NCBI GenBank assembly: GCA_001768325.1
Contig: MENQ01000021.1
Coordinates: 1 to 64,000, forward strand
Direction of reading: 5' to 3'
Length of the DNA stretch: 64,000 bases
Source: Bacteroidetes bacterium GWC2_46_850
GTDB taxonomy: Bacteria > Bacteroidota > Bacteroidia > Bacteroidales > Dysgonomonadaceae
A program made the position numbers and the translations under genes. Positions 1 to 64,000 of this stretch are shown piece after piece. The notes beneath the pieces are model-generated. The model saw only the letters and a list, made by a program, of their open reading frames with translations, did not search any database and was not told the DNA's origin. Each line of letters starts with the position of its first letter. The stretch's first letter is position 1.

Positions 1-150
1 TTTTATTAAAAAAAGACAAAAACTCACTGATTCGATTAGTGGATCCAAGAAATAATCTTTCTGACAGTATAAACTTTATCAATTATCAAAAGATTGATCC
101 GTTTTGGTTTTACTTCAAGAGTAAATGAAATTCAGACACACCGCCAATAG
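1..150. other. non-coding left edge
   Basis: AT-rich stretch with no convincing gene, promoter or RNA. The stop codon TAG at 148-150 closes the frame used by the RHS fragment that follows. Whether this stretch is decayed upstream RHS sequence cannot be told from the window. Confidence 0.5.
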
Positions 151-678
151 GGCGAGGGTATTACCACAATTACATCTAATGCATTAAATTTGCCAGGTGT
201 CATAACCTTCACGGATAGAAATACCATCACCTACGGGTATGATGCCACGGGCAGCAAGCAAAGCGTAGCTTACACTGCGGGAGGCACAACGACAAAAACG
301 GAGTATGCGGGCAACAAGGTGTACAAGAACGGCACCCTGAGCATGATCCTCACGGAGGAGGGATACATTACTCTTGCAGGAACTACCCCGACTTATCACT
401 ACTACCTGAAGGACCACCAGGGAAACAACCGGGTGGTGATCAACCAGGCGGGTAGAGTCGAGCAGGTCAACCACTACTACCTCTTTGGTGGGTTGTTTGG
501 AGAAGGTCTTCAAGCTTCCAACCAGCCTTACAAGTACAACGGCAAGGAACTGGACAGGGAGCTGGGACTGGACATGTATGATTACGGTGCCCGGCATTAT
601 GACGGAGTACGGACCCGAAGTGGCATGGCATCGGAGAGGTCGATGTCGTATTTTCAATTGAATATTCTGTTATTTTAA
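151..678 (+). pseudogene. RHS repeat-associated core domain remnant
   Basis: The frame is open from 151, right after a TAG at 148-150, and ends at TAA 676-678. The translation carries the hallmarks of the C-terminal RHS core: a YDATGSK motif, YYLKDHQGN followed by NRVV, a YYLFGG segment, YKYNGKELD and finally YDYGARHYD. RHS proteins are normally 1000 residues or more. Here the long N-terminal YD-repeat part is absent, and after GARHYD the usual continuation (a short stretch, DP, then the variable toxin tip) is replaced by an unrelated tail, so both ends look broken. A TTG at 190 or another internal start could make a 162-residue product, but no start looks natural. I read this as a leftover of a mobile or polymorphic-toxin locus next to the hipBA pair. 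Family assignment is firm; loss of function is inferred. Confidence 0.72.
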
Positions 679-728
679 TCGTTTTAATGAAATAACAACT
701 GATATTCCTGTTATTAAAAACCTTTTAT

Positions 729-736
729 TATCTTTG
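729..736 (+). promoter_or_regulatory. TAnnTTTG promoter -7 element for hipBA
   Basis: TATCTTTG matches the Bacteroidetes sigma-ABfr -7 consensus. Transcription would begin near 742-744, only a few bases before the ATG at 748, which favours a start at 766 or 784 for the antitoxin. Confidence 0.5.
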
Positions 737-747
737 TTTAAAAAAGA

Positions 748-1032
748 ATGATGGATTGGTTTTATATGACGGACAAAGCGGTCATGGAAGAAATGGGACA
801 AAGACTTCGTTCGTATCGTAAAAAAAGAAAACTTTCGCAAAAGCAATTGGCCGAGCGTACCGGACTTAGTATTTTTACCATTGCTCAAATAGAACAGGGA
901 AAAGCCGTATCGCTTAGCTCACTGCTTCCGGTGCTGAGAGAACTACGCTTGTTGAACAATTTAGATGCGTTAATCCCGAATATTCCGGAGAGTCCGATCA
1001 GCCTGTTGAGGAAACAACGTAAAAGTAACTAA
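748..1032 (+). CDS. HipB-like XRE-family antitoxin
   Basis: A 94-residue protein with an XRE/Cro helix-turn-helix at about residues 15-70 (GQRLRSYRKKRKLSQKQLAE, then TGLS..TIAQIEQGK). HipB-type antitoxins bind HipA and repress their own operon. The stop (1030-1032) lies 2 nt before the HipA start, a layout typical of hipBA. The first ATG, at 748, is within about 6 nt of the predicted transcription start, so ATG 766 (MTDKAV) or 784 (MEEMGQ) may be the true start; both keep the whole HTH. The C-terminal tail (PESPISLLRKQRKSN) fits the HipB tail that contacts HipA. Function is inferred from the fold and from the adjacent hipA. Confidence 0.85.
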   Translation: MMDWFYMTDKAVMEEMGQRLRSYRKKRKLSQKQLAERTGLSIFTIAQIEQGKAVSLSSLLPVLRELRLLNNLDALIPNIPESPISLLRKQRKSN

Positions 1033-1034
1033 TT

Positions 1035-2330
1035 TTGGATATCGTATTAAAAATAACGCTTTGGAATAACGACGTCGGTGCGGCTTATTGGGACACTGAA
1101 CGTAATTGTGCTGTATTGGAATTTTACGAATCTTTTTCGTTGAACAATTGGGATATTGCTCCGCTGATTATGCCGTTGGAAGATTTACAGCGTGGAGACA
1201 GACTTTATTATTTCCCAGAGAATCAAGGAAAAACATTCAAAGGTTTGCCCGGTTTTATGGCGGACTCTTTACCGGACGACTATGGGAACAAAATACTGGA
1301 CGAATGGTTTGCAGCCAAAGGGCGTTCGATCGTTGAATTTACACCTCTTGACAGGTTGAGCTATATCGGAAAACGAGGTATGGGTGCATTGGAATATGAA
1401 CCTGCCCATCACGACCCGATACTGACCTCCTCGTCGCAACTGGATATCAGCCAACTGACGGAGTTGGCGAAGGAAGTATTGACCCAAAGAGAACAATTCA
1501 AAGCCAATATTCGCGCTGAAAACAGCGTCGTGTATGATATCATCAAAATCGGAACTTCGGCAGGAGGTGCAAAGCCCAAAGCGGTTATCGCGTTCAATGA
1601 ACAAACGGGAGATATACGCTCGGGACAAGTCTCTGCTCCAGATGGTTATACTTATTGGCTATTGAAATTTGATAGCGTGGAAGACAAAAAAGTGACTGAC
1701 AATCCATTGGGAATAGGCAGAATAGAATATGCATACTACCGGATGGCAACGGATTGTGGAATTAAAATGAGTAAATGTCGTCTTTTATACGACAAGTCGT
1801 ATGCTCATTTCATGACCAAACGTTTCGATAGAACAAACGCCGGGATGAAGCTGCACACGCAAACCCTTTGCGCCTTAGCTCATTTTGACCGGGACAAGCC
1901 TTATTCGTATGAACAGGCGTTTGGGGTGATGAGACGTTTGCACCTACCCTACCCTGATATGGAACAGATGTATAGAAGAATGGTATTTAATGTGATCGCT
2001 CGCAATCATGACGATCACACAAAAAATCACTCGTTTATTATGTCAACGGAAGGAGAGTGGCGGCTTGCACCTGCCTACGACTTGTGTTTTTCATACTCAG
2101 CTGCAGGAAAGTGGACAAATCAGCATCAAATGTCTATAAATAATAAAAGGGATAATTTCACGAAAGAGGACTTATTGACTGTAGGAAGAAATATCGGCAT
2201 TCGCAACTATGCTTCTATTGTTGAAGAAATTATCGACTTTGCTTCAAAATGGATTAGCTATGCGAAGGAAAATGGTGTTGCTACTCATCATGCCGACCAG
2301 ATCAATAAATTACTTAGGGTTACAATATGA
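1035..2330 (+). CDS. hipA: HipA-family serine/threonine kinase toxin
   Basis: A 431-residue protein, close to the usual 430-440 of HipA. These kinases phosphorylate aminoacyl-tRNA synthetases (GltX in E. coli) and induce growth arrest; HipB neutralises them. Visible motifs are the glycine-rich ATP loop GTSAGGAKPK at 173-182, the catalytic segment NHDDHTKNH at 324-332 and the metal-binding LAPAYDL at 344-350, so the kinase looks intact. The start is TTG at 1035, two bases after the antitoxin stop; no ATG exists before residue 46, and the N-terminal strand of the Couple_hipA domain begins at once, so TTG is well supported. The target in this organism is unknown. The pair sits beside an RHS remnant, consistent with an acquired locus. 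Confidence 0.9.
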   Translation: MDIVLKITLWNNDVGAAYWDTERNCAVLEFYESFSLNNWDIAPLIMPLEDLQRGDRLYYFPENQGKTFKGLPGFMADSLPDDYGNKILDEWFAAKGRSIVEFTPLDRLSYIGKRGMGALEYEPAHHDPILTSSSQLDISQLTELAKEVLTQREQFKANIRAENSVVYDIIKIGTSAGGAKPKAVIAFNEQTGDIRSGQVSAPDGYTYWLLKFDSVEDKKVTDNPLGIGRIEYAYYRMATDCGIKMSKCRLLYDKSYAHFMTKRFDRTNAGMKLHTQTLCALAHFDRDKPYSYEQAFGVMRRLHLPYPDMEQMYRRMVFNVIARNHDDHTKNHSFIMSTEGEWRLAPAYDLCFSYSAAGKWTNQHQMSINNKRDNFTKEDLLTVGRNIGIRNYASIVEEIIDFASKWISYAKENGVATHHADQINKLLRVTI

Positions 2331-2381
2331 GAACTTGCGATCATTATCATGCCGGTAATACGAAAAACCGAAAAAAATAGC

Positions 2382-2389
2382 TACTTTTG
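2382..2389 (+). promoter_or_regulatory. TAnnTTTG promoter -7 element for nusB
   Basis: TACTTTTG, 23 nt before the nusB ATG. It matches the Bacteroidetes -7 consensus and would give a leader of about 15 nt. Confidence 0.55.
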
Positions 2390-2412
2390 CAGTTTCAAAA
2401 TAAGGTTTTTCA

Positions 2413-3339
2413 ATGATAAACAGAAATTTAATTCGTACACGGATTGTCCAGATTGTCTACTCCTGGTACCAAAATACGAATAAGGATTTGCGGAATGCCG
2501 AGAAGGAACTGATGTTCGGCCTGCAGAAATCTTACGATCTTTATTTTTATCTGCTGCTACTGATGGTGGAACTGACCAGGGCCTATGAAAACAGGGTGGA
2601 GATGAAACGCAACAAGTATCTCCCCTCAGCGGAAGATCTGCATCCCAACACCCACCTGATCGATAACAAATTTATGCTTCAGCTCAGGGATAATGCGCAG
2701 TTTCAAAAGCAACTCAACGAACGACCCATGGTCTGGGAGGCCAACGAATCGTTCGTCAAGAACCTGCTGGACACCATCCTGGAATCAGACACCTACAGGG
2801 AGTACGCAGAAATTGCTTCCCCCACTTACGACGAAGACCGTGAGTTCTGGAGAAAGTCGTTCAAGCAGTTTATCTACATGAACGAAGAGCTGGATGACAT
2901 TCTCGAAGATGAATGTATTTACTGGAATGATGATGTGGAGATTGTTCAGACCTTTGTGCTGAAGACAATCAAGCGGTTTTCCGAAGAAAAGGGAACCAAA
3001 CAACCGCTCCTCCCCATGTTTAAAGACGATGAGGACAGGGACTTTGCCCTCAAGCTGCTGCACGATACCATCCTGAATGAAAAAAAATACAGGGGGTTAA
3101 TCGACGAGCATACCGATAAATGGGACTTTGAACGCATTGCATTTATGGATCTGATCATTATGCAGGTGGCTCTTTCCGAGATATTTACATTTGAATCTAT
3201 TCCCACCAGCGTCTCCCTGAACGAATATATCGAGATCGCCAAATCATACAGTACGCCAAAAAGCGGTACCTTTGTCAATGGAATATTAGACACCATCGTG
3301 CAGAAAATAAAAGAAGAAAATCATATCTTTAAAAATTAA
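2413..3339 (+). CDS. nusB: Transcription antitermination factor NusB
   Basis: NusB binds boxA RNA with NusE (S10) and supports rRNA antitermination. The protein has 308 residues against about 140 in E. coli; an N-terminal extension of about 150 residues is usual in Bacteroidetes NusB. The diagnostic C-terminal core is clear from about residue 240: DLIIMQVALSEI, then SVSLNEYIEIAKSY and SGTFVNGILDTIV at about 284-296. The N-terminal MINRNLIRTRIVQIVYSWYQ is also the family's helix 1. It is the first gene of a plus-strand run nusB-yajC-ybbR-like-coaE with short gaps (32 and 10 nt, then 45 nt), and it has its own promoter motif at 2382. Confidence 0.95.
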   Translation: MINRNLIRTRIVQIVYSWYQNTNKDLRNAEKELMFGLQKSYDLYFYLLLLMVELTRAYENRVEMKRNKYLPSAEDLHPNTHLIDNKFMLQLRDNAQFQKQLNERPMVWEANESFVKNLLDTILESDTYREYAEIASPTYDEDREFWRKSFKQFIYMNEELDDILEDECIYWNDDVEIVQTFVLKTIKRFSEEKGTKQPLLPMFKDDEDRDFALKLLHDTILNEKKYRGLIDEHTDKWDFERIAFMDLIIMQVALSEIFTFESIPTSVSLNEYIEIAKSYSTPKSGTFVNGILDTIVQKIKEENHIFKN

Positions 3340-3371
3340 TTACTAGTTATCAACTTTAAATATCAAATTGT

Positions 3372-3689
3372 ATGAATATTTTATTACAAGCAGCTCCGGC
3401 CGGAGGCATGGGTGGCGGTGGCATGACCAGTACGCTCATCATGATGGTGGCCATCATCGCCGTATTTTATTTTTTCATGATCCGTCCGCAGCAAAAAAAA
3501 CAAAAAGACCTGCAGAAAAGCAGGGAAGCCATGAAGGTGGGTGACAAGGTGGTTACCTCAGGTGGTATTCACGGAAGAATCAAAGAGGTGGGCGACACCT
3601 GGTTCCTCGTAGAAGTAGCCGACGGTGTGAGAATGAAATTCGAAAAAGCATCGGTCTTTGCCTCTTCAGCCGACGTGACGACAAACTAA
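3372..3689 (+). CDS. yajC: Preprotein translocase subunit YajC
   Basis: A 105-residue inner-membrane protein of the SecDF-YajC accessory complex of the Sec translocon. One membrane segment lies at about residues 19-37, followed by the family signature MIRPQQKKQKDLQK and a small cytoplasmic beta domain (GDKVVTSGGIHGRI, then VEVADGVRMKFEK). The N-terminus is rich in Gly and Met (AGGMGGGGMTS), common in Bacteroidetes YajC. It lies between nusB and a YbbR-like gene, an order I know from other Bacteroidales. Confidence 0.95.
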   Translation: MNILLQAAPAGGMGGGGMTSTLIMMVAIIAVFYFFMIRPQQKKQKDLQKSREAMKVGDKVVTSGGIHGRIKEVGDTWFLVEVADGVRMKFEKASVFASSADVTTN

Positions 3690-3699
3690 TCCTTTTGCC

Positions 3700-4695
3700 A
3701 TGAGAGTAAAGGCTTTCATTCGGAAATGGACACCCAAAGCAGGAGCATATTTTTCCACCTTCCCGTGGAAGAACCTGCTCTTCTTTTTGTTTTTCCTCGT
3801 GCTGGCCTTTATTTTCTGGTTGATGCTCTTTTTTCAAAAGGAAAACGTGGAGGGCACCTACCGCATTCCGCTGAAATACACCAATATTCCGGAAGATGTG
3901 GTATTTAACAATGTGCTTCCCGTCTTTATTGAGATCAGCGTGGCCGACAACGGAGTGGAAATGTTTTTACTCGACGTCAAAAAAAGAGACTCCCTGGAGA
4001 TTAATGTCGAAGAGCTAACCGAGGGGGGAACCACAGAGCTTCAGGGAGACCAGTATCGCCAGCTTATTCGCTCACAACTTGCACCCAGCACCAACATCAG
4101 GGGTTACTTCCCCATGAGCATCTCTCTGGCTACATCCAGGCTGGAGAAAAAGGAGTTGCGTGTTGTGTTCGACGGCGAGATTACCACCAGCCGGGCCAAC
4201 CTGATAGCCGACAGTGCCCTTTTTATTCCGGAAACGGTGACCGCATACGGCTCCGCTGAGTCACTCAAACAACTGAAGTCGGCAGTAACCGAATATACCC
4301 TGTTTAAAAACCTTCGGGCCACCTCCCAGCTGCCCATCAAAATCAACCCTGTCAAAGGTGTGAAGTTTATTCCGACGGAAGTGGAGATTTACATCCCGAT
4401 TGAAGAATATACGGAACGCACATTTGAGATTCCCATCACTGCTATCGGCATGCCGGCGAACCTCGATGTGAAGTTTTTCCCTTCCCGTGTGAAAGTATCC
4501 TTCTCGGTGACACTCGAGGAGTACAAAAAGATCAAGCCTGAGGATTTTGAGATTCAACTCAACTATCGGGAGTTTCATGAGAATGAAGGAGGTCGCGTGG
4601 AACTGGAACTCACAAAGAGTCCACCATTGGCCAACAACACACGCATCTCACCCTCTTCTGTTGAGTTTTTGTTCGAAAATAAAAACGGACGGTAA
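3700..4695 (+). CDS. YbbR-like (CdaR-like) membrane-anchored protein
   Basis: A 331-residue protein with one N-terminal membrane segment at about residues 21-46, then an extracytoplasmic region of beta-rich repeats of the YbbR type, for example YTNIPEDVVFNN with DFEIQLNY near the end. In Firmicutes the homologue CdaR regulates the diadenylate cyclase CdaA; in Bacteroidetes a YbbR-like gene is often found between yajC and coaE without cdaA, and its role there is not known to me. The start is 10 nt after the yajC stop. The assignment rests on length, topology and neighbourhood more than on one motif. Confidence 0.8.
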   Translation: MRVKAFIRKWTPKAGAYFSTFPWKNLLFFLFFLVLAFIFWLMLFFQKENVEGTYRIPLKYTNIPEDVVFNNVLPVFIEISVADNGVEMFLLDVKKRDSLEINVEELTEGGTTELQGDQYRQLIRSQLAPSTNIRGYFPMSISLATSRLEKKELRVVFDGEITTSRANLIADSALFIPETVTAYGSAESLKQLKSAVTEYTLFKNLRATSQLPIKINPVKGVKFIPTEVEIYIPIEEYTERTFEIPITAIGMPANLDVKFFPSRVKVSFSVTLEEYKKIKPEDFEIQLNYREFHENEGGRVELELTKSPPLANNTRISPSSVEFLFENKNGR

Positions 4696-4740
4696 TTTCG
4701 TAAAATAATCAATGCCGTTTACCCATTAAATTTTGCCTGA

Positions 4741-5337
4741 ATGATTACAATCGGTGTTACGGGAGGAATCGGAAGCGGTAAGTCGGTGGTTTGCGATATT
4801 TTTCGCCTACATGGCTTTCCGGTTTATGATGCCGACAAAGAAGCCAAAGAACTGAACGATACCTCTCCCGTCATTCGTGCAGCGCTCAGCCGACATTTCG
4901 GAGAAGAAATCTACCGGGAAGGAAGGCTCGACCGCAAAGCTTTTGCATCGATCATCTTTCAGGATAAACAGAAAGTGGCAGTGGCCAATGCAATCATTCA
5001 TCCCGAGCTGGCAAAAGATTTCCTGAAATGGTGCAGCAGGCAGGAGCCTCATCACTCCATGGCAATCATTGATGCCGCACTGCTTTTTGAAGCCGGATTT
5101 GATCAGTGGCTCGACAAAACAATCACGGTATACGCGCCCAAGGATATCCGTCTGCAACGCACCATAGCCCGCGACCACTCATCGGCAGACAAGGTGGAGG
5201 AGCGTATGAATGCCCAGCTGCCCGAGGAAGAAAAGAGCAGACGATCAGATTTTACCATTTACAACGATAACAGCCATTCATTGATTTTGCAGGTGACGGA
5301 AATCATGAAGAAGCTATCCGAAAATATTGTTTCTTAA
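4741..5337 (+). CDS. coaE: Dephospho-CoA kinase
   Basis: Last step of coenzyme A synthesis: ATP-dependent phosphorylation of the 3'-hydroxyl of dephospho-CoA. A 198-residue protein of normal length. The Walker A loop GGIGSGKS is at residues 8-15, the substrate segment VYDADKEAKEL at about 28-38, and the lid/LID-Arg region follows (RLQRTIARDHSSADKVEERM). It lies 45 nt downstream of the YbbR-like gene and probably shares its transcript. Confidence 0.96.
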   Translation: MITIGVTGGIGSGKSVVCDIFRLHGFPVYDADKEAKELNDTSPVIRAALSRHFGEEIYREGRLDRKAFASIIFQDKQKVAVANAIIHPELAKDFLKWCSRQEPHHSMAIIDAALLFEAGFDQWLDKTITVYAPKDIRLQRTIARDHSSADKVEERMNAQLPEEEKSRRSDFTIYNDNSHSLILQVTEIMKKLSENIVS

Positions 5338-5349
5338 GAATTTTACAAG

Positions 5350-5357
5350 TAAATTTG
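5350..5357 (+). promoter_or_regulatory. TAnnTTTG promoter -7 element for small winged-helix gene
   Basis: TAAATTTG, 41 nt before ATG 5398. With the terminator at 5602-5623 it defines a short independent transcript of about 260 nt. Confidence 0.5.
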
Positions 5358-5397
5358 CCAAGGTTAAACTGAATTTAAATATTTAAATATCAAATCT

Positions 5398-5595
5398 ATG
5401 ATTGAGAAAATCGGGAATAATGCCGGAAAAGTGTGGACCGTGCTCGATGAAGCAGGTCGCCAGAACGTGAAGGAAGTCAAAAAAACAACGAAACTGACCG
5501 ACAAGGATCTCTACGCAGCAATAGGCTGGCTTGCCAGGGAAGGTAAAATTTCGTTGGAAGAAGCAGAAAAAGAACTTTATATTACGTTGAACTAG
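5398..5595 (+). CDS. Small winged helix-turn-helix protein (DUF2582 type)
   Basis: A 65-residue protein that looks like a single winged helix: helices MIEKIGNNAGKVWTVLDEAG, then VKEVKKTTKLTDKDLYAAIG and WLAREGKISLEE with a final beta strand (KELYITLN). It fits the DUF2582/winged-HTH family of small Bacteroidales and archaeal proteins, whose function is unknown to me. DNA or RNA binding is inferred from the fold. It has its own promoter motif and a strong intrinsic terminator 6 nt after its stop, so it is a monocistronic, probably well-expressed small gene. Confidence 0.88.
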   Translation: MIEKIGNNAGKVWTVLDEAGRQNVKEVKKTTKLTDKDLYAAIGWLAREGKISLEEAEKELYITLN

Positions 5596-5601
5596 CAGAA
5601 G

Positions 5602-5623
5602 GGGGTCGCTACGACCCCTTTTT
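5602..5623 (+). terminator. Intrinsic terminator between winged-helix gene and FAD dehydrogenase
   Basis: A perfect 7-bp stem GGGGTCG / CGACCCC with loop CTA, followed by TTTTT. It ends only 8 nt before the ATG of the next gene on the same strand (5631), so that gene must rely on readthrough or on a promoter inside or upstream of the stem. Confidence 0.85.
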
Positions 5624-5630
5624 CAACATC

Positions 5631-8582
5631 ATGACCGTGGATAAAAAACTGCAACTGCAACTGGCCCGGCTGTTTCCCAAAGAGCAGTTGTTTACAGACG
5701 AACTGTCTTGTCTTACCAAAGGCACCGATGCAGGATTGTATCGGCTCATTCCCAAAGCTGTAGTCAAAGTAAACCGGGAAGAAGAGGTAATCCGTCTACT
5801 ACAATTCTGTCGCCATGAAAAAGTTCCGGTCACCTTCAAAGCTGCTGGCACCAGCTTGAGCGGACAGACCATATCTGACTCCGTGCTGATGGAGACCGGT
5901 GAGGGATTCTCTTTTTCAGCCATCACCGACAACGGCGCCACGGCCACTTTTGGATGCGGGTTGACAGGTAACGCGGCTAACCGCATGCTGATGCGTTATC
6001 AACGAAAGTTGGGCCCAAAGCCTGCTTCAATCAATTCGGCAAAGATTGGCGGCATCCTTGCCAACAATGCCAGCGGATCGAGCTACGGCATCCGCCACAA
6101 CAGCTACAATACCGTGAAGTCGATGCGGATTGTTTTTGCCGACGGATCCCTGCTCGATACGGGCGACAACGAGAGCCGCCGTGCATTCGTTTCCGACCAT
6201 CCGGCACTGATCAGCGAGATCATCCGGCTTCATGGTGAGGCCACGGAAAATGAGGCTATCCGTGACAGGATCAGTCGCAAGTTTCAATTAAAAAACACCT
6301 GCGGCTATGGGGTCAATGCGCTGATCGACTTCGATGATCCGGTGGAGATCATCCAGCACCTGATGATCGGCTCAGAAGGGACACTCGGCTTTGTGTCGCA
6401 GGCCACTTTCGAAACGGTGCATGATGCACCCCTCAAAGCCACGTCCATGGTATATTTTGCCAACCTGCGCGACGTGAGCCAGGCCATTATACCCCTCCGC
6501 CAATGCCAGGTAAGTGCAGCAGAGCTCATGGACAGAAACGCCTTGCAGGCTGTGGAGGACCAACCCGGCATGCCGGAGGAGCTGAAGTCGCTGCCCGCAG
6601 GAGCGGCGGCATTGCTCATCGACACCTCTGCCGACGATATGGAGACGTTGCTGGCACAAATAAAGGAGATAGAAGAAAAGCTGGCACATCTCCACACCCT
6701 TACACCCATCAAATTCACCACCGACAAACATCTCTACAACCTCTACTGGAACGTGCGAAACGGGCTGTTTACCTCGGCAGCAGCCACACGACCGGCCCAT
6801 ACGGCCTGCATCATTGAGGATGTGGCTTTCCGGGGAGAGATACTGGGCGATGCGCTGACCGATGTCCGGGCACTTCTCGCAGAGAGCGGATATGACGATG
6901 CCGTGATGTGGGGTCACCTGCTGGATGGAAATGTACATTTCACCATATTTCCCGATATCAACACGCCTGCGGGGGTACAAAAATATGCCTCGTTCATGCA
7001 GGACCTGTGCGAACTGGTCGCAGTGAAGCACGAAGGAAGCCTGAAGGCGGAACATGGCACCGGGCGTAACATGGCTCCATTTGTGGAAAAAGAATGGGGC
7101 AGCGACATATACTCGCTCATGAAAAGGATCAAGAGAGCCTTTGATCCGGACGGCATCCTGAATCCGGGCGTTGTGATCAACGACGATGAGGATGTCTTCA
7201 TCCGGAACCTGAAGCGAATCCCCGAGGCGAATCCCCTCATCGACAAATGCATTGAGTGCGGATTCTGCGAAGTGGTTTGTCCCTCCAAGAACCTTACGCT
7301 CACACCGCGGCAACGCATTGTAGCCTATCGTCATCTGGCTGAAAATGCCGCGACAGGTAATAAACATTCCATCCTCAAACAAGTGGAGGATATTTCCTAC
7401 CCGCTGGAGCAGACCTGCGCCACCGATGGCTTGTGCGGCATAGCCTGCCCGGTGGGTATCGACACAGGCAAGCTCGTGAAGGAACTGCGCTGGCAGCAAA
7501 ACGGCCGTTTTGCAAAACAGGTGGCAAAGTTCATTGCAAATCACATGGGCGGAACCACAGCCCTATTGCGCACATTATTGCGTCTGCCCCATGCCGTGGC
7601 GGGACTGACGGGATACAAGACAATGGAAGGGGTGACCAGAGGACTCTATAAAGTGGGTGCGGGAACCTTCCCCTTATGGACAAGGTATACTCCCTCAGGC
7701 AGTAAAAAAATTGATCGTCGTCTGTTTTCGACGAATAAGTCTTCCGGAATATCCGGGACGTCCGGGGCTCCCGATATTACCAATATTTCCAATATGTCCG
7801 ATATTTCCAATATTCCCAATGCGCCCGATGCTCCCACGGTAGTCTATTTCCCGGCCTGCATCACCCGTTCCATGGGAGGTCCTTCATTCGGATATGAAGA
7901 AAAGGAGGATCTACCCTCGAAGATGTTATCGGTACTACACAAAGCAGGTTATCACGTCCTGATTCCGGACAAGTTAGACAGCCTTTGCTGCGGAATGGCA
8001 TTCGCCAGCAAAGGGTTCCGCGAGGAAGCAAAAATGAAGGAGCAAGAATTGAATGCAGCACTGTTGGAAATAACGCGCAATGGAGAGTTGCCGGTCGTAT
8101 GTGATATGAGTCCCTGTCTCCTGCACATGCGGGAAACACTCGACAGTCGTTTGAAGTTGTATGATCAGGTGGAGTTTATCCATGATTTTCTTTTGGATCG
8201 CCTGCAATTCGTTCCCCGTCCGGTGACGGTAACGATCCACACCACCTGCAGTTCCACGAAGATGCAACTGGCCGATAAATTCTTTGCTGTCGCCTCACGG
8301 TGTGCTGAGAAGGTGGTAGTTCCCGAAAATGTAGATTGTTGTGGTTGGGCCGGTGACAGGGGATTTTTCTATCCCGAACTGAATAACTCGGCCCTGTCGG
8401 CCTTGAAGGTGGGAGTCCGTGATGCGAAGGAAGGCTATTCAAACAGCCGCACCTGTGAAATAGGATTATCCATCAACAGCGGCATCACCTATCAGTCGGT
8501 CATCTACCTGGTAGACAAAGCGACTATTTCATCCGGTCGAACCCTTCGCCATAGATACCCACCACGTTGCTCTGAGAAATAA
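5631..8582 (+). CDS. FAD-linked oxidase / Fe-S dehydrogenase fusion (GlcD-GlcF type, D-lactate dehydrogenase-like)
   Basis: A 983-residue protein joining a flavin subunit and an iron-sulfur subunit. The FAD-binding domain (PCMH/VAO type) covers about residues 40-220 with GTSLSGQ at 73-79 and IGGILANNASG at about 138-148; the FAD-oxidase C-terminal domain follows to about 520. Two 4Fe-4S binding clusters are at C540, C543, C546, C550 and C596, C602, C606, and two CCG (heterodisulfide reductase-like) motifs at 786-788 and 903-905. Such fusions oxidise 2-hydroxy acids such as D-lactate or glycolate and pass electrons to quinone; the substrate is not readable here. Between the Fe-S part and the CCG part lies a 9-nt tandem repeat linker (residues 705-734). 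The last 59 nt overlap the convergent yitT, so the final 19 residues are antisense to yitT. Confidence 0.88.
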   Translation: MTVDKKLQLQLARLFPKEQLFTDELSCLTKGTDAGLYRLIPKAVVKVNREEEVIRLLQFCRHEKVPVTFKAAGTSLSGQTISDSVLMETGEGFSFSAITDNGATATFGCGLTGNAANRMLMRYQRKLGPKPASINSAKIGGILANNASGSSYGIRHNSYNTVKSMRIVFADGSLLDTGDNESRRAFVSDHPALISEIIRLHGEATENEAIRDRISRKFQLKNTCGYGVNALIDFDDPVEIIQHLMIGSEGTLGFVSQATFETVHDAPLKATSMVYFANLRDVSQAIIPLRQCQVSAAELMDRNALQAVEDQPGMPEELKSLPAGAAALLIDTSADDMETLLAQIKEIEEKLAHLHTLTPIKFTTDKHLYNLYWNVRNGLFTSAAATRPAHTACIIEDVAFRGEILGDALTDVRALLAESGYDDAVMWGHLLDGNVHFTIFPDINTPAGVQKYASFMQDLCELVAVKHEGSLKAEHGTGRNMAPFVEKEWGSDIYSLMKRIKRAFDPDGILNPGVVINDDEDVFIRNLKRIPEANPLIDKCIECGFCEVVCPSKNLTLTPRQRIVAYRHLAENAATGNKHSILKQVEDISYPLEQTCATDGLCGIACPVGIDTGKLVKELRWQQNGRFAKQVAKFIANHMGGTTALLRTLLRLPHAVAGLTGYKTMEGVTRGLYKVGAGTFPLWTRYTPSGSKKIDRRLFSTNKSSGISGTSGAPDITNISNMSDISNIPNAPDAPTVVYFPACITRSMGGPSFGYEEKEDLPSKMLSVLHKAGYHVLIPDKLDSLCCGMAFASKGFREEAKMKEQELNAALLEITRNGELPVVCDMSPCLLHMRETLDSRLKLYDQVEFIHDFLLDRLQFVPRPVTVTIHTTCSSTKMQLADKFFAVASRCAEKVVVPENVDCCGWAGDRGFFYPELNNSALSALKVGVRDAKEGYSNSRTCEIGLSINSGITYQSVIYLVDKATISSGRTLRHRYPPRCSEK
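7743..7832 (+). repeat. In-frame 9-nt tandem repeat, ten degenerate units
   Basis: Ten consecutive 9-nt units of the form TCC/CCC/ACC-GGN/GAT/AAT-ATT/ATG/GCN encode tripeptides [S/P/T]-[G/N/D]-[I/M/A/T] (SGI, SGT, SGA, PDI, TNI, SNM, SDI, SNI, PNA, PDA). This makes a flexible, polar, variable-length linker inside the dehydrogenase fusion. Confidence 0.85.
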
Positions 8583-9396
8583 ACGCATTTTTATCGATCT
8601 GCTTCACGAGCCGGAAGATGGAGGTGGATTCACTTCGCTTGGCCATCACGAGCAGCACTTTCTGGGGTTGCTTGGTGTACCAGCCCGTTCCATCGAGCAC
8701 GGTGCAGCCACGATGTAACTGGTGGTTGATCTGGGTAGCAATTTCCTCGTATCGGGAGGAAAAGATCAGGAACTGTACCGACTGCCTGATACCATTCAAC
8801 ATCCAGTCGACCGAGGTAGCCATCACCGCGATGATGATGATACCGAAAACAATGGTCTCCACACTCCGGAAGATCACGAATGACGAAGCGACGATAATAA
8901 GGTCTACCCACAGCATGGTGCGTCCGGGTGTAATATTACGGTACTTATTGATCACCAGCACAATGATATCTGTTCCACCGCTGCTGCCGTTCACCGACAT
9001 CACCATGCCTACTCCTGAACCTGCCACGATAGCGCCAATGAGTCCCGCCATGAGCGGCTCCTCCGTCATGATCGTCGGCCATTGGAAGCTTTCAAACATG
9101 CCGATGAAAGTGGTCAGCGATGCCACGCCCACGATGGTTTTTATGAGGAACTCCGAACCCAGTATTCTGAAAGAGATCAGCAACAATATCGCATTCATCA
9201 CGAAAACCATAATAGACACCGGCCATTCCAACGCGTAATTGATCAGTACGGCCACACCGGTGAGACCTCCCATAACAAAATGATGGGGCATGATAAACTG
9301 CGTTACTCCCAGTGCATACATGAAAGTTCCCAGGAATATCGTCAGATAATCTTTCCAGTAAAACTTCTTCAGGCTGAATTCAGGCAATTTTTTCAT
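8524..9396 (-). CDS. YitT family membrane protein with DUF2179 domain
   Basis: A 290-residue protein. Five to six membrane segments occupy about residues 15-200 (for example DYLTIFLGTFMYALGVTQF, and a glycine-rich segment AIVAGSGVGMVMSVNGSSGG at about 135-155), followed by a C-terminal cytoplasmic DUF2179 domain (about 205-290: GCTVLDGTGWYTKQ, VLLVMAKRSE, DKNAFISQSNVVGIYGEGF). The family is widespread and of unknown transport or sensing function. It starts 3 nt after the leuS stop, so it is co-transcribed with leuS. Its 3' end overlaps the convergent dehydrogenase gene by 59 nt. Confidence 0.9.
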   Translation of the reverse strand: MKKLPEFSLKKFYWKDYLTIFLGTFMYALGVTQFIMPHHFVMGGLTGVAVLINYALEWPVSIMVFVMNAILLLISFRILGSEFLIKTIVGVASLTTFIGMFESFQWPTIMTEEPLMAGLIGAIVAGSGVGMVMSVNGSSGGTDIIVLVINKYRNITPGRTMLWVDLIIVASSFVIFRSVETIVFGIIIIAVMATSVDWMLNGIRQSVQFLIFSSRYEEIATQINHQLHRGCTVLDGTGWYTKQPQKVLLVMAKRSESTSIFRLVKQIDKNAFISQSNVVGIYGEGFDRMK

Positions 9397-9399
9397 TCC

Positions 9400-12153
9400 T
9401 TATACTACCACATTGACGATTTTTTTCGGTACGATGATGATCTTTTTCGGTGTCTTTCCCTCCAGCCACTTTTGCGACTGGGGATGTTCCAGCACCGCTT
9501 TTTCTATCTCCTCATTGACTGCGTCTGCAGCAAACTCGAGGATAAAGCGTGACTTTCCGTTGAAGGAGATGGCATATGGGAAGGCATCTTCCTTTAGATA
9601 CTCCTCATTGCACACAGGCCATGCCGCATCACAGACCGAGGTCTCATTTCCCAGCGCATGCCACAGTTCTTCGGCAAGGTGTGGTGCAAAAGGTGCCAGG
9701 CAGACCGCCAGATCGCTCAGAACCTCTCTTTCCCGGCATGCGAGTGCCGTCAGTTCGTTCAGGCAAATCATGAAAGCAGAAACCGAAGTATTGAAAGAGA
9801 AATTTTCAATGTCATGCGTCACCTTTTTAATTAGCTTGTGCAACGATTTCAGGGCTTCCTTCGAAGGTTGGTCGTCGGTCACCGCCAATACTCCCTCCCT
9901 ATAAAACAGGTTCCACACCTTGCGCAGGAAGCGGTGCACACCGTCTATTCCGTTGGTATCCCAAGGCTTGGATTGTTCCAGCGGTCCCAAAAACATCTCG
10001 TAGAGGCGAAGCGTATCGGCACCATATTTTTCGACAATGTCATCGGGGTTGACCACGTTGTACATCGATTTCGACATCTTTTCCACGGCCCATCCGCATA
10101 CATATTTGCCATCCTCCAGGATAAACTCGGCTGTTTTATATTCGGGACTCCACTGCCTGAAAGCATCCAGGTCGAGCAGGTCGTTGTGCACGATGTTCAC
10201 ATCCACATGAATGGGTGTCACCTCATATTGTTCCCTGAGGTTGTATGATACGAACGTGTTGGATCCTTTGATGCGATACACGAAGTTGCTGCGTCCCTGG
10301 ATCATGCCTTGGTTTACCAGCTTCTTAAAAGGTTCCTCTTCGCATGAAACGCCCAGGTCGAACAGAAACTTATTCCAGAAGCGACTGTACACAAGGTGTC
10401 CCGTGGCATGCTCGGTACCGCCAATGTAAAGATCCACATCGCGCCAGTAGGTGTTTGCCTTCTCCGACACCAATGACTCGTTGTTGTGCGGGTCCATGTA
10501 GCGCAGGTAGTAGGCCGACGAGCCAGCAAAACCGGGCATGGTATTCAGCTCGAGGGGATAGCCCTCCTTCGTCTGCCAGTTTTGGGCCCTTCCAAGCGGT
10601 GGCTCACCCGTTTCGGTGGGCAGGAACTTATCCACTTCGGGAAGCTCCAGCGGCAGCTCGCTTTCATCGAGCGTATAGGGCATCTCCTCCTTGTAATAGA
10701 TCGGGAACGGCTCACCCCAGTAGCGCTGTCGTGAAAAGATAGCATCGCGCAGGCGGTAATTGATCTTGCGGTATCCCAATCCCCTTTTCTCCACCTCGTC
10801 GATGGCCGCCGGGATGGCTTGCTTTACCGTCATGCCATTCAGGAAGCCGGAGTTGACCATGATGCCCTCTTTGGCATCGAAGCTCTCTTCCGAGATGTCA
10901 CATCCTTCAATAAGGGGGATGATGGGAAGATTAAAATGACGGGCGAAGGCATAGTCGCGGCTATCGTGCGCCGGCACGGCCATGATGGCACCCGTACCGT
11001 ATCCGGCCAGCACGTAATCGGATATCCATATGGGAAGTTGCTCTCCCGTAAAAGGATGGGTAGCATGGGAGCCGGAGAAGACCCCGGTCACTGTTTTATC
11101 GGCCATCCGTTCCCGTTCCGTCTTTTTCTTTGTTTTGGCAATGTAGGCATTCACCGCATCGCGCTGCCCATCGGTGGTAAGCTGCTCCACAAGCTCACTC
11201 TCGGGAGCCAGCACCATGAAGGTCACCCCGAAGATGGTATCGGCACGGGTAGTAAAGATATCAAAAGTGATCTCTTCTGAAGTCTTGAAATGCATGACAG
11301 CCCCTTCGCTGCGACCGATCCAGTTGCGTTGTGTCTCCTTGAGCGAGTCGCTCCAGGCAATCGTGTCGAGCCCCTCCAGCAGGCGCTGGGCATAGGCTGA
11401 AACGCGCAAGCACCATTGGCGCATCTTACGTTGCTCCACCGGATACCCCCCCCGGATGGAGAGGCCTTCACTCACTTCGTCGTTGGCAAGTACGGTACCC
11501 AGCTGTTGGCACCAGTTCACCATGGTGTCGCCCAGGTAGGCTATGCGATAGTTCATCAGCAGCTCCTGCTGTTCTTTTTCTGTCTTGCTGTTCCACTCTT
11601 CAGCGGTGAACGTCATCGGCTCGGTGCAGGCCACATCCAGTCCTGCCGTACCCTGTTGGGAAAACACTTCTGCCAGCTCCGTGATGGGACGGGCCTGTTT
11701 CGCCTGGTTGCAATAGTAGGAATGGAACATCCGGATAAACGCCCATTGTGTCCACTTATAATAATCCGGGTCGCAGGTACGTACCTCGCGGCTCCAGTCG
11801 TATGAAAATCCGATCTTGTCGAGTTGCTCCCGGTAGCGGTTGATATTGTTCTCGGTGGTGATGGCAGGATGCTGGCCGGTTTGTATAGCGTACTGTTCTG
11901 CAGGCAGTCCGTAAGCATCGTAGCCCATGGGATGAAGCACGTTAAATCCCTGCAATCGTTTGTATCGCGAAAAGATATCCGACGCGATATACCCCAGGGG
12001 ATGTCCCACATGCAACCCAGCCCCTGAGGGATAGGGGAACATGTCGAGCACGTAATATTTGAGCTTTGCACTCTCTTCCGTTACCTTGTAAGTTTGATGG
12101 TCGACCCAGTATTGTTGCCACCTTTTTTCTATTTCTCTGAAATTGTAATCCAT
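9400..12153 (-). CDS. leuS: Leucyl-tRNA synthetase
   Basis: Charges tRNA-Leu in the cytoplasm. A 917-residue class I synthetase. The HIGH-type motif is HVGH at residues 48-51 after FPYPSGAGL, and KMSKS is at 692-696. Between them sits the CP1 editing domain (about 230-430), with a threonine-rich editing loop ([18 protein letters not shown]) that hydrolyses mischarged tRNA. The C-terminal anticodon-binding domain ends with [14 protein letters not shown], the usual LeuS tail. It has its own promoter motif in the 39-nt gap after fadD and is followed by yitT. Confidence 0.97.
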
Positions 12154-12179
12154 GCCGTTACTCCATTAAAAAAACGGTG

Positions 12180-12187
12180 CAAAGATA
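12180..12187 (-). promoter_or_regulatory. TAnnTTTG promoter -7 element for leuS
   Basis: CAAAGATA on the plus strand reads TATCTTTG on the minus strand, 26 nt before the leuS ATG at 12153. It lies between the fadD stop and leuS, so leuS can be transcribed independently of fadD. Confidence 0.6.
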
Positions 12188-12192
12188 ATGAT

Positions 12193-13998
12193 TTAATATG
12201 AATACATCCTGTCAATCACGTCAGCATATTTTTCCAGGATCACCTTCCTGCGCAATTTGAGGGTATTGGTCAGTTCTCCGTTTTCCACGCTGAACGGGTT
12301 CGGCAGCAATGTAATTTTCTTGATTTTTTCGTAGGAAGTAAATTGCGATTGCAGCAGCTCAATGCGGCCGAAGATTAAGTTGTGAATGTGGGGATTGCCC
12401 ACCAGCGCTTCCAGGGTTTCAAAAGCGATCTTTTGTTCCTGTGCATAAGCCACCAGGGTTTCAAAATTGGGAACAATCAGTGCACTGACGAACTTACGTT
12501 CATCTCCGATCACTGCCACCTGTTCAATGAATTTATCTTCCGAAATACGGGTTTCAATCATTTGCGGAGCAATATATTTGCCGTTGGAGGTCTTGTAAAG
12601 GTCTTTGATGCGTTCTGTGAGAATGATCTCATTGTCATCGGTCAGTGACCCGGCATCACCGGTTCTGAAAAAACCATCTTCGGTAAAGGCGGCAGCGTTC
12701 GCTTCCGGTTTTTTATAATAACCGGCCATCACGGTATCACCTTTCACCAGTATCTCGTTGTTTTCGCCTATCTTCACCGCTACGTCGGGCATTACTCTTC
12801 CCACCGTACCGATCCGGAAACCTTTTTGGGGAAAGCAGCTCACCGTGGCCGTGGTCTCGGTAAGGCCATACCCATAAATAAGATGGACATCGATCGATTG
12901 CATAAATGCGTTGATTGTATCGGACAATGGCGCGCCGGCCACGGGAAAGAAATTTCCGCGATCGATGCCCACGATTCGTTTGATGAGATGAAAGACGGTA
13001 TGCCGGTAAAGATAAAATTTGATCCGATTACCCAGCGGAGCCCTCTTTCCCTCGTTTACATACTCCAGGTTATGGCGACGGCCTGTCTTCACCGCATCAT
13101 TGAACAACCATTTCGTGATACCGGATGCGCTATCGATATTATCTTTCACACCATCATATACCTTCTCCCAAAAACGGGGGACATTGCTCATCAAGGTAGG
13201 CCGCACCTGCTTGAGGGTTTTCCGTATCTCACTCGGATCTCTGTTTACAGCCACGGTAATACCCTTGTGCAGACAGTAATAGGTCCATGCCTTTTCAAAA
13301 ATATGGGTCAACGGCAAAAAACACATGGAGAGATCTGTCTCCGAGAGGTTCTGAAGTCGCATGTCGTGTATGCGACAGGCTTTGATGTAATTGGCATGGG
13401 TGAGCATCACACCTTTGGGTTCACCTGTTGTTCCGGAAGTGTAAATAATGGTGGCAAGGTCACTCTCTTTTAATTGTTTCAGCCTTGAATTTACCAGGGC
13501 CATCGATTCCGAATTATCTCCGGTTGTAATAAAATCATCGAAAAAAACCGACGTCTGATCATCGGGCTTCAGCACCACTTTCGGATCAAAGATAATCAGC
13601 TTCACCAATACGGGTAACTCCTGTTGCACCTTATAAGCATTATTATACTGAAACTGTTCACCCACGAACAGCAGTCGAATGTTCGCGTCCTGAACGATAT
13701 AACTGACCTGCAAGGGCGAGGCCGTCGCGTACATGGGTACCATGACCGCCTTGTTGGCATAGGCGGCAAAATCGGTGATCAGATATTTATCCATGTTCTG
13801 GGCATAAATACCCACGTTGTCGTCTGGCTGCAATCCTATCTCAGCCATTGCCTGCGCTACTTTCATGATTTTATCGGCAAAACTCTTCCATGAAAGATCG
13901 AGCCATTCTCCCGATGGCGACTGATATTTGAGCGCTGTCTTGTATTTCAACGTCAATGCTTGTTTGTGGACAAGTTCTCCAAGGTGATGGTAATTCAT
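12193..13998 (-). CDS. Long-chain fatty acid--CoA ligase (AMP-dependent synthetase)
   Basis: A 601-residue ANL-superfamily enzyme that activates fatty acids to acyl-CoA through an acyl-adenylate. The ATP/AMP-binding motif IIYTSGTTGEPKGVMLTH lies at about residues 186-203; further core motifs are YGLTETTA at about 373-380 and the hinge GEILVKGDTVMAGYYKKPEA, FRTGD, then ERIKDLYKTSNGKYIAP. It is the long 'FAA1-like' form common in Bacteroidetes, with a C-terminal part typical for membrane-associated long-chain ligases. Substrate chain length is inferred. It is monocistronic with a promoter at 14018. Confidence 0.93.
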   Translation of the reverse strand: MNYHHLGELVHKQALTLKYKTALKYQSPSGEWLDLSWKSFADKIMKVAQAMAEIGLQPDDNVGIYAQNMDKYLITDFAAYANKAVMVPMYATASPLQVSYIVQDANIRLLFVGEQFQYNNAYKVQQELPVLVKLIIFDPKVVLKPDDQTSVFFDDFITTGDNSESMALVNSRLKQLKESDLATIIYTSGTTGEPKGVMLTHANYIKACRIHDMRLQNLSETDLSMCFLPLTHIFEKAWTYYCLHKGITVAVNRDPSEIRKTLKQVRPTLMSNVPRFWEKVYDGVKDNIDSASGITKWLFNDAVKTGRRHNLEYVNEGKRAPLGNRIKFYLYRHTVFHLIKRIVGIDRGNFFPVAGAPLSDTINAFMQSIDVHLIYGYGLTETTATVSCFPQKGFRIGTVGRVMPDVAVKIGENNEILVKGDTVMAGYYKKPEANAAAFTEDGFFRTGDAGSLTDDNEIILTERIKDLYKTSNGKYIAPQMIETRISEDKFIEQVAVIGDERKFVSALIVPNFETLVAYAQEQKIAFETLEALVGNPHIHNLIFGRIELLQSQFTSYEKIKKITLLPNPFSVENGELTNTLKLRRKVILEKYADVIDRMYSY

Positions 13999-14017
13999 AT
14001 AAATCCTGTTATTTGCT

Positions 14018-14025
14018 CAAATTTA
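14018..14025 (-). promoter_or_regulatory. TAnnTTTG promoter -7 element for the acyl-CoA ligase
   Basis: CAAATTTA on plus reads TAAATTTG on minus, 19 nt upstream of the ATG at 13998. Confidence 0.5.
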
Positions 14026-14187
14026 CACTTTCTTTCGGATTTTTTTGGAAAAAAACTTTATTTTTGTCGTTCTGAAGTTTCTTTGTGGTTTTTTCAGGGG
14101 TAATATATTCACTTAACATTCTATGAACGCGCAGGTTAATTAACTACACTTAACTTGTTTTTTCATGGAAAAATAAAACATTGCATT

Positions 14188-14195
14188 TATCTTTG
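14188..14195 (+). promoter_or_regulatory. TAnnTTTG promoter -7 element for DUF4294 gene
   Basis: TATCTTTG with its last base 8 nt before ATG 14203. The predicted transcription start (about 14202) lies at or just before this ATG, so the message is nearly leaderless, and any start further upstream (14155) would not be transcribed. Confidence 0.55.
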
Positions 14196-14202
14196 CGTGG
14201 TT

Positions 14203-14847
14203 ATGGAAAGACTTATCCACATAATTATTGTCTTTTGTCTGTTGCTCTTATCTCCGGTGGCGAAAGCGCAGAGATACTATGCGGCCAACAATACCCCCGA
14301 GACAAACGGCCCTGTCTCCACCCTGTTTTTAATGCCGAACGTATATCCGGCAGTGATTATGGAGGGTGATACCGTTGCCTGTATGTGGCTCACCGATTTC
14401 ATCAAATATTCGCCCATCTCCTTTCGCAGCTCCAAGGACCGGACTGCTTATACCAGATTAATCCGCGATGTAAAAAAAACACTTCCTTATGCCAAGGAGA
14501 TTGCCGGCATCATCACCGAGACCTATGAATACATGGAGACTCTTCCCGATGATAAAGCACGGCAGAAGCATCTCAATAAGATGGAAAAATATCTGATGGA
14601 CACCTACACCCCCAAAATGAAAAAACTTACCCGTTCGCAGGGACAATTGCTGATGAAACTGGTCGACAGGGAAACCAACTCCTCTTCCTATCACATCATC
14701 GATGCCTTTATGGGAAGTTTTACGGCATGGTCCTATAATATCTTTGCCGGTTTATTCGGAAACAGCCTGAAAACAAGATACAATCCTTACGGTGAAGATC
14801 GCGTGACCGAACGGATATGTGTTCTCGTGGAACAAGGTGTTGTTTGA
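14203..14847 (+). CDS. Secreted DUF4294 domain protein
   Basis: A 214-residue protein. I start it at ATG 14203, because from there a clean signal peptide runs (MERLIHIIIVFCLLLLSPVA, cleavage near AKAQ), and because a promoter motif ends at 14195; the same frame is open from 14155 but would put 16 unlikely residues in front. The body (VMEGDTVACMWLTDF, a helical region with RDVKKTLPYAKEIAGII, then TRSQGQLLMKLVDRETN) fits DUF4294, a Bacteroidetes-specific periplasmic family of unknown function. It is followed 27 nt later by a SulP transporter that has its own promoter. Confidence 0.85.
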   Translation: MERLIHIIIVFCLLLLSPVAKAQRYYAANNTPETNGPVSTLFLMPNVYPAVIMEGDTVACMWLTDFIKYSPISFRSSKDRTAYTRLIRDVKKTLPYAKEIAGIITETYEYMETLPDDKARQKHLNKMEKYLMDTYTPKMKKLTRSQGQLLMKLVDRETNSSSYHIIDAFMGSFTAWSYNIFAGLFGNSLKTRYNPYGEDRVTERICVLVEQGVV

Positions 14848-14856
14848 TTTTTTTAT

Positions 14857-14864
14857 TACCTTTG
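14857..14864 (+). promoter_or_regulatory. TAnnTTTG promoter -7 element for sulP
   Basis: TACCTTTG, 10 nt before ATG 14875. The predicted leader is only a few bases long. Confidence 0.5.
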
Positions 14865-14874
14865 CATCGTTTTT

Positions 14875-16608
14875 ATGAAACGTATGCAACTAAATTTTCT
14901 TCGGGATTTTCAACCCACGCTCATTCAATCTTTAAAGACCTACAACAAAGAAAAATTTGTGGCCGACCTCATGGCCGGATTAATTGTAGGAGTAGTGGCA
15001 TTACCGCTGGCAATTGCCTTCGGAATTGCATCAGGCGTAACGCCTGAAAAAGGTATCTACACCGCCATCATAGCGGGATTTATCATCTCATTTCTAGGTG
15101 GTAGCACCGTACAGATTGGAGGCCCTACCGGTGCCTTCATCGTGATCGTCTACGGGATTGTGGAACAATACGGCGTTCAGGGACTGGCCATGGCCACTGT
15201 CATGGCAGGCATCATGCTGGTAATGATGGGATTTTTAAAGTTGGGCACTGTCATCCGCTTCATCCCCTACCCCATTGTGGTGGGATTCACCAGCGGCATC
15301 GCACTGACCATCTTCTCCACACAGATGAAGGATTTTTTCGGACTCACCACCCCCAAGCTTCCTTCGGGTTTTATAGAGAAATGGATCGCCTACTTCCATT
15401 ATTTTTCTACCGTAAACTGGTGGGTAGCCCTGATTGGCGTGGCAAGCGTGGCCATCATCATCGTTACGCCGAAAATCTATAAAAAAATTCCCGGATCACT
15501 CGTGGCCATCATCGTCATGACCATCGCTGCATACCTGATGAAGAAATACGGCCACATCGCGGGTATTGAAACCATTGGCGACCGGTTCACCATCAACAGT
15601 CAGCTTCCCGCAGTGCAGACCATCTCATTGAGTCTCGACAGTGTACGTCTTTTATTCCCTGCGGCCTTTACCATCGCGATGCTTGGCGCCATTGAATCAC
15701 TCTTATCTGCCACGGTAGCCGACGGAGTTACCGGCAAGAAGCACAACTCCAACATGGAGCTGGTGGCACAGGGAGCTGCCAACATCATTGCTCCGTTCTT
15801 TGGCGGCATACCGGCTACCGGTGCCATTGCACGCACCATGACCAATATCAATAACGGAGGCCGCACGCCTGTTGCCGGTATCATCCACGCCATTGTCCTG
15901 TTGCTTATCGTGCTCTTTCTGGGCGACCTCACAAAACACATCCCCATGGCATGCCTGGCCGGCGTGCTTGTGGTTGTAGCGTACAATATGAGTGAATGGC
16001 GTACTTTCCGCTCGCTCTCCAAACAGGCAAAGGCCACCAAGGCCATCCTGCTGACCACTTTCTTTCTGACGGTGATATTCGACCTTACCATCGCCATCGC
16101 GGTGGGATTGCTGCTGGCCGTTTTTGCCTTTCTGAAAAGAATGAACGAAAGTACGAAAATATCACACACCACCGGCAGCATCGATCTCTCGAAGGAACTG
16201 GAATCCCACTCCGAGGATATGAAAGAGGAAATATTGTACCTGCCACAGGGTGTGGAGGTATATGAAATTGACGGCCCATTCTTCTTTGGCGTAGCCAACA
16301 AATTCGACGAGAAGATGCGGGAGATAGGCGATCATCCCAATATCCGTATTATCAGGATGCGCAAGGTACCGTTCATCGACGCCACGGGATTGAACAACCT
16401 GGAGAACCTGTGTCGCAACTCCAGGAAAGAGAAGATTCAAATCATTCTTTCCGGTGTAAAAGATAATATCCGTGAGAGCTTATGCCGATCGGAGGTTCCG
16501 CAGATTGTGGGCGATGAAAACATTTGTTCACACATCCATCTGGCCGTGAAGAGAGCCTGGGAGATAGATGCCGGATTGCCAAAAGAGCATAAACACAAAC
16601 AGCATTGA
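14875..16608 (+). CDS. SulP family inorganic anion transporter with STAS domain
   Basis: A 577-residue protein. The membrane domain (about residues 25-420, 10-14 segments) opens with the SulP signature LMAGLIVGVVALPLAIAFGI and GSTVQIGGPTGAFI, followed by IPYPIVVGFTSGIALTIF. A cytoplasmic STAS domain lies at about 455-565 (YEIDGPFFFGVANKF, VPFIDATGLNNLENL). The family moves sulfate, bicarbonate or other anions, often with H+ or Na+; the ion cannot be read here. An ATG at 14884 (three codons in) is an alternative start. The stop TGA overlaps the TTG start of ygiQ (TTGA). Confidence 0.93.
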   Translation: MKRMQLNFLRDFQPTLIQSLKTYNKEKFVADLMAGLIVGVVALPLAIAFGIASGVTPEKGIYTAIIAGFIISFLGGSTVQIGGPTGAFIVIVYGIVEQYGVQGLAMATVMAGIMLVMMGFLKLGTVIRFIPYPIVVGFTSGIALTIFSTQMKDFFGLTTPKLPSGFIEKWIAYFHYFSTVNWWVALIGVASVAIIIVTPKIYKKIPGSLVAIIVMTIAAYLMKKYGHIAGIETIGDRFTINSQLPAVQTISLSLDSVRLLFPAAFTIAMLGAIESLLSATVADGVTGKKHNSNMELVAQGAANIIAPFFGGIPATGAIARTMTNINNGGRTPVAGIIHAIVLLLIVLFLGDLTKHIPMACLAGVLVVVAYNMSEWRTFRSLSKQAKATKAILLTTFFLTVIFDLTIAIAVGLLLAVFAFLKRMNESTKISHTTGSIDLSKELESHSEDMKEEILYLPQGVEVYEIDGPFFFGVANKFDEKMREIGDHPNIRIIRMRKVPFIDATGLNNLENLCRNSRKEKIQIILSGVKDNIRESLCRSEVPQIVGDENICSHIHLAVKRAWEIDAGLPKEHKHKQH

Positions 16609-18443
16609 TACAAAAAGGACCACTTCTACTCACAGACTGGCTTCCTACCACGAAGAAAGAGATGGAACTTCGCGGGTGGAATGAGGTAGACGTAATCTTA
16701 TTCTCGGGCGATGCTTACGTGGATCATCCTTCGTTTGGTACCGCCGTCATTGGGCGGCTGCTAGAAAGCGAAGGACTCAAAGTCGCCATTGTTCCGCAAC
16801 CCAACTGGCGGGACGATCTGCGTGATTTTAAAAAGATGGGTGTTCCCCGCTGTTTCTTTGCTGTGACTGCCGGCGTGATGGACTCCATGATCAATCACTA
16901 TACTGCCGGCAAGCGGTTGCGATCCAACGATGCCTACACGCCCGAAGGCAGACCGGACATGCGACCCGACAGGGCGGTAACCATCTATTCCCGCATTCTC
17001 AAGGAGCTTTACCCCGACGTTCCTTTGCTGATCGGTGGAATTGAAGCATCGCTGAGAAGAGTCACACACTATGACTACTGGGATGACACCCTGCACAAAA
17101 CCATTCTCGCAGATACTGGTGCCGACCTGCTGATTTACGGCATGGGGGAGCTGCCGCTGAAGCAGCTGATACAAAGACTTCGCAACGGGGAGAAATTCAA
17201 AGAGATAAACGACATTCCGCAAACAGCGTTTCTTTGTGACAAGGAGAAAGCGCCATCCAATCCGTTCGACGAAGAGGTGACCCTCTTTTCACACGAAGCC
17301 TGCCTAAGCGACAAGCTGAAGCAAGCTAAAAACTTCCGCGCGGTAGAGGAGCAGTCCAATCGTCTTACCGCCGCACGCATCTTGCAGGAGGTAGACAACA
17401 GGATGCTGGTAGTCAATCCCCCCTACCCGCCGATGAAAGAAGCAGAAATCGATGCTTCTTTCGATCTGCCCTACACCCGTCTCCCCCATCCCAAATATAA
17501 GGAAAAGACGATTCCTGCCTATGAGATGATCAAATTCTCGGTAAACCTCCACCGCGGTTGCTTCGGCGGTTGCTCCTTCTGCACCATCTCGGCACATCAG
17601 GGAAAGTTTATTGCCTCCCGTTCAAAAGAATCTATCCTGGCAGAGGTGGAAAAAATTACCGGGATGCCCGGTTTCAAAGGGTATATCAGCGATCTGGGAG
17701 GGCCCTCGGCAAACATGTACCGGATGCAGGGAAAAGATTTAACTATCTGCCAAAAATGTAAAAAACCTTCCTGTATCTTCCCGAAGGTCTGTTTCAATCT
17801 GAACACCGATCATGCTCCGTTGCTGGATATATATCAAGCGGTAGATGCACTGCCCGGCGTAAAAAAATCATTTGTCGGCAGCGGCATTCGCTATGATATG
17901 CTGCTACACAGGAGCAACGACGAGAAAACAAATGCATCGGCTCGCAGCTATCTGCGCGAGCTCATTACCCGTCACGTGTCGGGGCGACTGAAGGTAGCGC
18001 CGGAACATACGTCTGAAAATACGCTGCAGACAATGCGCAAACCCTCATTCGAGCTATTCTCTCAATTCAAACGTATTTTTGATGAATTGAATGAAAAGGA
18101 AGCACTCAACCAGCAGCTCATACCTTATTTTATTTCGTCACATCCGGGTTGTACCGAAGAAGATATGGCAGAACTGGCGGCAATCACAAAGAATCTCAAT
18201 TTTAAGTTGGAACAGGTGCAGGACTTTACCCCATCACCCATGACACTGGCCACGGAGATTTATTATACAGGATACCATCCTTATACCCTGAAACCTGTCT
18301 ACACGGCCAGGACGAAGGAACAGAAAAACGCACAACGCCTGTTTTTCTTCTGGCATGATCCCCAAAACAAACGTTTCATCGTCCGCACGCTTAAAACAAT
18401 GAACCGGCCTGACCTCATTTACAGACTGTATCCGAAAGGTTAA
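16605..18443 (+). CDS. ygiQ: YgiQ family radical SAM protein
   Basis: A 612-residue protein. The radical SAM cluster CFGGCSFC is at C319, C323, C326, preceded by an N-terminal YgiQ domain (LTDWLPTTKKEMELRGW, VDVILFSGDAYVDHPSFG, PLLIGGIEASLRR) and followed by a cysteine-rich insert (CQKCKKPSCIFPKVC) typical of the family. The reaction is unknown. The start is TTG at 16605, overlapping the sulP stop by 4 nt (TTGA). This places LTDWLP about eight residues from the N-terminus, as in homologues, and suggests translational coupling to sulP. Confidence 0.93.
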   Translation: MIQKGPLLLTDWLPTTKKEMELRGWNEVDVILFSGDAYVDHPSFGTAVIGRLLESEGLKVAIVPQPNWRDDLRDFKKMGVPRCFFAVTAGVMDSMINHYTAGKRLRSNDAYTPEGRPDMRPDRAVTIYSRILKELYPDVPLLIGGIEASLRRVTHYDYWDDTLHKTILADTGADLLIYGMGELPLKQLIQRLRNGEKFKEINDIPQTAFLCDKEKAPSNPFDEEVTLFSHEACLSDKLKQAKNFRAVEEQSNRLTAARILQEVDNRMLVVNPPYPPMKEAEIDASFDLPYTRLPHPKYKEKTIPAYEMIKFSVNLHRGCFGGCSFCTISAHQGKFIASRSKESILAEVEKITGMPGFKGYISDLGGPSANMYRMQGKDLTICQKCKKPSCIFPKVCFNLNTDHAPLLDIYQAVDALPGVKKSFVGSGIRYDMLLHRSNDEKTNASARSYLRELITRHVSGRLKVAPEHTSENTLQTMRKPSFELFSQFKRIFDELNEKEALNQQLIPYFISSHPGCTEEDMAELAAITKNLNFKLEQVQDFTPSPMTLATEIYYTGYHPYTLKPVYTARTKEQKNAQRLFFFWHDPQNKRFIVRTLKTMNRPDLIYRLYPKG

Positions 18444-18544
18444 TGTGAAATTACAGTTATTTATTGTTAATTTTCGGATAATATTTCTTTTTCATGCAGC
18501 GTTTTTGCATTTGTTGCATCTAACAAATATAAAAAGCAAATTGT

Positions 18545-19279
18545 ATGAGAAGGGTTTTTTTTACAATCAGCATTTTTTCAATTGGGATCTGCTTATTTTT
18601 GTTATCGTGCGACGATAACTCTCATTCTTTGGGCGAATTCCGTATCAACATAGCAACCGTAATTCCCGAAGGTGAAAATGCATACTCCTTGTTACTCGAC
18701 AATGGCAAGAAACTATGGCCTGCAGCCAATGCCGTGTTATACCATCCCGCATACAATCAGCGTGTTTTTCTGAATTACACCATCCTCTCGGGTGCACAGG
18801 ATGGGTATGATCATTACATCAAAGTAAACGACATCTGGAATATTCTCACCAAGCAAGTTATTGAATTGAATGCACAAAACGCAGACAGTATTGGCAATGA
18901 CCCGGTAAAAGCCAATGCCATGTGGGTTGGGGGAGATTATCTGAATGTCTCTTTCATGTTTAACTACGGCGGAGCGCAGCCCCACGCCATCAATCTGGTA
19001 AAAAACAGACTGGCATCTGGAACATCGTCCGACGCCATTGATCTGGAATTCAGACACAACTCCTATAACAGTCAACGGGACAAGCTGTATGAAGGCTTTG
19101 TTTGTTTCGACCTGAAACCGTTGCGGGACAATAATGCCGATTCCGTCAAGCTATCGGTCAGCGTAAAAGAAAAGACGAAAGAAATCACTTACGATGTGAT
19201 CTACAGGTATAACCAGGCAGTGCAGGAAGCTGCAACAGAGATGCCAATTCCTGTTATCTCATCGAATGAATACTATTAA
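18545..19279 (+). CDS. NigD-like lipoprotein
   Basis: A 244-residue protein with a lipoprotein signal peptide: hydrophobic run FTISIFSIGICLFLLSC with the lipobox cysteine at C22, then DDN. The first part (about 35-120: FRINIATVIPEGENAYSLLL, VFLNYTIL) resembles the N-terminal OB-like domain of NigD, and the rest (YLNVSFMFNYGG, IDLEFRHNSYN, VCFDLKPL) the NigD C-terminal beta domain. These Bacteroidales lipoproteins are of unknown function; the name comes from a bacteriocin-associated homologue. It stands alone, with a terminator about 60 nt downstream shared with the convergent gene. Confidence 0.85.
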   Translation: MRRVFFTISIFSIGICLFLLSCDDNSHSLGEFRINIATVIPEGENAYSLLLDNGKKLWPAANAVLYHPAYNQRVFLNYTILSGAQDGYDHYIKVNDIWNILTKQVIELNAQNADSIGNDPVKANAMWVGGDYLNVSFMFNYGGAQPHAINLVKNRLASGTSSDAIDLEFRHNSYNSQRDKLYEGFVCFDLKPLRDNNADSVKLSVSVKEKTKEITYDVIYRYNQAVQEAATEMPIPVISSNEYY

Positions 19280-19338
19280 TCGAAGCAACCACAATGTAAT
19301 TAGTTCTATTTCTTATATGACTTTTTGATTTTCCAAAA

Positions 19339-19372
19339 AACCGGATGGCCTCTGCGAAGAGTTCATCCGGTT
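19339..19372 (-). terminator. Bidirectional terminator between nigD-like and SRPBCC genes
   Basis: Stem AACCGGATG / CATCCGGTT (9 bp), extended inside by CTCT-GCGA-AGAG with a GNRA-type loop. On the minus strand the stem is followed by a run of six T, so it mainly ends the pyrE-SRPBCC transcript. On the plus strand the tail TTATTCATTT is weaker but could end the nigD-like transcript. Confidence 0.8.
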
Positions 19373-19411
19373 ATTCATTTCAGCAGTCACCCTGAGGAGG
19401 CTGGCTTTCGT

Positions 19412-19831
19412 TTACACGCGGTCGTATGGTAAATGGGCCAATGCATTGGCAATCTTATCCACCGCCTCACGCATAGGTTTCTCTGCCATTGCTTTTATAA
19501 ATGGGTTCAAATCGGCCCGCAGTGTAAGACGGAGTCGTGTATCGTTTTCCGCCTGACTCACGAGCTGAATCCAGACAAAGACATTAAAGATAAAATTATC
19601 CGATTTAAATTTTACCAGTTTATTCGGTTCTCGTTCTTCCACGACAAAGGAGATCTTCCCGATGGGGTCGACCCGAAAAGAGACGGTGTCGGCATCGAAA
19701 GAAAAGTCCTTTAACTTATCTTCCGGTATCTGGTCTTTAACCAGCTCCAGCTTGTTGAGATCGGAAAGGACACGAAACACATCGGCATCGTTGTATGGGA
19801 TTATTTTTACCTCGCTGACAAATTCGGTCAT
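19412..19831 (-). CDS. SRPBCC (START-like) family protein
   Basis: A 139-residue protein. I start at ATG 19831, which overlaps the pyrE stop as ATGA; an in-frame ATG at 19861 would add ten residues that lie inside pyrE. The helix-grip pattern is visible: an opening strand (EFVSEVKIIPYNDADVFRVLSDL), central strands (DTVSFRVDPIGKISFVVEERE, KLVKFKSDNFIFNVFVWIQL) and a long C-terminal helix (MREAVDKIANALAHLPYD). The family binds hydrophobic ligands; no ligand can be inferred. Coupling with pyrE is conserved in related genomes as far as I recall, but no functional link is known to me. Confidence 0.85.
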   Translation of the reverse strand: MTEFVSEVKIIPYNDADVFRVLSDLNKLELVKDQIPEDKLKDFSFDADTVSFRVDPIGKISFVVEEREPNKLVKFKSDNFIFNVFVWIQLVSQAENDTRLRLTLRADLNPFIKAMAEKPMREAVDKIANALAHLPYDRV

Positions 19832-20481
19832 TTTTTTACTTTTTTTACAGTCTGCCCCCAATTTTCGGGATTGTGACGCCAGTCCTGCAGTGTTTTCAGT
19901 TCAGACTCATCGATATAATCTGTCTGAAGCGCTTCATCCAGTATTGCATCGTAATTGCAGAGCGTGGTCAGCTCCACCCTTGCCTCGAGCATGCTTCTTA
20001 ATGCATGGGGGAACCCATAGGTAAATACGGCCAGCATGCCCAGTACATCAGACCCGTCGCGACGGATGGCTTCCACCGCCTTCAGGCTGCTGCCTCCGGT
20101 AGAGACCAGGTCTTCGATTACGATCACCTTTTGCTTGGGTTTGAGATCGCCCTCAATCAGGTTTTCCAGTCCGTGGTCCTTCGGAGTGGAGCGGATGTAT
20201 ACAAAGGGCAAATCGAGCAAGTCGGCCACCAGTACTCCCGGGGCAATGGCTCCGGTAGCAACACCGGCAATTGCGTCGGTCTGGGGATATTTTTCGAGGA
20301 CAATCCGTGCAAACTCCACCTTGATGAAGTTGCGGATAGCTGGATAGGACATCAGTTTGCGGTTATCGCAGTATATGGGTGATTTCCAGCCCGACGCCCA
20401 GGTAAAGGGATTGGAGGGTTGAAGCTTGATAGCCTTAATCTTGAGAAGTTTCTCGGCAGTTAATTTCTGTACAGAATTCAT
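19828..20481 (-). CDS. pyrE: Orotate phosphoribosyltransferase
   Basis: Fifth step of de novo pyrimidine synthesis: orotate plus PRPP gives OMP. A 217-residue protein with the PRPP-binding motif VIVIEDLVSTGGSS at 119-132, the flexible catalytic loop with RSTPKDHG at 97-104 and FTWASGWKSPIYCDNR at 26-41. The start has a promoter motif 28 nt upstream (20509), and its stop overlaps the next gene as ATGA. Confidence 0.96.
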   Translation of the reverse strand: MNSVQKLTAEKLLKIKAIKLQPSNPFTWASGWKSPIYCDNRKLMSYPAIRNFIKVEFARIVLEKYPQTDAIAGVATGAIAPGVLVADLLDLPFVYIRSTPKDHGLENLIEGDLKPKQKVIVIEDLVSTGGSSLKAVEAIRRDGSDVLGMLAVFTYGFPHALRSMLEARVELTTLCNYDAILDEALQTDYIDESELKTLQDWRHNPENWGQTVKKVKK

Positions 20482-20508
20482 GTTGTTGTTTTTTTCGCAG
20501 ATTGATTA

Positions 20509-20516
20509 CAAAAGTA
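20509..20516 (-). promoter_or_regulatory. TAnnTTTG promoter -7 element for pyrE
   Basis: CAAAAGTA on plus reads TACTTTTG on minus, 27 nt before ATG 20481. Confidence 0.55.
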
Positions 20517-20559
20517 CTGATTTCGGAGTTAATAATATCCGTTTTGTAGAAAAAAGAGG

Positions 20560-21255
20560 CTAAAATACTTCTCCGAGCGTTGCCACACTGATTTTTAGCT
20601 GATGGCATTGCTGCAGAGCAACACCGCAGGCTTCGATGGTGGAGCCGGTGGTAATCACATCGTCTACCAGCAGCAGATGCTTGTCTGCAAAGGCATCGGG
20701 ATCATTCACCCGGAAAATATGCTTCACATTCTCCCATCGTTGTGTTTTGGTTCGTTTTGTTTGCGTAGGATTAAATACCGCACGGATTAGAATGCCCAAC
20801 AACAGTGGTAGGGAGGTAACCTCCGATAAGCCGCGTGCAATCATCTCAGCTTGATTAAAGCCTCTGATTTTTTCCTTCCTGGGGTGTAATGGTACGGGGA
20901 CAATGGCATCAATGGGTTTCAGGAAGTCACTTCCCAGCAGATCCTCTCCAAAGATTCTCCCCAGCAGCACCCCCACTTCCTTGTGTTGGTAATATTTGAG
21001 CTGATGAATCAGCGGAGGCAACATCCCCTTCTTGGCATACACACAAAAAGAGGCAATCCGTTCAAAGGGTATCCTCCCTGCCATCAGCTGTTCAGCCGCA
21101 TTGTCCGGATATTTGAAATTATGGGTTCGGGGTAATTTGTAGATGCATCGCAAACAGATGCACTCTTCCGATTGCATCAACTCTTCACCGCACACCATGC
21201 AGACGGCTGGAAAAAAGAGATGGGAGAACTCCATCAACAGGTCATTCCGTTTCAT
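20560..21255 (-). CDS. comF: ComF family phosphoribosyltransferase-like protein
   Basis: About 231 residues from ATG 21255; ATG 21267 and 21234 are possible alternatives, the last giving no overlap with recX. The N-terminal zinc-ribbon cysteines are visible (CMVCGEEL, then CICLRC), followed by the ComF core (IHQLKYYQHKEVG, VPVPLHPRKEKIRGFNQAE) and a PRTase-type loop LLLVDDVITTGSTI. ComF helps DNA uptake in competent bacteria; outside them its role is uncertain, and PRTase activity is not proven. It ends the operon prmC-recX-comF. Confidence 0.9.
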   Translation of the reverse strand: MKRNDLLMEFSHLFFPAVCMVCGEELMQSEECICLRCIYKLPRTHNFKYPDNAAEQLMAGRIPFERIASFCVYAKKGMLPPLIHQLKYYQHKEVGVLLGRIFGEDLLGSDFLKPIDAIVPVPLHPRKEKIRGFNQAEMIARGLSEVTSLPLLLGILIRAVFNPTQTKRTKTQRWENVKHIFRVNDPDAFADKHLLLVDDVITTGSTIEACGVALQQCHQLKISVATLGEVF

Positions 21256-21742
21256 CGGGCAGCTCATTTAGATTCATCTCCCGCATACAGCGTAAAACTT
21301 CCTTCATGGGATACCCTCTCCCCAGCGCGTAACGGATCAGTTTACCGTTTATTTCATAGGGTGAGTTTCCTTTGACTGTTCTTTTTTTGGCTTCCAGCAA
21401 TTGTGGAAGTGATTCGCTAAGCTGGCTCTCAGTGAACTCTTCGAAAGCGGCATCGATCACTTCAGCCGGTATCTGTTTTTGTCGCAATGAAAGCACAATC
21501 TTCATACTGCCCCATTTATTGAAAGCGAGCTTGTCGTGGATGTAATTCCGGGTGTAACGAGCCTCATCAATGTAACGGCCCTTCTTCAGCCGGTCGATGA
21601 TTGCACCCGCATCCTCTTCGGAGACGGACATCCGTTTCAGCTTTTGCCACACATCCCACACACAGCACTCTTTGCGCGAGCAGAGCCGTGCCATTTGCGC
21701 GTAAGCCTGTTCTGCGTTGATAATCTTTTCGGGTTTATCCAT
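21242..21742 (-). CDS. recX: RecX family regulatory protein
   Basis: A 166-residue helical protein of three-helix repeats, of usual length for RecX, which inhibits RecA filament growth. Visible family features are ARLCSRKECCVWDVWQKLKR, a GRYIDEARYTRNYIHDKL segment, WGSMKIVLSLRQKQIPAEVI and a C-terminal KLIRYALGRGYPMKEVLRCM. It overlaps the prmC 3' end by 8 nt and comF downstream, so the three genes are likely one transcript. recA is not nearby. Confidence 0.9.
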   Translation of the reverse strand: MDKPEKIINAEQAYAQMARLCSRKECCVWDVWQKLKRMSVSEEDAGAIIDRLKKGRYIDEARYTRNYIHDKLAFNKWGSMKIVLSLRQKQIPAEVIDAAFEEFTESQLSESLPQLLEAKKRTVKGNSPYEINGKLIRYALGRGYPMKEVLRCMREMNLNELPDETE

Positions 21743-22583
21743 GACTTACTGGTTTCACGGCGCGGATCATTCGCGGATTACCCGAGATATCGTTTTTCAC
21801 CTCCACAGCACTAAAACCGGTATCACGCAACAACGCACTCACTGGCCCCCCCATACTCCTGTTTATTTCGAAATACAATCTTCCTCCTTCATGCAGAAAC
21901 TCACTGGCAAGAGAGGCTATCGCCTCAAAAAAGAGCAACGGACGGTTATCCGGCACAAAAAGGGCCTCGTGCGGCTCAAAATCAAGCACATTCGGCTCCA
22001 TTTCCTTCTTTTCAGATTCCATCACATAGGGAGGATTGCTCACGATGACATCATATTTACCCGACGGGATGGGTGTCTGGAGGACATCCACCTGGGAAAA
22101 CCGTACCTCCGCCCCGTTTCGGGCAGCATTCCCTGCAGCTACCGCCAGCGCCTTCTCTGAAATGTCCCATGCCTCCACCTGTGCATGGGCAACCTCCCTG
22201 GCCAGGGTGACGGCTATGCAGCCGCTGCCCGTGCCAATATCGAGAAAATGATTTCCATCATGCGATTCCGAGACAACCCATTCAACCAACTCTTCCGTTT
22301 CAGGGCGCGGGATCAACACGTCACCCGTGACCTTGAACATCCTACCATAAAACTCAGTTTTCCCCAGCACATACTGATAAGGTTCTCCTTTTTTTAATCG
22401 GGAAAGAATATCGTTCATTTTTTCAGTCTGCAAATGGGATAAATGATTAATTTTGTCGTTTGTTACGATGCTCAGCGGATCGCCGCAAAGCTCTTCTAAG
22501 ATGAGACGGGTAAGTACTGCGATCTCGGAAGCGGTATATAATCCGCTCAATTCGTAACGAATAAGTTTGATTAGTTGTTGCAT
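21735..22583 (-). CDS. prmC: Release factor glutamine N5-methyltransferase
   Basis: Methylates the Gln of the GGQ motif in RF1 and RF2. A 282-residue protein: N-terminal helical domain, SAM-binding LDIGTGSGCIAV at 114-125 and catalytic NPPY at 183-186. I start at ATG 22583 (MQQLIKLIRYEL). The frame is open further to 22616, but that lies upstream of the transcription start predicted from the TATCTTTG motif at 22614-22621, and homologues begin near this point. Divergent from ribD; followed by recX with overlap. Confidence 0.95.
   Translation of the reverse strand: MQQLIKLIRYELSGLYTASEIAVLTRLILEELCGDPLSIVTNDKINHLSHLQTEKMNDILSRLKKGEPYQYVLGKTEFYGRMFKVTGDVLIPRPETEELVEWVVSESHDGNHFLDIGTGSGCIAVTLAREVAHAQVEAWDISEKALAVAAGNAARNGAEVRFSQVDVLQTPIPSGKYDVIVSNPPYVMESEKKEMEPNVLDFEPHEALFVPDNRPLLFFEAIASLASEFLHEGGRLYFEINRSMGGPVSALLRDTGFSAVEVKNDISGNPRMIRAVKPVSHG
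22562..22569 (+). promoter_or_regulatory. candidate TAnnTTTG promoter -7 element for ribD
   Basis: TAAGTTTG inside the first codons of prmC, 59 nt before ATG 22628. It would make the ribD and prmC promoters overlap back to back. A single-motif call. Confidence 0.35.
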
Positions 22584-22613
22584 AACAATGATATTGTAAA
22601 TTGCCCGACAGGA

Positions 22614-22621
22614 CAAAGATA
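22614..22621 (-). promoter_or_regulatory. TAnnTTTG promoter -7 element for prmC-recX-comF
   Basis: CAAAGATA on plus reads TATCTTTG on minus, 30 nt before ATG 22583. It excludes the longer prmC frame starting at 22616. Confidence 0.55.
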
Positions 22622-22627
22622 AAAAAA

Positions 22628-23695
22628 ATGGAAGTAAATCCGGTATTTATGGAGCGATGCCTTCAGCTTGCCCGCAAAGGAGAAGGTTATACCCACCCCA
22701 ATCCCATGGTGGGAGCAGTGATCGTTCATCACAATCGGATTATTGGTGAAGGCTATCACAGGCAATTCGGGAAGGCACACGCTGAGGTAAATGCCATCAT
22801 GGCAGTGAAAGAAGAGGCGCTGCTCTCCGATTCCACGCTGTATGTGTCGCTGGAACCATGTTCCCATCACGGAAAAACCCCGCCCTGTACCGAATTGATC
22901 ATTGCCCGGAATATTCCCCGTGTGGTGGTTGCCGTGAAGGACCCGAACCCTGCCGTATCGGGTAGGGGAATAGAGATGCTGAGAGCACAGGGAATAGAAG
23001 TAACAGAGGGAATTTTAGAGAACGAATCACGGGAGTTGAACAGGATGTTCTTTGTAAACCAACAATACAACCGCCCATACGTAATATTGAAATGGGCACA
23101 GAGCAAGGACCGTTTTATTGACCATGCCCGTACGTCGCTCCAGGAAAAGAGGCCAGCAGTCATCTCCAACAGGCTCACCCACACCCTGGTTCATAAGATC
23201 CGCACGCAGGTACAGGGTATCCTCGTGGGTACACGGACGGCGCTGCTCGATAATCCGCAGCTGACAGCCAGAAAATGGTGCGGACCACATCCCGTACGCA
23301 TCGTGATAGACCGGGAAAACAGGATACCGTCCAGTTTTGCCCTGTTCGACGGGACAACACCCACGATTGTATTTACAACAGCAGTCCGCAGAGATTTACC
23401 AAACGAAGAAGTAAAACAAATCCTCATCGATTTTCACGGCGATACCAATCGGCAGATTCTCCAATGCCTCTACCGGGAAGGTATTTACTCTCTGCTCGTG
23501 GAGGGCGGAGCCAGCCTGCTCTCCTCTTTTATCAGGAAGAATATGTGGGATGAAGCCTATGTGGAGACTTCAAAGAAAATGCTTTATAACGGAACCAAAG
23601 CTCCTGAAATAGAAGGGGAAGAAATCAACACCAAAATATATTCAGGCTCGATACAGTTTCATTTAAAGTGCCAAATAACTCGAAATTTTCTTTAA
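22628..23695 (+). CDS. ribD: Bifunctional riboflavin biosynthesis deaminase/reductase RibD
   Basis: Second and third steps of riboflavin synthesis: deamination of the pyrimidine from GTP cyclohydrolase II, then NADPH-dependent reduction of the ribosyl group. A 355-residue protein from ATG 22628 (the TTG at 22601 would add nine residues before the usual N-terminus). Deaminase zinc site: HAE at 51-53, PC at 77-78 and C87 (PCSHHGKTPPC). The reductase domain runs from about 150 (YVILKWAQSKDRFI) through VVGT-like VGTRTALLDNPQLTAR to LLVEGGASLLSSFI. No FMN riboswitch is visible upstream. Confidence 0.95.
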   Translation: MEVNPVFMERCLQLARKGEGYTHPNPMVGAVIVHHNRIIGEGYHRQFGKAHAEVNAIMAVKEEALLSDSTLYVSLEPCSHHGKTPPCTELIIARNIPRVVVAVKDPNPAVSGRGIEMLRAQGIEVTEGILENESRELNRMFFVNQQYNRPYVILKWAQSKDRFIDHARTSLQEKRPAVISNRLTHTLVHKIRTQVQGILVGTRTALLDNPQLTARKWCGPHPVRIVIDRENRIPSSFALFDGTTPTIVFTTAVRRDLPNEEVKQILIDFHGDTNRQILQCLYREGIYSLLVEGGASLLSSFIRKNMWDEAYVETSKKMLYNGTKAPEIEGEEINTKIYSGSIQFHLKCQITRNFL

Positions 23696-23732
23696 ATATT
23701 CATTTTAATATGGTTATAGCGAAAAATCTTTC

Positions 23733-23740
23733 TACTTTTG
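23733..23740 (+). promoter_or_regulatory. TAnnTTTG promoter -7 element for the DUF6242-like gene
   Basis: TACTTTTG, 28 nt before ATG 23769. Confidence 0.55.
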
Positions 23741-23768
23741 CATATCTTAAACGTGCTGTACAATATTT

Positions 23769-25121
23769 TTGAAACGAATGGTATCCAAATATTTTTCCCT
23801 GGCATGGCTGCTTGTTCTTAACCTGTTGCTCCTCACCTCCTGCCTGAACTCAAACAACGAGGATCTGGAATATTCTCCTGATGCACAAATCTATGCTTTC
23901 TCGCTGTCATCTGCTACAGATACGTCCGATGTATTGCCGGCCACGAAATTCACCATTGATCAGGTAAACGGAAAAATCTTCAACCAGGAGCCGTTGCCAT
24001 ATCTGTTTCAGGTAGACAGCGTGGTACTCAACATTACCGGCTCCAGCACCTACAATTCATATACGCTGGTGCAGCTCAAACTACGCCCCGACAGTACATA
24101 CAACTGGATACAGGCCGACTCGGTAGCGATTAGCCGGTTAGAGAAAATCATCACGACGGCGCCCGACGGCATCACAAAGAAAACATATGATTTTCAACTG
24201 AATATCTATCAGGAAGATCCCTATCTCCTTCAATGGAAACAAAAGAGTCCCGGCTATTTGCCTGCTCCTGTTGTTTCACAGAAAACAATTGCTTTCAAAG
24301 GGCAGTTCATCACTTATTTTAACTCCGGCACTGCCACAAAAGCGATGTCCACAGCCATTGGCGACGGAACCGCATGGACCGCCCTCAGCCTGACGGGGTT
24401 GCCTTCCACGCTGCGGCTCTCATCGCTGGTTCCCACCGACGATGCCGTATATGGGCTCGACACCACAACAGGAATAGTTTATCAATCCGCAAACGGAATC
24501 AACTGGAGCCAGGTTGTCACCACAAACACGATAAAAGCAATCTATGGCGTGCTTCCTTCGGCAACCCAGGGTAAAATTCTGGCGGCTGCAGAAATGAACG
24601 GTGAGCTCACCTTCGTGCAAACAGATAATTTCTCGGTATTAAAGCCGATGAATAAGCTACCGGCAAACCTGCCTGTAAGAGATTTTTCAGCCACAAGGGC
24701 GGATATAACATCGTCCTATTCAAAATATTTGATTTTATCGGGAGGAGCTACAACCGACAGCAGTCTGAACAACAACATCTGGATTTTACTCGAAAATAAC
24801 GGCACCATCAGCTCCATCCCTTCAAGAATTTCGAATACCGTCCCGTTACAGGGTAGCAGCCTGTTTTTTTATGACGACAAAACTTATCTGATGACGACCT
24901 CATCGGATAAAAATGTACTGATGTCCTCACAGAACTATGGACTTGACTGGATTACGGCAGCAGATAATCAGGTATTCCCATCCGGTTTTACCCGACGGAC
25001 AAATACGTCGATCGTGACCGATGCTGGAAATAATGTATGGATATTCGGCGGAATATCTGCTACACAAACGCAACTGACCGATGTATGGAAAGGCAGGCTG
25101 AGCAAATATGCAACCAACTAA
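23769..25121 (+). CDS. Putative outer-membrane lipoprotein, DUF6242-like beta-propeller
   Basis: A 450-residue protein with a lipoprotein signal peptide (WLLVLNLLLLTSC, lipobox Cys at about residue 25). The first ~140 residues look like a small beta domain; the remainder has kelch- or sialidase-like blades with repeated phrases such as AVYGLDTTTGIVYQSANGINWSQ written in parts as YGLD..TG..YQS..G..W, then KYLILSGG, NIWILLENNG and NVWIFGGIS. I assign it to the DUF6242 type from memory of Bacteroidales genomes, with moderate certainty; the function is unknown. It lies upstream of the DUF6089-uppS-bamA cluster, which hints at an envelope role. Confidence 0.7.
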   Translation: MKRMVSKYFSLAWLLVLNLLLLTSCLNSNNEDLEYSPDAQIYAFSLSSATDTSDVLPATKFTIDQVNGKIFNQEPLPYLFQVDSVVLNITGSSTYNSYTLVQLKLRPDSTYNWIQADSVAISRLEKIITTAPDGITKKTYDFQLNIYQEDPYLLQWKQKSPGYLPAPVVSQKTIAFKGQFITYFNSGTATKAMSTAIGDGTAWTALSLTGLPSTLRLSSLVPTDDAVYGLDTTTGIVYQSANGINWSQVVTTNTIKAIYGVLPSATQGKILAAAEMNGELTFVQTDNFSVLKPMNKLPANLPVRDFSATRADITSSYSKYLILSGGATTDSSLNNNIWILLENNGTISSIPSRISNTVPLQGSSLFFYDDKTYLMTTSSDKNVLMSSQNYGLDWITAADNQVFPSGFTRRTNTSIVTDAGNNVWIFGGISATQTQLTDVWKGRLSKYATN

Positions 25122-25207
25122 AAGAGGATTATCATATTTGTTGAGCGAAAGATAATTTTTCATCCTAATTACCGTTCTCTTGGAAACAGGATTAAAGGAA
25201 TGAAGGT

Positions 25208-25918
25208 ATGAATATTCTGGCGAAACCACTGCTTGTGGTGATGATGGCGGTATTTTTAACGGCACCTTTCTCGGCAGACATTTATGCGCAGGAGTATAAA
25301 TACGAGGCTGGAGGGGCAGTAGGGATTTCCTCCTACATGGGCGATGCCAACAAAACGCGTTACATGGATCACCCGGGGTTTGCAGCAGGGTTACTTTTCC
25401 GATACAACATCAACTTCCATTGGGCATTAAAAACGAACCTGCTGGTAGGAAGAATCTCCGGAGATACCCGTGACTCGGGTAACATTTTCCCATCGGGACA
25501 GCCGGAATCCTTTCGTCGTACTTTTACAGAGGCAGCCACCCAGGCCGAATTGAACTTCCTGCCCTACAGTGACAAGTACCGGTATATGGGAACGAAACCC
25601 TATACACCCTACTTGTTTGTCGGCGCCGGTATCACATACGCCCCGGGAGAGTTTGAATACATAGGTATGAACATGCCTTTTGGCGTTGGGTTTAAGTTCA
25701 AACTAAAAAACAGACTGAATATTGCCATTGAGTGTTCCATGCGGAAGTTGTTTGGTGACGATTTCGATGTGGCGCAAAAAAAAACGCAGACATGGAGTTT
25801 AGAACAACCCTACGGCATCGGGAGCAGTCTCCTTAAAAACCGGGATTGGTATTCAGTCACAATGATTTGCCTTACCTGGGACTTCGGTCTGAGAGAAGAT
25901 CCCTGTCATGGCAACTAA
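25208..25918 (+). CDS. DUF6089 family outer-membrane beta-barrel protein
   Basis: A 236-residue protein with a signal peptide (MNILAKPLLVVMMAVFLTAP, cleavage after YAQ at about residue 28). The rest alternates beta strands typical of small OmpA/OmpW-like barrels (AGGAVGISSYMGDANKTRYM, LLFRYNINFHWALKTNLLVG, YTPYLFVGAGITYAPG, FGVGFKFKLKNRLNIAIEC). In Bacteroidales this family regularly sits just before uppS and bamA, as here (18 nt before uppS). The function is unknown; the context suggests outer-membrane assembly. Confidence 0.85.
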   Translation: MNILAKPLLVVMMAVFLTAPFSADIYAQEYKYEAGGAVGISSYMGDANKTRYMDHPGFAAGLLFRYNINFHWALKTNLLVGRISGDTRDSGNIFPSGQPESFRRTFTEAATQAELNFLPYSDKYRYMGTKPYTPYLFVGAGITYAPGEFEYIGMNMPFGVGFKFKLKNRLNIAIECSMRKLFGDDFDVAQKKTQTWSLEQPYGIGSSLLKNRDWYSVTMICLTWDFGLREDPCHGN

Positions 25919-25936
25919 CTTATTAGCCACAAAAAG

Positions 25937-26686
25937 ATGTCGCTATTTGAAAAAATTGATCATCACCGTATTCCCTCTCACATAGCCATCATCATGGATG
26001 GCAACGGACGTTGGGCAAAAGCCAGAGGCCTGGAAAGAGCCGAAGGTCACCGGGAAGGCGTGAAGGCCATCAGAAAAGTGGTGCAAGGCGCCATCAGGGC
26101 ATCGGTTCAAACCCTCACCCTGTATGCTTTCTCTACCGAGAACTGGTTTCGTCCTGAAGAAGAGATAGAAGGATTGATGGACTTAATGGTGTATGCCATT
26201 GCCAATGAGACTGCAGACCTGAAAAAAAACGGTGTGAGCATTGCCTCTATTGGTGATTTAAGCCGTCTTCCCGAGAATGTGAGGGAATCGCTCGAGACAT
26301 GTATCCGGGAAACATCGGGAGGCAGGAATCTCAAGCTGGTGATAGCTTTAAGCTATTCATCCAGATGGGAGCTTGCAGAGGCAACCCGTCGGATATCGGA
26401 AGATGTGATCAAAGGAGTTTTGAAAACTGAGAATATTGATGAAGAAACCATCAACAGATATCTCACCACCAGCACTCTTACCGATCCCGATCTTCTGATC
26501 AGGACCGGCGGAGAGCTAAGGATCAGCAATTTTCTGTTGTGGCAATGTGCCTATACAGAGTTTTATTTTACGGAAACCTTTTGGCCCGATTTCGGTGAGG
26601 AGGCGCTTTATAAAGCCATTCTCGACTTTCAGTGCCGCGAAAGGAGATACGGTAAAACCAGTGAACAGATAGAATCAGATAAATAA
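25937..26686 (+). CDS. uppS: Isoprenyl transferase (undecaprenyl diphosphate synthase)
   Basis: Makes the C55 lipid carrier for peptidoglycan and O-antigen from farnesyl diphosphate and IPP (cis-prenyltransferase). A 249-residue protein. The catalytic region IIMDGNGRWAKARGL has Asp21; conserved LTLYAFSTENWFRP follows at about 56-69, and the C-terminal DLLIRTGGELRISNFLLWQ with the Tyr/Glu-rich ELYF-like TEFYFTETFWPDF completes the family pattern. It is between DUF6089 and bamA, 47 nt before bamA. Confidence 0.96.
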   Translation: MSLFEKIDHHRIPSHIAIIMDGNGRWAKARGLERAEGHREGVKAIRKVVQGAIRASVQTLTLYAFSTENWFRPEEEIEGLMDLMVYAIANETADLKKNGVSIASIGDLSRLPENVRESLETCIRETSGGRNLKLVIALSYSSRWELAEATRRISEDVIKGVLKTENIDEETINRYLTTSTLTDPDLLIRTGGELRISNFLLWQCAYTEFYFTETFWPDFGEEALYKAILDFQCRERRYGKTSEQIESDK

Positions 26687-26733
26687 ACCGGTACATACTG
26701 AACCAAAGACAGTCAGAGAAAAGATATATCACA

Positions 26734-29430
26734 ATGTTGAAGAATACATTCACCTTACTTTTGTTACTCACCCTGCTTTCACAGACAGTGTCGCTGGCAC
26801 AGACCAACGACACTGTGCGTACTGTTGTCCCGAGTGAACTAGACATCAACTACACAGCTCCTCCAAAAAAATATTATATCGCCGACATCGATGTCACCGG
26901 GGTGGAAGGCACCATGTATGAAGATCAGAAGTTTGTTCTGGTTGGCTTTTCGGGATTGATAAAGGGGCAAGAGATACAGATTCCCGGTGAGGATATCACC
27001 AATGCCCTGAAGCGTTTTTGGAAGCAGGGACTCTTTTCGGATGTGAAAATACTGCAAACCCGGATTGAAGGTGACAGCGTTTGGCTTGAGCTGCGGCTTA
27101 CCGACCGTCCCCGGGTGGCAGACATTCGCTACATCGGCATGAAAAAGAGCGAGCAGGAGGATATTGAGAAAAAAATCGGCTTTGTGAAAGGGAATCAGAT
27201 CACTCCTCCCCAGATTGACCGGGCAGAGACAATCATCAAGAGTTTTTTCGAGGAGAAAGGATTCGGTGATGCCGAAGTGAGGATCTTTCAGCGACCGGAC
27301 AGCACCCAGAAGAATCAGGTGGTGCTCGAGGTTGATGTGGACAAAAAGGAAAAGCTGAAGGTCAACAACATCGAGATAACAGGAAACGAGGCGCTCTCCG
27401 ACAATCAACTAAAAAGGGCAATGAAAAAGACGAACGAAAAGGGGAAGATCAGAAATCTATTCCGGGCAAAGAAGTTCGTGGAAGACCTTTATGAAGCAGA
27501 CAAGAAAAATATTATCACCAAATACCAGGAGAAAGGTTACCGTGACGCCGAGATTTTGAGCGACACAGTCTACAAGTATGACGACAAAACGGTTAATATA
27601 GAACTGCTGGTAGAGGAGGGTCCCCAGTATCACATCCGCTCCATTAACTGGGTAGGCAACACGCAGTATCCTTCAGCACGTCTGGAACAGCTGCTAAATA
27701 TGGAACCGGGTGATGTATACAACCAGAAGAAACTGCAGGAGAGATTGGTTTCCGACGAAGATGCTGCCGTGAACCTGTACCAAAATAACGGTTATCTGTT
27801 CTCGAACATCGATCCGGTGGAGATCAACATAGAAAGCGATTCCGTGGATCTGGAACTGCGTGTGGTGGAGGGACCCAAGGCCACCATCAAGCGGGTCATT
27901 ATACAGGGAAACGACCGTTTGTATGAAGATGTGATCAGAAGAGAATTAAGAACCAAACCAGGAGCAGTTTTCAGCAAGGAGGACCTGCTACGCTCGGTAC
28001 GCGAAATTGCCCAGACCGGACACTTCGACCCCGAAGCACTCTCTGCCGACATCGGACAGGGAATTAGTCCGAATCAGGAAGACGGAACAGTAGACATCAC
28101 CTATCCGCTCACCTCGAAAGGAAACGATCAGATTGAATTCTCGGCCGGCTGGGGTGTAACCGGCCTGGTGGGTAAACTCAGTTTGAAACTGAACAACTTC
28201 TCCCTGAAAAACATGTTGAACCCCTCCATGCACAGAGGCATCATTCCGCAGGGTGAGGGACAGACACTGGTACTGAGTGCACAAACCAATGGCCGTTACT
28301 ACCAGTCTTATCAATTCCAGTTTATGGAACCCTGGTTTGGCGGTAAAAGGCCCAACAACCTGTCGGTGAGTGCATATTACTCACGATATACCGGTCTGAA
28401 CACCAACTATTATTCCCAAAACAGCTACTACAATCCTTATATGTATGGTTATGGCAGCGGTTATGGTGGTTACGGCGGTTATGGTGGCTATGGCGGATAT
28501 GGTGGCTATGGCGGATATGGTGGCTATGGCGGATACCAGGATATGGCAGAATATGCCTACGACCCCGATCAGGTCTTCAGTATGGTGGGTCTCTCGCTGG
28601 GTTACGGTAAACGACTTGAATGGCCCGACGACTACTTTCAGTTCATGGCAGAATTGGGATATCAACGCTACAATTTGAAAAACTGGTCATACAACCAATT
28701 TCCTTTTCAAACAGGGGTGAGCAACAGCATCACGCTTGGGTTCACTTTGTCTCGTATTTCTACCGACAACCCCATCTATACACGCACCGGTTCTCAGTTT
28801 ACCCTGAGTGTAAATGCCACTCCTCCCTTCTCGTTGTGGGATACCAATGATTATGCTGCCATGGCTTACAGCGATCCGAATAAATACAAATGGAATGAAT
28901 ACCACAAGTGGAAACTGAAAGTACGTACCTTCACGCCACTCGCACCCTCTACAGTAACCCGTACGCCCGTAATGGCCACACGCGTGGAGTTTGGTATTCT
29001 CGGACATTACAATAAAAATAAACTGACGCCCTTTGAAACGTTCGACGTGGGAGGTGACGGGATGAGTGGTTATACCAGCTCTTTCGCTACCGAGAACATC
29101 GCACTGAGGGGATACGAAAACAACTCCATTGCCACGCAGGCGCGCGCTTATACCCGTCTGGGGCTGGAATTACGTTATCCCTTCATCCTGGAACCCAACT
29201 CCACCATTTATGGTGTAGCGTTTCTGGAGGCCGGTAACGCGTGGTATAACGTGAAAGATCTGAATCCTTTCGACCTGAAGCGTTCAGCCGGTGTGGGAGC
29301 CAGAATATTCCTGCCAATGATCGGACTGATGGGTATCGACTGGGCATACGGATTTGATACTGTCTACGGGAGTGGGAGCAGACAAAGGGGAGGAAGCCAG
29401 TTCCATTTTATCATTGGACAGGAATTCTAA
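26734..29430 (+). CDS. bamA: Outer membrane protein assembly factor BamA
   Basis: Central Omp85 insertase that folds beta-barrels into the outer membrane. An 898-residue protein: signal peptide (LLLLLTLLSQTVSLAQ, cleaved near residue 23), five POTRA domains over about residues 48-440 (for instance GNEALSDNQLKRAMK, GNTQYPSARLEQLL, GNDRLYEDVIRRELRT), and a 16-strand barrel from about 460 to the C-terminal FHFIIGQEF. The lid-loop VRGF-like motif appears as ALRGY at about 787. The odd point is a (Tyr-Gly-Gly)x8 run at residues 577-600 in an early barrel loop, encoded by a 9-nt tandem repeat. Followed by two ompH genes. Confidence 0.95.
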   Translation: MLKNTFTLLLLLTLLSQTVSLAQTNDTVRTVVPSELDINYTAPPKKYYIADIDVTGVEGTMYEDQKFVLVGFSGLIKGQEIQIPGEDITNALKRFWKQGLFSDVKILQTRIEGDSVWLELRLTDRPRVADIRYIGMKKSEQEDIEKKIGFVKGNQITPPQIDRAETIIKSFFEEKGFGDAEVRIFQRPDSTQKNQVVLEVDVDKKEKLKVNNIEITGNEALSDNQLKRAMKKTNEKGKIRNLFRAKKFVEDLYEADKKNIITKYQEKGYRDAEILSDTVYKYDDKTVNIELLVEEGPQYHIRSINWVGNTQYPSARLEQLLNMEPGDVYNQKKLQERLVSDEDAAVNLYQNNGYLFSNIDPVEINIESDSVDLELRVVEGPKATIKRVIIQGNDRLYEDVIRRELRTKPGAVFSKEDLLRSVREIAQTGHFDPEALSADIGQGISPNQEDGTVDITYPLTSKGNDQIEFSAGWGVTGLVGKLSLKLNNFSLKNMLNPSMHRGIIPQGEGQTLVLSAQTNGRYYQSYQFQFMEPWFGGKRPNNLSVSAYYSRYTGLNTNYYSQNSYYNPYMYGYGSGYGGYGGYGGYGGYGGYGGYGGYGGYQDMAEYAYDPDQVFSMVGLSLGYGKRLEWPDDYFQFMAELGYQRYNLKNWSYNQFPFQTGVSNSITLGFTLSRISTDNPIYTRTGSQFTLSVNATPPFSLWDTNDYAAMAYSDPNKYKWNEYHKWKLKVRTFTPLAPSTVTRTPVMATRVEFGILGHYNKNKLTPFETFDVGGDGMSGYTSSFATENIALRGYENNSIATQARAYTRLGLELRYPFILEPNSTIYGVAFLEAGNAWYNVKDLNPFDLKRSAGVGARIFLPMIGLMGIDWAYGFDTVYGSGSRQRGGSQFHFIIGQEF
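28462..28533 (+). repeat. In-frame 9-nt tandem repeat encoding (YGG)8 in bamA
   Basis: Eight units TA(T/C)GG(T/C)GG(T/C/A). The last six units form three identical 18-nt copies, TATGGTGGCTATGGCGGA, at 28480-28533, a sign of recent duplication by slippage. It adds a Gly/Tyr-rich stretch to a predicted surface loop. Confidence 0.95.
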
Positions 29431-29487
29431 CCGTTTTTTTGTATCTCACCGCCTTTGCCCTATTTAACTATTTTTACGGAAGTCGTT

Positions 29488-29515
29488 GTAAACGTTTGTA
29501 ACATGAACCCGTCTT
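29488..29515 (+). promoter_or_regulatory. possible ECF-sigma-type promoter upstream of ompH
   Basis: GTAAAC, a 16-nt spacer and CGTCTT resemble the AAC/CGTCT pattern of extracytoplasmic-function sigma promoters. No TAnnTTTG motif is seen in this 153-nt gap. A second TGTAAC (29497-29502) lies too close to CGTCTT to serve as its -35. Weak call. Confidence 0.25.
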
Positions 29516-29583
29516 AGATAACAGCAAAACAATAGGATAAAAACGTATTCCCGTTTCAACCAATTAAAATAAAAGGAGAAATC

Positions 29584-30099
29584 ATGATGAAAAGGACACT
29601 GTTAATAATCGGATTGTTGATCTCATTGACAATGAGCAGCACCTATGCCCAACAATATGCACTCATTGATATGGAATACATTCTCGAAAGGATTCCCGCC
29701 TACGAAAGCGCCAACAAACAACTCGAAAGCTTGTCTGCAGAATGGCAAAAGAAGGTAGACGCAGAGGTGGAGATTGTGAATGCCCTGTATAAAAAATATC
29801 AGGCCGACCTGGCGTTGCTCGCTGGAACGGAAAAGACCAAACGTGAAAACGAAATCGTGGCGAAGGAGAATGCAATTCAGGAACTCCGGAACCAATATTT
29901 CGGCCCCCAGGGTGAACTGTTCAAGCAACAGGAAGCATTGATCAAACCCATACAGGATAATATCTACGAAGCCGTCAAGGAGATTGCCACGAGCCGTGGT
30001 TATACAGTGGTGGTGGACAGGGCATCAGCCACCTCCATCATCTTCGCTTCTCCAGGCATAGACATTAGTGATCAGGTGCTTTCAAGGTTAGGCTATTAA
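29584..30099 (+). CDS. OmpH family periplasmic chaperone (Skp-like), copy 1
   Basis: A 171-residue protein: signal peptide (LLIIGLLISLTMSSTYAQ), then the OmpH fold with opening strand QYALIDMEYILERIP, a long coiled-coil arm at about residues 40-110 (QLESLSAEWQKKVDAEVE onwards) and closing strands YTVVVDRAS and SATSIIFASPGIDISDQVL. Skp-type proteins hold unfolded outer-membrane proteins before BamA. The preceding AAAGGAG is a possible ribosome site, with ATG at 29584 or 29587. It lies directly after bamA, as usual in the phylum. Confidence 0.92.
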   Translation: MMKRTLLIIGLLISLTMSSTYAQQYALIDMEYILERIPAYESANKQLESLSAEWQKKVDAEVEIVNALYKKYQADLALLAGTEKTKRENEIVAKENAIQELRNQYFGPQGELFKQQEALIKPIQDNIYEAVKEIATSRGYTVVVDRASATSIIFASPGIDISDQVLSRLGY

Positions 30100-30111
30100 A
30101 AATAAATAGTT

Positions 30112-30119
30112 TATCTTTG
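30112..30119 (+). promoter_or_regulatory. TAnnTTTG promoter -7 element for second ompH
   Basis: TATCTTTG, 46 nt before ATG 30166, so the second ompH can be transcribed apart from the first. Confidence 0.55.
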
Positions 30120-30165
30120 TGCCGATTTAACCAAGGAGTTTTAATTATAAATTACAATAGCAATC

Positions 30166-30672
30166 ATGTTAAAAAAATTATTGATCTTTTTTATTGCACT
30201 GGCTCCGCTAGCAGCTGTGGCTCAGGATGTGAAAATCGCATATCTCAACGCACAGGAGATTTTCGCTGCCATGCCCGAACTGGCCGGTATTGAGACACAA
30301 CTCAGTTCCAAACAGGAAGAAATTTCCAAAAACGGACAGGCCCTGGTTGATGAATTCAACAAAAAATCGGAAGAGTTCAACAAGGCTGCAAGTACCTCTG
30401 AGGCAGTACAACAGGACCAGCAAAAGCAACTTGCTCAAATTCAGGAGAGATATCAGGTTTATCTTCAAAACAGCCAGCAAGAGATGCAGCAGTTACAGCA
30501 AAAGCTGCTGGAACCGGTCAACAAAAAAATTGCCGATGCCATCAAAGCGGTGGGAGATGAAAACAAATACACTTTCGTCTTCGATGTTTCCACCATGCAA
30601 TCACCCATCGTGTATGTAAGCCCAACCGCTACAAATATTACACCAACAGTGAAGACTAAATTGGGTCTGTAA
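30166..30672 (+). CDS. OmpH family periplasmic chaperone (Skp-like), copy 2
   Basis: A 168-residue paralogue of the preceding gene: signal peptide (LLIFFIALAPLAAVAQ), strand VKIAYLNAQEIFAAMPEL, glutamine-rich coiled coil at about residues 40-125, closing strands KYTFVFDVSTMQSPIVYVSP and TVKTKLGL. The two copies differ clearly in sequence, so the duplication is old. It has its own promoter motif and ends in a strong terminator. Confidence 0.92.
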   Translation: MLKKLLIFFIALAPLAAVAQDVKIAYLNAQEIFAAMPELAGIETQLSSKQEEISKNGQALVDEFNKKSEEFNKAASTSEAVQQDQQKQLAQIQERYQVYLQNSQQEMQQLQQKLLEPVNKKIADAIKAVGDENKYTFVFDVSTMQSPIVYVSPTATNITPTVKTKLGL

Positions 30673-30696
30673 TAAAAGAATGATGACGATAACACC

Positions 30697-30728
30697 AAAA
30701 AGGGTCTCTGTAAAGAGACCCTTTTTTT
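30697..30728 (+). terminator. Bidirectional intrinsic terminator after ompH
   Basis: Stem AAAAAGGGTCTCT / AGAGACCCTTTTT (13 bp) with loop GTAA, flanked by A-runs and T-runs. It serves the plus-strand ompH and the convergent universal stress protein gene ending at 30749. Confidence 0.9.
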
Positions 30729-30748
30729 GTATTATATTGCTGAAAATA

Positions 30749-31894
30749 TTACATCCCTTTGATCACCAGCAGGGGTGTATCTGAATGGAACAGCATCCTT
30801 CGGGCGATGCCCGGATTGAACATCCTGGCAAAAATATTACGTCGGGAACTTGACAGGGAGATCATGTCAATCTTGTTTTCTTTCACGAATTTATCAAGTG
30901 CCTCTTCCATTCCTTCGCTCTGTTCAATCAACTTGTACTCGGTTCGCAGGTGGGGATATAATTCTGAAAAATGTTTCTGGATGCCCGAGAGTTTTATTTC
31001 ATTCCACACATCCTCCTTCTTGGCGATATGAGCAAGATAAACCTTTACAGGGTTAAGCTTCAAGAACTCCATCATGATATCAAAAGCCTTGAATTCCCGT
31101 TCCTGAAAATTGGTAAGAAATACGATAGACTGCATCTTCAAAAGCTCCTTGGTTTTGGCTCCTTCAGGAATCGCAAAAATGGGTGTTTTACAACCTTCTA
31201 TCACCTCTGCCGTCACACTTCCGATAAGATCAAGCTCCTTGGCGCTCTTTCCCCTGGTTCCCATGACGATGGCCTTGGGATGCATTTTTTTTGAATAAGA
31301 GATGATTTCTTCTTCGGGAAGGCCTTCCATCAGCACTGTTTTATATGATACAGCTGGTAACGCTCCGGAGGCAACTTTTTCTTCAATTTTTCTCACCAGG
31401 CTCTGCATCTCGTTTTCGGTTTTTTGCCTTATATCCTGGTAAAGGTCTCTGTCTGTTGCCTGTAAGGTAAACGAATCGCCAAATGGTATGGCACCGGGGT
31501 AAAATGGTGTAAAGAAAGCGTGTAACAGTTTCACCTTACAGTTCAGTTCATGTGCAAGATGAAAGCCAAATTCACATGCTGCCAGTGAGTATGCAGAAAA
31601 GTCTACCGGCACGAGTATTTCCTTGTTGACCTCCTGTTCCTCATCCTTACCGACCGGGGATGCAAAATCTACTTTCTCTATCACGCGGAGTGCCGCGGGA
31701 AGATCGGTTTCATTGATGCGTACACGCACGTTACCCGGTATAACGGGATCGATCATCTTAATACCATGGATGACGGCCGGAATACCTTCCGACTCAAGAA
31801 TCGATTTCAGGATATGGGCCTTTTCATAGGAATGAATGGCTACCGTAACCAACTTCTCATCGTGCGTATTTTTATTTTTACCATCTTTTTCCAT
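30749..31894 (-). CDS. Tandem universal stress protein with N-terminal DUF2007-like domain
   Basis: A 381-residue protein. Residues about 14-76 (VTVAIHSYEKAHILKSILES, GIPAVIHG, VRVRINETDLPAALRVIE) resemble DUF2007, a putative signalling domain. Then come two UspA domains: about 91-237 (EILVPVDFSAYSLAACEFGF to a GTRGKSAKELDLIGSVTAEVI-like ATP site, about 207-228) and about 250-381, where the ATP motif is degenerate (SLSSSRRNIFARMFNPGIARR). The first domain probably binds ATP; the second may only dimerise. The role is general stress or nucleotide sensing, inferred from the family. Monocistronic, with no clear promoter motif seen. Confidence 0.88.
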   Translation of the reverse strand: MEKDGKNKNTHDEKLVTVAIHSYEKAHILKSILESEGIPAVIHGIKMIDPVIPGNVRVRINETDLPAALRVIEKVDFASPVGKDEEQEVNKEILVPVDFSAYSLAACEFGFHLAHELNCKVKLLHAFFTPFYPGAIPFGDSFTLQATDRDLYQDIRQKTENEMQSLVRKIEEKVASGALPAVSYKTVLMEGLPEEEIISYSKKMHPKAIVMGTRGKSAKELDLIGSVTAEVIEGCKTPIFAIPEGAKTKELLKMQSIVFLTNFQEREFKAFDIMMEFLKLNPVKVYLAHIAKKEDVWNEIKLSGIQKHFSELYPHLRTEYKLIEQSEGMEEALDKFVKENKIDMISLSSSRRNIFARMFNPGIARRMLFHSDTPLLVIKGM

Positions 31895-32007
31895 ACTGTA
31901 TATTCTTTACATGTTCATGGATCTGTGGCCATAAACAACGGGTTGGGTCAAAGGACAAAAAACCCGACATCCGGCTGCATGAGCCTGAGATATTGGGTCA
32001 CATTTTT

Positions 32008-32298
32008 TTAATCAACTTCTTTTGTTTCTACTTCTTCGGGTTGTGGATAATCTTCAAGCCCGAGTATCTTCAATGCCTTATCGAAAATTGTGGTATCGTC
32101 GAGTACGACAATACCACCATTCGGTCCCGGTTCAATGTGTATTCCTACACTTCTCCCTTCCTTGTAATTGTATCCACCAAAGTAGTTACGGACTGTTTCG
32201 GGCTTCATATCCAATTCCGCGGCGATTTGGTGGATACTACCATCGGGTAGCTTGTCTTTCAGTTCTCTCAATTCATTAAATGTAATTGTTCTTGCCAT
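32008..32298 (-). CDS. Small HTH DNA-binding protein
   Basis: A 96-residue protein. The N-terminal half has a helix-turn-helix (FNELRELKDKLPDGSIHQIA, then ELDMKPETVRNYFGG), the C-terminal half a short beta region (GIHIEPGPNGGIVVLDDTTIF) and an acidic tail (PQPEEVETKEVD). I recognise it as a conserved Bacteroidales small DNA-binding protein but know no function. It is flanked by gaps of about 110-130 nt on each side and stands alone; no TAnnTTTG motif is clear upstream. Confidence 0.82.
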   Translation of the reverse strand: MARTITFNELRELKDKLPDGSIHQIAAELDMKPETVRNYFGGYNYKEGRSVGIHIEPGPNGGIVVLDDTTIFDKALKILGLEDYPQPEEVETKEVD

Positions 32299-32430
32299 GG
32301 CTTTTTATTTTTATGTTGATAATACATTTAGGATTTATTTCATGCCCTAAACTTACACAAAAAAAAAGATATCCCAAACTATTTCTAAAAATATTTACGA
32401 AAATGTTTCGCTGCTATCAATAGAACATAT

Positions 32431-33129
32431 TCAGTGAGGTAAAGTTGCTAAAAATGAACTAAAAAAAACCAAGAGGAGCAGATAAACAGGGATAAAAAGA
32501 GATAAAAAGGTTGCATGCCGCTGACTGTAGAGGGGCATGTAGTCGGATGCCGGAGCGTGAAGCAGGACAACACGTGATAACCGATAGATCTTATAAAGCA
32601 GGAAACCTGCCATTGAGCCGACGATCATGCCGGCCAAAATATCCGACACGAAATGTACACCCAGATAAATACGGGTGTAGCTGTTTAATACAGCCCAACA
32701 CAACACACTGATCGTGACCAGGCGATGCCTGAAGAGCAGGCTGAGGAAAACAGCCAGACCAAAACTGTTGGCAGCATGACTCGAAATGAAACCGTACCGG
32801 CCACCACGGTAACCGTTCACGATATCAACCAGTTCCTTAAAATCGGAATGATGGGTGGGACGATAACGCTCGAACATCGGTTTAAAAAATGAAGAAGCCA
32901 GCTGATCGCACAGGGCAAAGACGAGGATAAAAAACAGGGTTGCCAACAGGCCTTCTTTCCAGTTGGTTTTATAAAAGAAGAGAAAAAGAATAAACAGAAA
33001 AAGCGGAATCCAAACCAACCTGCCACTCAGCATCCACATCACATTATCAAGAAACTGAGAGTCGCTGCCGTTTAATGCAAAAAACAAGTTCCGTTCCAGC
33101 GGCAATAACTTATCGATTGCCTCGTTCAT
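32431..33129 (-). CDS. PAP2 family membrane phosphatase
   Basis: A 232-residue, six-segment membrane protein of the PAP2/lipid phosphatase type. The three motifs are visible: KPMFERYRPTH (KX6RP-like), SSHAAN (PSGH-like) and RIYLGVHFVSDILAG (SRX5HX3D-like). Possible substrates are undecaprenyl pyrophosphate, phosphatidic acid or lipid A phosphates; this cannot be decided. Its ATG overlaps the batE stop (ATGA), so it is the last gene of the bat operon and translationally coupled to batE. Confidence 0.9.
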   Translation of the reverse strand: MNEAIDKLLPLERNLFFALNGSDSQFLDNVMWMLSGRLVWIPLFLFILFLFFYKTNWKEGLLATLFFILVFALCDQLASSFFKPMFERYRPTHHSDFKELVDIVNGYRGGRYGFISSHAANSFGLAVFLSLLFRHRLVTISVLCWAVLNSYTRIYLGVHFVSDILAGMIVGSMAGFLLYKIYRLSRVVLLHAPASDYMPLYSQRHATFLSLFIPVYLLLLVFFSSFLATLPH

Positions 33130-33887
33130 ATGATCTCTATGTTTTGGCTGGAAGTCCAGCCCACACTGCCGTTCGCAATTTCAATTTCATACCAGTCGGC
33201 ATCGTTACTTCTGATCTTTACTTTGGTGCCTTCGTGCAGTTCGAAAAGTGCATTGCTATTCTCATCGGGTGATGCATTTACCCGGGCTGCCCCCACCATG
33301 ACAATGGCGTTATTTCTGTGAATACGCTCACTTTTCTGGCTGAAGGCAAAGAGATTGGTCATGATCATCAGGAAGAAGAGCACGATCCCAGCATAAAAGG
33401 AACTCTTCCTGGCCCAGAGAATGCGCACAAAGAGGAATGTTGCAACAGAGGCCAGGAAAAGAATAAAAAGCACAATACTGATGGTTGCCCATCTGTCGGA
33501 ATTGTTTATGTTGCGCACAGCGCGAAACCAATTTGTAATGAAAAGGTCACCCGCCGTATCAATACGATCTACTGTCCGGCTTCTGGCGAAACGCAAATTG
33601 TGACGTATATCGCCATCACCCGGATCCAGCAGGAGGGCTCTCTCATAATTCAGGATAGCTTTGCCGGATTGATTGTCTCTAAAATAGGCGTTGCCCAGAT
33701 TGAAATAAAGCTGCGCCGACTCCTTATTTTCGCGGATACCTTGTGTTACGAGCTGTTCGTACAATTCAATACTTTTTTTGTAGTCCTGATCCCGGTACGC
33801 CTGAGCTGCCTCACTCTCCTGCCCCTTCATTTTTGTGTGGAGAGGAAGCACGAACAGCAGTATAAGTATAAATTTAATCGATTTCAT
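33126..33887 (-). CDS. batE: BatE, TPR and SH3-domain protein
   Basis: A 253-residue protein: signal peptide, TPR motifs at about residues 28-110 (AYRDQDYKKSIELYEQLV, YFNLGNAYFRDNQSGKAILNYERALLLDP), two membrane segments at about 137-160 and 167-187, and a C-terminal bacterial SH3 domain (VMVGAARVNASPDENSN, WYEIEIANGSVGW). The Bat system is linked to aerotolerance and stress in Bacteroides fragilis and Leptospira studies; the mechanism is unclear. It follows batD by 22 nt. Confidence 0.9.
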   Translation of the reverse strand: MKSIKFILILLFVLPLHTKMKGQESEAAQAYRDQDYKKSIELYEQLVTQGIRENKESAQLYFNLGNAYFRDNQSGKAILNYERALLLDPGDGDIRHNLRFARSRTVDRIDTAGDLFITNWFRAVRNINNSDRWATISIVLFILFLASVATFLFVRILWARKSSFYAGIVLFFLMIMTNLFAFSQKSERIHRNNAIVMVGAARVNASPDENSNALFELHEGTKVKIRSNDADWYEIEIANGSVGWTSSQNIEII

Positions 33888-33909
33888 TTTTTCTTTTTTG
33901 CTTTCACAG

Positions 33910-35763
33910 TCATCGTACTTTCTTTTTCAGCTTATTCTCCATCGCACCAATGGCCTCCACGGTATCCTGATAGATCCGGTCCATTCCAGCCTCACTCTCT
34001 GCGGGAGCGTAGCGGGCAAACTCACAGGTATCAAGTATCTGCATGAACCTGCCTGCAAGCTCTTCGCTGACACCCTGTTTTGACAGTTCCGATTCAATAT
34101 TGTTCTTCGACAGGCGTGCCAGGGGAATGGACAGCTTATCACTGAAATATCCCCATAGCGCCCGCAGGACTTCATCGTAAAACTTTTCCTTATTATGCTC
34201 CCCGAGATATTTCCCGGCCGTTTTCAATCGCTTTGCAGCTGTCTTGTTGGCCTTCCTTGTCCGCATCAGGGCCACATTGGCATTTTCACGGGCCTGTTTA
34301 CGGTTGATCATATAGTAAGAAATCAGTACAATCAGGGGAAGCAGGTACCACAACCAATATATGAAGGATCCCACAAAGAAGTTCGAACGTGAAAGATAGA
34401 TGGGATCATCTGTCTTCAAAAAGCGGATATCCTGTTCCACCTTTACATCCTGCCGGTCTACAAAAGTACCCGACACGGTACTTCCCGGATCTCCCTTGGT
34501 AATCTGTAGCTGATATGCGGGGGTGGTCAGTGTTTTGTAGCTGCTTGCACCCGGGTCGAAGTAGGTAAACTCCAAAGAAGGGATGGTATAATTCCCTTCA
34601 TAGCGTGGTATGACCATGTAGGATATTTTCCGGATTCCGGTTAGTCCGTTGGTCGTCACATTCAACGCATTGTCCACCGTGGGATCGTATAACTCGAAGT
34701 TATCGGGAAAAGTGATTTCCGGGTTGCGGATAAGTTTCATGTTACCGGTACCGGATATTTCCAGGGTAAGGGTAAGTGCCTCGTTGGCTTTAATTTTCTC
34801 GGAACTGACAGATGAGTTCAGCGTGAAAGTACCAACCGCATTGGCATAGCTGGCAGGCCTGCCTGTGGGCAATGGCTTCACGTTTATGGCAAGCGGGTTG
34901 GTGGTCAGATTTTTCTTTACGTCCACCATCACCTCCTGTGATCCGAAAAAGGTGGAAACACTCCTTCCCGAGGGGACCGAAAAGACCATTTCGATATTAC
35001 CGGCAGGAATGGTCATCTGCCCCGAGCGCTGCGGGAAAAGCAGTGTCTTTCTCAGGTCGGCCGTGTAATAGTTCCTGTCGTTGTAACGTTCCATTTGTAG
35101 CTGCTGATTCACTGGCAGGGGTATTTCCTCCACCATGAACCCTTCAAATTCGGGGAATTGTATCTTCCCGAAATTTACTACATTCAACGTCGTATATAAA
35201 CGGAAGGTGACGGTAAATCCTTCCTGTTCGTAGAGGCTATTTTTGGAAACGATGGCCCTGATAAACGCATCACGGGCAGAGACAGTACCTCCGCTTGCTG
35301 AAGCCGGTTCATTTGATCTCCGTCCGCCGGGAGTGCTACCCTGCGATGAGTTTTTATCGGGCGGAAGCACATTGACCTGGAGCGTGTTCGACTGGTAATT
35401 GCTTCCGTCGACTGTGATGGAAGCTGCCGGGATGGTGAAGGAACCCGTTTTTTTCGCCACAAGAATGTAGGTATAGGTTACCGAGCTCTCGGAGGTAGTC
35501 TTCCCGTTTATTGTACGTTGACTGTAGCTGGTGGACGTACTGGGTCCGAAAAGCAAATCAAAGTCAGACATATCTGGCAGTCGGATATCACGTCCCTCCT
35601 TATTCAGCACATAACTTAACCTGAATTGCTCTCCCTCCACAACCGTGGCGGGTGCGGTGGCTTTGAAGGTTACCTGTGCTAGCGACATGGTTGTCCTGCC
35701 CGTGAACAAGAGTGCCACGAAAAGAAGGAGAATAGCTCCATGTTGTTTTTGTTTCATATACAC
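33910..35763 (-). CDS. batD: BatD family protein
   Basis: A 617-residue protein with signal peptide (LLLFVALLFTGRTTMSLAQ), tandem Ig-like beta domains over about residues 30-450 (VTFKATAPATVVEGEQFRLSY at the start, a proline/serine linker DKNSSQGSTPGGRRSNEPAS at about 135-155), one membrane segment at about 466-487 (FIYWLWYLLPLIVLISYYM) and a cytoplasmic helical tail. It probably spans the periplasm as a partner of the VWA proteins BatA and BatB. An alternative start is ATG 35757. It begins 7 nt after batC. Confidence 0.92.
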   Translation of the reverse strand: MYMKQKQHGAILLLFVALLFTGRTTMSLAQVTFKATAPATVVEGEQFRLSYVLNKEGRDIRLPDMSDFDLLFGPSTSTSYSQRTINGKTTSESSVTYTYILVAKKTGSFTIPAASITVDGSNYQSNTLQVNVLPPDKNSSQGSTPGGRRSNEPASASGGTVSARDAFIRAIVSKNSLYEQEGFTVTFRLYTTLNVVNFGKIQFPEFEGFMVEEIPLPVNQQLQMERYNDRNYYTADLRKTLLFPQRSGQMTIPAGNIEMVFSVPSGRSVSTFFGSQEVMVDVKKNLTTNPLAINVKPLPTGRPASYANAVGTFTLNSSVSSEKIKANEALTLTLEISGTGNMKLIRNPEITFPDNFELYDPTVDNALNVTTNGLTGIRKISYMVIPRYEGNYTIPSLEFTYFDPGASSYKTLTTPAYQLQITKGDPGSTVSGTFVDRQDVKVEQDIRFLKTDDPIYLSRSNFFVGSFIYWLWYLLPLIVLISYYMINRKQARENANVALMRTRKANKTAAKRLKTAGKYLGEHNKEKFYDEVLRALWGYFSDKLSIPLARLSKNNIESELSKQGVSEELAGRFMQILDTCEFARYAPAESEAGMDRIYQDTVEAIGAMENKLKKKVR

Positions 35764-35770
35764 CTGCTTA

Positions 35771-36496
35771 CTACCAGTTTTTGTTGTTTCTTCTGTTATT
35801 TTCAGCCTGTTCTTCTCTTTCCTGTGCCTTTATCTGCTGAACCTTTTCCTGTGTCTGCTGTTCGTCCTGTTCAATAGCCTGAAGCAACTGACGAGCATTG
35901 TCGCGCGACATTTGTTCCGGCTGTTCCGATTGTTCCGCTTTTTTCTCCTGATCCTGTTGATTCTGTGGTGACTGATTCTGCTGATCGTTGTTCTGCTGTT
36001 GTTCCTGTTGTTGCTGCTCCTGCTCGCCTTCACCCTGATCCTGTTGTTCCTGATCCTTTATCATTTTCTGTACGACAGCCAGGTTGTAGCGCGTTTCTTC
36101 GTCCTCAGGATTGAGTCTTAGCGCCATTTTGTAAGCTTCCATTGATTTTTCCAGTTCCTTCTTCTGCAGCATGGCGTTGCCGATATTGTGCCAACCGGCG
36201 GAAGCCTCCGCGGGATTCTCCTGCTCCAGTGAGATGAAATGGTTGTACTGTTCAACGGATTTATCCCACTCTTTCTGCTTATACAACGTGTTTCCAAGAT
36301 TAAAGTTTGCCTCTTTGGAGGAGGGGTTCCCTTTCACTGCATTTTCATAAAAAGCAGTTGCTTCCGAATATCTCTGCTGGTTATATTCCTTGTTTCCTTT
36401 GCGGATATTTTTACGTACTTCCTTTTGTGCGGAAAGCGACAAGGGGAGAAGTACCAGCAGCAGCAACAATCCATATTTTATAAATAATCTCTTCAT
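35771..36496 (-). CDS. batC: BatC, TPR protein with Gln-rich tail
   Basis: A 241-residue protein: signal peptide (LLLLLVLLPLSLSAQ), TPR repeats at about residues 28-145 (GNKEYNQQRYSEATAFYENA, NFNLGNTLYKQKEWDKSVEQY, WHNIGNAMLQKKELEKSMEAYKM in separate units) and a low-complexity tail at about 148-195 made almost only of Q, E, N and D, followed by a charged helical end. TPRs suggest a scaffold for the Bat complex. The 73-nt gap from batB holds short CAGTC/CAGC words rather than a promoter. Confidence 0.9.
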   Translation of the reverse strand: MKRLFIKYGLLLLLVLLPLSLSAQKEVRKNIRKGNKEYNQQRYSEATAFYENAVKGNPSSKEANFNLGNTLYKQKEWDKSVEQYNHFISLEQENPAEASAGWHNIGNAMLQKKELEKSMEAYKMALRLNPEDEETRYNLAVVQKMIKDQEQQDQGEGEQEQQQQEQQQNNDQQNQSPQNQQDQEKKAEQSEQPEQMSRDNARQLLQAIEQDEQQTQEKVQQIKAQEREEQAENNRRNNKNW

Positions 36497-36569
36497 TTCA
36501 ATATTCAGTTTTCAGCGATCAGCAGTCAGTTTTTGAACCAGATCAATTATCAACCATCTAGCTGACAGC

Positions 36570-37592
36570 TTATTTAAACAGCCTCACATTTCTGAACAAA
36601 CGATTTTTCTTATCATATACAAGAATCTCAATCAGCAGGATAAACAGCATGACCCAGGCAAGGAACGGAAATTTTTCGTCGTACTCCGAATAGGAGAGGC
36701 TGGTAGATTTTCCTGTTTCAAGCTCGTCGAGTTGTGTTTCCAGCGCACGGATCGCTGTGTTTGAGTTGTCGGCACGCACATAAAATCCTTTTCCGTTTTG
36801 TGCAATATCCATCCCCATTTGTTCATTCAGGCGGGAGACAACCACGTTGCCTTCGTTGTCGGTCATAAAATTACTTCCGTACTCCAGTGCCGGGACGGGT
36901 GAGCCGTCGGGGGAACCTATTCCCAGCACGTTCACCATCACGCCGACATTGGCAGCCTCGGCCGCTGCTCCGGTAGCATCGCCTTCGTGATCCTCTCCGT
37001 CGGTAATGATTACCATGGCCTTGCTGACATCCTTGTCACTCGAGAAGGAACTCACACCCAGCCGGATTGCCTCACCGATGGCTGTCCCCTGAATGGGGAC
37101 AAGGCTCGGATCGATGGTATTCAGGAATATCTTTGCCGATTGGGTATCCGACGTAAGTGGCATCTGCACGTAGGCTTCTCCTGCAAAGACAATCAGGGCC
37201 ACCTTGTCGTTGCTCCGCACGTCGATAAGTCGCGACAGAATCTGTTTTGCCCGCGATAGCCTGTCGGGTGAGACATCTTTGGTGAGCATGGAATTGGAAA
37301 CATCCATGGCGATTACCAGCTCTATTCCCTCCTTCTCCACCGTTTCCACCTTGGTGCCAAACTGGGGACGGGCAATCATAAAGATTCCCGTGCAAAGTGT
37401 TGCGAAGACAAGCCAGAACTTGAGGTAAGAGCGTTTCAGCGATAATTCAGGCATCATCATCTTGAGCGTGGAGAGGATGCCCATCTTTTGCACCGCTTTA
37501 CGCTTTCTGATGTTCAGGTAGATGTAAACTGCCAGCAACAAGGGCATGGCGATGAACAACCATAAATATTCCGGATTTCCAAATCTAAACAT
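36570..37592 (-). CDS. batB: BatB, VWA domain membrane protein
   Basis: A 340-residue protein with two N-terminal membrane segments (about 9-27 and 57-75), a von Willebrand A domain at about 88-300 with the MIDAS motif DVSNSM at 97-102 and a further VIITDGEDHEGD segment, and a C-terminal membrane segment (about 310-328, FLAWVMLFILLIEILVY). Metal-dependent ligand binding is expected. Paralogous to BatA, 37 nt upstream. Confidence 0.93.
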   Translation of the reverse strand: MFRFGNPEYLWLFIAMPLLLAVYIYLNIRKRKAVQKMGILSTLKMMMPELSLKRSYLKFWLVFATLCTGIFMIARPQFGTKVETVEKEGIELVIAMDVSNSMLTKDVSPDRLSRAKQILSRLIDVRSNDKVALIVFAGEAYVQMPLTSDTQSAKIFLNTIDPSLVPIQGTAIGEAIRLGVSSFSSDKDVSKAMVIITDGEDHEGDATGAAAEAANVGVMVNVLGIGSPDGSPVPALEYGSNFMTDNEGNVVVSRLNEQMGMDIAQNGKGFYVRADNSNTAIRALETQLDELETGKSTSLSYSEYDEKFPFLAWVMLFILLIEILVYDKKNRLFRNVRLFK

Positions 37593-37629
37593 GTCTCTGT
37601 TTTAACTTTTCACCTTTATGTTTCAGGTT

Positions 37630-38613
37630 TCAGGGGATGTTCCTTAGCCAGGTTCTTCGAAGCAGCAGTTCCAGCAATATCAATCCCATGGCAAGCAGTG
37701 CAAAGGGAAGGAATAATTCCTGGCGCCGGGTTACATTCTGAACGCTGATCAGATATTTCTCCATTTCATCAATCTCTTCATATACCTGACGGAGTCCTTC
37801 GGTATCCTGCGCCCTGAAGTACTGTCCGCCCGTCATCGCCGCAATCTCGGTAAGTGTCTTCTCATCGATATCTACCGGCATATTCTGCATTCTGATGCCA
37901 TAGGGCGTATTCACCGGCGTGGGAGCCATACCCTTGGTGCCTACACCCACCGTATAAACACGGATTCCGTATGAACGTGCCAGATCGGCTGCAGTGAGTG
38001 GCGCTATTTGCCCGCTGTTGTTGGTCCCGTCGGTCAGCAAGATCACCACCCGCGAGTCGGAACTACTATCTTTCAGCCTGTTCACGGAATTTGCTAATCC
38101 AAGCCCAATGGCCGTTCCATCTTCAATCATTCCGAAATTGATCTCGTTCAGCAGGTTCAACAGCACCTTGTGGTCGGTGGTGAGTGGACACTGGGTGAAG
38201 CTTTCACCTGCGAAGATCACCAGGCCGATGTTGTCGTTTTTCCGGTCGGTGATAAACTCCGCCGCCACCTTTTTGGCGGCCTGCAGCCTGTCGGGCTGCA
38301 GATCCTGAGAGAGCATCGACCCCGACACGTCAAGTGCCATCACAATGTCTATCCCCTGCGTCTCAGTCTCTTCCCAGCTGCTGACTGATTGCGGGCGGGC
38401 GAGCACAATGATGATCAGTGCAATGGAAATCAACCGCAATGCAAACGGCAGATGCCGCATATAAACCCTGAAGTCGGCCTTCATCCCTTTAAAGGCCAGG
38501 GTAGATGCCAGCTTAAAGGAAGCCTGCGTCTTCGACAACCGCATCACATACCACACAATGAGCGGTATGATCAGCAGCAGGAGATAAAGATATTCAGGAT
38601 GCAGAAATTCCAT
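37630..38613 (-). CDS. batA: BatA, VWA domain membrane protein
   Basis: A 327-residue protein: membrane segments at about 9-25 and 57-72, a VWA domain at about 87-285 with MIDAS DVSGSM at 95-100 and LLTDGTNNSG further on, and a C-terminal membrane segment (LFLPFALLAMGLILLELLL). It begins 3 nt after the preceding membrane protein gene. Together with BatB it forms the membrane core of the Bat system. Confidence 0.93.
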   Translation of the reverse strand: MEFLHPEYLYLLLLIIPLIVWYVMRLSKTQASFKLASTLAFKGMKADFRVYMRHLPFALRLISIALIIIVLARPQSVSSWEETETQGIDIVMALDVSGSMLSQDLQPDRLQAAKKVAAEFITDRKNDNIGLVIFAGESFTQCPLTTDHKVLLNLLNEINFGMIEDGTAIGLGLANSVNRLKDSSSDSRVVILLTDGTNNSGQIAPLTAADLARSYGIRVYTVGVGTKGMAPTPVNTPYGIRMQNMPVDIDEKTLTEIAAMTGGQYFRAQDTEGLRQVYEEIDEMEKYLISVQNVTRRQELFLPFALLAMGLILLELLLRRTWLRNIP

Positions 38614-38616
38614 GAT

Positions 38617-39690
38617 TTACTTAGGCTTTGCGGCGCCCTGTTCGGGCACCTCATTATTTTCTTTTTGCAACTCCTCCTTATCGGGAACCGGATCGGGTTC
38701 TCTGGTCTGGTTCACAAAGAAATAGGCATTTACCATGCTCAGGTCGTTCTCGTCGGGATAGGGTTTGTATTTGGCAAATTTTACCAGATCGGCCGTGGAG
38801 AGAATCTGTTTCAGGTTGTTGTAAACCGATTCCACTTCCAACAGCTTGCGCACTTCATTCAGAATTTCACCGGAAGTCATCTCCATGGCATTGATCCCTT
38901 CCCGTTCAACCAGGTAGTTGCGAAGAATATCGGTGAGCTTGCTGTAAAATTCCTTTTCCCGGCCCTGTTGCCAGATTTTCTCTTCCTTCAGCTTGTCCAG
39001 TTCCCTGATAGCCCGCACATGTGCCGGCAGCACCACAGGAGGTTTGAAAATATAACCTTTGCGTTTCTTCTTAAGCACCAGCCAGATGATGAAACCAATG
39101 ATGGCGATCAGCAACATGATGCCCAGTACGATCCAGAGTACCCACAAATAATCGGTCCAGACAAAAGGTGCTTTTTGTACAGGTTTTATGTCGTGCAGCT
39201 GTAACTGTTCAAAATCGATGGAGTCGGTCTCTCCCTTGTTTATTTTCTCCAGATATGTCAATGTGGAGTCGGACAACCTGGGAGATGTAACCTTCAACCC
39301 AAAAGAGTTGGAATAGATGGTGTCGGTACCGTCAAAAACCGACATATGGGGAATATGATACAGGGTGGAGTCGAACGAGGTGACCACATACTTGAAGTTT
39401 AGCGTCATCACGTTGTTTTCGACTGTGGTGTCGGGCGGCAGCATGGTAAGCACTTCAATGCCGGGAACAATCTCCTTCTCAAATACCGGGAAAAGGATGG
39501 TTTTGTCCCTGGGCGTGATCACCTTGAGGTTGATCAGCGCCTGTTCGCCGATCAGGATCTCCGTCGGCTGCACGGTAGCCTGCACCGAGGCACGTTGCGA
39601 CGCCGCCGGAAGTGACAGCAAGACACCACACACCATCAAGGCAGTTTTCAGCATAAAACAGACATGATATTTTTTTCCCGTCAATTTCAT
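38617..39690 (-). CDS. Bat-operon membrane protein of unknown function
   Basis: A 357-residue protein. I start at ATG 39690, which overlaps the DUF58 stop as ATGA and begins with a plausible signal peptide (MKLTGKKYHVCFMLKTALMV onwards, cleavage near PAASQ); the same frame runs open to 39858 inside the DUF58 gene. A periplasmic Ig-like part (QPTEILIGEQALINLKVIT, PGIEVLTMLPPDT) is followed by one membrane segment at about 180-206 and a cytoplasmic helical region (AIRELDKLKEEKIWQQGREK and onwards) with an acidic tail. It has the same plan as BatD on a smaller scale and always sits here in Bacteroidales bat operons, as far as I know. Confidence 0.82.
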   Translation of the reverse strand: MKLTGKKYHVCFMLKTALMVCGVLLSLPAASQRASVQATVQPTEILIGEQALINLKVITPRDKTILFPVFEKEIVPGIEVLTMLPPDTTVENNVMTLNFKYVVTSFDSTLYHIPHMSVFDGTDTIYSNSFGLKVTSPRLSDSTLTYLEKINKGETDSIDFEQLQLHDIKPVQKAPFVWTDYLWVLWIVLGIMLLIAIIGFIIWLVLKKKRKGYIFKPPVVLPAHVRAIRELDKLKEEKIWQQGREKEFYSKLTDILRNYLVEREGINAMEMTSGEILNEVRKLLEVESVYNNLKQILSTADLVKFAKYKPYPDENDLSMVNAYFFVNQTREPDPVPDKEELQKENNEVPEQGAAKPK

Positions 39691-40556
39691 TTTCTTTGTT
39701 GGAATAATTGCAACAAGGCCTTCACATAATCGCTCTCGGTGGAAACCGATATACTGTCCACACCACTCTGTCTGAATGCATAATGCATATTCCTTTGGAG
39801 GCTCTTCCACCAGTTTTGGTAGTTTTCCCTTACCCTGCGCGATGAGGTGTTGATCCACCGCTCTTCTCCTGTCTCCGGATCCCTCACCTTCATCAGTCCC
39901 ACGGGAAGGAGTTCGGTGCTTAATTGATCATATACCTGTATAGCCACCACATCATGCTTCCGATTGGCTATCTGCAACGCCTTTTTATAATCATCGGGAT
40001 CGATGAAGTCCGAAATCAGGAAGGCGGTACACCGTTTCTTGATGGCATTCGTCATATAACGTAGCGCCATATTCATATCTGTACCACTGTTCCCGGGTGT
40101 AAACCCCAGAATTTCACGAATGATAAACAGGATATGTTTTTTTCCCTTCTTGGGAGGAATGAATTTCTCTACTTTGTCAGTAAAAAAGATGACTCCGATC
40201 TTGTCGTTATTCTGTATCGCCGAAAAGGCCAGTGTGGCTGCAATCTCGGCCACCATATCCCGTTTCAGCACCTTGCGTGAACCAAAGCCCAGGCTTTCCG
40301 ACACATCGATCATCAGCATCACGGTAAGCTCACGCTCCTCTTCAAATATCTTTACATAGGGGCGATTGTAGCGTGCCGTCACATTCCAGTCGATGTCACG
40401 CAGGTCGTCCCCGTACTGGTACTCCCGTACTTCAGAAAAAGCCATACCACGTCCCTTAAAAGCGGAGTGATATTCGCCGGCAAAGATATTGCGGGAGAGG
40501 CCACGTGCTTTTATTTCAATGTGTCGTACTTTTTTTAACAGATCGGTTGTTTCCAT
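39687..40556 (-). CDS. DUF58 domain protein of the bat operon
   Basis: A 289-residue cytoplasmic protein with the DUF58 core (RDIDWNVTARYNRPYVKIFEE, then a VWA-like fold starting MLMIDVSESLGFG with a DxSxS-like site at about 83-87, and TAFLISDFIDPDDYKKAL). DUF58 proteins are nearly always next to moxR-type ATPases, as here. A role as substrate or adaptor of the MoxR chaperone is inferred. 74 nt downstream of moxR; its stop overlaps the next start as ATGA. Confidence 0.92.
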   Translation of the reverse strand: METTDLLKKVRHIEIKARGLSRNIFAGEYHSAFKGRGMAFSEVREYQYGDDLRDIDWNVTARYNRPYVKIFEEERELTVMLMIDVSESLGFGSRKVLKRDMVAEIAATLAFSAIQNNDKIGVIFFTDKVEKFIPPKKGKKHILFIIREILGFTPGNSGTDMNMALRYMTNAIKKRCTAFLISDFIDPDDYKKALQIANRKHDVVAIQVYDQLSTELLPVGLMKVRDPETGEERWINTSSRRVRENYQNWWKSLQRNMHYAFRQSGVDSISVSTESDYVKALLQLFQQRK

Positions 40557-40630
40557 TTGAATCTCACCCCCTTAATGAGGATTTTCCGTTTGAACTGCAC
40601 TTTATATACTGATTCACAGAAATGGGGCGA

Positions 40631-41626
40631 TCATGGCACCTCAACCTTATTCAGGATCTCACTGATGATCTCTTCCGAGGTGAGATTGTTGGCTTCTGCT
40701 TCATAGGTGAGCCCGATACGATGCCGCAGGACATCGTGGCACACTGCACGGATGTCTTCGGGAATTACGTAACCGCGATGTTTGATAAACGCAAAAGCGC
40801 GTGCAGCCAGCGCCAGATTGATGGATGCGCGTGGTGAACCTCCGAAACCGATCATTTCTTTGAGGCTGTCCATTCCGTACTGATCGGGGAAACGGGTAGC
40901 AAACACGATATCCACGATATATTTACCGATTTTTTCATCGATATACACTTCACGTACCACCTTGCGTGCTTCCAAAATTGCCTGGGTAGAAATAACAGCC
41001 TTGTCGATGGTCACCGGTTCAAAAATATTCTGTTGAATGATCTGTTTCTCTTCTTCTTTCGAGGGATAAGAGATTACCACCTTCAGCATAAAACGGTCTA
41101 CCTGTGCCTCGGGAAGCGGGTAAGTACCTTCCTGCTCAATCGGATTCTGTGTAGCCATCACGAGAAACGGATCGGGCAGTTTGTAGGTTTGCTCACCAAT
41201 GGTGACCTGCCTTTCCTGCATAGCCTCGAGCAGGGCACTCTGAACTTTTGCCGGAGCGCGGTTTATTTCATCGGCCAGGACGAAGTTGGCAAATACGGGC
41301 CCATGCTTCACGAGAAACTCTTCGTTACGCTGACTGTAGATCATGGTACCGACGACGTCGGCAGGCAACAGGTCGGGCGTAAACTGAATCCGACTGTAAT
41401 CGGCATCGATCAACTGGGCAAGTGTCTTGATGGCCAATGTCTTTGCCAGTCCGGGAACTCCCTCCAGCAGGATATGACCATCGGAAAGCAGCCCGATCAA
41501 CAGGGATTCCACGAGATGTTTCTGTCCCACGATTGTTTTGTTCATCCCCGTCACCAGCGTTTGCACGAAAGCACTCTTCTGTTCAATACGCTCATTGAGT
41601 TCCTTGATATCGACTACTTGACTCAT
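40631..41626 (-). CDS. moxR: MoxR family AAA+ ATPase
   Basis: A 331-residue protein. Walker A GVPGLAKT at about 56-63, Walker B FVLADEINR at 115-123, sensor 1 MATQNPIEQEGTYPLPEAQVDRF, and the C-terminal lid with GGSPRASINLALAARAFA (sensor 2 Arg). MoxR ATPases act as chaperones that assemble metal- or VWA-containing complexes. As first gene of moxR-DUF58-unknown-batABCDE-PAP2 it probably drives maturation of the BatA/BatB complex. Promoter motif at 41666. Confidence 0.95.
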   Translation of the reverse strand: MSQVVDIKELNERIEQKSAFVQTLVTGMNKTIVGQKHLVESLLIGLLSDGHILLEGVPGLAKTLAIKTLAQLIDADYSRIQFTPDLLPADVVGTMIYSQRNEEFLVKHGPVFANFVLADEINRAPAKVQSALLEAMQERQVTIGEQTYKLPDPFLVMATQNPIEQEGTYPLPEAQVDRFMLKVVISYPSKEEEKQIIQQNIFEPVTIDKAVISTQAILEARKVVREVYIDEKIGKYIVDIVFATRFPDQYGMDSLKEMIGFGGSPRASINLALAARAFAFIKHRGYVIPEDIRAVCHDVLRHRIGLTYEAEANNLTSEEIISEILNKVEVP

Positions 41627-41665
41627 ATTTTTAGGCTGTTAATAATGGATTCTTGTTATGGGATA

Positions 41666-41673
41666 CAAAAATA
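41666..41673 (-). promoter_or_regulatory. TAnnTTTG promoter -7 element for the bat operon
   Basis: CAAAAATA on plus reads TATTTTTG on minus, 39 nt before the moxR ATG. It is the only promoter motif I see for the nine-gene run down to 32431. Confidence 0.5.
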
Positions 41674-41782
41674 GAAATGTTAAAGCGGTTTTGGGCGGAA
41701 ACGTCGTTAAAAATGTTTAAGTGTCTGCCCGGAAGTGGAATGAATCATCACAGACAATCATCCGGTGAGACCCATTGGTCTG

Positions 41783-42478
41783 TCACGGATCACCTGCACC
41801 GTATACCATCCCAAAAATGTTGGTGAAGGCATTTTTCATTGCTGCGGAGAGCGCTTTAAAATCTATTTCCCTGCCCAATTCCTTCTGCATGGAAGTAACA
41901 CCCCGGTCGGTGAATCCGCAGGGATTGATGTAATTGAAATAAGAGAGGTCGCTGTTCACATTCAGAGCCAGTCCGTGCATCGTCACAAACCGGCTGGCAC
42001 GCACCCCAATGGCACAGATCTTCCGTGCTTTGGCAGGCTGTGCGGGATCGATCCACACCCCCATTGCCTTTTCGTCTTTTTCACCCGAAATACCGAAAGG
42101 TTTCAATGTCTCAATGACCACATCCTCCAACATCGAAATATATCGTTTGATGCCAATCTGAAACTCTTCCAGATCGATGATCGGATAGGCTACCAACTGA
42201 CCCGGACCGTGGTAAGTAATGTCTCCTCCCCGGTCGATTGCGTGCAGATCGATATTCCGGCTTTCACACAGGTTTCTGGCGATCAGCAGATTTCGTCTGT
42301 CACCGCTTTTTCCGAGGGTGTAAACATGTTCGTGTTCGCAAAAAAGCAGGTACTGATGCTTATTTTCTTTCTTTTCCAGTTTGTCACGGATAACCTGTTG
42401 AAACAGCTTTTCCTGATAATCCCATGCCTCCTTGTAGCGGATTCTTCCCAGATCTTCAAAAATTACTGTCTTCCCCAT
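41783..42478 (-). CDS. lipB: Octanoyltransferase LipB
   Basis: Transfers octanoate from acyl carrier protein to the lipoyl domains of 2-oxoacid dehydrogenases and GcvH. A 231-residue protein. The family signature GGDITYHGPGQLVAYPIIDL is at about 79-98; the catalytic lysine region ARKICAIGVRASRF and the catalytic cysteine in NPCGFTDRGVTSM follow. It lies 37 nt after lipA, which completes the lipoylation pathway by inserting sulfur. Confidence 0.95.
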   Translation of the reverse strand: MGKTVIFEDLGRIRYKEAWDYQEKLFQQVIRDKLEKKENKHQYLLFCEHEHVYTLGKSGDRRNLLIARNLCESRNIDLHAIDRGGDITYHGPGQLVAYPIIDLEEFQIGIKRYISMLEDVVIETLKPFGISGEKDEKAMGVWIDPAQPAKARKICAIGVRASRFVTMHGLALNVNSDLSYFNYINPCGFTDRGVTSMQKELGREIDFKALSAAMKNAFTNIFGMVYGAGDP

Positions 42479-42515
42479 AAAGCACCTTTTTCAAATGGCT
42501 CATTGACACTTTGCA

Positions 42516-43379
42516 TTAAATATGTTTCTCCGCATGATAGGAGGAACGTACCAGCGGACCACTTTCGACGAATTGAAACCCTTTCTCCAGACCGATTCTC
42601 TTGTATTCCTGAAACTGTTCGAGGGAGACATATTCTTTTACAGTCAGATGTTTGCGGGTGGGTTGCAGGTATTGACCAATGGTCAGGACTTTGCATCCCA
42701 CATTCCTCAGGTCGTCCATAGTCTCGATGATTTCCTCGGGTGTTTCTCCCAGGCCGACCATGATTCCGGATTTTGCCTTCACCCTGCCATGGTTCGCAAT
42801 GGTCTCAATCGTTTTCAGGCTCACCTCGTACTTGGCACGGCTCCGCACCTTGGGCGTCAGCCTTCGTACCGTCTCCATGTTGTGTGACACGATGTTGGGA
42901 CCTGCATCAATCACAAGGTTTATCTGTTCGGCAACCCCGTTAAAATCGGGGATCAACGTTTCAATGGTCACCCGCGGGTTTCTCTCCTTCACGCGTTGCA
43001 CAGTCTTTGCCCACAACGCAGCACCGCCATCGGGCAGGTCGTCCCTGTCGACACTAGTCAGCACCACATGCCGGAGGTTCATCCCCTCAATGGTATCTGC
43101 CAGTCGATCAGGCTCATCCCAATCGACAATTCCCTGCGGACTGCCCGTCTTCACATTGCAAAATCTACAGGCACGGGTGCAAACATCTCCCAGTATCATG
43201 AACGTGGCTGTTCCCCTGCCCCAGCATTCCGCCAGGTTGGGACATTTACCGCTTACACAGATGGTATGTAGTTGTTTTCTTGCTATGATCTCTTTCACAT
43301 CCAGGTACTGTTTTCCCTGGGGTAACGAAATCTTCAGCCATTCGGGCTTTCTCGCCATTAACTCCGGTTTACTCTCCAT
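42516..43379 (-). CDS. lipA: Lipoyl synthase LipA
   Basis: Radical SAM enzyme that inserts two sulfurs at C6 and C8 of the protein-bound octanoyl group. A 287-residue protein. The auxiliary cluster cysteines are C41, C46, C52, the radical SAM cysteines C67, C71, C74 (CTRACRFC), and the C-terminal RSSY motif with its cluster-binding serine is present (LVRSSYHAEKHI). Transcribed with lipB downstream. A 21-codon in-frame ORF precedes it by 12 nt (see 43392-43457). Confidence 0.96.
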   Translation of the reverse strand: MESKPELMARKPEWLKISLPQGKQYLDVKEIIARKQLHTICVSGKCPNLAECWGRGTATFMILGDVCTRACRFCNVKTGSPQGIVDWDEPDRLADTIEGMNLRHVVLTSVDRDDLPDGGAALWAKTVQRVKERNPRVTIETLIPDFNGVAEQINLVIDAGPNIVSHNMETVRRLTPKVRSRAKYEVSLKTIETIANHGRVKAKSGIMVGLGETPEEIIETMDDLRNVGCKVLTIGQYLQPTRKHLTVKEYVSLEQFQEYKRIGLEKGFQFVESGPLVRSSYHAEKHI

Positions 43380-43391
43380 AATGATTATTCC

Positions 43392-43457
43392 TTATCGTGC
43401 CATGCCCTCGTCGAAAAGCATCATAATCGGCATTTTCTCTTCCGGGCACGACAGCAT
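43392..43457 (-). CDS. Candidate 21-codon upstream ORF before lipA
   Basis: ATG 43457 to TAA 43392-43394, with 21 codons: begins MLSCPEEKMPIMM and ends LFDEGMAR. It lies between the lipA promoter motif (43486-43493, predicted transcription start about 22 nt before this ATG) and lipA, ending 12 nt before the lipA ATG and in the same frame. Base composition is near 50% GC with gene-like codons, unlike the AT-rich spacers around it. Five of 21 residues are Met. It may be a small protein, a leader peptide or a chance frame; I see no homologue and no terminator hairpin. Confidence 0.4.
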   Translation of the reverse strand: MLSCPEEKMPIMMLFDEGMAR

Positions 43458-43485
43458 GTGATTCAATAAAATGTCAATACAAAAG

Positions 43486-43493
43486 CAAAAGTA
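43486..43493 (-). promoter_or_regulatory. TAnnTTTG promoter -7 element for the lipA transcript
   Basis: CAAAAGTA on plus reads TACTTTTG on minus. The lipA ATG is 107 nt away, but the small ORF at 43457 starts 29 nt downstream. Confidence 0.5.
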
Positions 43494-43637
43494 CGATATT
43501 CTTTGAACATTTCTAATCATCTCCACCCATAGGTTCATTAAATTTGGACTTTTTCAATGTTTACCGACACCTGTTATCCTTCTGCTCTCCTAACTATTTT
43601 TAAACGGTTACTATTCTGTTTGTAACAGCAAAAACTT

Positions 43638-43645
43638 TATCTTTG
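43638..43645 (+). promoter_or_regulatory. TAnnTTTG promoter -7 element for tgt
   Basis: TATCTTTG, 28 nt before the TTG start. A TTTG at 43619-43622 is a possible -33 element, with a somewhat short spacer of 15 nt. Confidence 0.55.
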
Positions 43646-43673
43646 CCGTTAAAACGCCACGAAACAAAACAAT

Positions 43674-44804
43674 TTGAAATTCCAACTACAACATACCGAT
43701 CCGAAAACGAATGCCAGAGCAGGGCTGATCACAACCGACCATGGACAGGTGGAGACACCGGTATTCATGCCTGTGGGCACCGTGGGCAGCGTGAAGGCAG
43801 TGCACATTAGCGAGCTGAAAGAAGACATAGGGGCTCAGATCATCCTGGGCAACACCTATCACCTTTATCTCAGACCGGGACTTGAAATCCTGCAACAGGC
43901 GGGTGGTCTGCACCGCTTCAACAGCTGGAACAAGCCGATGCTGACCGACAGCGGTGGTTTTCAGGTTTTTTCGCTTACCGACAACAGGAAACTCACTGAA
44001 GAGGGAGCCGAGTTTCAGTCGCACATCGACGGATCACGTCATTTCTTTACCCCCGAAAAGGTAATCGATATCCAGCGCATCATCGGTGCCGACATCATGA
44101 TGGCTTTCGATGAGTGTACTCCCGGCGATGCCGATTATGGCTATGCAAAAAAATCGCTTGAACTCACGGAACGGTGGCTCGACCGTTGTCTGGTTCGTTT
44201 TGAAGAGACTAAATGCCCTTACGGGCACAGCCAGTCTCTTTTCCCCATTGTACAGGGGTGCGTCTACCCCGACCTGAGACGTCGGGCAGCTGAAAACGTG
44301 GCTTCGAAAGGTGCTGACGGCAATGCCATTGGCGGCCTGGCAGTGGGTGAACCCACCGAAAAGATGTACGAAATGGTGGAGCTGGTAAATGGGATCCTGC
44401 CCGCAGACAAACCGCGCTACCTGATGGGCGTGGGTAAGCCGGAGAACCTCCTCGAAGCCATTGAACGAGGCGTAGACATGTTCGACTGCATCATGCCCAC
44501 CCGCAACGGGCGCAATGGGCAGATATTCACCAGGCAAGGGATCATGAACATGCGCAATGAGAAATGGAAAGACGACTTCTCTCCCCTCGAAGAGGAGGGA
44601 GCATCGTTTGTGGACACACTCTACAGCAAGGCCTACCTGCGGCATCTCATCAACGTGAACGAGATACTGGGCCTGCAGATCGCATCCATCCACAATCTGG
44701 CATTTTACGTATGGCTGGTAGAAGAAGCCCGGCGGCACATCGTTGCCGGAGACTTTTCAACATGGAAACCAAAGATGATCGAAAACATCACAAGAAGGTT
44801 ATGA
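43674..44804 (+). CDS. tgt: Queuine/preQ1 tRNA-ribosyltransferase (tRNA-guanine transglycosylase)
   Basis: Exchanges G34 for preQ1 in tRNAs with GUN anticodons. A 376-residue protein. The catalytic LTDSGGFQVFSL has Asp92, the second Asp is in PTRNGRNG-preceding DMFDCIMPTRNG, and DIMMAFDECTPG is present. The bacterial zinc site (CxCxxC plus His) near residue 300-325 is missing: the stretch reads SPLEEEGASFVDTLYSKAYL. The start is TTG at 43674 (LKFQLQHTD, read as Met), because no ATG fits and homologues begin at this strand. The stop TGA overlaps the next ATG (ATGA). Confidence 0.94.
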   Translation: MKFQLQHTDPKTNARAGLITTDHGQVETPVFMPVGTVGSVKAVHISELKEDIGAQIILGNTYHLYLRPGLEILQQAGGLHRFNSWNKPMLTDSGGFQVFSLTDNRKLTEEGAEFQSHIDGSRHFFTPEKVIDIQRIIGADIMMAFDECTPGDADYGYAKKSLELTERWLDRCLVRFEETKCPYGHSQSLFPIVQGCVYPDLRRRAAENVASKGADGNAIGGLAVGEPTEKMYEMVELVNGILPADKPRYLMGVGKPENLLEAIERGVDMFDCIMPTRNGRNGQIFTRQGIMNMRNEKWKDDFSPLEEEGASFVDTLYSKAYLRHLINVNEILGLQIASIHNLAFYVWLVEEARRHIVAGDFSTWKPKMIENITRRL

Positions 44805-45904
44805 AGCGAATAGATAGTTTACTGGGTATGAGACGTCTGGATCGATACATCATCAAGAAGTTTCTCGGCACCTACATTTTCATGATTGCGTTGATTATTT
44901 CCATTGCCGTCGTATTCGACATCAATGAGAAAATTGATAAGTTCATGACCAATAATGCTTCATTGCATGATATTATCTTCCATTATTACCTGAATTTCAT
45001 TCCCTTCTACACCAATCTTTTCAGCCCGTTGTTTGTCTTTCTTGCAGTCATCTTCTTCACCTCCAAGATGGCCAATAATTCTGAGATAACGGCCATCCTT
45101 TCCAATGGCATTGGTTTCAAACGACTGATGAAACCCTATATGATTTCTGCACTGGTCATCGCCGTCTTCGCGTTTGTTTTTGGCAGCTATGTGATACCAC
45201 CGGCCAATGCCACGCGCATAGAATTTGAACAGACCTATATTGATCCAAGGAAACGAAAAACGGGTGATATGGATATTCAGTTTAAGGTGGGACCGGGAAC
45301 CATTGTCTACTTTGGCAATTTTGACATGCCGAGTAAAACAGGATATAACTTCTCCATGGATTATTTCGACAGCCTGCAACTGATGTCGCGCCTCACAGCC
45401 CGCTCTATCCGTTACGATTCTGCTTTTCATTGGACCATCAACGATTACCAGATCCGCGACTTCGACGGGTTGAAAGAAACAATCACACAGGGCTCTTCCC
45501 TCGATACCATCCTACAGATCGTACCGAACGACTTCATCATCGCAAACAGTGATCATCAGATGATGACCTCACCACAGCTGCGCAAATATGTAAAAAGTCA
45601 AAAGGAGCGCGGCATGGGTAATATCCAGTCATTTCAGATTGAATACCATTCCCGTATTGCATCGGTCTTTTCGGCCTTTATCCTCACCATCATCGGCGCC
45701 TCCTTGTCGGCACGAAAAGTGAAGGGTGGAATGGGACTGAATATTGGTATCGGGCTGGTACTGAGCATGGGGTATATCCTTTTCATGACTGTCAGCTCCA
45801 CCTTTGCCGTAAAAGGGAGTATGAGCCCTTTCGTCGCCGCATGGATACCCAACATTATTTTTCTGCTCATCGCGATGTATTTGTATAAACGGGCGCCAAA
45901 TTAA
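44801..45904 (+). CDS. LptF/LptG family lipopolysaccharide transport permease
   Basis: A 367-residue protein from ATG 44801 (ATGA overlap with tgt); the open frame extends to 44564 but that part lies inside tgt. It follows the YjgP/YjgQ plan: N-terminal membrane segments (RLDRYIIKKFLGTYIFMIALIIS, FYTNLFSPLFVFLAVIFFTSK), a periplasmic beta-jellyroll in the middle (about 125-260), then three C-terminal segments (IASVFSAFILTIIGASLSARK, GLVLSMGYILFMTV, PNIIFLLIAMYLYKR). It forms, with LptB and a second permease, the ABC transporter that extracts LPS. LptF versus LptG cannot be told apart here. Confidence 0.92.
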   Translation: MKRIDSLLGMRRLDRYIIKKFLGTYIFMIALIISIAVVFDINEKIDKFMTNNASLHDIIFHYYLNFIPFYTNLFSPLFVFLAVIFFTSKMANNSEITAILSNGIGFKRLMKPYMISALVIAVFAFVFGSYVIPPANATRIEFEQTYIDPRKRKTGDMDIQFKVGPGTIVYFGNFDMPSKTGYNFSMDYFDSLQLMSRLTARSIRYDSAFHWTINDYQIRDFDGLKETITQGSSLDTILQIVPNDFIIANSDHQMMTSPQLRKYVKSQKERGMGNIQSFQIEYHSRIASVFSAFILTIIGASLSARKVKGGMGLNIGIGLVLSMGYILFMTVSSTFAVKGSMSPFVAAWIPNIIFLLIAMYLYKRAPN

Positions 45905-45944
45905 GAAGCGGTAAGCATTCAGCTGTCAGCTAAAAAATTTAATT

Positions 45945-46751
45945 ATGAACCGAGCATTACTCATTTTTCTCTGGATCGCTGCTGCAACCTTTTTGCAGGC
46001 CCAGACCCGATATCCCGTCATTGTAATAGAAACCAACTATGGCACCATGAAGGCGATGCTCTATGACGACACGCCACGGCATGGCGATCACTACCTGAAA
46101 CTGATCAAGGAGGGATACTTCAACGGAACGCTTTTTCACCGGGTAGTAAAAAATTTTGTGATCCAGGGCGGAGCGCAGGACTCACGCAATGCCCCTGCAG
46201 GTATTCAAATTGGTGGCGGACGTACCGACATGGAGCTGATGCCTGAATTCCGGGAGAACAGGTTTCACAAAAAAGGGGCTCTGGCTGCTCCCCGGGAGGG
46301 TGACAACGAGAATCCGCAAAAGAAATCGGACGCCTCCCAGTTTTATATCGTCCATGGAAAGGAATACACCCAGGGACGGCTCGACACCATGGAGATGGCC
46401 GTAAATGTTCCGATCAAAAATCAGCTTATCCGCACCCACTACGCACCGCACAAGGAGGATCTGGCCCGCTTGAAGGAGAGCAACCCGCAAGGCTTTAACG
46501 CCCTGCTCGATTCAGTGCTGGGCGTGGTTGACTCGCTCTATGCCCTGGCACCGGGGAAATTCTTTCTGCCGGAAGGTCTGAAAGAGGCCTACAGCACTTT
46601 CGGCGGTCTTCACCACCTCGATGGAGAATACACCGTGTTTGGCGAGGTAACCGAAGGGCTGGATGTGATCGATAAAATCGCTGCCCTGCCGGTAGACGGC
46701 AACAGCCGCCCCCAAACAGACGCGAAGATTATTCGGGTTTATATAGAGTAA
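45945..46751 (+). CDS. Secreted cyclophilin-type peptidyl-prolyl isomerase
   Basis: A 268-residue protein with a signal peptide (ALLIFLWIAAATFLQAQ). Cyclophilin core: VIVIETNYGTMKAMLYDD, LFHRVVKNFVIQGGAQDS (Arg and Gln of the active site), FHKKGALAAPREGDNENPQKKSDASQF in parts, and at the end GEYTVFGEVTEGLDVIDKIAALP. A helical insert of about 80 residues (about 145-220, KEDLARLKESNPQGFNALLD) splits the domain, a form common in Bacteroidetes. Prolyl isomerisation in the periplasm is inferred. Confidence 0.92.
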   Translation: MNRALLIFLWIAAATFLQAQTRYPVIVIETNYGTMKAMLYDDTPRHGDHYLKLIKEGYFNGTLFHRVVKNFVIQGGAQDSRNAPAGIQIGGGRTDMELMPEFRENRFHKKGALAAPREGDNENPQKKSDASQFYIVHGKEYTQGRLDTMEMAVNVPIKNQLIRTHYAPHKEDLARLKESNPQGFNALLDSVLGVVDSLYALAPGKFFLPEGLKEAYSTFGGLHHLDGEYTVFGEVTEGLDVIDKIAALPVDGNSRPQTDAKIIRVYIE

Positions 46752-46775
46752 GTCTTGATCCCGATCATGTCCTGA

Positions 46776-47549
46776 TTACTCGATGTTCTTTCGTACCTCT
46801 CCGAGAAATTTCTTCATTCCCTCGCTGTCTTTCTGTTCAACGATGGTCAGCAACTCTTTGAGTTTCTCCCGTATGTTGGTCAGCTGACCGGGGGTATATG
46901 GATTGAACAGGATTTCACTCAGCAGAAAATCATCTTCCGAGAGCAGCCCCTGCGCAATATTCATATGCTTTTTGAAGGTGGTTCCCGGTGCGTCCTGGTG
47001 TTTCATCACCGACGCAAACACCAGTGTTGAGGCAAAGGGGATAGATAGGGAGTAGGCAATGGTCTCATCATGTTCCCTGAACGAATATTCAAACACATTC
47101 AATTTAAGATGACGATAGAGATCCCTGAAAAACACCTTGCCCAGGTGGGATGACTCCGAGATGATGATGGCGCTCTGCGTACTCAGGTCGCTCAGGCTGG
47201 CAAAGGTAGGACCAAACATGGGATGGGTGGAGACGTAGGGACGCGTGCGCTTTTTGTAGAACTCCTCCAGACCCGTTTTTACCGATGCGATATCGCTCAG
47301 TATACAGGTAGCCGGCAGATAAGGCAACACCGACTCAAAGGCGGGAATGGTGTACTTCAGCGTAGCGGCGTTAATCACCAGTTCCGGAGCAAATGCTTCC
47401 ACTTCTGCGGGATCGGTCATCCGTTGCGTGTTGTAGGTAAAACGCAATTTTCTGGGATCGGGTTCCAGCACAGCCACCTCGTGATCAAAACTGAGCACAT
47501 CGGCAAAAAACGATCCCATTTTGCCGGCTCCGAGTATCAGTATTTTCAT
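46776..47549 (-). CDS. tyrA: Prephenate dehydrogenase
   Basis: NAD-dependent oxidative decarboxylation of prephenate to 4-hydroxyphenylpyruvate, the tyrosine branch. A 257-residue protein with the Rossmann motif LILGAGKMGSFFADVL at residues 3-18, LSDIASVKTGL, STHPMFGPTFASL and a helical C-terminal dimer domain. No ACT or chorismate mutase domain; the mutase is supplied by the upstream fusion. Last gene of the aromatic operon, 4 nt after it. Confidence 0.93.
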   Translation of the reverse strand: MKILILGAGKMGSFFADVLSFDHEVAVLEPDPRKLRFTYNTQRMTDPAEVEAFAPELVINAATLKYTIPAFESVLPYLPATCILSDIASVKTGLEEFYKKRTRPYVSTHPMFGPTFASLSDLSTQSAIIISESSHLGKVFFRDLYRHLKLNVFEYSFREHDETIAYSLSIPFASTLVFASVMKHQDAPGTTFKKHMNIAQGLLSEDDFLLSEILFNPYTPGQLTNIREKLKELLTIVEQKDSEGMKKFLGEVRKNIE

Positions 47550-47553
47550 CTGT

Positions 47554-48639
47554 TCAATTGTTATTCGGTTGTTTTTTCTCCCGCTCCATGATCACCATTT
47601 GCTGACGCACCGATTCGGAGTGGATGGCTTCGAGCACCTTTTTGATGAATTCACCCGACATTTCCATGCGTTCACCCTGGTAGGCACGGTCGGTGAGTAT
47701 CTGATCGTAACGCTGCGTCTGCAGGATGGGCATATTGTGCTCCAGTTTGTATTGGCCTATTTCCCGGGAAACTCGCATACGCTTGCCCAACAACTGCAAT
47801 AAGTCGTTGTCCAGGTCGTCTATCTGATCGCGTAGGACCGACAGATCTTCTGTGGTCTGCATGGTATCGCGAATCACGAGGTTCTGAAGAATTTCTTTGA
47901 GTGCTGCCGGTGTTACCTGCTGCGCCTTGTCGCTCCAGGCTTCATCGGGAGTACAATGCGACTCGATGATTAACCCGCCATAATTGAGATCCATTGCCTG
48001 CTGGCTGATTTTTTGGATAAGATTCCGCGCTCCGCCAATGTGGCTCGGATCACAGATAATGGGTAACGTGGGAAATCTACGTTTCAGTTCAATGGGAATA
48101 TGCCACTGGGGTATATTGCGGTAAACCGTTTTGTCGGTGGTGCTGAAGCCTCTGTGAATCACACCCAGTCTCCTGATACCCGCATTATATAAACGTTCCA
48201 GGGCTCCAATCCAGAGTTCCAGGTCGGGATTAACCGGGTTTTTAATCAGCACCGGGATATCCACACCTTTTAGTGTATCGGCTATTTCCTGTACCGCAAA
48301 AGGGTTGGCTGTCGTGCGAGCACCAATCCAGAGCATATCCACCCCATACTTCAGTGCCTCGTAGACGTGCTTCTCGGTGGCTACCTCAGTCGCCATATAC
48401 ATGCCTGTCTCCTTTTCGGCCTGCATCATCCATTTCAGGGCAGGACTTCCGACTCCTTCGAAACCACCCGGTTTGGTGCGTGGCTTCCACACACCCGCTC
48501 TGTAAATTTTTACACCAGCGGCAGCAAGCTGCCGGGCAGTAGTCATCACCTGTTCTTCAGTTTCGGCGCTACAGGGACCGGCAATCACCAGCGGCCGTTT
48601 ATCGTCTATTCCCGGTAATAAAATTGATTCAAATTCCAT
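47554..48639 (-). CDS. DAHP synthase fused to type II chorismate mutase
   Basis: A 361-residue bifunctional enzyme. The N-terminal DAHP synthase (type I beta, about 1-265) has GPCSAE at 21-26, the metal/substrate segments YRAGVWKPRTKPGGFEG and LPIICDPSHIGGARN. The C-terminal AroQ chorismate mutase (about 268-350) has LSVLRDQIDDLDNDLLQLLGKRM in two parts, then REIGQYKLEHNMPI. It makes both the first shikimate intermediate and prephenate, so this one protein feeds both pheA and tyrA around it. 21 nt after the aminotransferase gene. Confidence 0.95.
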   Translation of the reverse strand: MEFESILLPGIDDKRPLVIAGPCSAETEEQVMTTARQLAAAGVKIYRAGVWKPRTKPGGFEGVGSPALKWMMQAEKETGMYMATEVATEKHVYEALKYGVDMLWIGARTTANPFAVQEIADTLKGVDIPVLIKNPVNPDLELWIGALERLYNAGIRRLGVIHRGFSTTDKTVYRNIPQWHIPIELKRRFPTLPIICDPSHIGGARNLIQKISQQAMDLNYGGLIIESHCTPDEAWSDKAQQVTPAALKEILQNLVIRDTMQTTEDLSVLRDQIDDLDNDLLQLLGKRMRVSREIGQYKLEHNMPILQTQRYDQILTDRAYQGERMEMSGEFIKKVLEAIHSESVRQQMVIMEREKKQPNNN

Positions 48640-48660
48640 ATCTTTATTGTTATTCGGTTG

Positions 48661-49833
48661 TTATTCAAATTTACTGCGTAAATACGCTTCAATCCTTTTG
48701 TGTGCTTCCTGCATTTTCTCCACGGAAGAACCGAGTGAGATGCGGATAAATCGTGCGCCATTGCTGCCGAAGATAGAACCCGGTGTAATAAATACCCGTG
48801 CCCCCTGCAGCAGCTCATCTACCAATGTTTCACTCCCCGGCAATTCGCCAGGCAGCTTGCCCCAGACAAATAGTCCCACCTGGCTCTTGTCGTAGGAAGC
48901 ATGCAGCAATTCCATAATTTTCTCTGCCCACATGCGTCGTTCGGCATAGATACGGTTCATGTCGGCATGCCAGGCAGCACTGTTCGAAAGTGCGACTACC
49001 GTGGCCAGTTGCATCGGTTTGAACTGACCGCTGTCGATGTTGCTCTTTGCCTTGAGCACCCACTTCACAAACTGCGGGTTGGAGGCCAGCATTCCCATTC
49101 GCCAGCCCGACATGTTGTGTGACTTGCTCAATGAGTTCAATTCGATGCAGATATCTTTGGCTCCCGGCACCGATAAGATACTCATGGGCGTATCGTTCAG
49201 GATAAAGCTGTAGGGGTTATCGTGACAGATGATGATACCATGTTTCCTGCCAAAAGCGACCAGCTTCTCAAACAGTGATGGGGTTGCATTGGCACCGGTA
49301 GGCATATTCGGGTAGTTCACCCACATCAGCTTCACTCCTGTGAGATCCAGCTTCTCGAGTGCTTCAAAATCGGGCTGCCAACCCTCATCCTCCTTCAGAT
49401 CATACTGAATAACGCGTGCTCTCAGCAGTTCCGACACCGATGTATAAGTTGGGTAACCTGGATTGGGAACCAGTACGGCATCTCCAAAATTCAAAAATGT
49501 CATCGAGATATGAAGAATGCCCTCTTTTGATCCGATCAGTGGCAGCACTTCATCCTGTGCCAGCGAAACACCATAGATATTTTTATACCAGTCGGCATAC
49601 GCACGACGCAGCTCGGGTATACCCGTATAGGGCTGATAGGCATGCACATCGGGCCTTCGGGCTGTTTCACACAGTGTGTCGATGGTTTCCTGTGAAGGCA
49701 TCCTGTCGGGAGCTCCCACGGCCAGACTGATTACATCTTTGCCCTCGGCATTCATGCGAGCCACTTCAGCCAGTTTTACTGAAAAATAATATTCCTGAAT
49801 GGACTTGATATGTTCTGCAGGTTCTATATGCAT
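48661..49833 (-). CDS. PLP-dependent class I/II aminotransferase, probably aromatic
   Basis: A 390-residue fold-type I aminotransferase. PLP lysine K237 in SLSKSHNMSGWRMG, Asn177 in NYPNMPTG, Asp205 in HDNPY, and the carboxylate-binding Arg in ARFIRISLG near residue 371. The position between pheA and the DAHP synthase/mutase suggests transamination of phenylpyruvate and 4-hydroxyphenylpyruvate, or of prephenate; specificity is inferred from context only. Its ATG overlaps the pheA TAA by one base (TAATG). Confidence 0.92.
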   Translation of the reverse strand: MHIEPAEHIKSIQEYYFSVKLAEVARMNAEGKDVISLAVGAPDRMPSQETIDTLCETARRPDVHAYQPYTGIPELRRAYADWYKNIYGVSLAQDEVLPLIGSKEGILHISMTFLNFGDAVLVPNPGYPTYTSVSELLRARVIQYDLKEDEGWQPDFEALEKLDLTGVKLMWVNYPNMPTGANATPSLFEKLVAFGRKHGIIICHDNPYSFILNDTPMSILSVPGAKDICIELNSLSKSHNMSGWRMGMLASNPQFVKWVLKAKSNIDSGQFKPMQLATVVALSNSAAWHADMNRIYAERRMWAEKIMELLHASYDKSQVGLFVWGKLPGELPGSETLVDELLQGARVFITPGSIFGSNGARFIRISLGSSVEKMQEAHKRIEAYLRSKFE

Positions 49834-50720
49834 TATCCTAAATTGTTAATTCCGTTTTCCTGATTTTCTGATCCCTGATCTTTTCCATGTTTCTCCGCCC
49901 TGTATTCACCCAGTATCTTCAGACCGCTGATGAGGGGCATGATGGCGTCTATCGACTGCCGGTATCGATTGTAATTACTGAAAGTCAGGTCGATATAGAA
50001 CTGGTATTCCCACTCCCTACCAATGATCGGCAACGACTGAATGCGGGTGAGGTTGACACCATAAAACGACAAGACAGAGAGTACCTGCGACAAGCTACCT
50101 TCAGCATGGGGCAATACAAATACCAGCGATGACTTGTTGATGTGATTGTCTTTCTGAATCTCACGCAGCATCTCTTCGCCCGCGAGAATAAAAAAGCGGG
50201 TGAAATTACGTTTGTTTGTTTCTACACCCGCTGCGAGGATTTCCAGTCCGTACATTTCGGCCGCGAGGCTGCTGCAAATGGCAGCTGTACCGGCCAGCGC
50301 TTTCTCTTGAATATCCCTGGCTGCGAGCGCGGTGTCGTCGTGCTCCACCACCTTAATGCCAGGAAGGGTATCGAGAAAATCTTCACATTGCATCAACGCC
50401 ATGGGGTGCGACATCACCTCTCTGATATCAGCTAGCGTCTGCCCGGGTAGAGCAGCCAGTGAATGGGTAATCCGCAACTTATGCTCCCCAGCAATCTGCA
50501 GGTTGTGAATCTTTAACAGGTCGTGATTCTTCAGCAGACTGCCGGCAATGGTATTTTCGATGGCCATGACACCCACCAAGTGCGGATCTTTTTCAGCCTC
50601 TGTGAAAATGTCGCGAAAGGAACTGCATGGTACAATCTCCACATCTTCGCCACTGAAATATTCGCGTGCCGCGATTTCGTGATAAGCGCCCAAACCTCCT
50701 TGTATAGCTACTCTTTTCAT
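49833..50720 (-). CDS. pheA: Prephenate dehydratase
   Basis: Converts prephenate to phenylpyruvate. A 295-residue monofunctional enzyme. The PDT domain covers about 1-180 (AIQGGLGAYHEIAAREYF, MAIENTIAGSLLKNHDLL, a TRF-type NFTRFFILA end), then an ACT domain at about 195-275 (KSSLVFVLPHAEGSLSQVLS, LTRIQSLPI, YQFYIDLTF) for feedback by Phe. No chorismate mutase domain. First structural gene of the operon; preceded by a leader with Phe/Tyr-rich ORF, antiterminator and terminator. Confidence 0.95.
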   Translation of the reverse strand: MKRVAIQGGLGAYHEIAAREYFSGEDVEIVPCSSFRDIFTEAEKDPHLVGVMAIENTIAGSLLKNHDLLKIHNLQIAGEHKLRITHSLAALPGQTLADIREVMSHPMALMQCEDFLDTLPGIKVVEHDDTALAARDIQEKALAGTAAICSSLAAEMYGLEILAAGVETNKRNFTRFFILAGEEMLREIQKDNHINKSSLVFVLPHAEGSLSQVLSVLSFYGVNLTRIQSLPIIGREWEYQFYIDLTFSNYNRYRQSIDAIMPLISGLKILGEYRAEKHGKDQGSENQENGINNLG

Positions 50721-50735
50721 TTATTCTTTTTTTTC

Positions 50736-50766
50736 AAAAAAAAATCCCATCGTGTTACCGACGGGA
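50736..50766 (-). terminator. Attenuator terminator in the pheA leader
   Basis: In the minus-strand RNA: UCCCGUCG, loop GUAACA, CGAUGGGA (8 bp with one G-U), then nine U (50744-50736). It ends 15 nt before the pheA ATG, so it would stop transcription before the operon unless the antiterminator forms. Confidence 0.85.
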
Positions 50767-50818
50767 CTTTATTTGTATGATATGTTGTTATCTTCTTTTT
50801 TGCATATAAAATCCCGCC
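50760..50818 (-). promoter_or_regulatory. Antiterminator pairing in the pheA leader
   Basis: GGCGGGATTTTAT (50818-50806) can pair with ATAAAGTCCCGTC (50772-50760) over 13 contiguous base pairs with two G-U wobbles. The 3' arm covers seven of the eight bases of the terminator 5' arm, so both structures exclude each other. The 5' arm begins 1-2 nt after the stop codon of the leader ORF, where a ribosome at the stop would cover it. Confidence 0.75.
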
Positions 50819-50819
50819 T

Positions 50820-50876
50820 TTACCTACTAAAGTAAAAGTAAAAACCGAAAGAAAATGCAAAAACTGAATTGTTCAC
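50820..50876 (-). CDS. Phe/Tyr-rich leader peptide of the aromatic operon
   Basis: An 18-codon ORF from GTG 50876 to TAA 50820-50822: MNNSVFAFSFGFYFYFSR, with six Phe and two Tyr, all within eleven consecutive codons (residues 5-15). The predicted transcription start (about 50898) is about 22 nt upstream. Stalling at Phe or Tyr codons would leave the antiterminator arm free, while reading through to the stop would mask it and allow the terminator. This is the arrangement of pheL in E. coli, with an unrelated sequence. The GTG start is the weakest point; no in-frame ATG exists. Confidence 0.75.
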   Translation of the reverse strand: MNNSVFAFSFGFYFYFSR

Positions 50877-50904
50877 TTTTATATTCTTTATTGAAATATG
50901 GATG

Positions 50905-50934
50905 CAAATGTACAACTTTTTTTATATATACAAA
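50905..50934 (-). promoter_or_regulatory. Promoter of the aromatic amino acid operon (-33 and -7)
   Basis: On the minus strand: TTTG (50934-50931), 18-nt spacer, TACATTTG (50912-50905). It is the only promoter in the window where I see both the -33 TTTG and the -7 TAnnTTTG at canonical spacing. Confidence 0.75.
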
Positions 50935-51019
50935 TAAAATGACAAAAAAATATGATTGCGGTGCAGGAAAAATAACGCGCATTTTTCGCTGATGCAACGG
51001 TTATATCAGGCGAAAAGTT

Positions 51020-51027
51020 TATATTTG
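51020..51027 (+). promoter_or_regulatory. TAnnTTTG promoter -7 element for the POT transporter
   Basis: TATATTTG, 51 nt before ATG 51079. The pheA promoter and this one are divergent, about 85 nt apart; the gap between contains only AT-rich sequence. Confidence 0.55.
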
Positions 51028-51078
51028 CACATTAAAAAAGCCGAAAACTAATATTTACAACCCTAAAATAATTGAAGC

Positions 51079-52614
51079 ATGTTCAAAAATCATCCAAAAG
51101 GTTTGCTGGCGGCATCGCTGGCAAACATGGGAGAGCGGTTTGGTTTTTACACCATGATGGCCATACTCTCACTGTTTATCATGACTAAGTTCGGCCTGGA
51201 CGAAACCAAAACCGGTATCATCTACTCCATCTTTTATGCCTCCATCTACCTGCTGGCGCTCGTGGGCGGGCTACTGGCCGATAAAACACGTAATTACAAA
51301 GGTGTTATTCTGGCAGGTTTGATGCTGATGACACTGGGTTACGTAATCATCTCCATTCCCACACCCACACCGGTACCTGCCGGCCAGTTCGGCCTGTTGC
51401 TGGCGTTCACCTGCCTGGGTCTTCTCGTCATTGCTTTCGGTAACGGGTTGTTTAAAGGTAACCTGCAGGCGTTGGTAGGACAGATGTACGACAATCCGAA
51501 ATACAGCAAAATGCGCGACTCCGGTTTCCAGTTATTCTATATGTTTATCAATGTGGGCGCTATCTTTGCACCGTTCCTGGCAGTGGGTGTCAGAAACTGG
51601 TGGGTGGAGAAAAACGGCTTTCTGTATAATGCCGACCTGCCAGCACTGGCCCATCAACTCTTGGGAAACACGATTACGACTGAAGGTACGGAACGGTTTC
51701 AACGTCTGGCAGCTGAAGTTGGGTATGCAGGCACTGACCTCACCGCTTTTGCAAATGAATATCTGAATGTTTTTACTACCGGATTTCACTATGCCTTTGC
51801 GGTGGCTATTTTTGCCATGCTGATCTCTCTGGTCATATATTCATTTAACAAGAACAGATTTCCCGACCCCGCAAACAAAAAAGCGGCTGCCACAGGCAAT
51901 GAAGCAGTAGAAGAGATGGATATCAAAGAGGTGAAGCAGCGACTCTATGCCCTTTTTGCCGTGTTCGCCGTGGTCATCTTCTTCTGGTTCTCTTTTCACC
52001 AGAACGGGCTCACCCTCACCTACTTTGCCAGGGATTATACCGACCTGAGCCAGGTTAAGGTCAACCTGGGATTTGCTACCCTGCAGGGAGCAGAAATATT
52101 CCAGTCGATCAACCCTTTCTTCGTAGTATTCCTTACACCCATTATTGTGGGCTTTTTTGGTTGGTTGCGTGCCAAAGGTAAAGAGCCCTCCACGCCCAGA
52201 AAGATAGCCATCGGCATGGGAATTGCCGCATTGGCATATGCTGTGATGGCACTCGGGTCGATGGGACTCCCGCTAAAGGGGGAGGTGGATGCCATGGGCG
52301 GACTGCCCGATGCCGCCCGTGTAACACCCTGGCTGCTGATCGGCACCTACTTTATTCTCACTGTGGCTGAACTTTTTATCAGCCCTCTTGGCATCTCTTT
52401 CGTGTCGAAGGTGGCCCCTCCCAAATATCAGGGAATTATGCAGGGAGCCTGGCTGGGTGCTACGGCGGCTGGCAACAGCCTGCTTTTCATCGGCGCCATC
52501 TTTTACACTTCCTTCTCCATGTCGGCGACCTGGATGGTTTTCGTGGTTGCCTGTCTCATCTCCATGTTTACCATGCTGGCGATGATCAAATGGCTTGAGA
52601 GGGTCGCAAAATAA
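51079..52614 (+). CDS. POT/PTR2 family proton-dependent peptide transporter
   Basis: A 511-residue membrane protein with about 12-14 segments. POT signatures: NMGERFGFYTMMAIL at about 17-31 (the ExxERFxYY-type motif), YSIFYASIYLLALVGGLLAD, the second PTR motif region FQLFYMFINVGAIFAPFLA, and a C-terminal LTVAELFISPLGISFVSKVAPPKYQG. Uptake of di- and tripeptides with protons fits a peptide-fermenting Bacteroidales; substrate is inferred. Divergent from the pheA operon and closed by a strong terminator. Confidence 0.93.
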   Translation: MFKNHPKGLLAASLANMGERFGFYTMMAILSLFIMTKFGLDETKTGIIYSIFYASIYLLALVGGLLADKTRNYKGVILAGLMLMTLGYVIISIPTPTPVPAGQFGLLLAFTCLGLLVIAFGNGLFKGNLQALVGQMYDNPKYSKMRDSGFQLFYMFINVGAIFAPFLAVGVRNWWVEKNGFLYNADLPALAHQLLGNTITTEGTERFQRLAAEVGYAGTDLTAFANEYLNVFTTGFHYAFAVAIFAMLISLVIYSFNKNRFPDPANKKAAATGNEAVEEMDIKEVKQRLYALFAVFAVVIFFWFSFHQNGLTLTYFARDYTDLSQVKVNLGFATLQGAEIFQSINPFFVVFLTPIIVGFFGWLRAKGKEPSTPRKIAIGMGIAALAYAVMALGSMGLPLKGEVDAMGGLPDAARVTPWLLIGTYFILTVAELFISPLGISFVSKVAPPKYQGIMQGAWLGATAAGNSLLFIGAIFYTSFSMSATWMVFVVACLISMFTMLAMIKWLERVAK

Positions 52615-52635
52615 CATGATTGGCTCTACAGATGT

Positions 52636-52671
52636 AAATAACCGGTGGAATTGTTCCTCCGGTTATTTTTT
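52636..52671 (+). terminator. Intrinsic terminator after POT transporter
   Basis: Stem AAATAACCGGTGGAA / TTCCTCCGGTTATTT with loop TTG and one internal mismatch, then T-run to 52671. Confidence 0.85.
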
Positions 52672-52772
52672 GTGGAAAAAATAACCATTATAAAACTCTT
52701 TTTTTTCAATAGATAACATCATCGGTTGATAACTTATGACAATAACACAACCCACCCTGCCCCTATTTTCCG

Positions 52773-52780
52773 TATATTTG
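52773..52780 (+). promoter_or_regulatory. TAnnTTTG promoter -7 element for dnaE
   Basis: TATATTTG, 35 nt before ATG 52815. Confidence 0.55.
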
Positions 52781-52814
52781 CCTGTGCAGATCTAATAAAT
52801 CGCACGCAACCAAT

Positions 52815-55800
52815 ATGCATCCATTTGTACATTTACACGTCCACTCCCAGTACTCCCTGCTCGATGGGCAGGCAAGCATACAAAGGCTGGTAGACAAAGC
52901 TTATGACGACGGCATGCGGGCCATCGCACTCACCGACCATGGCGCCATGTACGGCATCAAGGAGTTCCTCAATTATGTAAACAAGAAAAACGGTCCTGTC
53001 ACCATAGAGATCGGTAAAATAAAAGGTGAGATAAAGAAACTTGAAAGTTCGATTGACCAGGATGCTGCCGAAAAATCTGAGGGAGCCGGATCAGAAGCTT
53101 CGAAGAATGACAGCGAGACAGAAAGTAAACTGAGACTACTCAGGGAGAAACTCATAGAAACAGAAAAAAAACTCTTTAAGCCGATCGTAGGTTGCGAGTG
53201 TTACCTGGCACGGCGCGACCGGTTTCAGCAAAACGACAAAATAGACGGTAGCGGCTGGCACCTGGTGGTACTGGCCAAGAATCTGCAGGGCTATAAGAAC
53301 CTCATCAAGATTGTTTCCAAAAGCTGGACAGAAGGCTTTTATTATCGCCCACGCATCGACAAGGAGCTACTGGAGCAATACAGTGAGGGACTGATTGTAT
53401 CTTCGGCCTGCCTGGGAGGAGAGATATCGAGAAAGGTGGACAGCGGTCAAATGACCGAAGCCGAAGAAGCCGTCCAGTGGTATAAAAAGGTTTTTGGCGA
53501 TGACTATTACCTTGAGTTGCAGCGCCACAAGACCGACCGCCCCGATGCCGATCAGACCACCTATCCCAAACAGGAGAGAGTGAATAAAGAGCTGATCGGC
53601 ATTGCGCGGAAATACGATGTGAAGCTGATTGCCACCAACGATGTGCATTTTGTGAACGAGGAGGATGCCGATGCACACGATCGGTTGATCTGCCTGAGTA
53701 CCGGCAAGGATTTTGATGACCCCGACAGAATGAGATACTCCAAGCAGGAGTGGCTCAAAACCACGGAGGAGATGAACCGCGTCTTTTCTGACATTCCCGA
53801 GGTACTCACCAACACGCTCGAGGTGGCCGACAAGGTGGCGTTTTACTCGATAGACCACTCCCCACTCATGCCCTTTTATCCCATCGATCCGGCATTCGGC
53901 ACCGAAGAGTCATACAAGAAGCAATACCCCGAAGAGGTACTCATTGAAGAGTTCGGGCAGGAGACCTTTCATCGTCTGGGCGATTACAACAAGGTGATAC
54001 GGGTGAAGCTGGAAGCGGACTACTTGACACATCTCACAAAAATTGGTGCTCGAAAGCGGTATGGAGACGACCTCAATGAGGAGATCATCGACCGGTTGAA
54101 GTTTGAACTGGACACCATCAAAAACATGGGCTTTCCCGGTTATTTTCTCATCGTGCAGGATTTCATTGCGGCAGCCCGCGGTATGGATGTGGCTGTCGGA
54201 CCCGGTCGTGGTTCGGCAGCGGGATCCGCAGTAGCTTACTGCCTGGGTATCACCGATATTGACCCGCTGAAATATGACCTGCTGTTTGAGCGGTTTCTGA
54301 ACCCGGACCGTATATCGATGCCCGATATCGATATCGACTTCGACGATGAAGGGCGGGGCAAGGTGCTCCGCTGGGTAACCGAGAAATATGGCAGTGAGAA
54401 GGTGGCACACATCATCACATACGGCACCATGGCCACCAAGTCTTCGATTAAGGATGTGGCAAGGGTACACAAGCTACCCCTTTCCGAGTCGAACCGACTG
54501 GCAAAGCTCGTTCCCGACAGGATTCCAAACGTCAAGAAGATCACCCTGCAAACTGCCATCGACAATGTACCGGAGCTTAAAGAGGCAGCCAACAGCAACG
54601 ATCCCCTGGTAAAAGATACACTCAAATATGCCGTAATGCTGGAAGGGAACGTTCGCAACACCGGGGTACATGCCTGCGGGGTAATTATCGGACAGAGCGA
54701 CATCTCCGACGTGGTTCCCATCAGTACGGCAGAAGATAAAGAGACCAGAGAAAAAATGCTGGTCACACAATACGAGGGTTCGGTAATTGAGGAGACGGGG
54801 TTGATTAAAATGGACTTTCTCGGTCTCAAAACCCTCTCCATCATCAAGGATGCACTCACCAACATTGAGTTAACGCACGGCATCAAGGTAGATATTGATG
54901 CCATTGACATGAATGATCCCGTCACTTACCGCCTCTACTGCAACGGACAGACCACCGGTACCTTTCAGTTTGAATCGGCCGGCATGCAGAAATATCTGAA
55001 GGAACTTCAACCCGGCAAGTTTGAGGATCTGATTGCGATGAACGCACTCTACCGGCCGGGTCCTATGGATTACATTCCTTCGTTTATCGCCCGCAAACAG
55101 GGTAAGGAGGAGATCAAATATGATTTGCCCATCATGGAGAAATACCTGAGTGAGACCTACGGCATCACGGTCTATCAGGAACAGGTGATGCTTCTCTCCC
55201 GTCTGTTGGCCGACTTCACCCGGGGTCAGTCGGATGAATTGCGCAAGGCGATGGGCAAGAAGATGATCGACAAGATGAACGCCCTAAAGGAGAAGTTCCT
55301 GACAGGTGGAAAGAAAAACGGGTACGACGTGAAGATCCTCAACAAGATCTGGGCCGACTGGGAGAAATTTGCCTCTTACGCATTTAACAAGTCGCATGCC
55401 ACCTGCTACTCCTGGGTGGCTTACCAGACGGCCTGGCTCAAGGCCAACTATCCGTCGGAATATATGGCTGCGGTGCTCTCCAACAACTTGAACAATATCA
55501 CCGAGATCACCAAGTTCATGGACGAATGCAAGGCGATGGGTATGAACGTGCTTTGCCCCGACATCAACGAATCGTTTCTGAAGTTCTCGGTGAACAAAGC
55601 AGGGGACGTACGCTTCGGCCTTGCCGCCATCAAGAGTGTGGGACAGGGTGCTGTTACCGACATCATTGAGGAACGCTCAAAAAACGGACCTTTTGCCGAT
55701 ATCTTCGACTTTGTGGAAAGGATAAACCTCTCTTCCTGCAACAAGAAAAATATCGAAGCGCTGGCACTGTCGGGTGCTTTCGACTCTTTACCGGGTATAC

Positions 55801-56618
55801 AGCGGGAACAATTTCTCGCCATGAACAACAGAGGAGAAGAATTTCTGGAAACGCTCATAAGGTATGGAAACAAATATCAACAGGACAAACTGGGAGCAAT
55901 GACCTCCCTCTTTGGCGATGATAGTTCATTTCAGATAGCCCGCCCCGAGATACCGCAGGCACAGCGCTGGTCGGACCTCGAAAGGCTGAACAGGGAGCGT
56001 GAGCTTATCGGCATCTATCTTTCGGCACATCCCCTCGATGATTATGAGTTTATTTTGAAATATGTATGCAATGCCGATACGGTGAAGTTGCAGGATCTGG
56101 ATGCGCTCAACGGATTGGATATCTCATTTGGCGGTATCATCACGGCAGTGCGTGAGGGTCAAACAAAAAGAGGGTCTCCATATACTATTTTCAAAATAGA
56201 GGACTACGCCGGCAGCTACGAAATTGCACTCTTCAGTGAAGACAGCGTCAATTTCGGCAGGTATGCCCGCATTGGATTGTCGGTTTACATTCAGGCGAGG
56301 ATTCAACCCAAACGATTCAGACAGGAGGAGCTTGAGGTAAAAATCACCTCCATCGGATTACTTTCGGAGATGCGGGAAAAGCTTGTTTCCAAAATCACAT
56401 TGCAGATTCCGCTCACCGAACTGGATGACACCACTGTGACAGAATTATCGGCGCTGGTGAAAAACAATTCCGGAAATTCATTGTTATACTTCCAGATCAT
56501 CGGTGAAGAATCCCACATGCACATAGAACTCTTTTCACGTCCTGCACGGATTCAGGTGAACAGACATTTCATCGATTATCTGAGAGACAATCTACTGATC
56601 GATTTTAAAATCAATTAA
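52815..56618 (+). CDS. dnaE: DNA polymerase III subunit alpha
   Basis: Replicative polymerase. A 1267-residue protein: PHP domain from residue 1 (FVHLHVHSQYSLLDG, ALTDHGAMYG), interrupted at about 57-121 by a charged, Glu/Lys/Ser-rich insert that looks coiled coil, then the rest of PHP (FKPIVGCECYLARR). The palm carries the catalytic aspartates in PDIDIDFDDEGRG at about 501-513; the VGPGRGSAAGSAVAYCLGI motif precedes it. Finger and tandem HhH region: YAFNKSHATCYSWVAYQTAWLKANYP in parts. The C-terminal OB domain starts near 1105 (ISFGGIITAVREGQTKRG). No intein. trxA follows 24 nt later. Confidence 0.97.
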   Translation: MHPFVHLHVHSQYSLLDGQASIQRLVDKAYDDGMRAIALTDHGAMYGIKEFLNYVNKKNGPVTIEIGKIKGEIKKLESSIDQDAAEKSEGAGSEASKNDSETESKLRLLREKLIETEKKLFKPIVGCECYLARRDRFQQNDKIDGSGWHLVVLAKNLQGYKNLIKIVSKSWTEGFYYRPRIDKELLEQYSEGLIVSSACLGGEISRKVDSGQMTEAEEAVQWYKKVFGDDYYLELQRHKTDRPDADQTTYPKQERVNKELIGIARKYDVKLIATNDVHFVNEEDADAHDRLICLSTGKDFDDPDRMRYSKQEWLKTTEEMNRVFSDIPEVLTNTLEVADKVAFYSIDHSPLMPFYPIDPAFGTEESYKKQYPEEVLIEEFGQETFHRLGDYNKVIRVKLEADYLTHLTKIGARKRYGDDLNEEIIDRLKFELDTIKNMGFPGYFLIVQDFIAAARGMDVAVGPGRGSAAGSAVAYCLGITDIDPLKYDLLFERFLNPDRISMPDIDIDFDDEGRGKVLRWVTEKYGSEKVAHIITYGTMATKSSIKDVARVHKLPLSESNRLAKLVPDRIPNVKKITLQTAIDNVPELKEAANSNDPLVKDTLKYAVMLEGNVRNTGVHACGVIIGQSDISDVVPISTAEDKETREKMLVTQYEGSVIEETGLIKMDFLGLKTLSIIKDALTNIELTHGIKVDIDAIDMNDPVTYRLYCNGQTTGTFQFESAGMQKYLKELQPGKFEDLIAMNALYRPGPMDYIPSFIARKQGKEEIKYDLPIMEKYLSETYGITVYQEQVMLLSRLLADFTRGQSDELRKAMGKKMIDKMNALKEKFLTGGKKNGYDVKILNKIWADWEKFASYAFNKSHATCYSWVAYQTAWLKANYPSEYMAAVLSNNLNNITEITKFMDECKAMGMNVLCPDINESFLKFSVNKAGDVRFGLAAIKSVGQGAVTDIIEERSKNGPFADIFDFVERINLSSCNKKNIEALALSGAFDSLPGIQREQFLAMNNRGEEFLETLIRYGNKYQQDKLGAMTSLFGDDSSFQIARPEIPQAQRWSDLERLNRERELIGIYLSAHPLDDYEFILKYVCNADTVKLQDLDALNGLDISFGGIITAVREGQTKRGSPYTIFKIEDYAGSYEIALFSEDSVNFGRYARIGLSVYIQARIQPKRFRQEELEVKITSIGLLSEMREKLVSKITLQIPLTELDDTTVTELSALVKNNSGNSLLYFQIIGEESHMHIELFSRPARIQVNRHFIDYLRDNLLIDFKIN

Positions 56619-56642
56619 TCAAATAATTTAAAACAGACAAAT

Positions 56643-56957
56643 ATGGCGCTTCAAATTACAGATGCAACCATCAACGAGGTGTTGCAGACAGACAAACTGG
56701 TCGTAATTGACTTCTGGGCAGAATGGTGTGGTCCCTGTAAGATGGTGGGACCGATCATCGACCAAATCAGTGAAGAATATAAAGACAAAGTGATCGTGGG
56801 TAAACTCGATGTAGACAACAACGACGATACTACATCAAAATACGGAATCCGCAATATACCGACGGTGCTCTTCATCAAAAACGGTGAGGTGGTAGATAAG
56901 GTGGTGGGAGCAGGAGCCAAGAGCCTTTTTACCGATAAAATCGACAAGCTGGTTTGA
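56643..56957 (+). CDS. trxA: Thioredoxin
   Basis: A 104-residue cytoplasmic thioredoxin with the active site WCGPCK at residues 28-33 and the cis-proline in NIPTVLFIKNG. Full length and ordinary. It follows dnaE by 24 nt and is closed by a strong bidirectional terminator. Confidence 0.97.
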   Translation: MALQITDATINEVLQTDKLVVIDFWAEWCGPCKMVGPIIDQISEEYKDKVIVGKLDVDNNDDTTSKYGIRNIPTVLFIKNGEVVDKVVGAGAKSLFTDKIDKLV

Positions 56958-56974
56958 CCTGCAGGCATAAAATT

Positions 56975-57014
56975 AAAAAAAGCATCCCTCTTTTATGACC
57001 GGGATGCTTTTTTT
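56975..57014 (+). terminator. Bidirectional terminator between trxA and DUF2795 gene
   Basis: Stem AAAAAAAGCATCCC / GGGATGCTTTTTTT (14 bp, seven of them A-T at the base) with a 12-nt loop. It works for both convergent genes. Confidence 0.9.
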
Positions 57015-57029
57015 ATGGGATGCTCACAC

Positions 57030-57251
57030 TTAATATTCGTCTTCGTTGAAGAAGAAATCTTCCTTACTCGGATAATCTGGCCAAATATCTTCAATCGATT
57101 CAAATATTTCGCCATCTTCCTCTATTTCCTGCAGATTCTCGATCACCTCCAACGGTGCACCCGAGCGTTGTGCATAATCGATTAATTCATCTTTTGTAGC
57201 GGGCCAGGGAGCATCCTCCAGCTTCGATGCCAGTTCTAGTGTCCAATACAT
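57030..57251 (-). CDS. DUF2795 domain small acidic protein
   Basis: A 73-residue acidic protein (WTLELASKLEDAPWPATKDE, LIDYAQRSGAPLEVIENLQ, IWPDYPSKEDFFFNEDEY). This is the DUF2795 form common in Bacteroidetes, of unknown function. It has its own promoter motif at 57292, between it and pduO. Confidence 0.9.
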   Translation of the reverse strand: MYWTLELASKLEDAPWPATKDELIDYAQRSGAPLEVIENLQEIEEDGEIFESIEDIWPDYPSKEDFFFNEDEY

Positions 57252-57291
57252 TGAAAAATCCTTTCTTTAGTTGTTTGTTTCAAATTTTCCG

Positions 57292-57299
57292 CAAATGTA
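57292..57299 (-). promoter_or_regulatory. TAnnTTTG promoter -7 element for DUF2795 gene
   Basis: CAAATGTA on plus reads TACATTTG on minus, 40 nt before ATG 57251. Confidence 0.5.
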
Positions 57300-57309
57300 T
57301 AAAAAGTTT

Positions 57310-57870
57310 TTATATATCACCTTGTTCCCAGTATATTTCTTCCGATGTTTTGTGGCTTTCCAATCGGGCAAGCACAAAAAAGTAGTCTGAAAGCCGATTG
57401 AGAAAGATAACAACCTTCTCCGACACCGGAAAATCTTCCGCTACCCGGTAGACAATGCGCTCCGCTCTTCGGGTAACCGTGCGACAGATGTGAGCCCGTG
57501 AAGCGGCCTCATTGCCACCGGGCAGCACAAAGCGATTCAGACGAGGCAGAACGGCGTCTATCTGATCTATCTGGGCTTCTATGCGTGCAACATCATCATC
57601 GCTTATGATACTGGCAGCCTTGGGTTGTTTACTCTCAGTTTCTGTAGCCAGAAAAGAACCCACCGCAAAAAGCTTATGCTGGATAAAGAGCAGGAAATCG
57701 TTGTGCTCCTTCTCTTTTATTTCGCAATTTAACCAGCCGGTAAAACTGTTCAGTTCATCAATGGTGCCATACGCCTCGAGCCGGATATGCGTTTTACGAA
57801 CGCGCGTTCCTCCTACGAGGGCCGTGGTGCCCTTGTCACCTGTCTTTGTATAGATAATACTTTTTTTCAT
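57310..57870 (-). CDS. PduO-type cob(I)alamin adenosyltransferase
   Basis: Transfers adenosyl from ATP to cob(I)alamin to make coenzyme B12. A 186-residue protein with the N-terminal ATP loop TKTGDKGTTALVGGTRVRK at about 8-26, then the helical bundle with the conserved FVLPGGNEAASRAHICRTVTRRAER (written in parts FVLPGG and ARxxCRxxxRRAER) and FLNRLSDYFFVLAR. Last gene of the rex operon, 9 nt after the methyltransferase-like gene. No cobalamin riboswitch is near. Confidence 0.94.
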   Translation of the reverse strand: MKKSIIYTKTGDKGTTALVGGTRVRKTHIRLEAYGTIDELNSFTGWLNCEIKEKEHNDFLLFIQHKLFAVGSFLATETESKQPKAASIISDDDVARIEAQIDQIDAVLPRLNRFVLPGGNEAASRAHICRTVTRRAERIVYRVAEDFPVSEKVVIFLNRLSDYFFVLARLESHKTSEEIYWEQGDI

Positions 57871-57879
57871 TATGATCTT

Positions 57880-58461
57880 TTACACAAAATAATGCATCTT
57901 ATGAAAGGAGGGGCGTATGAAAGCAACGCCCATTATCTTCCTGTCGAATGTGATGCTGATCCGCCCATCTTTAACGATAAGGGACCAAAATTGTTTACTT
58001 AGTCTGTTATTTATTGGATAAATAGCCCACCAGCTATTCTTATGGCTCAGTTGAAGCAAGGCATCAATTGAAAGGTTCTCTATCTCTACCTTCTCTTTCA
58101 GGTTGATAAAGATGGCGTCGTAAGGTTCCGCACCGGGTTCTGGCACTGTAGCCGCGCAGGTACAACGAATATCGGATGAAGATGCCACAAGATAGCGGGT
58201 ATTTACTCCCTCGGCAGCGTTTAGCTCAAGAATACGTTTTGCTTTGAAATGATTGACAAGACGGAAGGAGAGATGATTAATTTCACTCCGGGCATAACTT
58301 CGCAGACTCTTTTCCGTCAGCATTTTCGGGATATCCTGAAAAGCATAATACCCATATTTCGCATGCAATACATTGGTGATCGTATCGAAAGCAAAGGGTG
58401 AATGAATACCGTGCCCCCGCGACTGTTTCAATCGAAGCCACCATCTGGAAAACAGCATCAC
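57880..58461 (-). CDS. Degenerate SAM-methyltransferase-like protein
   Basis: A 193-residue protein. It opens with the phrase KQSRGHGIHSPFAFD, which I know from Bacteroidetes class I methyltransferase-like proteins, and has a Rossmann-like motif I region ILELNAAEGVNTRYLVASS. The usual glycine after the acidic residue is missing (Asn-Ala-Ala-Glu-Gly instead of Gly-x-Gly-x-Gly), and the middle strand region is shortened, so activity is doubtful. It sits 4 nt after ispF and 9 nt before pduO. Possibly a structural or pseudo-enzyme remnant. Confidence 0.7.
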   Translation of the reverse strand: MMLFSRWWLRLKQSRGHGIHSPFAFDTITNVLHAKYGYYAFQDIPKMLTEKSLRSYARSEINHLSFRLVNHFKAKRILELNAAEGVNTRYLVASSSDIRCTCAATVPEPGAEPYDAIFINLKEKVEIENLSIDALLQLSHKNSWWAIYPINNRLSKQFWSLIVKDGRISITFDRKIMGVAFIRPSFHKMHYFV

Positions 58462-58465
58462 GATG

Positions 58466-58951
58466 TTATATTTTCTCGATTAACACAACTGCGTATGCGG
58501 TGATTCCTTCCTCTCGTCCCACGAAACCCATTTTCTCGGAAGTGGTTGCTTTAATGGAGATGGCATCACGATCAAGCTCCATAATATCGGCAAGTTTTTG
58601 TTGCATGGCAGGTATGTGGGGATTTAGTTTTGGCTGCTCCGTGCATACTGTCGTATCAATATTCCCTATCCTATAACCCTTATCGCATAATAGAGAAACA
58701 CACTTTTTCAGTAGAATCTTGCTGTCGGCATCCTGGTAGTCTGGAGAAGTGTCGGGAAAATGATATCCGATATCCCGTAAGTTAGCTGCCCCCAGCATCG
58801 CATCGCAAATGGCATGGATCAAAACATCCGCATCGGAATGCCCCAGCAATCCCAAAGGGTGATCGAGTTGAACGCCGCCGATCCACAGTTCTCTTTTTTC
58901 TGCAAAGCGATGCATATCATATCCGAAGCCAACCCGTATGTTCATGGTCAT
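58466..58951 (-). CDS. ispF: 2-C-methyl-D-erythritol 2,4-cyclodiphosphate synthase
   Basis: MEP-pathway step that makes the cyclic diphosphate. A 161-residue protein of normal length. Metal ligands in GFGYDMHRF (Asp11, His13), then LGLLGHSDADVLIHAICDAMLGA, KATTSEKMGFVGREEGITAYAV. ATG 58951 overlaps the porV stop (ATGA), which fixes the start over the ATG two codons later. Confidence 0.96.
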   Translation of the reverse strand: MTMNIRVGFGYDMHRFAEKRELWIGGVQLDHPLGLLGHSDADVLIHAICDAMLGAANLRDIGYHFPDTSPDYQDADSKILLKKCVSLLCDKGYRIGNIDTTVCTEQPKLNPHIPAMQQKLADIMELDRDAISIKATTSEKMGFVGREEGITAYAVVLIEKI

Positions 58952-60108
58952 CGCAGTAAGTTTCTGATTTCCTCAATATCGAACCCCAACGAGAGACGCA
59001 GGGTCTGATCCAGTGGGTTCGACTGTGCTGTTGAGATCAGGTAGGCGGCATCGACCTGAAAAGCTTTCATTCTGAATCCTGCACCAAATGTAAAGTAACG
59101 CCTGTTGCCCTTGTATTCGTTTTCGTGATAATAACCTGTTCTCACCGAAAACTGATTCAGATAGGTGTACTCCATGCCCAACGACCACATGATCTCCTGC
59201 AGTTCTTCTTCAAGGCCGCCTGGCGCATCTCCCAGTGACCTGAAAACGCCTGCGATGGATGAGATATCCTGGTAATCGTCGATACGTTGTTGCGCATCTT
59301 CAGCTGTCTCTCCCTCCTTTGCCAATTGTGGTGTGGGAACAAGCAGTTTGTTGAGATCAACACTGAATGAAAGGGTATGATCTTTTGCTATGGGATATCC
59401 CAGTGAGGCTCCCAGTCGCATGTTTGTGGGGAGGAAATAGGAATTGGTGCCGCCATCATATGAGATTTTTGTACCGATATTGGATAGATTGAAGCCCAGG
59501 CCGAGCAGCATCTCAGTGCGCCCCAAATAAAGATAAGATTCGCTATAGCCGGCTACGTCCGCAGCAAATGCATTGCCGGGTGTTGTTTCGTCGTTTCCTG
59601 TGGAGTAATCGGCCCGGATGTATCTGAGTGTTACCGCACCGGCAAAGGTCTCCGACAGCCTTCTTGAATAGGCGAGATCGAGTGCAAACTCATGTGGCGA
59701 GACCGCTTGCCAGAACTCGCCGTTCATGTCGGCAATGTCAATACTGCCCAATGAGAAATAGCGCAGCGAGGCACTGAGCGCATCGAGGTTGTCGTCACCC
59801 AACTTCCAGAATCCGGAAGCATAGAGCAGGTTTATGTCGCTCACCAGTTTGCTCAGCCAGGGTGTATAGGAAAATGCCACCCCCCCTTCTGAAGATAGAA
59901 ATGGATATTTGGCAGCATTCCAATGCTGAGAATAGAGATCGGGCATGGTTGCTGCCCCCATATCTCCCATACCACCACCTCGGGCATCGGGCGCGAATTG
60001 CAGAGAGGGCATGGCCACCGGTATGGGATTATACTCCTGTGCCGGCAACACACTGCTCCATAGTATGAAAAGAATGCTGCACAAAAAAGCGCGTATTGTT
60101 TTACTCAT
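58948..60108 (-). CDS. porV: Type IX secretion outer-membrane protein PorV (LptO)
   Basis: A 386-residue FadL-like outer-membrane barrel: signal peptide (LCSILFILWSSVLPAQ), the PorV opening MPSLQFAPDARGGGMGDMGAA in parts, AFSYTPWLSKLVSDINLLYASG, and C-terminal strands FGAGFRMKAFQVDAAYLIS and LRLSLGFDIEEIRNLLR. PorV shuttles CTD-bearing cargo from the translocon to the PorU sortase. porU is not next to it here. It stands between an FAH-family gene (43 nt) and ispF (ATGA overlap). Confidence 0.88.
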   Translation of the reverse strand: MSKTIRAFLCSILFILWSSVLPAQEYNPIPVAMPSLQFAPDARGGGMGDMGAATMPDLYSQHWNAAKYPFLSSEGGVAFSYTPWLSKLVSDINLLYASGFWKLGDDNLDALSASLRYFSLGSIDIADMNGEFWQAVSPHEFALDLAYSRRLSETFAGAVTLRYIRADYSTGNDETTPGNAFAADVAGYSESYLYLGRTEMLLGLGFNLSNIGTKISYDGGTNSYFLPTNMRLGASLGYPIAKDHTLSFSVDLNKLLVPTPQLAKEGETAEDAQQRIDDYQDISSIAGVFRSLGDAPGGLEEELQEIMWSLGMEYTYLNQFSVRTGYYHENEYKGNRRYFTFGAGFRMKAFQVDAAYLISTAQSNPLDQTLRLSLGFDIEEIRNLLR

Positions 60109-60151
60109 TTTGATATAGATTGACGATTGATTTCCTTGTTGCCGGGCAGGC

Positions 60152-60766
60152 TTACTTTACCCTGAAATCCAACAGTTTTTTATCGCCGATGTATCCCTGT
60201 AAATGGTCGTTTACCATTACCGGACCAATGCCCGCAGGAGTACCGGTAAAGATTAGATCACCCATCTTTAACGTAAAATATCGGCTCAGATAAGAAATAA
60301 TCTTATCCACCGAATAAATCATCTCTCCGGAGTTGCCCTGCTGCACCGTTTTTCCATTGATGTCGAGATGAAAATCAAGCTTATTTACGCTTCCAACCTC
60401 CGCAATGGGAACAAAGGTGCCGATAGCGGCAGAATTGTCAAAGGCCTTGGCAATCTCCCAGGGTAATCCCAGTTCCTTCTGTTTTCGCTGCAGGTCACGG
60501 GCTGTAAAATCTATGCCCACAGTAACCTCCTCATAATAACGTTCTGCAAAACGTTCAGCAATATTTTTACCGAGTCGGCTTATTTTTACCACCAGCTCCG
60601 TTTCGTAATGTATTTCCTCTGAAAAATCAGGCAGGTAAAAGGGCTTTCCTCCTTTTAGCAGCGCCGTGTCGGGCTTCATAAAGAATACCGGTTCCTCACT
60701 TTCAAACGTACGCTTCATCTCTTTATTGTGTGAGGCGTAATTAAGACCGACAGCAAAAATCTTCAT
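60152..60766 (-). CDS. Fumarylacetoacetate hydrolase family protein
   Basis: A 204-residue single-domain FAH enzyme: FAVGLNYASHNKEMKR, PVFFMKPDTALLKGG, the metal-binding acidic residues in EIHYETELVVKI, then VTVGIDFTARDLQRKQKELG, GLPWEIAKAFDNSAAIG and GDLIFTGTPAGIGPV. Members hydrolyse acylpyruvates or decarboxylate oxaloacetate; the substrate is unknown here. Its ATG overlaps the rex stop (ATGA). Confidence 0.92.
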   Translation of the reverse strand: MKIFAVGLNYASHNKEMKRTFESEEPVFFMKPDTALLKGGKPFYLPDFSEEIHYETELVVKISRLGKNIAERFAERYYEEVTVGIDFTARDLQRKQKELGLPWEIAKAFDNSAAIGTFVPIAEVGSVNKLDFHLDINGKTVQQGNSGEMIYSVDKIISYLSRYFTLKMGDLIFTGTPAGIGPVMVNDHLQGYIGDKKLLDFRVK

Positions 60767-61398
60767 GAGCGTAAACGATTAAACATGACTGCCAGGTGAG
60801 CATAAAGCGATGTATTTTGCAGAACCACTCCTTCAGGAACACGGATTCTGAAGGGGGTAAAATTCCAGATTCCTTTGATACCTCCGCGGATCATGAAATC
60901 GGATACTTCTTGCGCTATACCCGGCGGAACGGTCAGAATGCCAATTTCAGCCTGAATCTTCTGATTTTTTCCGAAAAATTCATCGCTGTGGAAAACGGGA
61001 ATATTGTGTACTTTCTGATTAACGATGGACGATTTCACATCAAAGCCGGCAATAATCTTTAATCCGTACTGTTCCAATCCAGAGTCGGACAATAAAGCCG
61101 CTCCCAGGCTTCCGACACCAAATAATACAGCCTTATGCGTTTGTTTGAAACCGAGAAAGGTCTCCAGTACGGAAATCAGGTCATTGATATCGTAACCGAC
61201 TCTTGTTTTGCCGTTTACATCTACATAGGATAAATCTTTGGCTATCTGCGATGCAGAGACGTCTATCTTTTTCGCTATTTGTGTAGATGAGACAATGGTT
61301 TCTCCCTGGCTTTTCAGTAATTTCACATATGATAAGTACCAGGGAAGCCTTCTGAGCGCCGGCTCAGGTATTTTAGCGGAATCAATCTGAACGGACAT
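60763..61398 (-). CDS. rex: Redox-sensing transcriptional repressor Rex
   Basis: Senses NADH/NAD+ and represses fermentation and respiration genes when NADH is low. A 211-residue protein: winged helix at about 1-75 (IPEPALRRLPWYLSYVKLLK, VSSTQIAKKIDVSASQIAKD, VGYDINDLISVLE) and a Rossmann domain with GVGSLG at 94-99 and a C-terminal swapped helix (TSLYAHLAVMFNRL). I start at ATG 61398; an upstream GTG at 61428 overlaps the promoter motif itself and cannot be transcribed from it. It heads a run rex-FAH-porV-ispF-methyltransferase-like-pduO with overlaps or short gaps. Confidence 0.93.
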   Translation of the reverse strand: MSVQIDSAKIPEPALRRLPWYLSYVKLLKSQGETIVSSTQIAKKIDVSASQIAKDLSYVDVNGKTRVGYDINDLISVLETFLGFKQTHKAVLFGVGSLGAALLSDSGLEQYGLKIIAGFDVKSSIVNQKVHNIPVFHSDEFFGKNQKIQAEIGILTVPPGIAQEVSDFMIRGGIKGIWNFTPFRIRVPEGVVLQNTSLYAHLAVMFNRLRS

Positions 61399-61427
61399 AC
61401 CTTTGGGTAAATTTACGATAACGTCCA

Positions 61428-61435
61428 CAAAGATA
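61428..61435 (-). promoter_or_regulatory. TAnnTTTG promoter -7 element for the rex operon
   Basis: CAAAGATA on plus reads TATCTTTG on minus, 30 nt before ATG 61398. I see no Rex operator-like palindrome around it. Confidence 0.55.
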
Positions 61436-61516
61436 CGTTCTTTTCGGATATTTTTGGGATTTTTTAAAGGCTATTTAAAGACAAATTTCTTTAATTACCC
61501 CCTATTTTAGATGAAT

Positions 61517-61924
61517 TTATAACTCTTCATCCACCAAATCGTCCGGAAGATTCAGCGGAATCACTTTTGTTGCCCTCGATTTCTTTATGAGCGGGGTGAG
61601 TTTGTTCTTCACAATGGATTTGTAATGGGTACTGTTTTCGTGTATTTTGTAGGCCGATTCACTTTCGTAGCTTTCATAAAGGAAGATGGTATTGGCGTTA
61701 TCCTCACTGAGAAGCACATCGTAAATAAGACAGCCTTCTTCGTTCTCCAGTGAAAGAGCCTGCACTTCGAGGAGAAGGTCGATGGCGGTATCCAGGTTCT
61801 GCTCATCAAAAGAGAGTTCTACAATTATTACGTACGGATCTTCCACATCTTGTGCATAACCTGGCACAATGCTGATCGAGAACACAAGACCCAGGAACAG
61901 ACAGAAAAGAGCAGCTTGCTTCAT
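61517..61924 (-). CDS. Secreted ABM-domain (quinol monooxygenase-like) protein
   Basis: A 135-residue protein with a signal peptide (LFCLFLGLVFSISIVPGYAQ) followed by one antibiotic-biosynthesis-monooxygenase domain: VIIVELSFDEQNLDTAIDLL, ENEEGCLIYDVLLSE, NTIFLYESYESESAYKIHEN and YKSIVKNKLTPLIKKS. ABM domains are usually cytoplasmic, so export is unusual. It follows a DUF3108 gene by 40 nt. The substrate is unknown. Confidence 0.85.
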   Translation of the reverse strand: MKQAALFCLFLGLVFSISIVPGYAQDVEDPYVIIVELSFDEQNLDTAIDLLLEVQALSLENEEGCLIYDVLLSEDNANTIFLYESYESESAYKIHENSTHYKSIVKNKLTPLIKKSRATKVIPLNLPDDLVDEEL

Positions 61925-61964
61925 ATAATGAAAATTTAGGGATTGTTCTTTGGCAGATACTTTA

Positions 61965-62765
61965 TCAGTGCCTTATACCGGAGACATCACGCATGACCGC
62001 CCTCACGGAACCTAGCTTCAGGCTGGTATCAATAATGATCGGGATACGATTTTTGTCATTGGTTAATGATGCCCTGAGCGACTCTTTCGGGTTGGTAAAA
62101 GCATCATCATGAATGGTCATGGAGATGTTGATCACCTCATATGTTTTGCCGTTATTCGCCTTAATCGATGTGGTACCCAGGTAGTTCACGTACATATCCA
62201 CAGGCCTTCTGCCGGAAATGAACTGGATATATTGTTTGTCTCCCGCCTTCATGCCGGTATAATCCAGGTTTCTCACATAGGAGATCACCGAAAGATAGTC
62301 GTAGGTACACTTATTCGTAGTGACCACCTCATCGAAATTTTCCACATTGTTTCTGTTGCGTAGCGCACGGATACTAATTTCACTTCCTTTATAAGTAAAG
62401 GACTGTCTTTCAATCGAGTAATCCTTTCCTTCGAATGCCTCTTTTGTAAATAGCAATGGACGCAGGTTATAGTCGATATAAGAAGTGAGTGTATCATTCA
62501 CCGTGTACAGGTTGCCGGCTAATCCTGAGGTGTTGAGCATCATCACTGTCTTGAACGCAGTCTCTCCCCTGTAATTGGCTTCCGTTGTCTGCAGTGATCC
62601 TTTGCCGGCTTTTGCTTTCAGAATGCCAAAATCGAAATAAAGATCGTATTGTATGTCTTCGCCACTTTTAAATGCGTTGTTAACCAGTTTACACTGCGCT
62701 TTTACGGGCTGCAGACCCAGGAGTAAAAGTATGATGATGGGTAGGATAGCATATTTTTTTTGCAT
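61965..62765 (-). CDS. DUF3108 domain secreted protein
   Basis: A 266-residue protein. I start at ATG 62765 because a clean signal peptide follows (MQKKYAILPIIILLLLGLQ, cleavage near VKAQ); the frame is open to 62810. The body fits DUF3108 (FKSGEDIQYDLYFDFGILKAK, a Phe/Tyr-rich beta pattern, then YDYLSVISYVRNLDYTGMKAG, and KNRIPIIIDTSLKLGSVRAVM). Periplasmic, function unknown. It lies 53 nt after an Ig-like protein gene. Confidence 0.85.
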   Translation of the reverse strand: MQKKYAILPIIILLLLGLQPVKAQCKLVNNAFKSGEDIQYDLYFDFGILKAKAGKGSLQTTEANYRGETAFKTVMMLNTSGLAGNLYTVNDTLTSYIDYNLRPLLFTKEAFEGKDYSIERQSFTYKGSEISIRALRNRNNVENFDEVVTTNKCTYDYLSVISYVRNLDYTGMKAGDKQYIQFISGRRPVDMYVNYLGTTSIKANNGKTYEVINISMTIHDDAFTNPKESLRASLTNDKNRIPIIIDTSLKLGSVRAVMRDVSGIRH

Positions 62766-62818
62766 TGTCAATTTTTTATGTGAAACATTTACGGCAGACA
62801 CCTCATTCATTTCATTTG

Positions 62819-64000
62819 TTACATCATCGGGGTACTGCCAAAACCGCGACTTCCGCTGCCACCAAAGGGTGAACTTTGCTGATTTTGTTGCTGATTATTT
62901 CTATCCCTGTTGGGATCTTTTCTTTTTTTCTCTTCCGGCTTGTTCTTCGTGATTTCAAGCGGTTTCTGTCTGATCACTTCCCCAGCATTGATCCGCCATT
63001 CCTCCATATGATCGGAATAAGCTCGGATTACCCACTTTCCCGGATAGTAATAAACTGTTTCAGGTTGTCGCTTATCTTCATAATTCCCGGTCGTCCATAC
63101 GCCATCTCTGTTTTCATCTATTACCAGGCGCGCGTAAATCTCACCGGGTGGTAGATCCTGAAATCTTACTGTGTTCCCTTTGACGAAACTTTTCCGAAAA
63201 GGTTTATCCGATTTATCCAGTAGCTCAACGAACACCACCTTCCCTTCGGGCAATCCAACGATGTTTACTTCTAAGTTACCGTACTGGTCCAGCGGTTTCA
63301 CCGTGAACGACTGTTCATATTTGTTATTCCAAAGTCCATAGGGGCTGATCAAAAGGGCAGAGTCTACCGTCAGTTTATATTTGCCGCCCGGTTCCCAACG
63401 GGGACGGATAGTCAGCTTACGTGGGTTTAGTGTATCGTGTTCCATGTGAAACGGCACAGGCTCAAACAGCGAGTCCACGGCCATCTCCAGTCGCACAAAT
63501 GATGAATCGAAACGAACGACGGGTTGTTCAAATTCGAACCGGACGGGATTGAACAGTTCAAAGGTGGATTGTACATTGCTGTTTATACCCAGGAAATGGA
63601 TTTGTTCTTCTTCACCTTCTTTCTTCTCATCTCTTTTTTCTTCTCGTTTGTCGCGTGCCGATTTGCGGATATTAAAACTGATGGTATCGGTATCGATATA
63701 GTTTTTGTTGAGTGAGTCGGTACGGGTATAATTTATTTTCATCCTGATAGAGTCCTGCTGATAAATCAGTGAATCGGTGATCCAGAGCAACAGGGTATCA
63801 TTCCCGACACTCCGTTCCGTCACATACCAGTCATCACCCGAAACCTCCGGCTGCAACAGACTGAAGTCGGGCATGGCAGTGGGTGCTGCAAAATAAAGCG
63901 TTAGCTTGTGTGGTTCGGTGCGTTCATGTTTCTGTAGATATTGCCGTTGGAAGTCCGACTGAAAGGATCGCAACACCAGGTCGTCAGGCAAAAAGCGGGT
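62819..64000 (-). CDS. Ig-like domain protein, N-terminus outside the window
   Basis: The frame stays open to the right edge (no start is needed within the window; residues TRFLPDDLV continue from the edge), so at least 393 residues of the C-terminal part are present. Beta-rich domains (LTLYFAAPTAMPDFSLLQPE, TFELFNPVRFEFEQPVVRFD, LTIRPRWEPGGKYKLTVDS, LEVNIVGLPEGKVVFVELLD, VIDENRDGVWTTGNYEDKR) fit the Bacteroidetes Big_5/Ig-like family, usually a lipoprotein of about 550 residues. The C-terminus is Lys/Asn/Gln-rich and ends GFGSTPMM. Function unknown. Confidence 0.8.
   Translation of the reverse strand, partial: TRFLPDDLVLRSFQSDFQRQYLQKHERTEPHKLTLYFAAPTAMPDFSLLQPEVSGDDWYVTERSVGNDTLLLWITDSLIYQQDSIRMKINYTRTDSLNKNYIDTDTISFNIRKSARDKREEKRDEKKEGEEEQIHFLGINSNVQSTFELFNPVRFEFEQPVVRFDSSFVRLEMAVDSLFEPVPFHMEHDTLNPRKLTIRPRWEPGGKYKLTVDSALLISPYGLWNNKYEQSFTVKPLDQYGNLEVNIVGLPEGKVVFVELLDKSDKPFRKSFVKGNTVRFQDLPPGEIYARLVIDENRDGVWTTGNYEDKRQPETVYYYPGKWVIRAYSDHMEEWRINAGEVIRQKPLEITKNKPEEKKRKDPNRDRNNQQQNQQSSPFGGSGSRGFGSTPMM

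Follow-up and report, generated by a model that had tools for sequence, protein, structure and literature searches.

A ribosome-mediated transcription attenuator very probably lies upstream of pheA in Bacteroidetes bacterium GWC2_46_850, where it would regulate the pheA-aminotransferase-aroF/CM-tyrA operon by sensing the supply of charged tRNA-Phe and tRNA-Tyr. The DNA that we analyzed, referred to here as the window, is a 64,000-nucleotide stretch (positions 1 to 64,000 of contig MENQ01000021.1). On its minus strand we find a short open reading frame (ORF) rich in Phe and Tyr codons, an antiterminator, and an intrinsic terminator, in that order and directly before pheA. These parts are conserved in relatives, their arms covary, and the element occupies the same genomic position there. 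A first-pass annotation of this DNA had proposed a Phe/Tyr attenuator. The conserved Phe/Tyr codons and start codon, arms that covary and exclude one another, and a position ahead of a Phe/Tyr operon are best accounted for by that reading.

The pheA Leader and Its Operon

The features of the locus, in order of transcription on the minus strand and followed by the upstream neighbor, are as follows.

50934-50905, minus strand: Bacteroidetes-type promoter, TTTG (50934-50931), 18 nt, then TACATTTG (50912-50905)
50876-50820, minus strand: predicted leader peptide ORF, GTG start, 18 codons, VNNSVFAFSFGFYFYFSR
50861-50853, minus strand: arm 1, outer 1:2 helix, UUUGCAUUU in codons Phe-Ala-Phe, partner 50807-50799
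50838-50832, minus strand: arm 1, inner 1:2 helix, CUUUUAC in Phe-Tyr codons, partner 50823-50817
50823-50817, minus strand: inner 1:2 helix, 3′ side, GUAAAGG, which overlaps the stop codon of the leader
50818-50806, minus strand: arm 2, the 5′ arm of the antiterminator, GGCGGGAUUUUAU
50807-50799, minus strand: outer 1:2 helix, 3′ side, AUAUGCAAA, located just past arm 2 in the 3′ direction
50772-50760, minus strand: arm 3, the 3′ arm of the antiterminator, overlapping the 5′ arm of the terminator
50769-50736, minus strand: intrinsic terminator 3:4, 50769-50759 with 50752-50742 (11 pairs), then U9 ending at 50736
50720-49833, minus strand: pheA, prephenate dehydratase, first gene of the operon (NCBIfam PRK11898.1, E 2.2e-57)
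49833-48661, minus strand: aminotransferase gene, member of the operon
48639-47554, minus strand: aroF/CM, DAHP synthase fused to chorismate mutase (match below curated cut-offs)
47549-46776, minus strand: tyrA, prephenate dehydrogenase (match below curated cut-offs)
51079-52614, plus strand: divergent upstream neighbor, an oligopeptide transporter gene

Most of the parts claimed in the first-pass annotation are borne out by these coordinates. The promoter, with its TTTG and -7 TACATTTG, is where it had been placed; the 18-codon ORF does hold 6 Phe and 2 Tyr codons within 11 codons (codons 6-16); the antiterminator comprises 13 pairs including G-U (50818-50806 with 50772-50760); and the pheA ATG, at 50720, lies 15 nt past the end of U9. 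The terminator had been located correctly, with its U9, but its stem has 11 pairs rather than the 8 bp claimed. The statement that there is no separate 1:2 hairpin was wrong, as the hairpin is present, consists of an outer and an inner helix, and is retained in relatives. The antiterminator and the terminator are mutually exclusive, with arm 3 common to both, and the leader RNA folds better than all 200 of its shuffles (z = -4.62).

The pheA product scores 194.4 bits against PRK11898.1, for which the curated cut-off is 219. Its nearest named relatives among the matches listed are Proteiniphilum assemblies, with 91-94% identity (L002, L003, and L005). Within L001-L110, 64 loci had enough downstream sequence, and the order pheA-aminotransferase-aroF/CM is kept in 62 of them, with tyrA next after aroF/CM in 42. 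The enzymes of the operon serve the synthesis of both Phe and Tyr, the two amino acids of the leader.

Transcription is predicted to start near 50898. Among testable loci, a -7 box of the form TAnnTTTG lies ahead of the leader in 92 of the 97 from L001-L110 (shuffles 0.099), 51 of the 66 from L148-L227 (0.118), and 36 of the 63 others in the class (0.109). The full TTTG/TAnnTTTG promoter is found in 48/97, 32/66, and 15/63 of the same groups, respectively, against 0.004-0.006 in shuffles.

Recurrence of the Leader Upstream of pheA

We searched upstream DNA of pheA homologues for an ORF in which at least 5 of 8 consecutive codons encode Phe or Tyr, followed by an intrinsic terminator. The sample comprised upstream DNA from the 80 best of at least 264 relatives found in contigs of named genomes; 30 loci of the order (pheA was found in at least 179 of its 393 genomes) with 80 further stretches of the order; 29 loci found with a covariance model of the leader, R1; and 40 stretches from other orders of the class and 20 from other classes (at least 337 of 392 phylum genomes matched). 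Two loci at contig ends (L029 and L187) were unusable, and L262-L265 were left out, as pheA is not first in their operon. At least seven pairs of loci are one genome sampled twice (L027/L082, L049/L088, L054/L089, L058/L095, L070/L103, L079/L120, and L097/L119).

A Phe/Tyr leader with a terminator precedes pheA in 105 of 109 and 67 of 79 usable loci in the two largest groups, which are mostly Bacteroidales. It is likewise present in 35 of 36 loci from other orders of the class, a group biased downward because genomes whose model-found loci had already been taken were excluded from it, and in 5 of 20 outside the class. All 29 model-found loci also carry it, although these were chosen by R1 and do not provide an independent rate. 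Overall, 241 of 273 usable upstream regions have the pattern, whereas dinucleotide shuffles show it in 8 of 2730 cases and reverse strands in 2 of 273; since the source lists were ranked by similarity, these rates hold for the nearer pheA relatives. The first-pass annotation had staked its reading on conservation of the Phe/Tyr codons and of the pairing arms in relatives, and both are present in these loci, the arms with covariation (see below). A stricter threshold of 6 of 8 codons gave 104/109, 66/79, 26/29, 27/40, and 5/20, and it misses shorter leaders.

Among the 32 upstream regions that lack the pattern, 15 are outside the class and 17 inside. Nine of the latter have a leader with no terminator found (L071, L093, L107, L151, L153, L156, L168, L172, and L234), and eight have neither (L068, L154, L155, L161, L163, L166, L178, and L204). 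Two of these eight, L166 and L178, come from genomes of 1.2 and 1.0 Mb in genus code g94, while L110, which shares this genus code and has a genome of 2.7 Mb, retains both leader and terminator. Loss of the leader in L166 and L178 is possibly tied to genome reduction.

Applied to 392 whole genomes of the phylum, R1 had matches in 106 at E ≤ 0.01. All 29 loci examined outside the source genome sit directly upstream of a pheA homologue on the same strand; two of them (L119 and L120) were already in the model alignment, and 24 are from other orders of the class. In the genome of the window, the pheA leader scores 128.1 bits and nothing else exceeds 33.4 bits. Some weaker matches, away from pheA or in a genome without pheA (G740), are probably ordinary terminators and were not counted.

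In four genomes of family code f128 (L262-L265), the leader precedes aroF, which opens a longer aromatic operon: aroB- and aroA-like genes (named from their translations) come next, and pheA lies 3.5-3.8 kb downstream. Because these leaders precede aroF, the element goes with the aromatic operon and not with pheA as such.

Leader Peptides and Their Start Codons

The short Phe/Tyr-rich ORF predicted before pheA is conserved in relatives, with codons that match the product amino acids of the operon. The Phe/Tyr run and a start codon are retained even in relatives with quite different leader sequences. Among 264 elements, the start codon is ATG in 242, GTG in 13, and TTG in 9, as called by a script that chooses ATG over an alternative start when both are open. 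The GTG start claimed earlier thus stands for the window locus, but GTG occurs mainly in Proteiniphilum and its near kin. A Shine-Dalgarno-like core is present in 3 of 253 leaders (shuffles 0.032), and the leader ORF of the window (50876-50820) is without one. Upstream of the start in these 253 leaders, A is common at -3 (0.61) and at -12 (0.63).

In 11 loci (L036, L048, L061, L079, L087, L094, L096, L097, L102, L108, and L110), the ORF lacks a stop upstream of arm 2 and continues through it, as in L048 (...FSRVKAGVCM); the position of the stop varies and the helices stay. A ribosome that has passed the Phe/Tyr run would be expected to cover arm 2 in these loci too. We also considered Trp as a third sensed amino acid, prompted by FWFYFYF in many Proteiniphilum leaders, and dropped it. 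Of 244 distinct leader peptides, 70 contain a Trp, and its share of all their residues is 1.4%, which we judge close to ordinary.

Base Pairing and Covariation

We examined the pairings in an alignment of 98 of the 99 distinct leader sequences; L091 was left out, as the second of its two tandem elements had been picked. The terminator 3:4 is paired in 98.2% of cells, against at most 55.8% for slid versions of the arms, and 120 cells have changed on both sides. The antiterminator 2:3 is paired in 87.8% of cells (slid versions at most 49.2%), with 95 such double changes, and the outer 1:2 helix in 87.1% (at most 64.4%), with 47. For each of these three helices, none of 500 shuffles reached as many double-change cells. 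The inner 1:2 helix is paired in 89.0% of cells (slid versions at most 74.2%), and its 13 double-change cells exceed all 500 shuffles, yet a slid control also has 13, so covariation in this helix is weak. When pairs with a double change are counted instead, the antiterminator and the inner 1:2 helix do not stand above their shuffles (117 and 151 of 500 as high, respectively). Across all loci, the 2:3 pairing is matched by at most 5 of 100 shuffles in 235 of 264 elements.

Since these shuffles ignore relatedness, we added a test on a pheA tree. Parsimony gives 6-13 changes per side, with coordinated changes in the same direction and those in the opposite direction averaging 0.0, and between roughly a quarter and three fifths of the independent pairs show no change in the partner. 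In this test, which mostly lacks power, one of seven pairs has a median p of 0.03 and the other six have 0.125-0.5. The shortest protein supplied to the tree had 6 residues, a row that the program apparently dropped. As one of seven pairs reached p = 0.03, the case for the pairings rests on the pair counts and on recurrence.

The outer 1:2 helix also runs through the coding sequence of the peptide. At the first base of the codon that follows Phe in this helix, 43 of 98 sequences have G (Ala) facing C, 28 have A (Thr) facing U, and 12 have G facing U. From this pattern, the Ala/Thr residue of the peptide appears to follow the hairpin and the Phe/Tyr codons to follow the sensor. One residue of the leader peptide may thus be set by RNA pairing (50853-50861 and 50799-50807 in the window).

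Proposed Mechanism and Folding Model

RNA polymerase would start near 50898, and a ribosome would initiate on the leader ORF with no Shine-Dalgarno sequence to guide it. Under shortage of Phe or Tyr, this ribosome would wait in codons 6-16 and keep arm 1 unpaired, leaving arm 2 free to pair with arm 3 once the latter is made, and polymerase would read through into pheA. With ample supplies of both, the ribosome would reach the stop and cover arm 2, the terminator 3:4 would form, and transcription would end at U9 near 50736. We infer this course of events, including where the transcript begins and ends, how ribosome and polymerase are coupled, and how the switch responds to Phe and Tyr, from the arrangement of the parts.

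To this scheme we compared a computed folding model with a ribosome placed on the RNA. With arm 3 made, placing the A site at codons 12-16 gives 2:3 a probability of 0.98, which drops to 0.76 at codon 17, 0.11 at codon 18, and 0.00 at the stop. This fall from 0.98 to 0.00 agrees with the geometry set out in the first-pass annotation, in which waiting frees arm 2 and a ribosome at the stop covers it. Before arm 4 exists, the probability of 2:3 is 0.92 without a ribosome and 0.91-0.98 with one at codons 2-11. Because the naked RNA forms 2:3, the model shows that the stop position blocks this pairing, not that the 1:2 hairpin prevents it. When the whole terminator is present, 3:4 is favored at every position of the ribosome (probability 0.71-0.95). 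Antitermination must therefore be kinetic.

Alternative Readings

The leader is largely base-paired, as might be expected if the RNA were a metabolite- or protein-sensing riboswitch with a terminator, the ORF not being the sensor and the Phe/Tyr peptide a by-product; the constraint of the 1:2 hairpin could itself preserve U-rich codons. We regard this as highly improbable. The Phe/Tyr run and the start codon persist across leaders whose sequences are otherwise quite different, no conserved aptamer-like core is seen in the 98-sequence alignment beyond the mutually exclusive arms, and the window has no Rfam match at the gathering score (0 families, with no T-box or known riboswitch among them). 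At E ≤ 10, the Rfam search returned 23 matches, none of them credible; the best was MIR5298 (26.8 bits, cut-off 70), and Thr_leader reached 23.4 bits against a cut-off of 55.

A smaller probability still attaches to the idea that translation of the leader merely boosts or re-initiates translation of pheA, a role that has been proposed for short leader genes near structural genes, and that the terminator is constitutive. Leader genes in Bacteroidetes do peak 11-14 bp before structural genes, according to the accessible part of one report (PMC4833913). Here, however, 99 nt separate the leader stop from pheA, the terminator lies in that interval, and the antiterminator is conserved and covarying. 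Least probable of all is an ordinary terminator of upstream transcription next to a chance U-rich ORF. U-rich sequence readily yields Phe codons, and such DNA is common here, but the same pattern arises in only 8 of 2730 shuffles, the 2:3 arms covary, and their pairing beats shuffles in nearly all elements (235/264). Moreover, since the upstream neighbor (51079-52614, plus strand) is divergent, the terminator is not that of the upstream gene. Attenuation by a ribosome on the Phe/Tyr leader is the reading that we carry forward.

Tandem Leaders

The window holds the single form, with one attenuator. Two Phe/Tyr leaders, each followed by a terminator, are found in 14 loci of relatives (L081, L090, L098, L099, L101, L158, L185, L191, L197, L215, L226, L228, L241, and L246). 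In 10 of them, both elements also have an antiterminator pairing that no more than 18 of 200 shuffles equal (L081, L090, L098, L099, L101, L158, L226, L228, L241, and L246); in L185, L191, L197, and L215 the first element is without such a pairing. The 13 tandem loci that have family codes fall in seven codes, which suggests, as judged by these codes, a repeated origin of the tandem forms.

Other Leaders in the Same Genome

Upstream of hisG (116722) in this genome (L300, G000:C7), a His leader, MKANMFHHHHFHTCNQAS, is followed by a terminator, ACCCGTCTGA-TCAGGCGGGT, and is likely a his attenuator. We located hisG by a family search; a genome-wide scan for His runs gave 80 matches, one of them just ahead of hisG, and is unspecific by itself. 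The segment G000:C11:86871-87005 (L302), before a trpB-like gene named from its translation, holds a Trp leader, MNLLNNGYWWRYLQPKKS, as well as a TACATTTG promoter box and a terminator. With his and trp leaders and their terminators in the same genome, leader-peptide attenuation looks like a general habit here. Within the window, a search for other leaders with amino acid runs yielded only short R-, T-, and V-rich frames, none convincing, at a threshold that also missed the pheA leader.

Implications

The chances are about even that leader-peptide attenuation on Shine-Dalgarno-free leader ORFs is ancestral and class-wide in the aromatic synthesis of Bacteroidia, and that several lineages independently added a second complete Phe/Tyr attenuator in series, answering the same signal with a sharper off state. 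If such attenuation is ancestral, ribosomes would follow RNA polymerase closely in Bacteroidota. Because the switch needs a ribosome that keeps up with polymerase and its leaders are free of Shine-Dalgarno sequences, transcription-translation coupling in this phylum could be tested with one reporter. The element offers a sequence-defined regulator of the Phe/Tyr pathway in most Bacteroidia loci examined, in a phylum important in the gut and elsewhere. Both the covariance model R1 and the tandem forms can be put to use directly in annotation and in experiments.

Comparison with Known Systems

Leader-peptide attenuation in the phylum is already in print: the accessible part of a transcriptome study of Flavobacterium psychrophilum describes strong clues for it upstream of amino acid biosynthesis operons (PMC9723704). 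The same source describes a structured 5′ element of pheA that has no Rfam match and is conserved in Flavobacteriaceae (PMC9723704). That element and ours share the gene, the phylum, and a structured 5′ region without an Rfam match; compared by description, the accessible account names conservation within the family and does not give arms, codons, or covariation (PMC9723704). A map of Bacteroides thetaiotaomicron, again as far as its accessible part goes, mentions sORFs reminiscent of leader peptides (PMC7366714). An earlier survey by Naville and Gautheret (2010), in the part accessible, states that leader peptides were then known only in Proteobacteria and Actinobacteria and adds Firmicutes (PMC2965389). 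Our literature search, which covered few subscription papers, turned up no account of a pheA element across the class, of its arms, or of its occurrence in tandem.

Bacteroid-trp precedes trp genes, holds Trp codons, and acts by attenuation. It differs from the pheA leader in both its operon and its codons. The RF01692 model of this motif has 0 matches at E ≤ 0.001 in the whole genome studied here, despite the Trp leader before its trpB-like gene, and a control, Bacteroides ihuae, gives a match. Weinberg 2010 lists Bacteroid-trp (RF01692) as a cis-regulatory motif of Bacteroidetes in the part of that paper accessible (PMC2864571). The tandem forms have a parallel in Salmonella mgtCBR, where, by the accessible account, one leader RNA contains two leader ORFs with attenuators that respond to ATP and proline (PMC3641672). 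The mgtCBR tandem therefore answers different signals, whereas both leaders of the tandem pheA forms are Phe/Tyr-rich.

Acholeplasma belongs to a phylum other than Bacteroidetes. For its uORFC-13-1 motif, the accessible part of one study proposes a Phe-coding uORF (at least one Phe) before aroF, with a terminator (PMC8632094). Compared by description, this motif resembles the pheA leader in combining a Phe uORF and a terminator before a gene of the aromatic pathway.

The closest counterpart in design is E. coli pheL-pheA, in which a Phe-rich leader peptide, 1:2, 2:3, and 3:4 arms, and a terminator before pheA bring about attenuation. The Rfam model of that leader (Phe_leader, RF01859) scores 15.1 bits at our locus against a gathering score of 55, which amounts to no detectable homology. 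The pheA leader resembles pheL in its Phe-rich peptide, its scheme of arms, and its terminator before pheA. It differs in using Phe and Tyr codons together, in preceding a pheA-aminotransferase-aroF/CM-tyrA operon, in its Bacteroidetes promoter, and in its lack of a Shine-Dalgarno-like core. We conclude, with good comparative support, that the pheA leader belongs by its predicted mechanism to a known kind of switch and is class-wide in its occurrence.
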